Shown here in pieces: positions 1 to 32,240 of a stretch of DNA of 32,240 nt. Both the position numbers and the translations under genes were made by a program. Positions within the stretch are counted from its first letter, which is position 1. Each line of letters begins with the position of its first letter. Origin of the DNA: Candidatus Zambryskibacteria bacterium RIFCSPLOWO2_01_FULL_35_19 (GTDB lineage: Bacteria; Patescibacteriota; Minisyncoccia; Phycocordibacterales; WO2-35-19). The stretch spans positions 1 through 32,240 of the forward strand of contig MHWA01000015.1 in NCBI GenBank assembly GCA_001825335.1, given 5' to 3'. The notes below the pieces were generated by a model that saw nothing but the letters and a program-made list of their open reading frames with translations, was not told the origin of the DNA and made no database searches.

Positions 1-2
1 TC

Positions 3-59
3 GGTGGCAATATCAAAGAATTTCTCTCTCATCTTCTTTCTAAAACTTTAGGAAAATAG
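3..59 (+). CDS. Possible 3' end of an upstream gene (partial)
   Basis: One forward frame is open from the window edge to a TAG stop and ends ...KEFLSHLLSKTLGK. Codon use is ordinary for this genome and the stop lies just before the promoter of tRNA-Ala. The two other forward frames also stop within about 50 bases, so the reading is only plausible. Nothing identifies the product, and sequence upstream of the window would be needed to confirm it. Confidence 0.3.
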   Translation, partial: GGNIKEFLSHLLSKTLGK

Positions 60-61
60 TT

Positions 62-89
62 TTGTTTTTGTTTTAAAATATGTTATATT
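62..89 (+). promoter_or_regulatory. Promoter of tRNA-Ala
   Basis: A -35-like TTGTTT (62-67) is followed after 16 nt by an extended -10, TG-T-TATATT (81-89). The expected start of transcription is about 10 nt before the tRNA 5' end, which suits a short-leader tRNA transcript. Confidence 0.5.
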
Positions 90-105
90 CTTAATGCTTT
101 AAAGA

Positions 106-181
106 GGGCCGTTAGCTCATTTGGTAGAGCGCCTCATTTGCACTGAGGAGGTGGCGGGTTCGAATCCTGTACGGTCCACCA
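106..181 (+). tRNA. tRNA-Ala (anticodon UGC)
   Basis: A complete 76-nt cloverleaf can be drawn. The acceptor stem GGGCCGT pairs with ACGGTCC, the D stem is GCTC/GAGC, and the anticodon stem CCTCA/TGAGG encloses loop TTTGCAC with anticodon TGC. The T arm contains TTCGAAT, the discriminator is A, and CCA is encoded. The antisense of this gene produces the well-known spurious peptide in the minus-strand ORF at 117-383, which should not be annotated as a protein. Confidence 0.97.
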
Positions 182-413
182 CTACGCTATTTACGCTATG
201 CTCTAATAGCTTCGCGGTGTAAACACCACTTCTGCAACACGAAATACTCGCAATACGGAGTAGTGCCCCGCGAAGCGCTAATGCGCGAAGTGGGGAACTT
301 TCGCGGTGCAAGCACCACCACTTCGTCAATTTTTCCCTCATAAAAATAGTGCGAAGTGTCCCGCAAAGCTTTGATGAAATCAAGGCGACGTGGGATTATC
401 ATCTCACTTGTGG
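182..413. repeat. GC-rich, hairpin-rich intergenic tract between tRNA-Ala and GIY-YIG gene
   Basis: This stretch of about 230 nt holds no credible gene. It is visibly richer in G+C than its surroundings and built from repeated short units. TTCGCGGTGTAAACACCAC and TTCGCGGTGCAAGCACCAC are two near-copies, each with a GGTG/CACC hairpin. GCGC-TAAT-GCGC sits inside a CCCC/GGGG stem, and CGAAGTG recurs several times in both orientations. It may be a decayed or miniature element tied to the neighbouring tRNA or nuclease gene. Function is unknown. Confidence 0.5.
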
Positions 414-425
414 GATAATTTCTAT

Positions 426-665
426 ATGTATTATTGCTATATTTTAAAAAGCTTAAAAGATGAAAGTTTCTATATTGGTTCAACAAAAGATTTAAAAGAG
501 CGTCTTGTTAAACACAATAAAAAAGCTGTTAGGTATTCTTCTACCAAAGCCCCATTTAAATTAGTTTGGTATTCTGCATTTTTAAATAAAGAAAAAGCCG
601 TGAGTTTTGAGATGTATCTAAAATCAAGTTCTGGTTTTGCTTTTAGAAATAAAAGATTAATTTAG
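426..665 (+). CDS. Free-standing GIY-YIG (URI-type) endonuclease domain protein
   Basis: About 79 residues, covering essentially one GIY-YIG nuclease domain. The signature is CYIL near the N-terminus followed by YIGST, then LKERL with the conserved Arg, and FEMYLKS, which supplies the metal-binding Glu. No DNA-binding domain is fused. The ORF track starts 12 codons earlier, but MYYCYILK is the usual family start, and a GATAAT -10 element ends 6 nt before this ATG, suggesting a leaderless message. There is no SD. Free-standing proteins of this type are frequent in CPR genomes and their substrate is unknown. The position beside a tRNA and a hairpin-rich tract is compatible with a small mobile unit (inference). 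Confidence 0.85.
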   Translation: MYYCYILKSLKDESFYIGSTKDLKERLVKHNKKAVRYSSTKAPFKLVWYSAFLNKEKAVSFEMYLKSSSGFAFRNKRLI

Positions 666-684
666 GTTTATTTGTAACCACAAC

Positions 685-712
685 TTGACATTATATATAT
701 TTATTTTATATT
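685..712 (+). promoter_or_regulatory. Consensus sigma-70 promoter of secreted-protein cassette
   Basis: A perfect -35 TTGACA (685-690) is followed after 16 nt by TATATT (707-712). It is followed at once by GGAGGTGAT (720-728), a full-strength SD that fixes the ATG at 731. Such an SD is rare in this window. Confidence 0.7.
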
Positions 713-730
713 AAATAATGGAGGTGATAT

Positions 731-1123
731 ATGTTTATCATTGGAAACTGGTTTGCCAGAAAACTTTTCTTGCTCCTTGCTTTGTGGCTTCTCATTGTTT
801 GTTTTGGAGAAGCCGCTGTTCAAGGGCAAGAAACTCAAGGTCAGACTGTTGAGGAGTCTTTTAAAACTCCTGCAAATCAACCAGCAACTATAGCTGGTCT
901 GAGTCCAGAGGAAATCGAAGCTCAGGATGAAATGAACAGAGTGAAAAAAGCCAGAGCTGTTGGTTTGCCCGACAATGCCACATGGGTTCAGATATATGAA
1001 GAAGAGGTAGAAAACAAAACTTCTCCGCCGGAGAAAGTGAAGGAGGAATTAGCCAAGGCGAAGAATTTTTTTGTTTTGGTAAGACAGACCATTATCTACC
1101 CATTTCGTTCTTTGTCCCATTAA
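731..1123 (+). CDS. Small secreted protein of unknown function, SD-led
   Basis: 130 aa. The N-terminus is a clear export signal: a basic start (FARK), a hydrophobic core LFLLLALWLLIVCF, then GEAAVQGQE as a likely signal peptidase I region. A Cys is present, but the residue before it is Val, so a lipobox is unlikely. The mature part is about 100 residues, hydrophilic and charged, with LSPEEIEAQDE and PPEKVKEELAKAK predicted helical, and a hydrophobic patch near the end. No family is recognised. It has its own consensus promoter, a perfect SD GGAGGTGAT 2 nt before ATG, and a downstream hairpin, so it forms an isolated unit. Base composition is visibly more GC-rich than its neighbours, which may indicate transfer. 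Confidence 0.8.
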   Translation: MFIIGNWFARKLFLLLALWLLIVCFGEAAVQGQETQGQTVEESFKTPANQPATIAGLSPEEIEAQDEMNRVKKARAVGLPDNATWVQIYEEEVENKTSPPEKVKEELAKAKNFFVLVRQTIIYPFRSLSH

Positions 1124-1152
1124 AGTCACGAGGAGCTATGTTTCTCGTGGCT
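1124..1152 (+). terminator. Hairpin after the secreted-protein gene
   Basis: AGTCACGAG pairs with CTCGTGGCT (9 bp, one wobble) around an 11-nt loop, starting right after the stop codon and followed by a pyrimidine-rich CTCTCATTTTAT. The U-tract is weak, so it could be a terminator or an mRNA-stabilising end. Confidence 0.55.
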
Positions 1153-1211
1153 CTCTCATTTTATAGATTTTCTTGTTATTTTTAGTTGAATCTCTTATAA
1201 TTCAAGACAAG

Positions 1212-2510
1212 ATGTTTGGTATAGGCAACAAAAAAATATCAACTGAAAGCTACAAAGGGGTGCGGGATTTTTATCCACAAGATCAAGCAGTCCAGAATCA
1301 TATTTTTAAAATAATGAGAGAGGTGTCAGAGTCTTGGGGTTATGAGGAATATGGAGCATCTATTTTAGAACCATTAGAACTTTATAAATCAAAATCAAGC
1401 GAGGAAATAATCAAAGAGCAAATTTATTATTTTACTGATAGAGGAAATAGAGAGGTAGCTCTACGACCCGAAATGACTCCTACGGTAACAAGGATGATAG
1501 CGGCTAAGATACAAGAACTCCCTCTCCCTATCCGTTGGTACTCTATCCCCAATCTTTTTAGATACGAAAAACCTCAACGAGGGCGTCTGCGTGAGCATTG
1601 GCAACTCAATGTTGATTTGTTTGGAGTTTCAAGTATTTTAGCAGAGCTAGAAGTCATCTCTATGGCATATGACATAATGAAAAAGTTTGGAGCTGATGAA
1701 AAAGATTTTGAAATCAGGATAAATAATAGACTACTTTTAGATGATGTTTTCAAAAAAATAAAAATAAATGAAGATAAAAAACAGTTTGTTTATAGACTGA
1801 TAGATAAAAAAGAAAAATTTTCTGATGATGATTTTAGACATTCACTAGTGGTTTTGATAGGAAAAGAAAGTGCCGAAAAATTGTTAGAAAATCTTTATCT
1901 TGGTGAAGGTTTGCTAGTAACATTAAAAGAAAGTGAGGCGGCCAAAAATCTAAATGAAGTAGTCAATATTTTGCGGGATAGAGGAGTCTCTAATGTAGTC
2001 TTTACTCCTACACTTACTCGTGGTTTTGATTATTATACTGGGACTGTTTTTGAGGTTTTTGATACTAATAAAGAAAATCCGCGTTCTCTTTTTGGTGGTG
2101 GTCGGTATGATGATTTGATAGGAAGTTTTACTAATCAGAATGTTTCTGCTTTTGGTTTTGGTATGGGAGATGTGACTATGCGAGATTTTTTAGAGACTCA
2201 TAAATTATTGCCTGAAATAAATTCAACTGCTAGTCTTTGTATTTGTGTTGTTTCTAATACTGATATAGAAGAAATTTATAAAATAGCTAAAACTTTTAGA
2301 GAAGGTGGAGTCAATGTGGCTATTGATATTTCAGGCAAAAAGTTACCTGACCAACTCAAATCATTAGATAAAAGGCATATTCCGTTTGTGATGACTGTCG
2401 GTGAAGAAGAAATCAAAAATCAAAATTTTACTGTTAGAAATACAGAAACCAGAGAAGAAAAGTCAGGGAGTGTTGGTGACATTGTTAAATTTTTAGAAAA
2501 TATTCACTGA
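1212..2510 (+). CDS. hisS: Histidyl-tRNA synthetase
   Basis: Class II aminoacyl-tRNA synthetase that charges tRNA-His in the cytoplasm. Motif 1 lies around KGVRDFYPQD and the following helix. Motif 2 is visible as RPEMTPTVTRM then FRYEKPQRGRLREHWQLN. The two histidine-specific boxes appear as LTRGFDYYTGTVFEV and FGGGRYDDL, and motif 3 as FGFGMGDVTM. The C-terminus, from about STASLCICVV, is the anticodon-binding alpha/beta domain. About 432 aa from the chosen start, typical of HisRS. The track uses an upstream TTG; the ATG at 1212 is preferred because TATAAT (1196-1201) lies 10 nt before it, making the upstream codons non-transcribed. No SD. It ends in TGA, so UGA is a stop in this genome. 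Confidence 0.95.
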   Translation: MFGIGNKKISTESYKGVRDFYPQDQAVQNHIFKIMREVSESWGYEEYGASILEPLELYKSKSSEEIIKEQIYYFTDRGNREVALRPEMTPTVTRMIAAKIQELPLPIRWYSIPNLFRYEKPQRGRLREHWQLNVDLFGVSSILAELEVISMAYDIMKKFGADEKDFEIRINNRLLLDDVFKKIKINEDKKQFVYRLIDKKEKFSDDDFRHSLVVLIGKESAEKLLENLYLGEGLLVTLKESEAAKNLNEVVNILRDRGVSNVVFTPTLTRGFDYYTGTVFEVFDTNKENPRSLFGGGRYDDLIGSFTNQNVSAFGFGMGDVTMRDFLETHKLLPEINSTASLCICVVSNTDIEEIYKIAKTFREGGVNVAIDISGKKLPDQLKSLDKRHIPFVMTVGEEEIKNQNFTVRNTETREEKSGSVGDIVKFLENIH

Positions 2511-2577
2511 AATGCACGGATATTTTTCTGCTGAAAAATTCCTCGTGCTCGGCTCGTCAGCCTCGCAAGGCATTTCA
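2508..2577 (+). repeat. Nested hairpins after hisS, possible terminator
   Basis: An outer inverted repeat TGAAATGC/GCATTTCA spans 2508-2577. Inside it GCACG (2514-2518) pairs with CGTGC (2544-2548), enclosing ATTTTTC-TGCT-GAAAAAT. No clean U-tract follows. It fills the hisS/exonuclease gap and may end or stabilise the hisS message. Confidence 0.5.
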
Positions 2578-2611
2578 TTAAACATTTTCTAAAAATTTAA
2601 GAAATTTATTT

Positions 2612-3193
2612 ATGCGCAAAGTAGTTTTTGACATAGAGACTTCAAATATTTTTCAAGATGTAGGGTCAAATGATCCGGTTGATTTGGATATATCAGTGGT
2701 TTGTGTTTATGAATATGAAAATGATAAATATAGCTCTTTTACAGAGGAGCAATTTGGTGACCTTTGGAAAATTATTGAAAGGACAGATATGTTTATTACT
2801 TACAACGGAGATCATTTTGATATTCCCCTTCTCAACAAATATTATCCCGGTGATTTGTTTAAAATAAAAAGTTTAGATCTTTTAAAAGAATTGCGTGAGT
2901 CTGCCGGTAGAAGAATGAAGTTGGATCAGATAGCCGAAGGGACTTTTGGTATAGGTAAAAGTGGCGGTGGTCTAGATGCAGTCAAATGGTGGAGAGAAGG
3001 TAAAATAGAGAAGGTTATAAAATATTGTCTAGATGATGTTCGTATCACTAAAGATGCATATGAATATGCTTTAAAAAACGGCAAACTTATTTTTAAAGAG
3101 GGTCCAAATTTAAACGAAGTCAAGTTAGATACTTCAAAATGGGAAACTTCTACTTCATCTTCTTCTGCTCTTAACCACACTCTTCCATTTTAA
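2612..3193 (+). CDS. DEDD-type 3'-5' exonuclease (RNase H-like, YprB family)
   Basis: 193 aa. It belongs to the DnaQ-like exonuclease superfamily. Motif I is DIET (D7, E9), motif II is YNGDHFDIPLL (D70), and motif III is YCLDDV (Y138-x3-D142), giving the DEDDy metal-binding set. This matches the compact RNase_H-like exonuclease domain seen in YprB-type proteins. The C-terminus after about residue 165 is Ser/Thr-rich and probably disordered. Likely acts on single-stranded nucleic acid in the cytoplasm, in repair or RNA turnover; the substrate cannot be told from sequence. No SD precedes the ATG. Confidence 0.8.
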   Translation: MRKVVFDIETSNIFQDVGSNDPVDLDISVVCVYEYENDKYSSFTEEQFGDLWKIIERTDMFITYNGDHFDIPLLNKYYPGDLFKIKSLDLLKELRESAGRRMKLDQIAEGTFGIGKSGGGLDAVKWWREGKIEKVIKYCLDDVRITKDAYEYALKNGKLIFKEGPNLNEVKLDTSKWETSTSSSSALNHTLPF

Positions 3194-3211
3194 CCAATCA
3201 ACAAATAGATA

Positions 3212-3220
3212 TGGTATAAT
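3212..3220 (+). promoter_or_regulatory. Extended -10 promoter of dsbA-like gene
   Basis: TG-G-TATAAT lies 28 nt before the ATG at 3249, predicting a leader of about 20 nt that contains no SD. Confidence 0.5.
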
Positions 3221-3248
3221 TTAGATACTTAAAAATAATCCAAATATT

Positions 3249-3953
3249 ATGTCTGAAAAAATATCACTTCCTTTGTCAATTATCATCGCCGGACTCCTTA
3301 TCGCTGGAGGTATTTATTGGAATGGCAAAATCACCAAAGAAAATCCTACTCCTACCCAAAGACAGCAACTAACTTCTGAAAATATTGCTGAAACTATTCG
3401 TCCCATTGATGTTAATGACCATATTTTAGGAAGTTCAGATGCTAGGATTTTGGTGGTTGAATATTCAGATACCGAATGTCCATTTTGTAAAATATTTCAT
3501 AACACTATGCTCACTATTATGCAAGAATACGGCAAAGAAGAAAAAGTAGCTTGGGTTTATAGACATTTCCCTATCGCTGAACTTCACTCCAAATCTTTTA
3601 ATGAGGCGGTAGCTCAAGAATGCGCTGGCAATCTCGGTGGCAACAGCAAGTTTTGGGAATATACCAACAAGCTTTATGAAGTTACTCCATCAAATAATGA
3701 TTTAGATCCAGCCGAACTTACCAAAATAGCCACAGAAGTCGGACTATCTTCTACTGCTTTTAATGTTTGTTTAGAAAGTGGAGAATTTGACCCTAAAGTA
3801 AATTTTGATATTCAAAACGCTCAAGAAATCGGCATCACTGGCACTCCACACAGTATCATCATAGATACTAAAACAAACGAGTACCACACTATTGAAGGAG
3901 CTTATCCTTACATCCAAATCAAAACCGCTATTGATTTGATTTTAAGTCAATAA
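3249..3953 (+). CDS. Membrane-anchored DsbA-like thiol-disulfide oxidoreductase
   Basis: 234 aa. An N-terminal hydrophobic segment (about residues 7-24, ISLPLSIIIAGLLIAGGIYW) acts as signal anchor. It is followed by a Pro/Gln/Thr linker and a thioredoxin-fold domain of the Thioredoxin_4/DsbA class. The redox site is C77-P-F-C80 (DTECPFCK), and the cis-Pro loop is TGTP (197-200). Two further Cys (in AQEC and FNVC) lie in the helical insertion. Its role is disulfide formation or exchange in proteins outside the membrane. No DsbB/VKOR partner is in the window. The 3' end overlaps the convergent helicase gene by 12 bp. Confidence 0.9.
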   Translation: MSEKISLPLSIIIAGLLIAGGIYWNGKITKENPTPTQRQQLTSENIAETIRPIDVNDHILGSSDARILVVEYSDTECPFCKIFHNTMLTIMQEYGKEEKVAWVYRHFPIAELHSKSFNEAVAQECAGNLGGNSKFWEYTNKLYEVTPSNNDLDPAELTKIATEVGLSSTAFNVCLESGEFDPKVNFDIQNAQEIGITGTPHSIIIDTKTNEYHTIEGAYPYIQIKTAIDLILSQ

Positions 3954-6875
3954 TTTTCTGTATCCACAATACTGGCAATCTTTATCATCACAGATGTTGG
4001 TGAGGAAGTCTCCTGACCAGACATTTTTTATTAGGTTTGTTATCTCATTTTTTACTCTTTCGGTATCAGTATTTTCTATTGGTAAAGAAACTATCGGACA
4101 ACGACCATTGCTATCAGGTTTTATAAAGATTAAAGCTGGTTCTATAAATTTGTTTTTGAATTTAGAACTCTCTTCTAAAAGTATTTTATAAAAAATAAGC
4201 TGGCGGAAATAATTATCATCGCCATTGGCAGTCTCACCTTTTATAGCATTTAGACTCAAAGATTTTCTGGTTTTGTAATCATAGATAAAAATTTTGTTTT
4301 CTTGTTCTCTTATCACATCCAATTTCCCATGAAGTTTTATTTCTATTTTTTCACTGTTTTTGATAGAAGATTGATAGGAAAAATAATTTTCTACCCAACT
4401 TTCAGTAGAGACTTTACCTGCCTCCTTAAAATGCTCCACTAGAGCTAAAGCTACTATTGGTGCATCTGCTACTAGTTCTTCTAAAACGGTTTCTTTTTCT
4501 AAAAGTGGTAGTAGTGAATATCTAAAATATTCATTTACGGTATCAATGATTATTTTTTCTATTTGTTTGATTTTTTTATTTTTACTTTGCCAAATATTAG
4601 ACATAGCTTCATGCATAGCATTACCTTTTTCGGAGTTAGCGTTTGGAGCTTCTGGTATTTTTAAAATACTTTTATAGAAAAATTTGTTTGGACAATCCAT
4701 AAAGTGATTTAAGGCGGTGACAGAGAGGCCTTTTTCGAGCAGGACTTGTTTGGCATATTCTATCTTTTCTTGATTTTGTTTGGCTTCTATTTTGGTTAAA
4801 TTTCTTTTTATATTTACTTTATTTGTTTTTTCAAGTTTTATTTTTTTGATGAAGTTTTGATCGAGTTCGTCTATAAAACGTAGTGGAGTCATAACTTTAC
4901 CAAGATTGTCTTCATTATGAAAACTGATGGAGACGTGTTTTTTAGCTCTAGTAAGACCGACATAAAAAAGACGTCTTTCGTCACGAATATTATCATCCAT
5001 CTTTTTTTCTTTTGGTAAAACAAAATAAGAGTTATGATTTTTTTTGATCCAAGATTCTTCTACTGCATAAGGCAAAAAAACATAATCAAATTCCAAACCT
5101 TTAGAGCTATGAGCTGTCATTATTGTGATTTGGGATAAAGCTTGACCCGTGTTTATTTTAATGGTGCGTCTTTCAGCAGATTTTTTATAAGCCAACAATG
5201 CTTCAATTAAAATTTTTGGGTCTTCAATTTTTTCAGTTTTAGTCAAATCTTCAGCCAGACTAATTATGCCCCGCCAAACTTCTGTCCCAATGGGACTACA
5301 AATCACCATATGAGTAAAACCAGATAAATCTGCTACTAGATAAAGAAATTCCAAAGGGGCAGTATCTGTCAGTTTTTTTTGTATTTTAAAAAGTATAGGG
5401 ATTTCTTTTTCTATTTCAGCCATTTTTCCACTTTTAATAAGCTTTATTAATCTTGTTTGTTTGGCAAAATCTAAATCCCATAATCCTGAAACAAGAGTTT
5501 GAGCCAAAGCTTCGATGTTTCCTGGATCTCTAAAAAAATCTAGAAGTGAAAAATAAAGAGCACCTACTGGATGTGAAAATATATTTGCTCCCCTCTCTGC
5601 TTTAGCTGGGATATCATTTGCTTCAAGTATAGAAAATATTTTTGCTACTTCACTATTTTTACGGACGATGATGGCGATACTGCTGTCCTTACTTTCTTTT
5701 AAAATTTTTTGGAGGTTTTTTACCAAATAAGTTTCTTCTGTTTCTAGATTTGGAGCAATCACTAAATCTAAAGGATTGGCTACCTCTTTTGTTCCTGATT
5801 TAAGTTTTGTGCGTAGGTCAAAATGTTCCCCTTCTTTATAGTTTTGTTCAATCATTTTAAATGAAGTGTCTAAAATGTATTGATGAGATCTATAGTTGTC
5901 TACCAAAGAAATAATTTTCATTTGATCCCATGTTTTTTGGAAATTTAAAAAGTTTTCAATTGAAGCTCCTTGAAATCGATAAATAGCTTGTTTTTCGTCT
6001 CCTACTACAAATAGATTTGGAGTCTCAAAAAAATCTGCGATAGTTTTTACGATAAGGTTTTGAGCATCATTAGTATCTTGGTGCTCGTCTAGAAGAATAT
6101 ATAAAAATTTTTCTTGCAGACTTTGAAGTAAAAGTTCATCTTTACGTAAAGCTTGAAGTAATTCAAAAATTAAATCATCAAAATCAATTTTTCTCTCTTC
6201 CGTTTTCTTTTTTTCATAATTTTCATAAACATCAGCAAAGAGAATGGTCCTTTCGGCTTTTTTGATATGAGTTAAAGCTTCTGCTTTTAATCCTCCTTTA
6301 CTTTTGCCACGAGTTGATATTGAATCTGGGCTATTTTTTATTCTCTCTATTTCATCTTGAGCAAAACTTTTGAGTATTTCAGGTGTCCAAGCTTCTTGTT
6401 TGGCGTCACTAATCGCTCCAATTATTTTAGCAATATAAAAATCAGGGTCTCCTATGGGTCTTAGTTTATTAAATTTTTTTTCATTTAAAATATTTCGCAA
6501 AAGCTGTTCTGTCTCTATGTCAGTAATTTGTTTGGATTTAGATAGATGTGCGAAATGGTCCTGAAATTCAGCGATGACACTGGCTGCAAAGCCATGAAAG
6601 GTGTGTATTGGCACTTCTAGGGCTCTATTTCCGATTATTTTGCGGAGTTTGACTCTCATAGCTTTGGCTCCGGCTTCAGTGAAAGTAAGAGCCAAGATTC
6701 CAGATGGCGGAGTATCTGTTTTAAGTAAAATATTTGCAATTCGTAGAGTTAAAATAGTGGTTTTGCCAGTCCCTGGTCCTGCCACTACCATAACTGGTCC
6801 TTCTATAGCATCCACTACTTCTTTTTGTTTAGGGTTTAGTTTGGCGTATTCTTCTTTAAATTTTTTGGTGATCAT
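3942..6875 (-). CDS. UvrD/PcrA-like superfamily 1 helicase fused to a Cys-cluster PD-(D/E)XK nuclease
   Basis: 977 aa. The helicase part has a Q-motif (LNPKQKEVV), Walker A AGPGTGKTT (32-40), motif II DEHQDT (263-268), motif III GDEKQAIYRF (292-301), motif IV NYRS (327-330), TAHSSKGLEFDYVF and FYVGLTRAKK. The last ~260 residues form a RecB/AddB-type nuclease: CPNKFFY, HEAM, GKLDV and IYDYKT. A C-terminal C962-x4-C967-x2-C970 cluster, together with the Cys of CPNKFF, matches the Fe-S staple of AddB-like nucleases. The expected role is double-strand end processing or repair as a single-chain AddAB/AdnAB-like enzyme. TG-T-TAATAT ends 6 nt before the ATG, so the message may be leaderless. Confidence 0.9.
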   Translation of the reverse strand: MITKKFKEEYAKLNPKQKEVVDAIEGPVMVVAGPGTGKTTILTLRIANILLKTDTPPSGILALTFTEAGAKAMRVKLRKIIGNRALEVPIHTFHGFAASVIAEFQDHFAHLSKSKQITDIETEQLLRNILNEKKFNKLRPIGDPDFYIAKIIGAISDAKQEAWTPEILKSFAQDEIERIKNSPDSISTRGKSKGGLKAEALTHIKKAERTILFADVYENYEKKKTEERKIDFDDLIFELLQALRKDELLLQSLQEKFLYILLDEHQDTNDAQNLIVKTIADFFETPNLFVVGDEKQAIYRFQGASIENFLNFQKTWDQMKIISLVDNYRSHQYILDTSFKMIEQNYKEGEHFDLRTKLKSGTKEVANPLDLVIAPNLETEETYLVKNLQKILKESKDSSIAIIVRKNSEVAKIFSILEANDIPAKAERGANIFSHPVGALYFSLLDFFRDPGNIEALAQTLVSGLWDLDFAKQTRLIKLIKSGKMAEIEKEIPILFKIQKKLTDTAPLEFLYLVADLSGFTHMVICSPIGTEVWRGIISLAEDLTKTEKIEDPKILIEALLAYKKSAERRTIKINTGQALSQITIMTAHSSKGLEFDYVFLPYAVEESWIKKNHNSYFVLPKEKKMDDNIRDERRLFYVGLTRAKKHVSISFHNEDNLGKVMTPLRFIDELDQNFIKKIKLEKTNKVNIKRNLTKIEAKQNQEKIEYAKQVLLEKGLSVTALNHFMDCPNKFFYKSILKIPEAPNANSEKGNAMHEAMSNIWQSKNKKIKQIEKIIIDTVNEYFRYSLLPLLEKETVLEELVADAPIVALALVEHFKEAGKVSTESWVENYFSYQSSIKNSEKIEIKLHGKLDVIREQENKIFIYDYKTRKSLSLNAIKGETANGDDNYFRQLIFYKILLEESSKFKNKFIEPALIFIKPDSNGRCPIVSLPIENTDTERVKNEITNLIKNVWSGDFLTNICDDKDCQYCGYRKLLT

Positions 6876-7190
6876 AAATCTATATTAACACAAGGAAGCT
6901 TTTTCCCAGAGGGTGACCCTTGAAGATTTTGCCCCAAAGGGTCACCCTTAAATTTCAAACCTCACCTATAATACAAAGGAGGGTTCCCCTTCTTCATTAA
7001 AAAAGTGTGGTGTAGTTTTGTTGATGGTGTTCAAAATACAATGGTTACCATTGTTTTAAATCTGGTTAAGTATCCCAAGGGTCAACCCTTGTAAGATTAT
7101 TCCAGTATATTTTTGCTAATATTAATAAAGCTCTTTGGTCGGAGTAAATAATCTAGCTAATTTTACTAAAATTGATATATTTATAATATT
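6876..7190. repeat. Palindrome-rich intergenic region upstream of the siderophore-synthetase-like gene
   Basis: About 315 nt without a gene. It holds three versions of one palindrome, AGGGTGACCCT (6910-6920), AAGGGTCACCCTT (6937-6949) and CAAGGGTCAACCCTTG (7076-7091), plus ACAATGGTTACCATTGT (7038-7054). It also holds one copy of a 40-nt dispersed repeat (6975-7014). The palindromes could be operator sites or hairpins. The uvrD-like promoter is at the left edge, and an extended -10 TG-A-TATATT for the next gene is at 7173-7181. Confidence 0.6.
6975..7014 (+). repeat. Dispersed 40-nt repeat, copy 1
   Basis: An AAGGAGGG-TTC-CCCTTCTT hairpin is followed by CATTAAAAAAGTGTGGTGTA. It is nearly identical to 20303-20342, with only a couple of substitutions. 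Both copies are intergenic. A related A/T-cored palindrome with ACACCAC-type arms occurs next to the 16S end (31480-31513). Confidence 0.75.
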
Positions 7191-8381
7191 ATGCAACTTT
7201 CGCTAAAAATAATCAGAGACCCGATTAATTCACTCATATATTTAGAACGATATGTCTGTACCAAGGACTACCATGTTCTTGCCAATTACAGCGAAGTTTC
7301 AAAATCATACAATCCACAGACAAGAAATGATGGATTTGAATTACCCTTACTTAATTTTCCCATCAATCTACACGGTGATGTAAATTCAATACCAAATATT
7401 TTAAAATCACATTTCCCCATGCATCCAGACACTGTGGAAGATCTAAAAATTAAAATGGAGGAAATAGTTCAATATATTAAAGTTATACCAACATCTTCTA
7501 TGAGAACTGTTCTCGTTGACGCCAAAGAGAAAAAAGTTTTTCTTAAACTTAGTATTAATAGATATATCGCTCGTTCAAAGAGAAAATTGTCGTCAAAACA
7601 GATCATTCACGGTTTGGCTGTGACAAAAGATATAGAGAAGGCACTATCGGAAAAATCAATGCAATTAAAAGATTTTGCATTTTTACCAGAGGTTGCAGGA
7701 ATAGTCACTACTATACACGGTGAAGAAATTGGAGCAGTAGTGCGTAGCGTCGAACCGTACCCGAAAAACAATACAGATCGGGGATATATTCCATTTTTTG
7801 CACTTTACTCCAGTGATATTAACAATCCTTCAGATGAGCCACTTCTTGTTCAACTCATAAGACATAATAGTGTAGATCCTTTAGATTTCACGCTTACAAA
7901 AATAATTGAACCTGTGATACGACATTTTAATTACTTTGCTTCTGAAAAAGGATTATTGTTACAAGCACATGCTCAAAATACCCTACTAGAGATAAATCCA
8001 GATTTTTCAATTGGTAGAATTATTTATCGTGATTTTGGAAGTGTGACAATTGATGGAGAGGTACGAACAAAGAAAAGATTGTCAGATTTTAAAAACTATA
8101 TGATCAACGGAAAAGATAACGATAGGGTCGAGTCATCTATAGAATATAGTTTACGATATGACGAGTTCATGACAGCACATTCTTTTGAACTTATTGGAAA
8201 AATTCTTGAAAAGAATTTCAAGGTTAACATTATAATTTTTAAAGAAAAAATAAAAGAAATATTTTTCAATACAATGACCTGTAAGGATAAATTTCCCAAG
8301 GTCCAGTACTCAATACCAGTAGAATTGTCTATAGGAAAGTTTAAACCTTTCGTCTTAAAAGAGATTCCAGATTATAGATAA
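7191..8381 (+). CDS. IucA/IucC-family (NIS siderophore synthetase) homologue, N-terminally short
   Basis: 396 aa. The family's ATP-binding and catalytic landmarks can be recognised in order: HFPMHPD (74-80, at the position of HPWQ), PTSSMRT (100-106), VFLKLS (116-121), the long middle helix region, LLQAHAQNTLLE (256-267, the EaHxQN signature), and IYRDFGS (278-284, the RDFgg signature). Known members adenylate citrate or a dicarboxylate and couple it to an amine or alcohol. Typical members are near 580-620 aa. Here the N-terminal ~170 residues, including the GHPxHP loop, are missing, so activity is uncertain. No other siderophore biosynthesis, export or uptake gene is nearby. No SD; an extended -10 ends 9 nt before ATG. 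It is likely acquired (inference). Confidence 0.75.
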   Translation: MQLSLKIIRDPINSLIYLERYVCTKDYHVLANYSEVSKSYNPQTRNDGFELPLLNFPINLHGDVNSIPNILKSHFPMHPDTVEDLKIKMEEIVQYIKVIPTSSMRTVLVDAKEKKVFLKLSINRYIARSKRKLSSKQIIHGLAVTKDIEKALSEKSMQLKDFAFLPEVAGIVTTIHGEEIGAVVRSVEPYPKNNTDRGYIPFFALYSSDINNPSDEPLLVQLIRHNSVDPLDFTLTKIIEPVIRHFNYFASEKGLLLQAHAQNTLLEINPDFSIGRIIYRDFGSVTIDGEVRTKKRLSDFKNYMINGKDNDRVESSIEYSLRYDEFMTAHSFELIGKILEKNFKVNIIIFKEKIKEIFFNTMTCKDKFPKVQYSIPVELSIGKFKPFVLKEIPDYR

Positions 8382-8397
8382 GATCATAAATTACTCC

Positions 8398-8427
8398 AAC
8401 GGCTCAAATACCGGTATTTGAGCCGTT
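8398..8427. terminator. Perfect 30-bp palindrome between convergent genes
   Basis: AACGGCTCAAATACC and its exact reverse complement abut with no spacer, between the siderophore-synthetase-like gene (+) and rpoD (-). It is positioned as a bidirectional terminator, although neither side has a proper U-tract. It could also be a protein-binding palindrome. Confidence 0.6.
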
Positions 8428-8432
8428 AAGCT

Positions 8433-9644
8433 CTAAAAGAAATGTTGCAAGCGTTTTATTTTGTCGTGTTGACGCATTTTTTCTAATGCTTTAGCTTCAA
8501 TTTGACGGATACGCTCACGAGTAACTCCAAATTCTTTACCGACATCTTCTAGAGTGTGGTAAACTCCATCTATAAGACCGTTTCTCATTTCTATAATTTT
8601 CTTTTCTTTTGGGGGTAAGTCAGCTAGTATTTCTTTGAGTTGGTCGTGAATAATACGGCGATTTGATTCTTGATCTGGAGACACTATTTTGTCATCGGCC
8701 ATAAAGTCATTTAAAGTTGATTTACTACTATCTTCACTGCCAACTGGAGTCTCTAAAGAGACGGTGCCTTGGTCAATCTTTTCAATCATATAAATTTTTT
8801 CAGGATCTAGGTCCATTTCTACGGCGATTTCTTCTGGTAATGGGTCTCTACCAAGATCTTGAGATAGTCTTCTTACTACCTGTTTGTATTTGGCTATAGT
8901 TTCAACCATATGTACCGGCACTCTGATGGTGCGACTTTGGTCAGCTAAAGCTCGGGTAATGGCCTGCCTAATCCACCAAGTGGCATAAGTAGAAAATTTA
9001 AAACCTTTAGTATGGTCAAATTTGTCAACTGCTTTAAAGAGTCCTAGATTTCCTTCTTGAATAAGATCTAGTAAAGTAAGATCAGAACTTCGTCCAACAT
9101 ATTTTTTGGCAATGGAAACAACTAAACGAAGATTGGCTCTGGCTAAAATATTTTTAACTTCTTCTTCCCCATTTATTATTCTCTTAGCCAACTCTTTTTC
9201 TTGAGCGCCAGAGATGAGTGGATGTTTACCGATATCTTTTAGATACATTTGAATAGAATCGTGAGAATTTTCATCTTTGAGGGGATCTTTTTTGGTCAAA
9301 GAACTTTCATCTAAAAGTTTACCGCTTTCAAGAATGTCTATACCAGCTACCGAACATTCTTCATATATTCCTTCAAGGAGAAAAATATCATCTTCTATGT
9401 TTGGAAATTCTTTCAAGATTTCACTATAAGTAATAAAGCCACGTTCTTTGCCTTTTATGATCAGTTCTATTTTTTTTGCTTCTATTTCTGAAATTGTTTT
9501 TTTGGAGCTTACCTTTGTTTTTGATTTCACTTTTTTAACCACTTTCTTTTTTAGAGGTTTCTTTTTTGTGGTAGTTTTGACTTTTTTTACCTTTGTTTTT
9601 GATTTCACTTTTTTAACCACTTTCTTTTTTGTTTTTTTAGGCAT
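8433..9644 (-). CDS. rpoD: Primary sigma factor (sigma-70, RpoD) with Lys-rich N-terminal extension
   Basis: 403 aa. Directs RNA polymerase to housekeeping promoters. Residues ~1-50 are a Lys/Val/Thr tail with [14 protein letters not shown] occurring twice. Then follow region 1.1 ([11 protein letters not shown]), region 1.2 ([17 protein letters not shown]), regions 2.1-2.4 ([43 protein letters not shown]), region 3, and region 4.2 ([20 protein letters not shown]). The conserved 2.4 and 4.2 helices fit the TTGACA/TATAAT-like and TGn-extended promoters seen around the window. It sits 11 nt after dnaG in the classic macromolecular-synthesis order and has no SD. The Lys-rich tail arose by a 42-bp duplication and could bind nucleic acid. 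Confidence 0.96.
9511..9630 (-). repeat. 42-bp direct repeat inside rpoD 5' end
   Basis: Two identical 42-bp units lie at 9511-9552 and 9589-9630. They encode the duplicated [14 protein letters not shown] segment of the sigma factor tail. Perfect identity points to a recent duplication. Confidence 0.9.
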
Positions 9645-9655
9645 TTTATTTTTAA

Positions 9656-11371
9656 TTAATTATTAAGTTCTTTGATACGTTTTTGTATTTTATTAAAATC
9701 TGTTTTTGTTTCTTTTTGGTCTTTTTTTGAAAGATTTTTATCGTCTAAAATGATAGTTATTTTTTGAAGTTTAGTTTTTAAATTTTTTAATTCAAGTCGT
9801 TTTAAGATGTCTTCTGCTATTTCGTCTAAACTTCCTTTTTCACCATAACCTTCTGTTTCAAATATAAGAGCTTCTTTGTTTTTTTCAAAATTTGCTAAAA
9901 TTTCTTCTACCTTTTCTTTATTTACGATTTGTTGCCATTTTTCTTTTAAATTTTTACTCTTTTTACTTTTATTAAATTCTTCTAAAAATATGATTCCAGC
10001 TAAGATGCGTTCTAGATTTACAATTTTTGAATAATTTTTAAATGGATCCTCTCCTTTATTAGGATCTTCTTTTTTTTCAATTTTTTTAAGATCATTTAAA
10101 ACATCTTGTTCGTGTACTTTCATCTTTAAAGCTATTTTTTTTACAAATATTGACTTTTCTATCTCACTTTTGATAAGAGAGACTAGAGGCAAGACATTTT
10201 TAATAATCTCTTTTGTTATATTTCGGTCTTCTTTTTCTTCTAAAGCTTTATTTAAAGAAAAATCTATAAAATGCTGGGATTCTTTGAGGGCTTTTTTCCA
10301 TTTGGCGGGGTCTTTTTTTATGATTGAGGCCGGATCTTCTCCTTCTGGTAATGAGACCGTTTTAATCTCCATCCCCAAAGCCATAGCCATCTCGGCGGCT
10401 CTTCTAGATGCTTTTTCTCCAGAATCATCAGAATCATAAGCAATAATAATTCTATTTGAAAGTTTGCCTATTTTTTTTAGATGAAGTTCTGTTAAAGCTG
10501 TGCCAGAAGAAGCAACAGTATTTAAAATACCAACTTGATGAGACATTAGCAAGTCCATTTGTCCTTCTACTAAAACAGTGTAGTCTAATTTTCGGATATG
10601 ATTTTTAGCCACATCAAATCCATAAAGAGCTTCTGATTTGTAAAAGAGTTTGGTTTCTGGAGAGTTTAAATATTTAGGAATCTTGTTCTCTTGTTCTGAA
10701 CCTGTTGAAGGATCTTTTATGGCTCTACCAGAGAAAGCGATTACTCTACCTGCGCTATCATTTATTGGAAACATTATTCTATCTCTAAAGGTATCATAAT
10801 ATTTTATTTGTCCAGAATTTGTTTCGTTGTCAGTTTTTTTTATAAGTCCCGCTTCTAGCATTTCTTCTTTAGAAAAATTATTTTGTAGATTGTCGTAAAG
10901 ACTTCTCCATTCATTTTTAGCAAAGCCAAGCCTCCATTTAGCTATCGAATCATTCGTCACTCCTCTTTTTTTCAAAACATTTAAAGCTTCTTTGTTTTCT
11001 ATTAGTTGTTTTTCAAATATTTGAGTTGCTTTTTCCATTATTTCAAATAATTTATCTTTTTCTCCTTTGACATCATTTGTTTGTTTGAAGTTTTTTAATT
11101 CAACACCAGCTTTGCTTGCTAAAGTCTCTAGAGCTCCTTTGAAATCAAGACCTTCAAATTTTTCTACAAATGAAAAAATGTCTCCTTTTTCTCCACAACC
11201 AAAACAATAAAAGCTTTGACGAGTTGGAGATATAAAAAAAGAAGGAGTTTTTTCGTTGTGAAAAGGACACTTGGCTTTGTAATTAATTCCTGCTTTTTCT
11301 ACCTTAATATAACCAGATATAATATCCACAATGTCTAATTTTTCTTTTATTTGTTCTACGTTTGTTGACAT
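9656..11371 (-). CDS. dnaG: DNA primase
   Basis: 571 aa. Makes RNA primers for replication. The N-terminal CHC2 zinc finger is C35-x2-H38 and C56-x2-C59 (CPFH...CFGC). The RNA-polymerase core includes [16 protein letters not shown]. The Toprim domain shows [12 protein letters not shown] and [12 protein letters not shown], the acidic metal-binding cluster. The C-terminal ~170 residues are Lys/Glu-rich and helical, in the place of the helicase-interaction domain, and are diverged. Upstream lies a MazF-like gene and downstream rpoD at 11 nt. The start [19 protein letters not shown] fits the family. No SD. Confidence 0.96.
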
Positions 11372-11406
11372 TTATTTTTTGTTGGTTTTCTTATTCACAA
11401 ATGGGC

Positions 11407-11434
11407 TTGACATAATTTTTTGCTTTGCTATACT
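11407..11434 (+). promoter_or_regulatory. Consensus promoter on the strand opposite mazF and dnaG
   Basis: TTGACA (11407-11412), a 16-nt spacer, then TATACT (11429-11434). It lies between dnaG and mazF (both minus) and points toward the 3' end of mazF. No plus-strand protein gene follows. Confidence 0.55.
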
Positions 11435-11440
11435 TTCTTT

Positions 11441-11519
11441 ACAAATTCCCTTTTGGGGACAATACTCTCGTGAAAGCGAGAGGCAATCATTTAAGAACGG
11501 CCTTGTCTAAGGCTGTTTT
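11441..11519 (+). ncRNA. Candidate small RNA convergent with the mazF-like gene
   Basis: Transcription from the TTGACA/TATACT promoter would give an RNA of about 80 nt. It would have a small TCCC/GGGA hairpin, a GAAA-tetraloop hairpin CTCTCGT-GAAA-GCGAGAG (GT closing pair), and a terminator-like ACGGCCTT-GTCT-AAGGCTGT followed by TTTTT. The terminator overlaps the last codons of mazF on the other strand, so the RNA would be antisense to the toxin mRNA 3' end. No match to a known RNA family was recognised. The terminator stem also encodes ALDKA, so it may be fortuitous. Confidence 0.4.
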
Positions 11520-11879
11520 TAAATGTCCAAAAGGTTTCTCCCCTATCTTGTCTATTACCTTCCATAATCTTTTTGAAGAAATCGTTCTAACTTGTGACAA
11601 CATAGCTGCTGTTTTAAAATTACCGGCTCTTACTATTATCTTAAAATAATATTTATTATTTTTCATTATTGAAGAGCATGGTACACCAAATAACAACTCT
11701 TTATTAAATTTTTTAATCACAACAAAAGGTCGTACAAAATCATCTCCTTTACCATTTTCCTCATGTCCTACATTTTCACCCAAACTTGCCCACCAGATTT
11801 CTCGCTCTTCAAAAGTTGGAGGTAATCTTTTCTTGTGAATTTTCTCTTTAATCCCTATCCATTCCAAAAATCTTTTCAT
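11487..11879 (-). CDS. MazF/PemK-like toxin domain protein
   Basis: 130 aa. Fits the PemK/MazF fold: EREIWWASLGENVGHEENGK at the start of the domain, RPFVVIKKF (the conserved Arg strand), a GVPCSS turn in place of the usual P-x-T-S, and LSQVRTISSKRL resembling the QIRTID-x-RL helix. Family members are usually mRNA-cleaving toxins. A basic ~20-residue N-terminal extension precedes the domain. No MazE-type antitoxin ORF is adjacent: upstream is a CYTH gene (17-nt gap), downstream dnaG. It may be domesticated, or controlled by the convergent RNA (inference). Stop is TGA. Confidence 0.8.
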   Translation of the reverse strand: MKRFLEWIGIKEKIHKKRLPPTFEEREIWWASLGENVGHEENGKGDDFVRPFVVIKKFNKELLFGVPCSSIMKNNKYYFKIIVRAGNFKTAAMLSQVRTISSKRLWKVIDKIGEKPFGHLKTALDKAVLK

Positions 11880-11896
11880 ATAGTGTCTTTGTTTGG

Positions 11897-12439
11897 TTAA
11901 AATTTCATATCATACCAATCCAGATTATAAGTATCTTGGATCAGTATCCTCTCACCTTTTGCCCATGTGGTATTTTTCTCTAGCCCTAAAAGCTTTATTC
12001 CTTCTTTCACATTTTCTTCGTTATTACCCTCGATTTCTAAAAAAGCTGGCATCTTTGGATACTGATCTATATCAAATTGCCAATTTTTGTAAGTAAAAGA
12101 TGTTCTATCTTTTTCTTGATGAGCATATTCTTCTAAACCTAATTCTTCAAACAAATCTGCCAGTTTTTCTGGTTCGGTAATATCAAAATTAATTTCTTTA
12201 TGTTTTCTTGCTGTTCCCAATATATCTGATTTAGCTTTCCAAGTTACTTCGTGTTTTTTACCAGAATATGATCTGATCCTCAAAAACCAAGGGTCTTCTC
12301 CTTCTTTGATTCCCTTTGGTCTATACCAATCAACAACCAATCTGGTATCTTGAATTTTTTTCGCACCTAAAGAGAGGAGTTTCTTTTTGATTTCCTCTGA
12401 ATCAATGTCTAGTACTTTTGTTTCTATTTCGTGAGCCAT
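11897..12439 (-). CDS. CYTH-domain protein (triphosphate tunnel phosphohydrolase/class IV cyclase superfamily)
   Basis: 180 aa. The defining ExExK motif is at the N-terminus (E4-I-E6-T-K8). Further charged strands line the tunnel: WFLRIRS, VTWKAKS, KEINFDIT, RTSFTYKNWQFDIDQYP and FLEIEG. Members hydrolyse triphosphates such as thiamine triphosphate or inorganic triphosphate, or act as CyaB-type cyclases. The PWFLRIRSYSG and QYPKMPAFLEIEG pattern is closest to CyaB/ThTPase-like members, but the substrate is not decidable. Gene order on the minus strand is rpoC, HD, CYTH, mazF, with small gaps, so cotranscription is likely. Confidence 0.85.
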   Translation of the reverse strand: MAHEIETKVLDIDSEEIKKKLLSLGAKKIQDTRLVVDWYRPKGIKEGEDPWFLRIRSYSGKKHEVTWKAKSDILGTARKHKEINFDITEPEKLADLFEELGLEEYAHQEKDRTSFTYKNWQFDIDQYPKMPAFLEIEGNNEENVKEGIKLLGLEKNTTWAKGERILIQDTYNLDWYDMKF

Positions 12440-12468
12440 TTTATAATTGGTTTAGAGAAATATTAATT

Positions 12469-13089
12469 TTATTTTTCATACAATATTTCATGTAATTCTT
12501 TTTTGGTTATATCTTTAACCCAATTATCAATAAATTTAGCTAATTCTTTTTTAGCAACAGAGTCTTTCATCTTTTTAATCTTTTCTTTAAGTTTTGGTCC
12601 AGCTAAATCAACGTCAAATTTTGAAAAAACTTTTATATATTGTTTATAGTGAGTGATTTCAATATAATCAGCTACTTTTGAGATAATAGCTTCATCAGAT
12701 TTGGCGTCCATTATTTCGTCGCTAAGTGCTGTAAAATGGTCAGATTGACTATCAAAAAATCTTGAAAGAAATTTTTGATTTTCTGCTTCAAAAGCCTTTG
12801 CATGTACTCTGGCTTTTGGATTTACTTTCGCATATGGCATAGCTATATCTCCACCGAATAATTCTCCCAAATCGTGAATCAGGGAAAATTCTAAAACTTT
12901 TTGAATGTCTATTTTTGCTCCAGCTTTTTTAACATGAGAAGCCAATTGCCAAGCTGTAAAAGTAACTAGGTAATGATGTTCTGCCAAATTGCTCAAATCA
13001 TCTTGTTGAATACCAGCCAGAGCGTAACCATATTGAGGTTGGGCTCTGGTCAGTTCCATTATCCTGAACAGATTGGTTAATTTTTTCAT
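12469..13089 (-). CDS. HD-domain phosphohydrolase (YfbR/5'-nucleotidase-like)
   Basis: 206 aa. The HD-superfamily metal site is visible: AEHHYLV (H38/H39), SLIHDLGELFGGD (H72-D73), and a later Asp in SKVADYIE. The arrangement E-x-x-H...HD-x-x-E...D matches the HD_3 group that includes YfbR-like deoxynucleoside 5'-monophosphatases. Likely a nucleotide-pool enzyme in the cytoplasm. It lies 16 nt after rpoC and is probably read from the rpoBC transcript. No SD. Confidence 0.8.
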   Translation of the reverse strand: MKKLTNLFRIMELTRAQPQYGYALAGIQQDDLSNLAEHHYLVTFTAWQLASHVKKAGAKIDIQKVLEFSLIHDLGELFGGDIAMPYAKVNPKARVHAKAFEAENQKFLSRFFDSQSDHFTALSDEIMDAKSDEAIISKVADYIEITHYKQYIKVFSKFDVDLAGPKLKEKIKKMKDSVAKKELAKFIDNWVKDITKKELHEILYEK

Positions 13090-13105
13090 AATTTAGGAAT
13101 TAATT

Positions 13106-16100
13106 TTAATTCTCCATATCCAACTTCTTTTGCAAGTCTTTGATCATATTGTATTTTTCACTACCAACAAAACCTGAACCAGCTGGTATCAATCTTCCGA
13201 TAATGACATTTTCTTTTAGGCCTTTGAGTTCATCTTCTGAACCGCGTAATGAGTTTTGGATAAGCATTCTAGTGGTATGTTGAAATGATGCAGAAGAAAG
13301 GAAACTTTTTCTTGAAAGAGACACTTCAGTGATACCAAGAAGAAGTGATTCACCTTTAGCCTCCTCTTTGCCAGCTTCTTTAGCTCTTTCATTTTCTATT
13401 AGGAAGTCGCTTTGAGGGACAATATCACCTTGAGAGAATTTAGTTCCTCCAGGATTTTTGATTTTTCTTCTGGAGAACATTTGTCTGATGATGACTTCTA
13501 TATGTTTTCTAGATACTGGCTCTCCTTGAAGTTCGTAAATTTTGGTGATTTCTTGAATAATGTAATTTTGAGTCGCTTCTTTACCGGCATATTTAAACAA
13601 ATCATCTAAGTTTACTGAACCGTCGGTTAATAATTGACCCTTTTTTACTTGATCTCCTACTTGGACCAAAATTACTCGGTGGTAATTTATAGGATATTCA
13701 GTATTACCTTTTGTTTTTGTTTTTTCTAATTCATCTGGCAAAATAATAATCACTTTTTCTTTACCTTCTGTTTTTATTTCGCTGACTACTCCTCCTGTCC
13801 TAGCCACTACTGCAGCATTTTTAGGAATTCTGTTTTCAAAAACTTCTTCTACTCTAGGCAAACCAGAAGTAATGTCTCCACCTACTGAAGCAGTACCTCC
13901 AGCATGGAAGGTACGCATAGTGAGTTGAGTTCCCGGTTCTCCAATGGCTTGAGCCGCTACGGTACCGACAGCTTCTCCAATATCTATTACTTTATTTTTG
14001 CCTAAATCTTCTCCGTAACAATGAATACAGACACCGTTTAATGTCTTGCAAGTAAGTGGAGATCTAACTAATAAATCTGTGATGCCGGCATTTTCTATTT
14101 CTTCAGCGTCATATTTTGATAATAGATGGTCTTTTTTGAACAACACTTTACCATCTGCATCTTTGATATCTTCTGCCAAAAATCTTCCTTTAGCGATTTT
14201 AGCGATTGATACTTCAATTCCAGAAGAAGTTATTTTACTTAAAGTTACTCCTTCTTTGGTGCCACAATCCAACTCTTTTATAAGAGAGTCTTGAGAAACA
14301 TCAAAAAGTTTTCTGGTAAGATATCCGGCTTTAGCTGTGTTTAGAGCGGTGTCGGTCATACCTTTTCTAGCGCCGTGAGTGGTGATGAAATATTCTATCG
14401 GAGTTAAACCTTCTTTATTTGATGAAATAATAGGAAAATCAATAGTCTCTCCAGCGGTATTTACGATAAGTCCTTTCATACCAGCCATTTGAGTCAATTG
14501 ACCCATAGAACCTCTTGCTCCAGAAGTTACCAAATCGTAAACTGAACCAGTCTTATCCATAGTTTCTTTCATTGCTTGTTCAACTTCATCTTTAGTTTTA
14601 GTCCAAATTTCAATATTTTTAACTTTCTTTTCATTATGAGAAAGGAGTCCAGAATCGTATTGTTCTTGGATTTTTGATACCATTTCTTTTGCTTTATTTA
14701 TGATATCGTATTTGTTTTCTGGGACTATCACTTCACCAATACTCCAAGTGGTACCCGAAACAGTAGCAAAACGAAAACCGAAATCTTTTATTTTGTCCAT
14801 AATAGGAGGGATAGCTTCTACTCCATATTTTTGGATTAATTCGTCAATGATGATTTTTAGTCTTTTGTTGGTTATCTCTTCGTTAACATAAGGATAATCT
14901 TTAGGCAAAACGGCATTAAACAAGAGTCTGCCAATAGTAGTTTCAAACAATTGACCATCAAATTTTGAATATTTAGGAGAATCTGTTCCCAATATTTTTA
15001 CTTTTGCTCTGTATTCAACTATGCCAAAATCATAAGCGGTAATAGCTTGGTTTGGATTTGGAAATATTAATCCCTCTCCCTTTTCTCCTATTACATCTTT
15101 GGTCATCCAATAACAACCAAGAATAATATCTAGAGGTTTGTTTGATATTGTTGGATCTCCTGAACCTGGTTTTAAAATATTTTTGTCTGCAGCCATAATC
15201 TCTTTCGCCTCAAGTTGAGCTTCAGGTGAAAGTGGCACGTGAACTGCCATTTGGTCTCCATCAAAGTCGGCATTAAAAGCGTTACAGACTAATGGATGCA
15301 CTTGAATAGCATTACCTTCAATCAAGATTGGTTTGAAGGCCTGAATACCAAGTCGGTGTAGAGTTGGGGCTCTGTTTAGGAGGACATATTTGTCTTTTAT
15401 TACCTCTTCCAAGATGGCCCAAACTTCAGGTATTTTATCTTCAATCAATCGACTAGCGCCACGAACATTGTAAGCCAATTCTTTCTTCAAAAGATCTGAT
15501 ATGACAAAGGGTTTAAAAAGCTCCAAAGCCATATTTTTTGGCAATCCACATTGATGAAGTTTAAGATTGGGGCCAACGACGATAACAGATCTACCTGAAT
15601 AATCAACACGTTTACCTAAAAGATTTTGACGGAAGAGACCTTTTTTGCCCCCCAAGTTGTCTGCTAAAGATTTCAATTCTCTAGATTTATTTGCTCGAGA
15701 AGTGGCTTGGCTACCACTGTTGTGTCTAATTGAATTATCTATAAGAGCATCTACCGCTTCTTGCAGAATTCTTTTTTCGTTCCTTAAGATGACATCAGGA
15801 GCACTAATTTCTTTTAGTTTTTTAAGTCTATTATTTCTATTTATAACTCTTCTATATAAATCATTAACATCTGAAGTGGCATATCTACCTCCATCAAGAG
15901 GAACCATTGGTCGCATAGCTGGAGGAATAACTGGAATGTTAGTTAAAAACATCCACTCCGGTCTAGTTTTTGAACTGATCATTGATTGAATAATAGACAA
16001 TCTTTTAGCTATTTTGACTGATTCAATAGATTTTGATTTTTCAAGTTCTTCTTTGGTTTTGTCTCGCAATTTTTCTAAATCTATAGATCTAAATATATTG

Positions 16101-16768
16101 TAAATAGCTTCAGCTCCTATTTCTGCTTCAAAGAATGTTCCATATTTAATGGAGTAGTTATGATAAGCCACCTCATCAATCACTTTACCTTCTATGATAT
16201 CTTCAATTTCCCTCTTTCTTAATAGTAGTTTTTCTTTTAATTTAGCTTTTTCTGTATCATCGGATAAACTTTTTACTCTTGATTTGAATTCTGCGTCTAA
16301 ATCTCTAAGGATTGATTGTTTATCTTCAACTGAAACTTTGGTAATAATATAGCCGGCAAAATAAATTACTTTTTCTACATCTGAAGAAGTGGTGCCAAGA
16401 AGTAGAGCAATACGTGAAGGCATACTCTTTAAAAACCAGATATGAGAAACCGGAGCAGATAGCGCTATATGTCCCATCCTTTCTCTTCTAACTATTGAAC
16501 GAGTTATTTCAACGCCACACTTTTCGCAAACAATACCTCTATATCTGATACCTTTGTATTTTCCACAATAACATTCATAATCTTTATCTGGTCCGAATAT
16601 TTTTTCATCAAATAGACCATTGCGCTCACTTCTTTGGGTGCGATAGTTTATAGTTTCTGGTTTAGTGATCTCTCCGTGTGACCAACTTTGAATTGATTCT
16701 GGTGAAGCAAGCGAAAGCTTTATTAAGTCAAAATCCGTTGTTTGTTTTTGGTTTTTATTTATTATCAT
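13106..16768 (-). CDS. rpoC: RNA polymerase beta' subunit
   Basis: 1220 aa. Landmarks: the N-terminal zinc site CYCG...CEKCG (C66, C68, C81, C84), the lid/rudder region, the catalytic NADFDGDQMAVHVPLS, the bridge helix and trigger loop around GARKGMTDTALNTAKAGYLTRKL, the second zinc site (C of LDCGTKEG with CKTLNGVCIHC), and EPGTQLTMRTFHAGG. The length is that of a compact bacterial beta' without large lineage insertions. It follows rpoB after 5 nt. No SD. Confidence 0.98.
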   Translation of the reverse strand: MIINKNQKQTTDFDLIKLSLASPESIQSWSHGEITKPETINYRTQRSERNGLFDEKIFGPDKDYECYCGKYKGIRYRGIVCEKCGVEITRSIVRRERMGHIALSAPVSHIWFLKSMPSRIALLLGTTSSDVEKVIYFAGYIITKVSVEDKQSILRDLDAEFKSRVKSLSDDTEKAKLKEKLLLRKREIEDIIEGKVIDEVAYHNYSIKYGTFFEAEIGAEAIYNIFRSIDLEKLRDKTKEELEKSKSIESVKIAKRLSIIQSMISSKTRPEWMFLTNIPVIPPAMRPMVPLDGGRYATSDVNDLYRRVINRNNRLKKLKEISAPDVILRNEKRILQEAVDALIDNSIRHNSGSQATSRANKSRELKSLADNLGGKKGLFRQNLLGKRVDYSGRSVIVVGPNLKLHQCGLPKNMALELFKPFVISDLLKKELAYNVRGASRLIEDKIPEVWAILEEVIKDKYVLLNRAPTLHRLGIQAFKPILIEGNAIQVHPLVCNAFNADFDGDQMAVHVPLSPEAQLEAKEIMAADKNILKPGSGDPTISNKPLDIILGCYWMTKDVIGEKGEGLIFPNPNQAITAYDFGIVEYRAKVKILGTDSPKYSKFDGQLFETTIGRLLFNAVLPKDYPYVNEEITNKRLKIIIDELIQKYGVEAIPPIMDKIKDFGFRFATVSGTTWSIGEVIVPENKYDIINKAKEMVSKIQEQYDSGLLSHNEKKVKNIEIWTKTKDEVEQAMKETMDKTGSVYDLVTSGARGSMGQLTQMAGMKGLIVNTAGETIDFPIISSNKEGLTPIEYFITTHGARKGMTDTALNTAKAGYLTRKLFDVSQDSLIKELDCGTKEGVTLSKITSSGIEVSIAKIAKGRFLAEDIKDADGKVLFKKDHLLSKYDAEEIENAGITDLLVRSPLTCKTLNGVCIHCYGEDLGKNKVIDIGEAVGTVAAQAIGEPGTQLTMRTFHAGGTASVGGDITSGLPRVEEVFENRIPKNAAVVARTGGVVSEIKTEGKEKVIIILPDELEKTKTKGNTEYPINYHRVILVQVGDQVKKGQLLTDGSVNLDDLFKYAGKEATQNYIIQEITKIYELQGEPVSRKHIEVIIRQMFSRRKIKNPGGTKFSQGDIVPQSDFLIENERAKEAGKEEAKGESLLLGITEVSLSRKSFLSSASFQHTTRMLIQNSLRGSEDELKGLKENVIIGRLIPAGSGFVGSEKYNMIKDLQKKLDMEN

Positions 16769-16773
16769 TTTGA

Positions 16774-19700
16774 TTAATTATTAGTTTCGTCTGCTTCTAA
16801 TTTTTTGTCACCACTTTTTAAAAGTTCTACATCTAAGGCCAATCCTCTTAAGTTGCTGATAAGAACATTGAAAGCTGCTGGTAAATTTTCTCCCACTATT
16901 CTTTCTCCTTTTACGATGGCATCAAAAGCAGCGCTTCTTCCTAAGATGTCATCTGATTTTATGGTAAGCATTTCTTTTAATGTATAAGCCACTCCATGTC
17001 CCAAAAGTGCCCAGACTTCCATTTCTCCAAATCTTTGACCTCCTCCTTGAGCTCTACCGCCGAGAGGTTGTTGGGTGATAAGAGAGTAAGGCCCGATAGA
17101 CCTCATATGTATTTTGTCTTCTACCATATGGTCAAGTTTGAAAATATACATATAACCGACGGAAGTTTCCTGTTTAAAGGCATCCCCCGTCCTACCATCA
17201 TAAAGTTGCATTTTGCCACTTTCGTTCCAGCCGGCTTTCTTTAATTCTTCTTTGATTTCTACATCAGTAGCGCCTGCAAATTGAGGCACTACCGCTTGAT
17301 AGTTTAAGGTTTTAGCCGCTAATCCTAAGTGAATTTCCAGTATTTGTCCTAGGTTCATACGTGAAGGGACTCCAAGTGGTGTCAAAATCATATCAATTGG
17401 AGTGCCGTCTGCAGTATAAGGCATATCTTCAATTGGTAAGATTTTTGAAATAACACCTTTATTTCCATGACGACCGGCCAGTTTATCTCCAACTGATACA
17501 TTTCTTATTTGAGCAATTTCTATATGAATTCTTTTTATAATTCCTGATTGAAGTTTGTCTCCTTGCTCTCTAGAAAAGATTTGAACATTGATCACTCTTC
17601 CTTTTTTACCACCTTCAACTCTTTTTGAAGTGTCTTTAACGTCTCTGGCTTTTTCTCCGAAAAGAGAACGAAGCAATCTTTCTTCTGGAGTGAGTTGACT
17701 TTCTCCTTTTGGTGTAATTTTACCAACTAAGATATCGCCTGGATTTACTTCGGCTCCTATTCTAATAATGCCGTCTTCAGCCAAATTTTTCAGTTTTATT
17801 TCTCCAACATTTGGGATATCGCAAGTGGTAATTTCTGGTCCCAGTTTAGTATCACGGACGCTTACTACAACTTCATCTATATGGATAGTGGTAAATTTAT
17901 TCTCTTTTATTAATCTTTCTGAAAGTATAATAGCGTCTTCATAGTTTGACCCAGACCAAGAAAGAAAAGCAATCAAAATATTTTGACCCAATGCCATTTC
18001 TCCTTGAACGGAAGTTAAAGTGTCGGCTAAAATATCTCCTTTTTTAACTACATCTCCTATATTAACAATTGGTCTTTGATGGAAACAAGTAGAATTATTT
18101 GTTTTAGAAAAGTTTATAAGTTTGTATGAGGTTTTAATTTTCTTTGTATCTGTTGTTTCTACACTATTGCCATCAACTTTGGTGACTGTGCCATTTTCAC
18201 TAGCAATAACTAGTCTTCCGGTATCTCTCATTGCAGGACCTTCAATACCAGTGGCTATTAGAGGTGCTTCTGGTTCAACGCATGGAGTTGCTTGTTTCTG
18301 CATGTTAGAACCCATGAGCGCTCTGTTGGCATCGTTGTGGTCTAGAAAAGGAATCATTGAAGTAGCGATAGAAAAAGCTTGATTTGTGGCTATATCCATA
18401 TAATCTACTTTCTCTCTTGCAATAATACCTGGTTTGTTATTGATACGAGCTTCTACCATATCATTTATAATTTTTCCATTATCATCTCTGGCCACAGCAG
18501 CGTGAGCTATGGCGTATTGCTCTTCTTCAAGGGCGTTTAAATATTCTATTTTAGTGGTCAAATGACCATTTTCCACTTTTACATATGGAGTTTCTATCAT
18601 TCCAAATTCATTAATACGAGCATAAAGAGCCAAGTGCAAAATAAGTCCAATATTTGGTCCTTCAGGAGTATGGATAGGACAAAGTCTTCCATAATGTGAT
18701 GTGTGGACATCACGCACTTCAAAGCCGGCGCGACTTCTATTTAATCCTCCCGGACCTAAAGCAGAAAGCTGGCGTAAATGTTCTATTTCAGCCAAAGGAT
18801 TTTCTTGTCCCATAAATTGAGATAGCTGGTTGGTGGTGAAAAATTCTTTGATTCTAGCTTGAAGAGGTTTGGGTATTATAAATTGGACTGGCAGAGTCAT
18901 ATCGGTATCCACCGTAGACATTCTATTTTGCATATTTCTCTTGATTTGAGCCATACCGATACGGAATTTTTGTTGCAAAAGTTCTCCAACATATCTGACT
19001 CTCCTACTGCCAAGGTGGTCAATATCATCTCCTTCAGCTCCGGGGGTGGTATTTAAAGATATGATGTGATCAACAACCAATCTTAAATCTTCGATATTTA
19101 AAGTTCTTCTGTCAGACCCTTTGCCAGTGATTGGTAGGTTGAATCTGGAGTTAAATCGGAATCTTCCTACTTTTTGGATATCATATCTTTCAGCTGAAAA
19201 TAGGTTGATGAAAAATTCTTTAGCATTGTTAGCTGTAGCCAAGTCCCCATCTCTAAGTCTTCGGTATATTTCAACAAAAGATTCTCCAACATTTTTGGCG
19301 TGATCTTTGGCGAATGATTTTTCTAAGTATTCTTTAGCATGAGGATTATCTTTGAAAAGCTCAAATATTTCTGCATCAGTTTCAACTCCGAAAGCTCTAA
19401 AAAGAGAAGTAACCGGAAATTTTCTTTTTCTATCAATACGGACATAGATAGTTTTGTCTATGTCTGTTTCTATTTCTATCCAAGCTCCACGTGATGGAAT
19501 TATTTTTACTCCAAATAGAGATTTACCTTTTATTTCAAGTTTAGTAAAAAATACTCCAAAAGATCTAGCTAATTGAGGGACAATAACTCTCTCCACTCCG
19601 CTTATGATAAATGTTCCGTGCGGAGTCATTATTGGAAAATCAGCTATAAAAAGTTCTTGTTCTTTTTCGGTGCCGACTGTTTTATTGGTGAGACGCACTC

Positions 19701-19998
19701 TTACTTTAAGAGGGGCCTCATAAGTAAGTTTCTTTTCTTTAGCGTGATATTCATCAAATTTTGGTTTTTCTAATTCAAAACCCAAAAATTCAAATTTAAA
19801 TTTTTTGCCGGTAGAGTCATTTATTTCTGTGAATTCATCAAATACTTCTTTGATGCCTTTTTTGACTAACCAATCAAAAGAATCTATTTGATCTCTAACC
19901 AAGTTTGGCATTGGAGCTAAAGCTTTTTTAAATTTGCTGAAATATTTCTTTGGAAGAACTTTAGCTGTCTCAACTTTTTTTATTGTATTTGATGTCAT
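16774..19998 (-). CDS. rpoB: RNA polymerase beta subunit
   Basis: 1074 aa. Landmarks: LVRDQIDSFDWL at the N-terminus, the rifampicin-site region SQFMGQENPLAEIEHLRQLS followed by LGPGGLNRSRAGFEVRDVH, HYGRLCPIHTPEGPNIGLI, the catalytic-side GDKLAGRHGNKGVISKI and GVPSRMNLGQILE, and the C-terminal GGRAQGGGQRFGEMEVWALLGHGVAYTL clamp. It is preceded not by rplJ-rplL but by its own promoter and a structured leader of about 235 nt, so expression is uncoupled from L10/L12. No SD before the ATG. Confidence 0.98.
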   Translation of the reverse strand: MTSNTIKKVETAKVLPKKYFSKFKKALAPMPNLVRDQIDSFDWLVKKGIKEVFDEFTEINDSTGKKFKFEFLGFELEKPKFDEYHAKEKKLTYEAPLKVRVRLTNKTVGTEKEQELFIADFPIMTPHGTFIISGVERVIVPQLARSFGVFFTKLEIKGKSLFGVKIIPSRGAWIEIETDIDKTIYVRIDRKRKFPVTSLFRAFGVETDAEIFELFKDNPHAKEYLEKSFAKDHAKNVGESFVEIYRRLRDGDLATANNAKEFFINLFSAERYDIQKVGRFRFNSRFNLPITGKGSDRRTLNIEDLRLVVDHIISLNTTPGAEGDDIDHLGSRRVRYVGELLQQKFRIGMAQIKRNMQNRMSTVDTDMTLPVQFIIPKPLQARIKEFFTTNQLSQFMGQENPLAEIEHLRQLSALGPGGLNRSRAGFEVRDVHTSHYGRLCPIHTPEGPNIGLILHLALYARINEFGMIETPYVKVENGHLTTKIEYLNALEEEQYAIAHAAVARDDNGKIINDMVEARINNKPGIIAREKVDYMDIATNQAFSIATSMIPFLDHNDANRALMGSNMQKQATPCVEPEAPLIATGIEGPAMRDTGRLVIASENGTVTKVDGNSVETTDTKKIKTSYKLINFSKTNNSTCFHQRPIVNIGDVVKKGDILADTLTSVQGEMALGQNILIAFLSWSGSNYEDAIILSERLIKENKFTTIHIDEVVVSVRDTKLGPEITTCDIPNVGEIKLKNLAEDGIIRIGAEVNPGDILVGKITPKGESQLTPEERLLRSLFGEKARDVKDTSKRVEGGKKGRVINVQIFSREQGDKLQSGIIKRIHIEIAQIRNVSVGDKLAGRHGNKGVISKILPIEDMPYTADGTPIDMILTPLGVPSRMNLGQILEIHLGLAAKTLNYQAVVPQFAGATDVEIKEELKKAGWNESGKMQLYDGRTGDAFKQETSVGYMYIFKLDHMVEDKIHMRSIGPYSLITQQPLGGRAQGGGQRFGEMEVWALLGHGVAYTLKEMLTIKSDDILGRSAAFDAIVKGERIVGENLPAAFNVLISNLRGLALDVELLKSGDKKLEADETNN

Positions 19999-20236
19999 GA
20001 TTTATAATAAAATTTATTCTAACTAATTAATTAAATACCTTTCCATAAATAGTTTTTTTACACACCAAGAAACACCCTAATCACTTAGGGATTTTAATCT
20101 CCTCCTTTTTTAACTATTTATTTTTTTATAAGTCAAAAGTCTAGGATTTTGCTTGTAATCCGTCAGTTGACGGAAACTGTTTTTTGGTTATTAACAGTTC
20201 ACCATTGACAAGCCATAACTCAATCATTCAATAGTA
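19999..20236 (-). promoter_or_regulatory. Structured 5' leader of rpoBC
   Basis: The leader, read on the minus strand, folds in order into AACTGTT/AACAGTT (arms 20193-20199 and 20175-20181), a perfect TCCGTCAGTTGACGGA-type palindrome (20159-20174), and a 10-bp stem ATAAATAGTT/AACTATTTAT (arms 20112-20121 and 20045-20054). This last stem encloses an unused GGAGGAGAT and the hairpin CCCTAA-GTGA-TTAGGG (20075-20090). Such a layered leader suggests attenuation or autoregulation of RNA polymerase synthesis. No known leader family was recognised. Confidence 0.6.
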
Positions 20237-20242
20237 AACATC

Positions 20243-20270
20243 AGTATAAACTTATCAAAAAATTTGTCAA
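20243..20270 (-). promoter_or_regulatory. Consensus promoter of rpoBC
   Basis: On the minus strand, TTGACA (20265-20270) and TATACT (20243-20248) are separated by 16 nt. The predicted start is near 20236, about 238 nt before the rpoB ATG. Confidence 0.75.
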
Positions 20271-20302
20271 GTTTGTCAACCCTCCCCTGTGGATAAAGAA
20301 GT

Positions 20303-20342
20303 AAAGAAGGGTTCCCCTTCTTCATTTAAAAAGTGTGGTGTA
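20303..20342 (+). repeat. Dispersed 40-nt repeat, copy 2
   Basis: Near-identical to 6975-7014. Here AAGAAGGG-TTC-CCCTTCTT is a perfect 8-bp hairpin. It begins 2 nt past the stop codon of the GH15-like gene (minus strand) and lies upstream of the rpoB promoter, so it could serve as a 3' hairpin for that gene. Confidence 0.75.
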
Positions 20343-20344
20343 AT

Positions 20345-21457
20345 TTATTTACCAATCCGTAGCAAAGCGACTACAAATAAAGATTCAGCCCAGCCGAGCG
20401 GAGTGTTGTCATTAGGTTTGTCAGAGTCAGAATAATAAAGTTCTGGAATTTGGTCTTGATAGATAGTTTTAAAAGATTTTTCTAAATATTGTTGAGATTT
20501 TTCTATATCTCCCCATTTACCATAAATAATAGAAAGCCAAGGAAAACCAAAACACCATTCGGCCTCTTCACTTACTCCGTCTTCATTTTTATTGTAATAT
20601 TTATCATTTTTATATCTTATAACTCCCCTATCTTTTTTTAAATGATATTCTAAGTGTCTTACTATTTCGCGAGCAGTTTTTTCTGGTACGATATTAAAAG
20701 GATAAATAAGAGAAAGAAGTGCTAAATCTGTAAATTTACTGATGGATTCTCTTGGTAGTAATTTTTTTAAGGCCTCTTCTCCTTTTTCTATTAAATGTCT
20801 CGGTATATTAATTATTCCTAGCTTAGCGATTGATTTTAAACCAGCCACACAAGCTCCAATAGAAGAAGCGTGGACTTCTTCATATTCTTCCCAAACTCCA
20901 TTGTCTGGATCATGCCAATATTCTATTGATTTTAGATAATCAACCAAAATCTGAATAATTTCTTTTTCTTCTTCTGTTTCAATTATGTTGATATTTTTAT
21001 TTTCTAGATCTCCTATTTTGAAGAGAATAGCTCCGATGGCATCATTTTGTTTATTGCCCCATTCTTCCCAAAATTCTTCAAAGGTTTCTGGATTGTATCT
21101 GGCATGAATATATTGAAAAGTATTGTATGGTTTGTTTTTGATAGCCCAGTTTATCTTGTTTTTATGTTTGATAAAAATAGAAAGCAAAGCTTTCCAAACT
21201 TTTTTGACAGTTTCTATATCTTCTATTTCTTCAAAAGCTAAACAAGTATAAAAATTGTCTCTAAGCCAAGCCTTGTTATATCCGGTTGAAACATCTGATC
21301 GTGACGCCAAAAACAAACCACTCGGAGCTTGTAAAGCTCTAATGTTATTTAGATGTTGTTCTAATATGTCTTCGTTTATAATCATTTTGTTTTTCAAAAA
21401 ATTAAATAAGTATTGTTTCTGCGTTAGGTCAAAAGGATAAGGCTCTTGAAACAACAT
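20345..21457 (-). CDS. Glycoside hydrolase family 15 (glucoamylase-like) protein
   Basis: 370 aa, an (alpha/alpha)6-barrel pattern. Features: GLFLASRSDVSTGYNKAWLRDN (the substrate-site W-x-RD), KQNDAIGAILF (compare ND-x-x-G), DPDNGVWEEYEE (a catalytic-acid type Glu loop), HASSIGACVAGL, EEAEWCFGFPWL and PLGWAESLFVVALL (second Glu region). GH15 and the related phosphorylase-kinase alpha domain hydrolyse alpha-1,4-glucan ends. No signal peptide is present, so storage polysaccharide or a cytoplasmic glucan is likely. The domain is shorter than fungal enzymes but similar to bacterial stand-alone forms. An alternative start is Met25 (MIINEDILEQ). Confidence 0.75.
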   Translation of the reverse strand: MLFQEPYPFDLTQKQYLFNFLKNKMIINEDILEQHLNNIRALQAPSGLFLASRSDVSTGYNKAWLRDNFYTCLAFEEIEDIETVKKVWKALLSIFIKHKNKINWAIKNKPYNTFQYIHARYNPETFEEFWEEWGNKQNDAIGAILFKIGDLENKNINIIETEEEKEIIQILVDYLKSIEYWHDPDNGVWEEYEEVHASSIGACVAGLKSIAKLGIINIPRHLIEKGEEALKKLLPRESISKFTDLALLSLIYPFNIVPEKTAREIVRHLEYHLKKDRGVIRYKNDKYYNKNEDGVSEEAEWCFGFPWLSIIYGKWGDIEKSQQYLEKSFKTIYQDQIPELYYSDSDKPNDNTPLGWAESLFVVALLRIGK

Positions 21458-21484
21458 TATTTAATTTTTCTTCAGTTTCCTATT

Positions 21485-21799
21485 CTACTTTCCTAAAATA
21501 TTTTTTTCGTATAATTTTTTTGCTTCTGTTAACATTTCTTTAAGATACGGCCTTTTATTTTCCATTAAGTCGGCGAGTATTGGATAATTTTTCTTAGCTT
21601 CAACATATAAAGAAATAACTTTTTCTTCCTCTTTAAAAAATTCAAGCATCTTTAAGGCCAGTTTTTCTTCGTAGTATTTTTTGTCATCATCAATACCTTT
21701 GCCTCTGATACTCTCTACAATTTCTTTAGCAATGTCAGTTTCCGTTTGAACTTGAGCGATCAAAAAATCAACCTCATCTTTAATTGGATTTTTACTCAT
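21485..21799 (-). CDS. Small helical protein of unknown function
   Basis: 104 aa, highly charged and predicted almost entirely alpha-helical (DEVDFLIAQVQTETDIAKEI, YYEEKLALKMLEFFKEEEK, LKEMLTEAKKLYEKNIL). No signal peptide, membrane segment or recognised motif. It starts 5 nt after the stop of the 61-aa gene upstream, so the two are probably cotranscribed. A weak purine stretch (AGAGGA) lies 11 nt before the ATG. Confidence 0.6.
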   Translation of the reverse strand: MSKNPIKDEVDFLIAQVQTETDIAKEIVESIRGKGIDDDKKYYEEKLALKMLEFFKEEEKVISLYVEAKKNYPILADLMENKRPYLKEMLTEAKKLYEKNILGK

Positions 21800-21804
21800 A
21801 TAAA

Positions 21805-21990
21805 TTAAATTCCTCTATTTGCAAAATTATCAAAATAAGGATTTTCTTGTATTCTTTTGATTACAGAAGTTGCTTCCATATTTTTATCAAACATTTCTTT
21901 TACAGTTATCTCAACTCCTCTTATCTTACTTCCTAGTGTTTCTTGGGTTAAAATCTCTTCGTTATTTTTTTCTTGATTAAGTCCTTCCAT
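21805..21990 (-). CDS. Very small protein of unknown function
   Basis: 61 aa, acidic N-terminus (MEGLNQEKNNEEIL) then a helical segment (GVEITVKEMFDKNMEATSVIKRIQENPYF). No recognised family. Paired with the 104-aa gene downstream (5-nt gap); the close spacing argues that both are real and coexpressed. An AT-rich -10-like sequence precedes it and there is no SD. Confidence 0.5.
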   Translation of the reverse strand: MEGLNQEKNNEEILTQETLGSKIRGVEITVKEMFDKNMEATSVIKRIQENPYFDNFANRGI

Positions 21991-22082
21991 ATTTTTAAAA
22001 TTAATAATAAATTTTATATCTTAATTTTACCCTCTTTTTTATAAAATGCATCCACAGATAAAAGAAGTTTACTAATTTCATA

Positions 22083-22091
22083 TGATATAAT
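22083..22091 (+). promoter_or_regulatory. Extended -10 promoter of the structured ncRNA
   Basis: TG-A-TATAAT with no downstream plus-strand protein gene. The predicted transcription start is around 22097-22099. Confidence 0.6.
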
Positions 22092-22097
22092 CTTTGA

Positions 22098-22284
22098 GGA
22101 CTAGTTTTTTCATAAACCAAAAGAGAAGTCCACCTTGGATTTAGGGCTCATTTATAGTGAGTGCAATTAAACCATAATGCATTTCTCTTTTGGCTTAACT
22201 AAAATAAACAATAAAAGAGACGTCTTTGTTGTTATTGATAGGTTAAGTTAGCAAAAACCACCGCGTTTACGCAGTGGTTTTTGC
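22098..22284 (+). ncRNA. Stand-alone structured ncRNA of about 190 nt, family unassigned
   Basis: It has its own extended -10 and ends in a strong terminator. Domain 1 is closed by CCAAAAGAGAA/TTCTCTTTTGG, extended by TAA/TTA across a mismatch. It holds three small hairpins: TCC-GGA, GCTCA-TGAGT, and TGCA-TTA with TAA-TGCA. Domain 2 is CTTAAC/GTTAAG, then CAATAA/TTATTG, then AAAGA-GACG-TCTTT. GGACT at the very 5' end can alternatively pair with AGTCC inside domain 1, suggesting a pseudoknot or switch. It does not show the hallmarks of tmRNA, RNase P RNA or SRP RNA. A 6S-like role is possible by size but the two-domain shape is atypical. Confidence 0.6.
22251..22284. terminator. Bidirectional intrinsic terminator (ncRNA and trmD)
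   Basis: GCAAAAACCAC-c-GCG, loop TTTA, CGC-a-GTGGTTTTTGC, followed on the plus strand by TTTTTATTTTT. On the minus strand it begins about 4 nt after the trmD stop and also ends in a T-run, so it serves both converging transcripts. Confidence 0.85.
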
Positions 22285-22287
22285 TTT

Positions 22288-23010
22288 TTATTTTTGCTTT
22301 TTATTTCGCCATTCGGTAATTTTTGCATGATTTCCTGAAAGTAGTATTTTGGGCACACGGTATTTTTTGCCTTTATATTCCAAAATTTCCGGTCTGGTAT
22401 AATGAGGATATTCTAGCCCACTTTCACCAACTTTGTTTTCTTTTTCTTTTTTTAATAAAAGATTCCAGTGAGATTCTTCACTTAAAGATTCCAAACGAAT
22501 GACTCCCGGTATGAGTCTGGCCACTGCTGAAAAAACAACCATAACTGCCACATCACCATCAGTTAAAACGTAAGGGCCGATAGAAATTTCTTCAGCTTTA
22601 AGAGCTTTTTTTACTCTTTCGTCTATTCCCTCATAACGGCCAGTAATGAAGATCATTTCTTTATATTTTTTGGTCCAATCATAAGCTATTTTTTGATTGA
22701 ACATTTTGCCTTTAGCTGAAAAGATGACCACTTTGGTTTTTTTGTTTTTTATCTTATTTTTGATCTTGGTAAATGTTTTTAAGATTGGTTCTGCTTGTAG
22801 GACCATACCAGCCCCTCCTCCGTAAGGTTTGCCGTCCACTCTTAAATAAGGTTTTTCATTTTTCTTTTGAGCTCCAGTTGGTTTTACAACATCACGAGGA
22901 TTATATAAAGAAAATTTTATTTTTTTATTTTTTATGGCACGCGCCAAAATAGACTCATTTAAATAAGATTTAAAAATATCTGGAAATAAAGTGATTATAT
23001 GAAAATTCAT
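22288..23010 (-). CDS. trmD: tRNA (guanine-N1)-methyltransferase
   Basis: 240 aa, the usual length. Methylates G37 next to the anticodon to prevent frameshifting. Landmarks: FHIITLFPDIFKSYLNESI, KPYGGGAGMVLQAEPI, the SPOUT knot segment FITGRYEGIDERV, then ISIGPYVLTDGDVAVMVV (the TGGE stretch reads TDGD here), SLSEESHWN and LEYPHYTRP. It is in the common rpsP-KH-trmD order but has its own promoter: TG-G-TATTAT ends 7 nt before the ATG and follows a hairpin terminator after the KH gene. Confidence 0.96.
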   Translation of the reverse strand: MNFHIITLFPDIFKSYLNESILARAIKNKKIKFSLYNPRDVVKPTGAQKKNEKPYLRVDGKPYGGGAGMVLQAEPILKTFTKIKNKIKNKKTKVVIFSAKGKMFNQKIAYDWTKKYKEMIFITGRYEGIDERVKKALKAEEISIGPYVLTDGDVAVMVVFSAVARLIPGVIRLESLSEESHWNLLLKKEKENKVGESGLEYPHYTRPEILEYKGKKYRVPKILLSGNHAKITEWRNKKQK

Positions 23011-23030
23011 AAAATAAATAATACCATAAA

Positions 23031-23071
23031 AATAAAACTACGTCTATCTATAAGATAAACGCAGTTTTATT
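23031..23071 (-). terminator. Terminator between the KH gene and trmD
   Basis: AATAAAACT-x-CGT-x-TATCT and its complement form a long imperfect stem with a 3-nt loop. On the minus strand it is followed by ATTTTTATGG. It lies just before the trmD extended -10. Confidence 0.7.
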
Positions 23072-23087
23072 TTTTGAAATTTATTTA

Positions 23088-23420
23088 TTACATTTTTAGA
23101 TCTTCCATCACATCATCTACAGAATCAACTTTATGTGCCATAGAGGTATCTCCCCTAGGTTCTGGTCTTTTACCACCCTCGGGCTCATTTATTTTTAAGT
23201 TTACTCTAGCGTTGTTTTTCATTCCAACCACTCTAAGTAAGATCCTAATAGCTTTGGCGGTGTTGCCTGATCTTCCTATAATTTTACCCATATCTTCTGG
23301 GTGTACATCTAGACTGAGAAGAACTCCCATCTCGTCTACGGTGCGGTTAATCTTTACGGCCTCTGGATGATCTACCAATCCTCTGACTAGATAATCCAAA
23401 AATTCTTGATCTTTTTCCAT
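23088..23420 (-). CDS. khpA: KH-domain RNA-binding protein (KhpA-like)
   Basis: 110 aa. A single type II KH domain with the GxxG loop in GKIIGRSGNTAKAIRILLRVV. The family binds RNA and usually pairs with KhpB/Jag. It is somewhat longer than the usual ~80 residues because of a basic/acidic C-terminal tail (EPEGGKRPEPRGDTS...). The position between rpsP and trmD is standard for KhpA (YlqC). It starts 36 nt after rpsP, and a TATAAT just after the rpsP stop could give a separate transcript. Confidence 0.88.
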   Translation of the reverse strand: MEKDQEFLDYLVRGLVDHPEAVKINRTVDEMGVLLSLDVHPEDMGKIIGRSGNTAKAIRILLRVVGMKNNARVNLKINEPEGGKRPEPRGDTSMAHKVDSVDDVMEDLKM

Positions 23421-23456
23421 TGTATTGCTGTTACCTGCTAATAATCTAATTATACA

Positions 23457-23900
23457 TTAATCTGTTTTTTCATCCACTACCTCTTCTGGTGTTTCTTCTA
23501 TAATTTTTTCGGGTTGAATCGGTTCATTTTCGGTTGGTGTTGGAGCTGATTCTTTGACTATCTCCGTTTCAGTTGCCTCTGTTTTTGGCTCTTTTGTGGT
23601 CGCTTCGTCTTTTTCTTTAATTATGGGTGTTTTTTTGGATAAGACGTTTATTTTTTTTCCATCAATAAATTTTTTATCAACAAGAAAGTTGTGCACAGTG
23701 TCAGATAATTTTGCTCCTTTTGATATCCAGTGTTTTATTTTTTCTATTTTAAATACAGCATCATCTTTTCTTCTGGTATCATAAGACCCAAGTATTTCCA
23801 AAAACTTACCGCTCTTAGGGCCGTTTTTAGAATCAGTTAAAACGAGCCGGAAGACCGGTTCGTGTTTTCTGCCTACTCTTTGTAATCTGATCATTAACAT
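23457..23900 (-). CDS. rpsP: 30S ribosomal protein S16 with acidic C-terminal extension
   Basis: 147 aa. The N-terminal ~80 residues are S16: MIRLQRVGRKHEPVFRLV, SGKFLEILGSYDTR, KIEKIKHWISKGAKLSDTVHNFL. The remaining ~65 residues are low-complexity and rich in Glu, Thr and Pro, with no known function. S16 helps assemble the 16S 5' domain. The start could be Met1 or Met3 (ATG-TTA-ATG); Met3 gives the usual MIRLQR. Confidence 0.95.
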   Translation of the reverse strand: MLMIRLQRVGRKHEPVFRLVLTDSKNGPKSGKFLEILGSYDTRRKDDAVFKIEKIKHWISKGAKLSDTVHNFLVDKKFIDGKKINVLSKKTPIIKEKDEATTKEPKTEATETEIVKESAPTPTENEPIQPEKIIEETPEEVVDEKTD

Positions 23901-23947
23901 TGCATGTTTAGATTAGCAGATTATTTGAAATAGGTCAACATAGCGAT

Positions 23948-24211
23948 TTAATTATTCATCTCTCTTAATTTTTCTCTAAATGCTTCAAGTTGGGGATATT
24001 CTGGATGACTTTCTCCTGTTTGCTCTATTTCTGATATTAGACTTTCTAACCGCATTCTTTTTATAGCAATTTCTGCTAAAATCGCATTTTCTTCTTCTGA
24101 TATATAATTTTCTCCTACTTGGGGAGGTATTGCTTGTTCATCAAAACCAGCATTTTCTCTTCTTTCTCTTTCTCTTTTTTCACCAAAATCAAACATTTTT
24201 CCAAAATTCAT
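23948..24211 (-). CDS. Small charged protein of unknown function
   Basis: 87 aa. An Arg/Glu-rich N-terminus (FGEKRERERREN), then two predicted helices (EENAILAEIAIKRMRLESLISEIEQ and PQLEAFREKLREM), possibly coiled coil. No family recognised. TG-A-TATAAT lies about 25 nt before the ATG on the minus strand, so it has its own promoter, divergent from the glycerate kinase gene. No SD. It lies 47 nt upstream of rpsP. Confidence 0.55.
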   Translation of the reverse strand: MNFGKMFDFGEKRERERRENAGFDEQAIPPQVGENYISEEENAILAEIAIKRMRLESLISEIEQTGESHPEYPQLEAFREKLREMNN

Positions 24212-24305
24212 AATTTTATTATTAATAATAATAAAAAGATTATATCACTAGTTTTCCACTGAAGAAAGAAGGTCATTTTAATACGAAGATGATAAAATTA
24301 AAAAA

Positions 24306-25565
24306 GTGTCTATCATTAAAAACAAAAAAGAATTAGCCACCAATAAATTGAGAGAAGATGCTCTTGATATTTTGGAAGCGGGACTTGAAGCTATTAATAC
24401 AGAAAAAATATTGCGAAATAAAATTTCTCTCCAAAATGGAGAACTCTGCATTGGAGAAGGTAGATATCTTTGTGAGCATTATGAAAATATATTTTTTATT
24501 GGTATAGGTAAATGCGCTTTTGATGGAGCTCAAGTTATAGAAGATATATTGGGAGATAAATTAACAAACGGCATAGTTTTGGATGTTAAATCAGGTGTTT
24601 TAAAAAAAATAAAATCGTATGAAGGCACTCACCCTTACCCTTCCGAGCAAAATATGAATGCAACCAAAGAAATAATAGAGATGATAAAAGGGGTTACTGA
24701 AAGAGATTTGGTATTGGTTTTAATTTCCGGCGGAGGATCTTCTCTTTTATATATGCCCAACGATAAAAATTGTGAAAATACAGCAAAAATTACAAAAGAA
24801 CTTACATTAAAAGGAGCACCGATTTATGAACTCAACACCGTCAGAAAACATTTATCAGAAGTCCAAGGTGGAGGTTTGGCCAAACTATGTTTCCCCGCCA
24901 ATGTTGTCTCTCTTATTTTTTCAGATGTTTTAGGTAATGATATGGGTATGATAGCTTCTGGTCCTACTGTTTTTGATAATACTACTGTCGAAGATGCAAA
25001 AAAGATTTTAGACAAATATGGTCTTGAAGCTCAATGTTTGATGGAGACTCCTAAAGATTTAAAGTATTTTGAAAGAGTTACAAATATGTTGCTGATCACC
25101 AACCAAGATGCTTTAAAAGCTATGGAAGAAAAAGCTAAAAATTTGGGATATGACACAAAAATAGAAACTGACCATCTTTCAGGAGAGGCACAAGAAGTTG
25201 GTAAAATATTGGCAAAAAAAGAATTAAAACCAAAAACTTGCCTGCTTTTTGGAGGTGAGACTACGGTTGAAGTGAAGGGAGATGGAGTAGGCGGTAGAAA
25301 TCAAGAAGTAGCTCTTTCGGCTCTTTCTGATTTGAAAGATGGCGTTGTTTTGGTTTCAGTCGCTTCAGATGGTTGGGATAATTCAGATGTAGCGGGTGCG
25401 ATAGTTGACAAAGGAACTTTAGAAAAAGCTAATCTGGTTTCAAAAAATCCAGAAGATTATTTATCAAAAAATAATAGCTATAATTTTTTTAAACAAGTTG
25501 GTGGCGCGATATCAACAGGTCGGCTCGGGTCTAATGTCTCTGATTTGTTTATACTTATTATATAA
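24306..25565 (+). CDS. Glycerate 2-kinase (MOFRL family)
   Basis: 419 aa. Phosphorylates D-glycerate to 2-phosphoglycerate. The N-terminal DUF4147 domain shows FFIGIGKCAFDGAQVIED, YEGTHPYPSEQN and VLISGGGSSLL. LNTVRKHLSEVQGGGLAK and SDVLGNDMGMIASGPTVFD follow. The C-terminal MOFRL domain has LLFGGETTVEVKGDGVGGRNQE and SVASDGWDNSDVAGAIVD. The start is GTG, with TG-A-TAAAAT ending 7 nt before it, suggesting a leaderless mRNA. It feeds 2-phosphoglycerate into enolase and PEP synthase encoded just downstream. Confidence 0.92.
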   Translation: MSIIKNKKELATNKLREDALDILEAGLEAINTEKILRNKISLQNGELCIGEGRYLCEHYENIFFIGIGKCAFDGAQVIEDILGDKLTNGIVLDVKSGVLKKIKSYEGTHPYPSEQNMNATKEIIEMIKGVTERDLVLVLISGGGSSLLYMPNDKNCENTAKITKELTLKGAPIYELNTVRKHLSEVQGGGLAKLCFPANVVSLIFSDVLGNDMGMIASGPTVFDNTTVEDAKKILDKYGLEAQCLMETPKDLKYFERVTNMLLITNQDALKAMEEKAKNLGYDTKIETDHLSGEAQEVGKILAKKELKPKTCLLFGGETTVEVKGDGVGGRNQEVALSALSDLKDGVVLVSVASDGWDNSDVAGAIVDKGTLEKANLVSKNPEDYLSKNNSYNFFKQVGGAISTGRLGSNVSDLFILII

Positions 25566-25574
25566 TTAATTTAA

Positions 25575-28010
25575 ATGGAAGATAAAAATAAAAAATTTAT
25601 ACTTTGGTTTGATCAGGTCGGTATCGCTGATGTAGCTTCGGTCGGTGGCAAGAATGCATCTTTAGGTGAGATGTATACTACACTTGTGCCAAAAGGTATC
25701 AGGGTGCCAAATGGTTTTGTGATTACCGCTTATGCTTATCGTTATTTTATAGAGAAAGAAGGATTAACTTCTTTTATTAAAGAAACTTTAAAAGATTTAG
25801 ATACTGAAGATATAAAAAATTTACAAAAAAAGGGCAAGGCAATTAGAGAAAAAATTATTGCCGCCAATGTCCCAGATGAAATAGAAAAAGAAATAGCCGA
25901 AGCTTATAAAAATCTCTCCAGTGCTTATAATATGGATGAAGCTGATACTGCAGTCCGTTCTAGTGCTACTGCCGAAGACTTGCCCGGAGCATCTTTTGCT
26001 GGTGAACATGAGACTTATCTCAATGTTGTCGGTGAAAAAAACATTTTAGAATCGGTAAAGATGGCGATGGCTTCTCTTTGGAATGACCGCGCAATTTCTT
26101 ATAGAGTGGATAAAGGTTTTGATCATTTTGATGTGGCTCTTTCTGTTGGTGTGCAAAAAATGGTTCGTTCTGACAAAGGTTCATCGGGCGTGATGTTTAC
26201 CATTGATACGGAGAGTGGTTTTAAAGATGTGGTTGAAATAGATGCTTCGTGGGGTTTGGGTGAAATGGTGGTGCAAGGTAAAGTGACACCAGATTCTTAT
26301 TTGATTTTTAAACCAACTTTAAATCAAGGATTTAGATCTATTGTTAAAAAAAGCATTGGTTCAAAAGAAAACAAAATGATTTACACTTCGACAAGTTCAG
26401 TGCAAGTGCATGATGTTACAAAATCTGTCAAAGAAATAAAAGTTGCTCCAAAAGAGAGAAATATTTTTGTTTTGAATAATGAAGAAATTTTGACCTTATC
26501 ACGTTGGGCGCTAGAGATTGAAAAACATTACACCGAAAAAGCTGGTAAAGAAATGCCGATGGATATGGAATGGGCCAAAGATGGCATAACGGGAGAACTT
26601 TTTATTGTTCAAGCAAGACCTGAAACAGTCCAGTCCGAAAAGAAGCACAACAGTATTACTGAATACAAACTTACAACTAAAGAAGAGCCCATCGTAGTAG
26701 GTATTGCTGTTGGTACTAAAATTGCTTCTGGTAAGGCGCATATTATTACTGATGTCAAAAAATTAAACGAATTTCAAAAAGGAGAAATTTTGGTGACTGA
26801 AATTACAGACCCAGATTGGGAACCAATTATGAAAATAGCCTCGGCTATTATTACTGAAAAAGGAGGCCGCACCTCTCATGCAGCGATTGTTTCTCGAGAA
26901 CTTGGTATTCCAGCTGTGGTTGGCACCGGCGATGCTCTTTCTAAATTAAAAACGGGACAGATGATTACAGTTGATACTTCAAGTGGCACATCTGGTAATG
27001 TTTTTGATGGCAAATTGGAATGGCAAGAAGAAGTCCATGATATCACTTCCCTCCCAGATACAAAAACAAAAGTCTGTATGAATATCGGCTCTCCAGAAAG
27101 CGCTTTTATGAATTCATTTATTCCTAACAAAGGGGTTGGTTTGGCTCGTGAAGAATTTATAATTGCCTCTAGTATTAAAGTTCATCCAAATGCTCTTTTA
27201 AATTTTGAAAATATAAAATCAAAGGTCCTCAAAGATAAAATAGAAGAGGCTACTTTGGGTTATGAAAATAAAGTTGATTTTTATGTTGATAAACTTGCCG
27301 AAGGTATAGGCCAGATTTGCGCCGCTTTTTATCCAAATGACGTGATTGTTAGATTTAGTGATTTTAAAACCAATGAATACGCCACCTTACTTGGAGGTGA
27401 AGAATACGAACCAAAAGAAGAAAATCCAATGCTTGGTTGGCGAGGTGCTTCTCGTTATTATGATCCTAAATTTAAAGAAGCTTTTAAATTAGAATGTAGA
27501 GCTTTCAAAAAAGTGCGAGATGAATTTGGTCTCAAAAATATTGTTGCTCTAGTTCCATTTTGTCGCACTCCCGAAGAGGGTCAAAAAGTTTTAGATATTA
27601 TGAAAGAAGAGGGATTGGAAAAAGGAGTTGATGGATTTAAAGTCTATGTAATGTGTGAAATACCAGCCAATGTTTTGCGGGCTGACGAATTTTTGGATAT
27701 TTTTGATGGTTTTTCTATCGGCTCCAATGATTTAGCCCAACTAACTCTTGGTCTTGACCGAGACTCGGGAATTGTCGCTCATATTTCAAATGAAAACGAC
27801 CCAGCTGTTAAAAATTTAGTTTCTCAAGCTATCGCCAAATGTCGCGAACGTGACAAATACATCGGCTTCTGTGGCCAAGCACCTTCCGACTATCCAGACT
27901 TCACCCGCTTTTTAGTATCCAATAACATTGAAGCCATCTCTCTCAACCCCGACTCCATTATACCTATGATTCTTGCGATTGCTGAAGAGGAGAATAAATT
28001 AAATAATTAA
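25575..28010 (+). CDS. ppsA: Phosphoenolpyruvate synthase (pyruvate, water dikinase)
   Basis: 811 aa. Interconverts pyruvate + ATP and PEP + AMP + Pi. The N-terminal ATP-grasp domain has VGGKNASLGEMY, RSSATAEDLPGASFAGEHETYLN and WGLGEMVVQG. The phosphohistidine domain has GGRTSHAAIVSRELGIPAVVG (catalytic His). The C-terminal PEP-binding barrel has LGWRGASRYY, FSIGSNDLAQLTLGLDRDSG and GFCGQAPSDYP (catalytic Cys). The N-terminal FDQVGIADVASVGGKN is typical of PpsA rather than PPDK. It lies 9 nt after the glycerate kinase gene; a TATAAT overlapping that stop codon lies 8 nt before the ATG. Confidence 0.95.
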   Translation: MEDKNKKFILWFDQVGIADVASVGGKNASLGEMYTTLVPKGIRVPNGFVITAYAYRYFIEKEGLTSFIKETLKDLDTEDIKNLQKKGKAIREKIIAANVPDEIEKEIAEAYKNLSSAYNMDEADTAVRSSATAEDLPGASFAGEHETYLNVVGEKNILESVKMAMASLWNDRAISYRVDKGFDHFDVALSVGVQKMVRSDKGSSGVMFTIDTESGFKDVVEIDASWGLGEMVVQGKVTPDSYLIFKPTLNQGFRSIVKKSIGSKENKMIYTSTSSVQVHDVTKSVKEIKVAPKERNIFVLNNEEILTLSRWALEIEKHYTEKAGKEMPMDMEWAKDGITGELFIVQARPETVQSEKKHNSITEYKLTTKEEPIVVGIAVGTKIASGKAHIITDVKKLNEFQKGEILVTEITDPDWEPIMKIASAIITEKGGRTSHAAIVSRELGIPAVVGTGDALSKLKTGQMITVDTSSGTSGNVFDGKLEWQEEVHDITSLPDTKTKVCMNIGSPESAFMNSFIPNKGVGLAREEFIIASSIKVHPNALLNFENIKSKVLKDKIEEATLGYENKVDFYVDKLAEGIGQICAAFYPNDVIVRFSDFKTNEYATLLGGEEYEPKEENPMLGWRGASRYYDPKFKEAFKLECRAFKKVRDEFGLKNIVALVPFCRTPEEGQKVLDIMKEEGLEKGVDGFKVYVMCEIPANVLRADEFLDIFDGFSIGSNDLAQLTLGLDRDSGIVAHISNENDPAVKNLVSQAIAKCRERDKYIGFCGQAPSDYPDFTRFLVSNNIEAISLNPDSIIPMILAIAEEENKLNN

Positions 28011-28040
28011 AATCACTAAAATTTTTACAATTCTAAAATG

Positions 28041-28056
28041 TAGCGATGCATCGCTA
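28041..28056. repeat. 16-bp palindrome after ppsA
   Basis: TAGCGATGCATCGCTA is a perfect inverted repeat in the 80-nt gap between ppsA and the dehydrogenase gene. It is followed by TAAATAGG, without a T-run. It could be a weak terminator or a binding site. Confidence 0.5.
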
Positions 28057-28112
28057 TAAATAGGTTGTTAATTTTTGCTTGCGTCTGATTTTTGATGATT
28101 TATACTTATGTT

Positions 28113-29123
28113 ATGAACATATTATATTTTTACAATGAAGAGTGGGAGAAGGATTATGTCCAAAAAGGTTTGGGTGAGCATTCGATAGATTTTTTTAAGT
28201 CTATTGAAGAAACTACTCCAGAAATATTAAATTCTACTGAAATTGTTTCTGTTTTTGTCAGCAATCCTCTCGGTAAAGAATTTTTGGATGCAATGCCAAA
28301 CTTGAAACTGATCGCCACTCGTTCAACTGGTTTTGACCATATAGATATAGAAGTGGCTAAAGCCAAAGGTGTTGAGGTAGTCTCGGTCCCCTTTTATGGA
28401 GAAAATACAGTAGCAGAATTTGCTTTTGCTTTACTCCTTACTCTATCGCGTAAAACTTATGATGCTTATGACAGGATAGCGGAAACTGGCTCTTTTTCTC
28501 AAGAAGGTCTACGTGGTTTTGATTTAAAGGGCAAAACTATCGGTGTTATTGGCACTGGACACATTGGACTTAATATTATAGGTATGGCTAAAGGTTTTAA
28601 TATGAATGTAATAGCTTTTGACCCTTTTCCTAAAGAAGAAAAAGCACAAGAACTTGGTTTTAGTTATGTATCTTTAGATGAACTTTTAGCTGGATCAGAT
28701 ATTATCACTATTCATGCTCCACACACAGACTCTACTCACCATATGATAAATACTGGAAATATAGAAAAGATTAAAAAAGGAGCATATCTTATAAATACAG
28801 CCAGAGGCGCAGTGATAGAGACTCAAGCAATAGTAGAAGCTCTTGAAAAAAACATATTATCTGGAGCGGGCCTTGATGTTTTAGAAGAAGAAGGTGATAT
28901 GAAAGACGAAATAACTCTTCTGAATTCAAAACATCCTAAACTAGAAGAATTAAAAAATGTTCTCTCCAACCACTATCTGATAGACCATCCGCGAGTAATA
29001 GTTACTCCACATATTGCTTTTAATACTGATGAGGCAATTAAAAGAATTTTAGATACTACAGTTGATAATATAAACTCTTTTGTAAATGGAGAAATCAAAA
29101 ATTCTGTGTTAAATAAAATATAA
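28113..29123 (+). CDS. D-isomer-specific 2-hydroxyacid dehydrogenase, probably D-lactate dehydrogenase
   Basis: About 336 aa from the chosen start (MNILYFYNEEW). The Rossmann NAD site is GVIGTGHIGLNI. The catalytic set is Arg in NTARGAVIE, Glu in the LDVLEEEGD region and His in VTPHIAFNT. Upstream signatures are TRSTGFDHIDIEVAK and NTVAEFAFALLLTLSRK. The loop of about 40 residues before TPHIAF resembles LdhA-type enzymes, so pyruvate to D-lactate (NADH reoxidation) is favoured. Hydroxypyruvate reductase, which would feed the neighbouring glycerate kinase, is an alternative. The start at 28113 is preferred over 28092 because TATACT (28101-28106) lies inside the longer version. It overlaps eno by 1 nt (TAATG). 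Confidence 0.88.
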   Translation: MNILYFYNEEWEKDYVQKGLGEHSIDFFKSIEETTPEILNSTEIVSVFVSNPLGKEFLDAMPNLKLIATRSTGFDHIDIEVAKAKGVEVVSVPFYGENTVAEFAFALLLTLSRKTYDAYDRIAETGSFSQEGLRGFDLKGKTIGVIGTGHIGLNIIGMAKGFNMNVIAFDPFPKEEKAQELGFSYVSLDELLAGSDIITIHAPHTDSTHHMINTGNIEKIKKGAYLINTARGAVIETQAIVEALEKNILSGAGLDVLEEEGDMKDEITLLNSKHPKLEELKNVLSNHYLIDHPRVIVTPHIAFNTDEAIKRILDTTVDNINSFVNGEIKNSVLNKI

Positions 29124-30367
29124 TGTCTGTTATATCAAAAATAGAAGCAAGGGAAATATTGGATTCTCGCGGTAATCCAACTTTAGAGGTGGATACTTAT
29201 ATAGGAGACGATTATGGTAGGTTTTCTGTCCCCAGTGGCGCCTCTACTGGCAAATACGAAGCTTTAGAGAAAAGAGATGGAGACTTAGATCGCTTTGAAG
29301 GTAAAGGGGTTAAAGAATTAGCAGAGATGATAGAAAGGGAGATTGCTCCAGAGATAATAGGTAAAGATTTTAATCAAACGACTTTAGATAAATTTTTGAT
29401 TGAAAAAGATGGGACGGAAAACAAATCAAATCTGGGAGCTAATAGTATTTTAGGTATTTCTGTATCTTTTGCTAAGGCAGAAGCTTGGCATTTGAGAGTG
29501 CCACTTTGGCAATACATTTCTTCTCTTTCTGGAAACAAAATTCACCTTTTGCCTACTCCAATGGTCAATATAATAAACGGTGGAGTTCATAGCAACAATG
29601 ATTTAGATATTCAAGAATTTATGATTGTCCCTCTCAAAAAAGAAAGTTTTGCTGAAAAGTTAAGAGAGTGTAGCGAAGTTTTTCAAAATCTAAAAATAAT
29701 ACTACAAGAAAATTCCCTTTCCACAGCCGTTGGAGATGAAGGGGGGTTTGCTCCAAAAATAAAATCTCATAGACAAGCTTTGGAGTTTATAAAAAAAGCA
29801 ATAGAGAGAAGTGGTTTTAAATTGGGGGAGGATTTTGGTATTGCCTTAGATACAGCCGCTTCAGAATTTTATAAGGACGGCAAATATATTTTGAAGTCTG
29901 AAAATAAAGAATTTACTATTTTTGAGCTTTTGGATTATTATCAAAAATTGATTGAAGACTTTTCTATTATCTCTATTGAAGATCCGTTTGACCAAGATGA
30001 CTGGGAAGCACATATTTTATTTACAGAAAAGTTTGGATTACATCTTATGGTGGTTGGAGATGATTTGTTTGTTACTAATATAAAAAGATTAGAGGAAGGT
30101 ATTAAAAAAGAATCTGCTAATAGTATTTTAGTTAAACTCAACCAAGTGGGGACCTTGACTGAAACTTTAGAAGTAATAAAAAGGGCTCAAATAAATGATT
30201 GGAAAACTATCATCTCTCATCGTTCGGGAGAGACAGAAGATACCACCATCAGTCATTTGGCTGTTGGTGTCTCTAGTCAATATATAAAAACAGGTTCTGT
30301 TTCTCGCGGTGAACGCACCACCAAATATAATGAACTTTTGAGGATTGAAGAAAGTTTGAAGGAGTAA
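29123..30367 (+). CDS. eno: Enolase
   Basis: 414 aa. Dehydrates 2-phosphoglycerate to PEP. Landmarks: AREILDSRGNPTLEVD, the mobile loop SGASTGKYEA, the catalytic GDEGGFAPK, metal ligands in ALDTAASEFY, SIEDPFDQDDW and VVGDDLFVTN, LVKLNQVGTLTET (catalytic Lys), and SHRSGETEDTTISHLAVG. The start codon overlaps the stop of the dehydrogenase gene (TAATG), implying coupled translation. It completes the glycerate kinase, PEP synthase, lactate dehydrogenase, enolase module. Confidence 0.97.
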   Translation: MSVISKIEAREILDSRGNPTLEVDTYIGDDYGRFSVPSGASTGKYEALEKRDGDLDRFEGKGVKELAEMIEREIAPEIIGKDFNQTTLDKFLIEKDGTENKSNLGANSILGISVSFAKAEAWHLRVPLWQYISSLSGNKIHLLPTPMVNIINGGVHSNNDLDIQEFMIVPLKKESFAEKLRECSEVFQNLKIILQENSLSTAVGDEGGFAPKIKSHRQALEFIKKAIERSGFKLGEDFGIALDTAASEFYKDGKYILKSENKEFTIFELLDYYQKLIEDFSIISIEDPFDQDDWEAHILFTEKFGLHLMVVGDDLFVTNIKRLEEGIKKESANSILVKLNQVGTLTETLEVIKRAQINDWKTIISHRSGETEDTTISHLAVGVSSQYIKTGSVSRGERTTKYNELLRIEESLKE

Positions 30368-30384
30368 AAAATATAAAGCAGTAG

Positions 30385-30415
30385 CACAAAATCCTGCGCA
30401 GGCAGGATATTTGTG
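30385..30415 (+). terminator. Hairpin after eno
   Basis: CACAAA-ATCCTGC, loop GCAG, GCAGGAT-a-TTTGTG forms a 13-bp stem with one bulged A, followed by TCTTTTGTG. Probable terminator between eno (+) and the convergent tRNA-Ile (-). Confidence 0.65.
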
Positions 30416-30422
30416 TCTTTTG

Positions 30423-30495
30423 TGCGCGCACTAGGGGTCGAACCTAGGACCTTTCGAGTATCAGTCGAATGCTCTACCAGCTGAGCTATGCGCGC
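30423..30495 (-). tRNA. tRNA-Ile (anticodon GAU)
   Basis: A 73-nt cloverleaf on the minus strand. The acceptor stem GCGCGCA pairs with TGCGCGC, the anticodon stem TTCGA/TCGAA encloses loop CTGATAC (anticodon GAT), and the T arm is CTAGG-TTCGACC-CCTAG. The discriminator is A. CCA is not encoded (CAA follows), unlike tRNA-Ala in this window. It lies about 1 kb downstream of the 16S gene on the same strand, a likely remnant of a classical 16S-tRNA-Ile-23S order. Confidence 0.95.
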
Positions 30496-30609
30496 GCAAA
30501 TTTTTAACGAACGAAGTGACTATAAAAATTCAGCGTGCTGATACGAAGTTATCAGTGCCAGAATTCTACTTTTAAAATATAGCAAAAAAAATAGAAATAT
30601 AAAAGAGAT

Positions 30610-30640
30610 GGCCCGCCTTGCGTTTTCGCAAAAGCGGACC
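30610..30640 (-). terminator. Hairpin after the two-gene membrane-protein cassette
   Basis: On the minus strand GGTCCGC-t-TTTGCG, loop AAAA, CGCAAGGCGGGCC makes a 13-bp stem with one bulge, 18 nt after the end of the 3' gene. It is followed by ATCTCTTTTATATTTC. GC-rich and terminator-like. Confidence 0.65.
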
Positions 30641-30657
30641 GTGTTTGCCGATAACAA

Positions 30658-30915
30658 TCATCGGCGGAATGATCGCAAGTCCCTCATGGGTCTTGGGATC
30701 ATGTGGTGGCTGAATTCGTGTTTGTTCGTTGCTCGCTTGAAGCGTAGGGCTAAGTGTAGTAGCCCAGCTTTTCCAAGGAAGAAAATTGAGGAGAAGGAGG
30801 CGGGGCTTATCAATGCCTCATACCCACCTCTACCAAAATCGTAGCCACTTATGAATGCACAAATGGCTGAAATGATAATACAGCTGTCTCTGGCTATTTT
30901 CAGAAATCTATTCAT
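30658..30915 (-). CDS. Small membrane protein of unknown function, SD-led (second gene of cassette)
   Basis: About 85 aa from the chosen start MNRFLKIARD. A hydrophobic segment CIIISAICAFISGYDF is a probable transmembrane helix. A second, weaker one covers FSSIFFLGKAGLLHLAL, and the tail is basic (FKRATNKHEFSHH...RDLRSFRR). No family recognised. The start at 30915 is set by a good SD, AGGAGATC, 6-7 nt upstream. An alternative Met at 30936 overlaps the previous stop as ATGA, which would couple translation. Base composition is richer in G+C than core genes. Confidence 0.6.
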   Translation of the reverse strand: MNRFLKIARDSCIIISAICAFISGYDFGRGGYEALISPASFSSIFFLGKAGLLHLALRFKRATNKHEFSHHMIPRPMRDLRSFRR

Positions 30916-30932
30916 GATTGATCTCCTCTTCT

Positions 30933-31205
30933 TCATCGATGCGTCGGAGCAATGGAACTCGCCTCATTGATGCGATCGATTATTTTTTGTCTGTTGCAAT
31001 CCAGACAGATTTTCTTGTAGCCACGCCAGATGAAAAAACTTAACAAAGCAGTGAGATACCACATGGCGACGATAGTCATCAATGGTACCCACTCGTTGAT
31101 GATGATGGACCAAAATTCAATGGTTAACCATAATATGGTAGATACCATTATTATGATCGATACCAAGCAAACGACTAAACAAAGCCGTTTTTGTTGTAGT
31201 GACAT
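30933..31205 (-). CDS. Small two-TM membrane protein with CxxC, SD-led (first gene of cassette)
   Basis: 90 aa. Two hydrophobic helices are clear: LCLVVCLVSIIIMVSTILWL, and about WVPLMTIVAMWYLTALLSFFIW. A short basic cytoplasmic tail follows with CLDC (CxxC), which could bind metal or be redox-active. No family recognised. It is preceded by an extended -10/-35 promoter and a perfect SD GGAGGTGAT, identical to that of the 130-aa secreted protein at 731 and unlike all core genes here. It overlaps or abuts the next gene (ATGA). Confidence 0.7.
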   Translation of the reverse strand: MSLQQKRLCLVVCLVSIIIMVSTILWLTIEFWSIIINEWVPLMTIVAMWYLTALLSFFIWRGYKKICLDCNRQKIIDRINEASSIAPTHR

Positions 31206-31207
31206 TT

Positions 31208-31251
31208 ATCACCTCCGTCATTAATTATATCACAACCATAGAAAAAAGCAA
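31208..31251 (-). promoter_or_regulatory. Promoter and SD of the two-gene membrane-protein cassette
   Basis: Minus strand: TTGCTT (31246-31251), 16 nt, TG-A-TATAAT (hexamer 31224-31229), then GGAGGTGAT (31208-31216) 2 nt before the ATG at 31205. Complete and close to consensus. Confidence 0.7.
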
Positions 31252-31280
31252 CCTGCTCACTTATGATAAATTTAAACACC

Positions 31281-31309
31281 AAAAAACTCCTTAAAATAAG
31301 GAGTTTTTT
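31281..31309. terminator. Strong terminator downstream of 16S rRNA
   Basis: AAAAAACTCCTTA-AAA-TAAGGAGTTTTTT, a perfect 13-bp stem with T-runs on both strands. It lies about 210 nt after the 16S 3' end in the direction of rRNA transcription, so the 16S transcript ends here without a 23S gene. Confidence 0.85.
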
Positions 31310-31318
31310 GTTCCCATT

Positions 31319-31343
31319 CCCCTCTCTTAAATTAAGAGAGGGG
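31319..31343. repeat. Perfect palindrome in the 16S trailer
   Basis: CCCCTCTCTTAA-A-TTAAGAGAGGGG, 12-bp arms and a 1-nt centre, followed by TTAGGGGTGAG. It looks like a dispersed REP/MITE-type palindrome. Between here and the 16S end further small hairpins occur (GCGG/CCGC near 31414-31431, and TGTGT-CC/GG-ACACA near 31443-31462). Confidence 0.6.
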
Positions 31344-31479
31344 TTAGGGGTGAGTTATTTTTAGGTATTCTTTGTTTTGTTCCGTTCTTTTTTATTTGTC
31401 TTTCCAAATTGTCATGCGGTTTTAGGTATCCGCTAAACCATTATGTGTCCAATTGGAACACACAATAACGACTCGTTCA

Positions 31480-31513
31480 CCCCACACCACTTTTTTAAAA
31501 AAGTGATGTGGGG
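31480..31513. repeat. 34-nt palindrome abutting the 16S 3' tail
   Basis: As RNA (minus strand) the two 17-nt arms pair completely with one U-G wobble, forming CCCCACAUCAC-U6 against A6-GUGGUGUGGGG. It begins 20 nt past helix 45. Its A/T core and ACACCAC arm resemble the dispersed 40-nt repeat at 6975 and 20303. It may be a processing stem or an inserted repeat. Confidence 0.65.
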
Positions 31514-31520
31514 ATCTTCA

Positions 31521-32240
31521 CCTTGAAATATTCCACGAACAGCTTCCGCTACCCGTGCCTTGTTACGACTTAGTCCTTGTTATTGAGTTTACCTTAGTCC
31601 CACTTACGTGAGCCTTTGGGTACTCCCAACTTCCCTGACTTGACGGGCGGTGAGTACAAGACTTGAGAACGTATTCACCGCGGTATAGCTGACCCGCGAT
31701 TACTAGCGATTCCAACTTCAAGAGGTCGAGTTTCAGCCCTCTATCCGAACTGGGGCCATTTTTATAGGATTAGCTCAAGCTTACGCTGTCGCGACCCGTT
31801 GTAATGACCATTGTATTATGCGTGTAGCCCAAGGCGTCAAGGGACATGCTGACCTGGCGTCATCCTCGCTTCCTCCCAGCACCAAACCAACGAAGTTGGT
31901 TTGCAAATTCGAAATTCGAATATCGAAATTCAAAACAAATTCAAAATTTTTAAATTTAAAAATTAAAAACGTTTCGGATTTCGGATTTCGTGCTTCGGAT
32001 TTGCACCAAGCTCTGCGAGCTTGGTGCTGGGTAGTCTCGGCTGACACTTGTAACAGCCAACGAGGGTTGCGTTCGTTACCCCACTTAAGGGAACAATTCA
32101 AATCACGAACTGACGACGGCCATGCATCACCTGTCTATCTGTCCTTGTGAGACTCCAAACGTTTCTGCTTGGATTCAGATAGATTTCTAGCCTTGGTAAG
32201 GTTTTTCGTTTAGCATCGAATTGAACCGCATAATCCACCG
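31521..32240 (-). rRNA. rrs: 16S ribosomal RNA, 3' portion (5' part outside the window), with helix-40 insertion
   Basis: Covers the equivalent of E. coli about 936 to the 3' end. Universal blocks are present (reverse complements on the plus strand): GACGGGCGGTGAGTACA, TTGTTACGACTT, ACTAGCGATTCCAACTTCA and the 1100-region GGGTTGCGTTCGTTACCCC. Helix 45 is intact as CACGGGUAGC-GGAA-GCUGUUCGUG (31534-31557). The tail after it reads GAAUAUUUCAAGG and lacks the expected GAUCACCUCCUU, so no anti-SD is visible. The 3' end was set 13 nt after helix 45 by analogy. A 151-nt insertion lies at 31878-32028. No 23S follows; the transcript ends at 31281-31309. Confidence 0.95.
31878..32028 (-). repeat. Insertion element inside 16S helix 40
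   Basis: The loop of helix 40 (E. coli ~1165-1171) is replaced by 151 nt. AGCACCAA/TTGGTGCT at its ends lengthens the native CCAG/CTGG stem. Inside are AAACCAAC-GAA-GTTGGTTT (31884-31902), a perfect 11-bp GCACCAAGCTC-TGC-GAGCTTGGTGC hairpin (32003-32027) competing with the closing stem, and an AT-rich middle made of TTCGAAATTCGAA- and CGGATTTCGGATTTCG-like repeats. There is no ORF of its own, and no group I or II intron core was recognised. Confidence 0.85.

Follow-up and report, generated by a model that had tools for sequence, protein, structure and literature searches.

Phage morons and auxiliary genes have their own promoter and terminator, deviate in composition and lie inside a phage or prophage. 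Integron gene cassettes are single genes at variable sites and come with attC and an integrase. Bacteria in which the Shine-Dalgarno (SD) sequence is scarce and the 16S rRNA has no CCUCC were the subject of earlier work (Lim et al., PMC3522020; Amin et al., PMC6107228), where Lim et al. found that loss of the anti-SD always goes with loss of SD-like sequences (PMC3522020). The CPR lineages Campbellbacteria, Wolfebacteria and Absconditabacteria are already listed as lacking CCUCC (PMC10783764), so that anti-SD loss as such is not new. The genome studied here (G000), a tiny symbiont-type CPR (Patescibacteria) genome of 510 kb, belongs with the SD-scarce category iv of the same source (PMC10783764), since CCUCC is missing from its 16S 3' end and SDs are rare in its mRNAs. 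As judged from its sequence, a small cassette located between 16S and tRNA-Ile is one of about twenty stand-alone accessory genes with an SD in this anti-SD-less genome. Since the host 16S has no anti-SD, a perfect SD means something else here.

The window is the whole stretch of DNA that was analysed, 32,240 nt in length. G000 was read whole, G002 whole or nearly so, and G003 and G010, which are incomplete here, over 615 kb and 260 kb, respectively. ORFs were called by simple rules and SD cores were scored at -17 to -4; starts chosen by rule make the SD and leaderless counts given below noisier. The evidence throughout is DNA sequence. The cassette and its surroundings have the following features.

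31521-32240, minus strand: 3' part of 16S rRNA (Rfam RF00177, 456.8 bits), with the contig end inside it
31521-31535, minus strand: 16S 3' tail TGGAATATTTCAAGG, which replaces the anti-SD; helix 45 folds intact
31280-31310, minus strand: intrinsic terminator after 16S (folding -16.3 kcal/mol, z = -5.7)
31224-31251, minus strand: cassette promoter read from sequence, with a -35-like TTGCTT (31246-31251), a 16-nt spacer and an extended -10 TGATATAAT (TATAAT at 31224-31229, with TG extension); similar in relatives at the same place
31208-31216, minus strand: SD GGAGGTGAT, followed by 2 bases and then ATG at 31205
30933-31205, minus strand: ORF A, 90 aa, two transmembrane segments and a basic C-tail, local member of the putative 16S-side family
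30658-30936, minus strand: ORF B, 92 aa (85 aa from ATG 30915), a less certain small membrane protein
30610-30640, minus strand: GC-rich intrinsic terminator of the cassette after ORF B (folding -22.1 kcal/mol, z = -3.4)
30422-30495, minus strand: tRNA-Ile (GAT)

Read along the minus strand, the order is 16S 3' part, terminator, promoter, GGAGGTGAT, ORF A, ORF B, terminator and tRNA-Ile. The extended -10 promoter and the GC-rich terminator had both been proposed in the preliminary description, and both are borne out by the sequence, the former also by the similar promoters of relatives and the latter by the hairpin that follows ORF B. A simple sigma-70 consensus scan did not list the cassette promoter because its -35 box is weak; the extended -10 was recognised by eye. 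The same description had placed the cassette where the spacer of a 16S-tRNA-23S operon would be. This we reject, as 23S and 16S lie on separate contigs in G002, G003 and G006 and are thus unlinked over the reach of those contigs, 16S has a terminator of its own, and enolase is located beyond tRNA-Ile. The claim of two transmembrane-protein genes joined by ATGA holds as far as the overlap and the hydrophobic segments are concerned (two strong segments in ORF A and one in ORF B, by the same measure), but it is weakened by a second ATG of ORF B at 30915, which has its own SD-like AGGAG upstream and could be where translation really begins. The relatives yielded no counterpart of ORF B. ORF A is predicted to form a two-helix hairpin in the membrane, probably with its basic tail in the cytoplasm. 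It weakly matches PF24195 (DUF7420) and phrog_2313 over most of its length (E about 1e-3), with a score below the Pfam cut-off (19.7 versus 27 bits), and this likeness is probably one of shared transmembrane composition.

The G000 16S ends in GTCGTAACAAGGCACGGGTAGCGGAAGCTGTTCGTGGAATATTTCAAGG, in short GGAATATTTC, with GGATCACCTCC missing and GTGGAATATTTCAAGG in its place. Relatives of the order with a readable 16S 3' end have the same kind of tail, except for G225, which keeps the anti-SD; in most other genomes of the phylum sample for which a tail was listed, the anti-SD is retained as such or as a close variant. No alternative anti-SD or CCUCC-like site inside 16S was common to the relatives checked. 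It should be noted that the whole-genome 16S search overlooked the window's own partial copy, so cut rRNA genes can be missed. Many members of the order have a possible short hairpin, UUUCA..UGAAA, that replaces the anti-SD (window 31515-31535, minus strand, and the tails of loci L004-L033), and this hairpin is kept with two-sided changes in G020 (UUCC..GGAA) and G023 (GUCA..UGAC); it was not chosen when the window was folded as a single sequence. The window's 16S also has an extra segment of about 130-150 nt in the h39 region, bounded by inverted repeats (about 31881-32033, minus strand), and in G297 (C11; L143 1-860) 16S is split by several insertions, one of them directly before helix 45.

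Core genes show no SD use above control. Specifically, the low-GC3 half has SDs in 2-4% of genes, equal to the position control, and both the position and the complement control stay low. A -10 box lies 5-8 nt before the ATG in 17-21% of core genes, with a peak at 6-7 nt, which is the layout expected of putative leaderless mRNA. No new SD-like motif was detected upstream of core genes, the top enriched words there being the -10 box itself. Among SD-led genes, whose starts were picked for this comparison because an SD was present, the leaderless-type spacing occurs in 0 of 23, 0 of 30 and about 2% of 42.

The SDs are not spread evenly over core genes elsewhere in the genome, as they would be if the preliminary description were wrong about a shared class; they concentrate on high-GC3 genes. 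With both gene groups treated alike, 20 of the 50 G000 genes in the top GC3 decile have an SD (about 40%) versus 23 of 451 others (p = 4e-11), and the corresponding figures are 21/54 (about 40%) versus 17/494 in G002 (p = 1e-13) and 7/27 versus 11/249 in the 260 kb of G010 that were read (p = 6e-4), so that this partly read genome also links SDs with high GC3. Over 615 kb of G003, where the start of an SD gene was picked for its SD, the figures are 23/63 versus 44/563. The SD cores of high-GC3 genes, in a comparison that again treats both groups alike, peak 7-12 nt upstream of the start, a peak that is absent from low-GC3 genes. Strong 3' hairpins (<= -12 kcal/mol) follow 85, 70 and 74% of the SD class, its starts having been picked for their SD, versus 19, 11 and 13% of core genes; these counts use folding energy, a strict perfect-stem scan having given few terminators in both classes. 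Nearby promoters are also frequent at SD-led genes. Raised GC3 as a by-product of transmembrane codons was rejected, as core transmembrane genes show core GC3.

Could these patterns be an artefact of chimeric assembly, contamination or chance SD motifs? The assembly does consist of 20 contigs, is 91% complete and has a contig end that falls within 16S. However, class genes are found within contigs, flanked by syntenic core genes, G002 and G003 give the same statistics, the 16S-side gene recurs in seven genomes, and the position and complement controls are low, and we regard an artefact as highly improbable.

The second cassette of the window, at its left end, belongs to the same class.

685-728, plus strand: promoter-like TTGACA, AT-rich -10 region and GGAGGTGAT, read from sequence
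731-1123, plus strand: left cassette ORF, 130 aa, with an N-terminal hydrophobic segment; same class, unrelated protein

Here GGAGGTGAT occupies 720-728 and is followed by two bases and the ATG at 731, so the two cassettes do share this SD at the 2-nt spacing originally reported, and a terminator hairpin (z = -5.5 by folding) is present. The genome-wide search for this SD ahead of an ATG, which had been proposed as a check, found only three sites with a gap of 0-6 nt in the 510 kb of the genome, and the reversed pattern gave no hit. At the hisS locus where the left cassette lies, G003 has a different GC-rich SD-led gene. A GIY-YIG endonuclease ORF (window 390-665) adjoins tRNA-Ala and the left cassette. 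Window 11487-11879 contains a MazF/PemK-like toxin ORF.

Few genes of the SD class have relatives in the genus. Again with SD-gene starts picked for their SD, only 5/20, 5/23 and 4/23 of them have relatives in the other two congeners, versus 361/427, 357/502 and 342/519 (66-85%) of low-GC3 genes without an SD. Flanking core genes that could be located in G002 mostly show synteny, with 50-84% identity, and the place of the SD-led gene is there either empty (30-102 bp) or taken by another SD-led gene; sites in G003 are likewise empty or otherwise filled. The contents of the class include thymidylate synthase, dCMP deaminase, M16 peptidase, SPFH and ATP-grasp proteins along with numerous small or exported proteins that belong to no family. 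The co-occurrence of SD, high GC3, 3' hairpin, scarce relatives and placement in three congeners gives good support to the suggestion that the two cassettes represent a shared accessory gene class. A single common source, the other half of that suggestion, is not supported, as the proteins of the class are unrelated to one another and vary in GC3 between about 0.35 and 0.68. Two further loci deserve description. At G000:C1 2716-4716 and 11206-13134 (L041), two exported SD-led long ORFs have an identical 45-nt upstream sequence and similar DNA after their stops, as if derived from a duplicated expression site. At G000:C5, about 9050-9670 (L045), a PaaX-like ORF lies between direct repeats that contain CGCGATCGGGTTAGTTGTTATAT.

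The patchy occurrence of these genes, their variable sites and odd composition, and their transcription as separate units together point to horizontally shared accessory genes. The reading that we favour, and to which we give an even chance, is that the SD-led class, including the cassette, forms a pool of horizontally shared genes, the SDs of which would reflect SD-using hosts. Specifically, SD-led units would be exchanged among CPR bacteria, perhaps also with their phages or hosts, and their SDs and codon composition would have formed mainly in SD-using cells. In G000 the cassette mRNA would arise from its own promoter, have a short leader and be translated without SD:anti-SD pairing. The class yielded neither a mobility enzyme nor an attachment site. 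As SDs are little used in much of the phylum, the SD-led minority may be older than the loss of the anti-SD.

A phage origin of the class, as morons or auxiliary genes that remain in the chromosome or pass through it, would fit its promoters, terminators and odd composition, and the ATP-grasp protein does match a PHROG moron family (8e-12) and the dCMP deaminase phage families. We nevertheless think this origin improbable, since the loci read show no prophage context and most class proteins have no PHROG match. The proteins of the window, moreover, gave nothing or borderline matches in viral, phage, Pfam, PHROG and PADLOC searches and have no relatives among viral contigs, and ORF A has none in phage records either.

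The position next to 16S behaves differently from the empty or exchanged sites. All seven readable genomes of the taxonomic family (G000, G002, G003, G004, G006, G007 and G008) have a terminator, promoter, SD-like leader and small membrane protein with raised GC3 between 16S and tRNA-Ile, and the SD is degenerate in G006 (GGGAG) and G007 (GGGGG). Similar units follow 16S in G011, G013, G017 and G297; the one in G297 begins as the others do but soon breaks off. A unique insertion between 16S and tRNA-Ile is therefore excluded by these counterparts, and the expectation that relatives would show the site without the cassette is met at other SD-led loci but not here. Taken as a set, with the two G002 proteins left out, six 16S-side proteins score 529 versus 415 +/- 21, above 300 of 300 hydropathy-preserving shuffles, although several pairs are not significant when taken one by one, so that homology holds for the set and not for every single member. 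The C-tail (IDRxxEA..P) is the clearest common part. Judging by these comparisons, the 16S-side gene appears to represent a fast-evolving family of two-transmembrane proteins at that position, and its sharp divergence suggests, as a guess, a surface or conflict role and not housekeeping.

This recurrence also speaks against the gene pool, since signals not under selection should have decayed. The same can be said of a few old orthologue pairs that keep both the SD and raised GC3, namely thymidylate synthase (67% identical), DHFR (46%) and PfaD (73%). A further point against the gene pool is that the G000 thymidylate synthase has no close homologue in 380 sampled CPR genomes (best about 30-38% identical), nor a close relative in the sampled SD-using CPR. 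In favour of the pool, an SD-led thymidylate synthase that is 73% identical occurs in G297, which has the same 16S tail type. The old SD-keeping pairs, the 16S-side family and the missing thymidylate synthase relatives make selection for the SD without an anti-SD a serious rival. According to this rival, the class is a native, vertically inherited gene set in which the SD works without a 16S anti-SD and is kept by selection, being read for instance by a ribosomal protein, by a trans-acting RNA or through an open purine-rich leader. The canonical spacing between SD and start would also agree with it. Most class genes, on the other hand, lack a relative in congeners and have sites that are empty or swapped, their composition is foreign, no shared CCUCC-like site is left in 16S, and a strict SD is kept in only 5 of all 15 scored high-GC3 pairs (8 of 80 low-GC3 pairs). 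For these reasons we consider the native gene set a tentative alternative that is rather unlikely.

We also doubt, and regard as a distant prospect, that the genome has two translation dialects of which the SD dialect is under selection even though its own ribosomes cannot pair with it. If this were true, SD-led accessory genes would be read by something other than the cell's own 16S tail or, in the extreme case, would be meant for SD-using ribosomes outside the cell, for example in a host cell to which these bacteria attach. More generally, a leaderless core together with an SD-led accessory class would give CPR bacteria an internal marker for foreign genes, and such a marker would bear on CPR gene exchange, which is poorly known. 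The lineage would likewise be a natural test of whether the SD works or persists without its ribosomal partner. Finally, the class draws attention to small membrane proteins that evolve fast and have strong promoters, as candidates for a role at the symbiont surface.

When the locus is set against the described systems, SD-led genes resemble phage morons and auxiliary genes in that they stand alone, have a promoter and terminator, and are odd in composition, but the cassette lies outside any prophage, among core genes and next to those for rRNA and tRNA. They resemble integron gene cassettes as single-gene units at variable sites, but come with promoters of their own and occur one at a time at scattered places in the genome. 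With SD-scarce bacteria, including Ca. Campbellbacteria, Wolfebacteria and Absconditabacteria, the genome shares a 16S tail without CCUCC and core genes without SDs; what differs is that a distinct accessory minority here keeps canonical SDs.

Follow-up and report, generated by a model that had tools for sequence, protein, structure and literature searches.

A 16S rRNA 3' tail without the anti-Shine–Dalgarno sequence in an order of Zambryskibacteria-like Parcubacteria

Almost all bacteria use the anti-Shine–Dalgarno (anti-SD) tail of the 16S rRNA to find gene starts, and that tail is among the most conserved of bacterial sequences. Its loss is already known in several phyla (PMC6107228; PMC10783764). 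The former refers to 128 organisms without CCUCCU, such as Chryseobacterium, Mycoplasma, Carsonella, and Hodgkinia; and Table 4 of the latter includes SD-scarce organisms without CCUCC—namely, Campbellbacteria, Wolfebacteria, Absconditabacteria SR1, and Peribacter. In Flavobacterium and other Bacteroidota, translation proceeds without SDs and is tuned by the upstream nucleotides and the structure of the mRNA (PMC6847099).

The lineage analysed here shares with the organisms of PMC10783764 a 16S rRNA devoid of CCUCC along with a scarcity of SDs; but whereas the entries in that paper are single genomes, here the loss extends over an order, a decay of the tail recurs within the class, Era is absent, and the tail covaries with the trailer. 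The likeness to the organisms of PMC6107228 is that the anti-SD and the SDs have been lost together; those organisms, however, belong to other phyla and include several host-restricted symbionts, and the tails of Hodgkinia are reported there to be variable, in contrast to the conserved replacement tail of the present order. With the Bacteroidota, in turn, the order has SD-less translation in common, although the anti-SD is kept in the former (PMC6847099) and lost in the latter.

The window—by which we mean the whole stretch of 32,240 nucleotides that was analysed, from a tiny, uncultured bacterium—carries on its minus strand the 3' part of a 16S rRNA gene (31521..32240; model positions 930-1533 in cmscan with RF00177, 456.8 bits, E 3.3e-142), the 5' part being missing because the contig end at 32240 falls inside the gene. 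Helix 45 with its GGAA tetraloop (31534..31557, minus strand) reads CACGGGUAGC-GGAA-GCUGUUCGUG from 31557 to 31534 and is intact, with 10 base pairs, three of which are G.U; direct reading and the fold bear out the statement of the initial annotation that the helix is well formed and the register secure, and since the conserved GUCGUAACAAGG and helix 45 could both be placed, the register of the tail is certain. The helix is followed, in the 5' to 3' direction, by GAAUAUUUCAAGG, UGAAGAU, and a palindrome with a 15-bp stem. The 13-nucleotide tail GAAUAUUUCAAGG (31521..31533, minus strand) stands in place of GAUCACCUCCUUU, and CCUCC is found neither in it nor in the hairpin that comes after; the annotation had the tail and its coordinates right. 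The reading, the cmscan result, and the tails of relatives agree on this point, so that the absence of the anti-SD from the window is confirmed. Between tail and palindrome lies a small stem of 4–5 bp, UUCA-AGG-UGAA (31527-31517, minus strand), which joins the former anti-SD site to the trailer and which was recognized by the fold and by covariation in the class. The palindrome that the annotation had noted after the tail is likewise there (31513-31480, minus strand; 34 nt, with a 4-nt loop), as established by reading, folding, and comparison with relatives, in which other trailer hairpins take its position. A tRNA-Ile(GAU) is located downstream of the 16S gene (30422..30495, minus strand). 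The window 16S also contains an AT-rich insert of 146 nt at helix 39, at about 31880-32030, which insert is missing from the 16S of the same-genus relative L019 (total 1542 nt).

The examination of relatives' 3' ends that the annotation had proposed gave a uniform answer: none of the 28 same-order 16S loci that could be read had CCUCC directly after helix 45, and most of their tails resemble UGGA(A/U)UAUUUCAA. The sequence UGGAAUAUUUCAAGGUGAA is identical in the window, in four same-genus loci, and in one same-family locus, and because the tail turns up again in other genomes at the genus, family, and order levels, chance is excluded as its origin. Among named genomes, the pattern GGAWTATTTCAA after helix 45 was present in 79 stretches—some of which coincide with the same-order genomes just mentioned—from Zambryskibacteria, Taylorbacteria, Yonathbacteria, and Campbellbacteria, among others. 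The Campbellbacteria chromosome CP011215.1, which matches the tail pattern UGGA(A/U)UAUUUCAA, would appear to be the Campbellbacteria genome of PMC10783764 and, judging from that tail, to belong to the same order. In the class sample all the tails from the order lacked CCUCC save that of one rRNA contig, an apparent contamination. Of the 163 class genomes whose tail could be read, about 58 kept CCUCC, and elsewhere in the class there were graded forms, for instance GAUCAUCUCC, GAACAUUUCC, and GAUUUUCUCC; in the phylum's other classes, 83 of 88 genomes kept the motif. In a 16S tree built quickly from 111 rows and containing several long branches, the order fell within a clade of 54 CCUCC-less rows, and the presence and absence of CCUCC required six changes, four of them forced by starred branches. 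The order-wide extent of the loss, its repetition within the class, the scant use of SDs even by sampled members whose anti-SD is intact, and the retention of a pairing between tail and trailer lay beyond the view of the initial annotation.

Since the tail used for finding starts is gone, translation must start in another way. In statistics that took the first ATG as the start codon and, for the source genome, covered 317–329 kb of 510 kb, SD cores at -20 to -4 were near the control level in the source genome and in three other members of the order; for comparison, SD cores accompanied 65% of the annotated E. coli starts versus 15% in the control. The pairing energy of the source genome's own tail upstream of starts did not differ from that of shuffled tails (z -0.4), and no gain in tail-to-mRNA pairing was present in three other order members, the corresponding E. 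coli value being -4.1 kcal/mol versus control regions. Of three anti-SD-bearing members of the class that were sampled, two had neither an SD signal nor a gain in pairing and the third had a weak SD signal; as these members barely use SDs, weak SD use probably preceded the loss of the anti-SD in the class. Sequences upstream of the starts are rich in A, and 51–58% of the genes have U at -1; the motif TAnnnT, a candidate -10 element, peaks at -12, where it occurs in the source genome 42 times versus 9.3 expected, an excess overstated by a background (-60 to -19) less AT-rich than the near-start region. These features would fit the hypothesis of leaderless or short-leader starts; TAnnnT at -12 also precedes apparently operon-internal genes, however, and for that reason may not always represent a promoter.

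The claim that the core genes are without SDs holds for most genes but not as an absolute: strong SD-like motifs precede ATG-ORFs in the source genome (329 kb) in 48 instances versus 20 expected, about twofold over permuted motifs, and, within the order, in the spacers that follow the 16S gene in 23 versus 6.2, almost fourfold. Two such ORFs, both small orphans on the minus strand, are in the window: one of 90 aa in the 16S-tRNA spacer (30933..31205), preceded by the strong SD GGAGGUGAUAAAUG, and another of 92 aa from its listed start (30658..30936), in which another AUG in the same frame, seven codons further on, has GAGGAGAUCAAUC before it. Both are membrane-like, the first with TATAAT just upstream, and they may constitute acquired DNA or else be read in some other way. 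In the relative L019 other small ORFs, likewise SD-led, take that position. The stretch L071 (G000:C1:1-20000) has a higher GC content (0.39), an outlying tetramer make-up, and many SD-led genes, and may have been acquired or belong to a contaminating contig; the notion that all the SD-led ORFs come from that one foreign contig was rejected, since the excess remains without it.

The best explanation as a whole is, in our judgment, very probably that the anti-SD has truly been lost from the 16S rRNA of the Zambryskibacteria-like Parcubacteria and that the loss is inherited throughout the order. The annotation had left the choice between such a loss and a repeat insertion or misassembly, and only the former has stood. 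A misassembly or repeat insertion at the gene's 3' end, confined to the window contig, might be suspected from the long palindrome after the tail, the 146-nt insert, and the contig end within the gene; but in independent genomes, at the genus, family, and order levels alike, an identical or similar tail stands in front of different hairpins, and the palindrome occurs only once in the 329 kb of the source genome, where it does not form a repeat family, so that we assign this explanation next to no probability. Scarcely more credible is that the assembly missed another, normal-tailed copy of the 16S, even though the genome is 91% complete, the 16S is truncated at the contig end, and the strong SDs before some ORFs would with such a copy become readable. 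The search for helix 45 in the source genome, at that completeness, yielded a single match, without CCUCC after it, and therefore no second, normal-tailed 16S of the kind that the annotation had named as contrary evidence; and nearly complete members of the order display only CCUCC-less tails. One order member (G169) does possess an extra 16S with CCUCC, but that copy is on a 4-kb rRNA contig and is 91% identical to the E. coli 16S over 219 nt; we rejected it as a true copy, the contig being a probable contaminant. That contig (L319; G169:C6) consists of a 16S 3' end, two tRNAs, and a 23S.

The pairing of ribosome and mRNA could alternatively persist through an altered or displaced anti-SD, located either in the new tail AUAUUUCAAGG or in a run of pyrimidines beyond the small stem, in keeping with the conservation of that tail across the order, the pyrimidine runs of some same-genus trailers (AUCCUCC in L024), and the strong SDs kept by some ORFs. 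In four anti-SD-less genomes, however, the regions upstream of starts were not enriched in sequence complementary to the genome's own tail, and CCUCC within 75 nt after helix 45 was encountered in 2 of 96 order loci, with 1.5 expected; accordingly, both a substitute SD matching the new tail and a displaced CCUCC in the trailer, whose frequency is at the chance level, were rejected, and we regard the whole proposal as quite improbable. Somewhat more room, though as a tentative and on balance doubtful idea, may be given to the possibility that the order replaced the anti-SD by a new conserved tail, UGGA-N-N-A-N-UUCAA, with a role of its own as a binding site in either 3'-end maturation or initiation, the few SD-led ORFs persisting and being read otherwise.

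Era is a GTPase that recognizes GAUCACCUCC. It is absent from most CPR (PMC10582724), and in our searches none of 112 class genomes had an Era match over the cut-off, whether the anti-SD was kept or not, whereas 10 control genomes did; the matches obtained in nearly every genome were discarded as being below the cut-off and, among the matches listed, as covering the GTPase domain only. YbeY was present in 31 of 32. A Pfam search for bS21 gave no match in the window's genus, but a small basic protein adjoining ybeY in the source genome has a weak likeness to bS21 (E 0.36), and mainly because of its synteny with clearer bS21 genes, that neighbour looks like a divergent bS21.

In CCUCC-bearing members pairing between the anti-SD site and the trailer is frequent (CUCCUU-UCU-AGGGAG), and many CCUCC-less members form other short stems at the same place (UUUCA/UGAAA, UUCCA/UGGAA, UCUCUU/AAGAGA). 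Tail-trailer stems exceeded those of shuffles in the CCUCC-less tails (z 6.8), and own arms exceeded swapped ones with z values of 7.7 for all the tails and 6.0 for the CCUCC-less ones, in a comparison that ignores relatedness; within the order alone the signal is modest (z 2.4). From these stems we infer that the pairing may have a role in the formation of the 16S 3' end.

A history consistent with these observations would be that the class cut back SD-led initiation and lost Era while CCUCC was still there, which changes would have freed the tail from most of its constraint and permitted its decay in several lineages. The remaining constraint would be tail-trailer pairing, probably in forming the mature 3' end together with YbeY. 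Starts would then be located without 16S-mRNA pairing, either on mRNAs that have no leader or a very short one or through an A-rich, unstructured upstream region with U at -1.

In the literature searched we found no description of an order-wide anti-SD loss in Parcubacteria, Patescibacteria, or CPR, most subscription papers and preprints being outside that search, so that an earlier report may exist. In such genomes, gene prediction guided by SD motifs may place starts wrongly, and a class in which intact, decaying, and lost tails coexist constitutes a natural series for asking whether SD pairing, Era, or processing is what conserves the tail.
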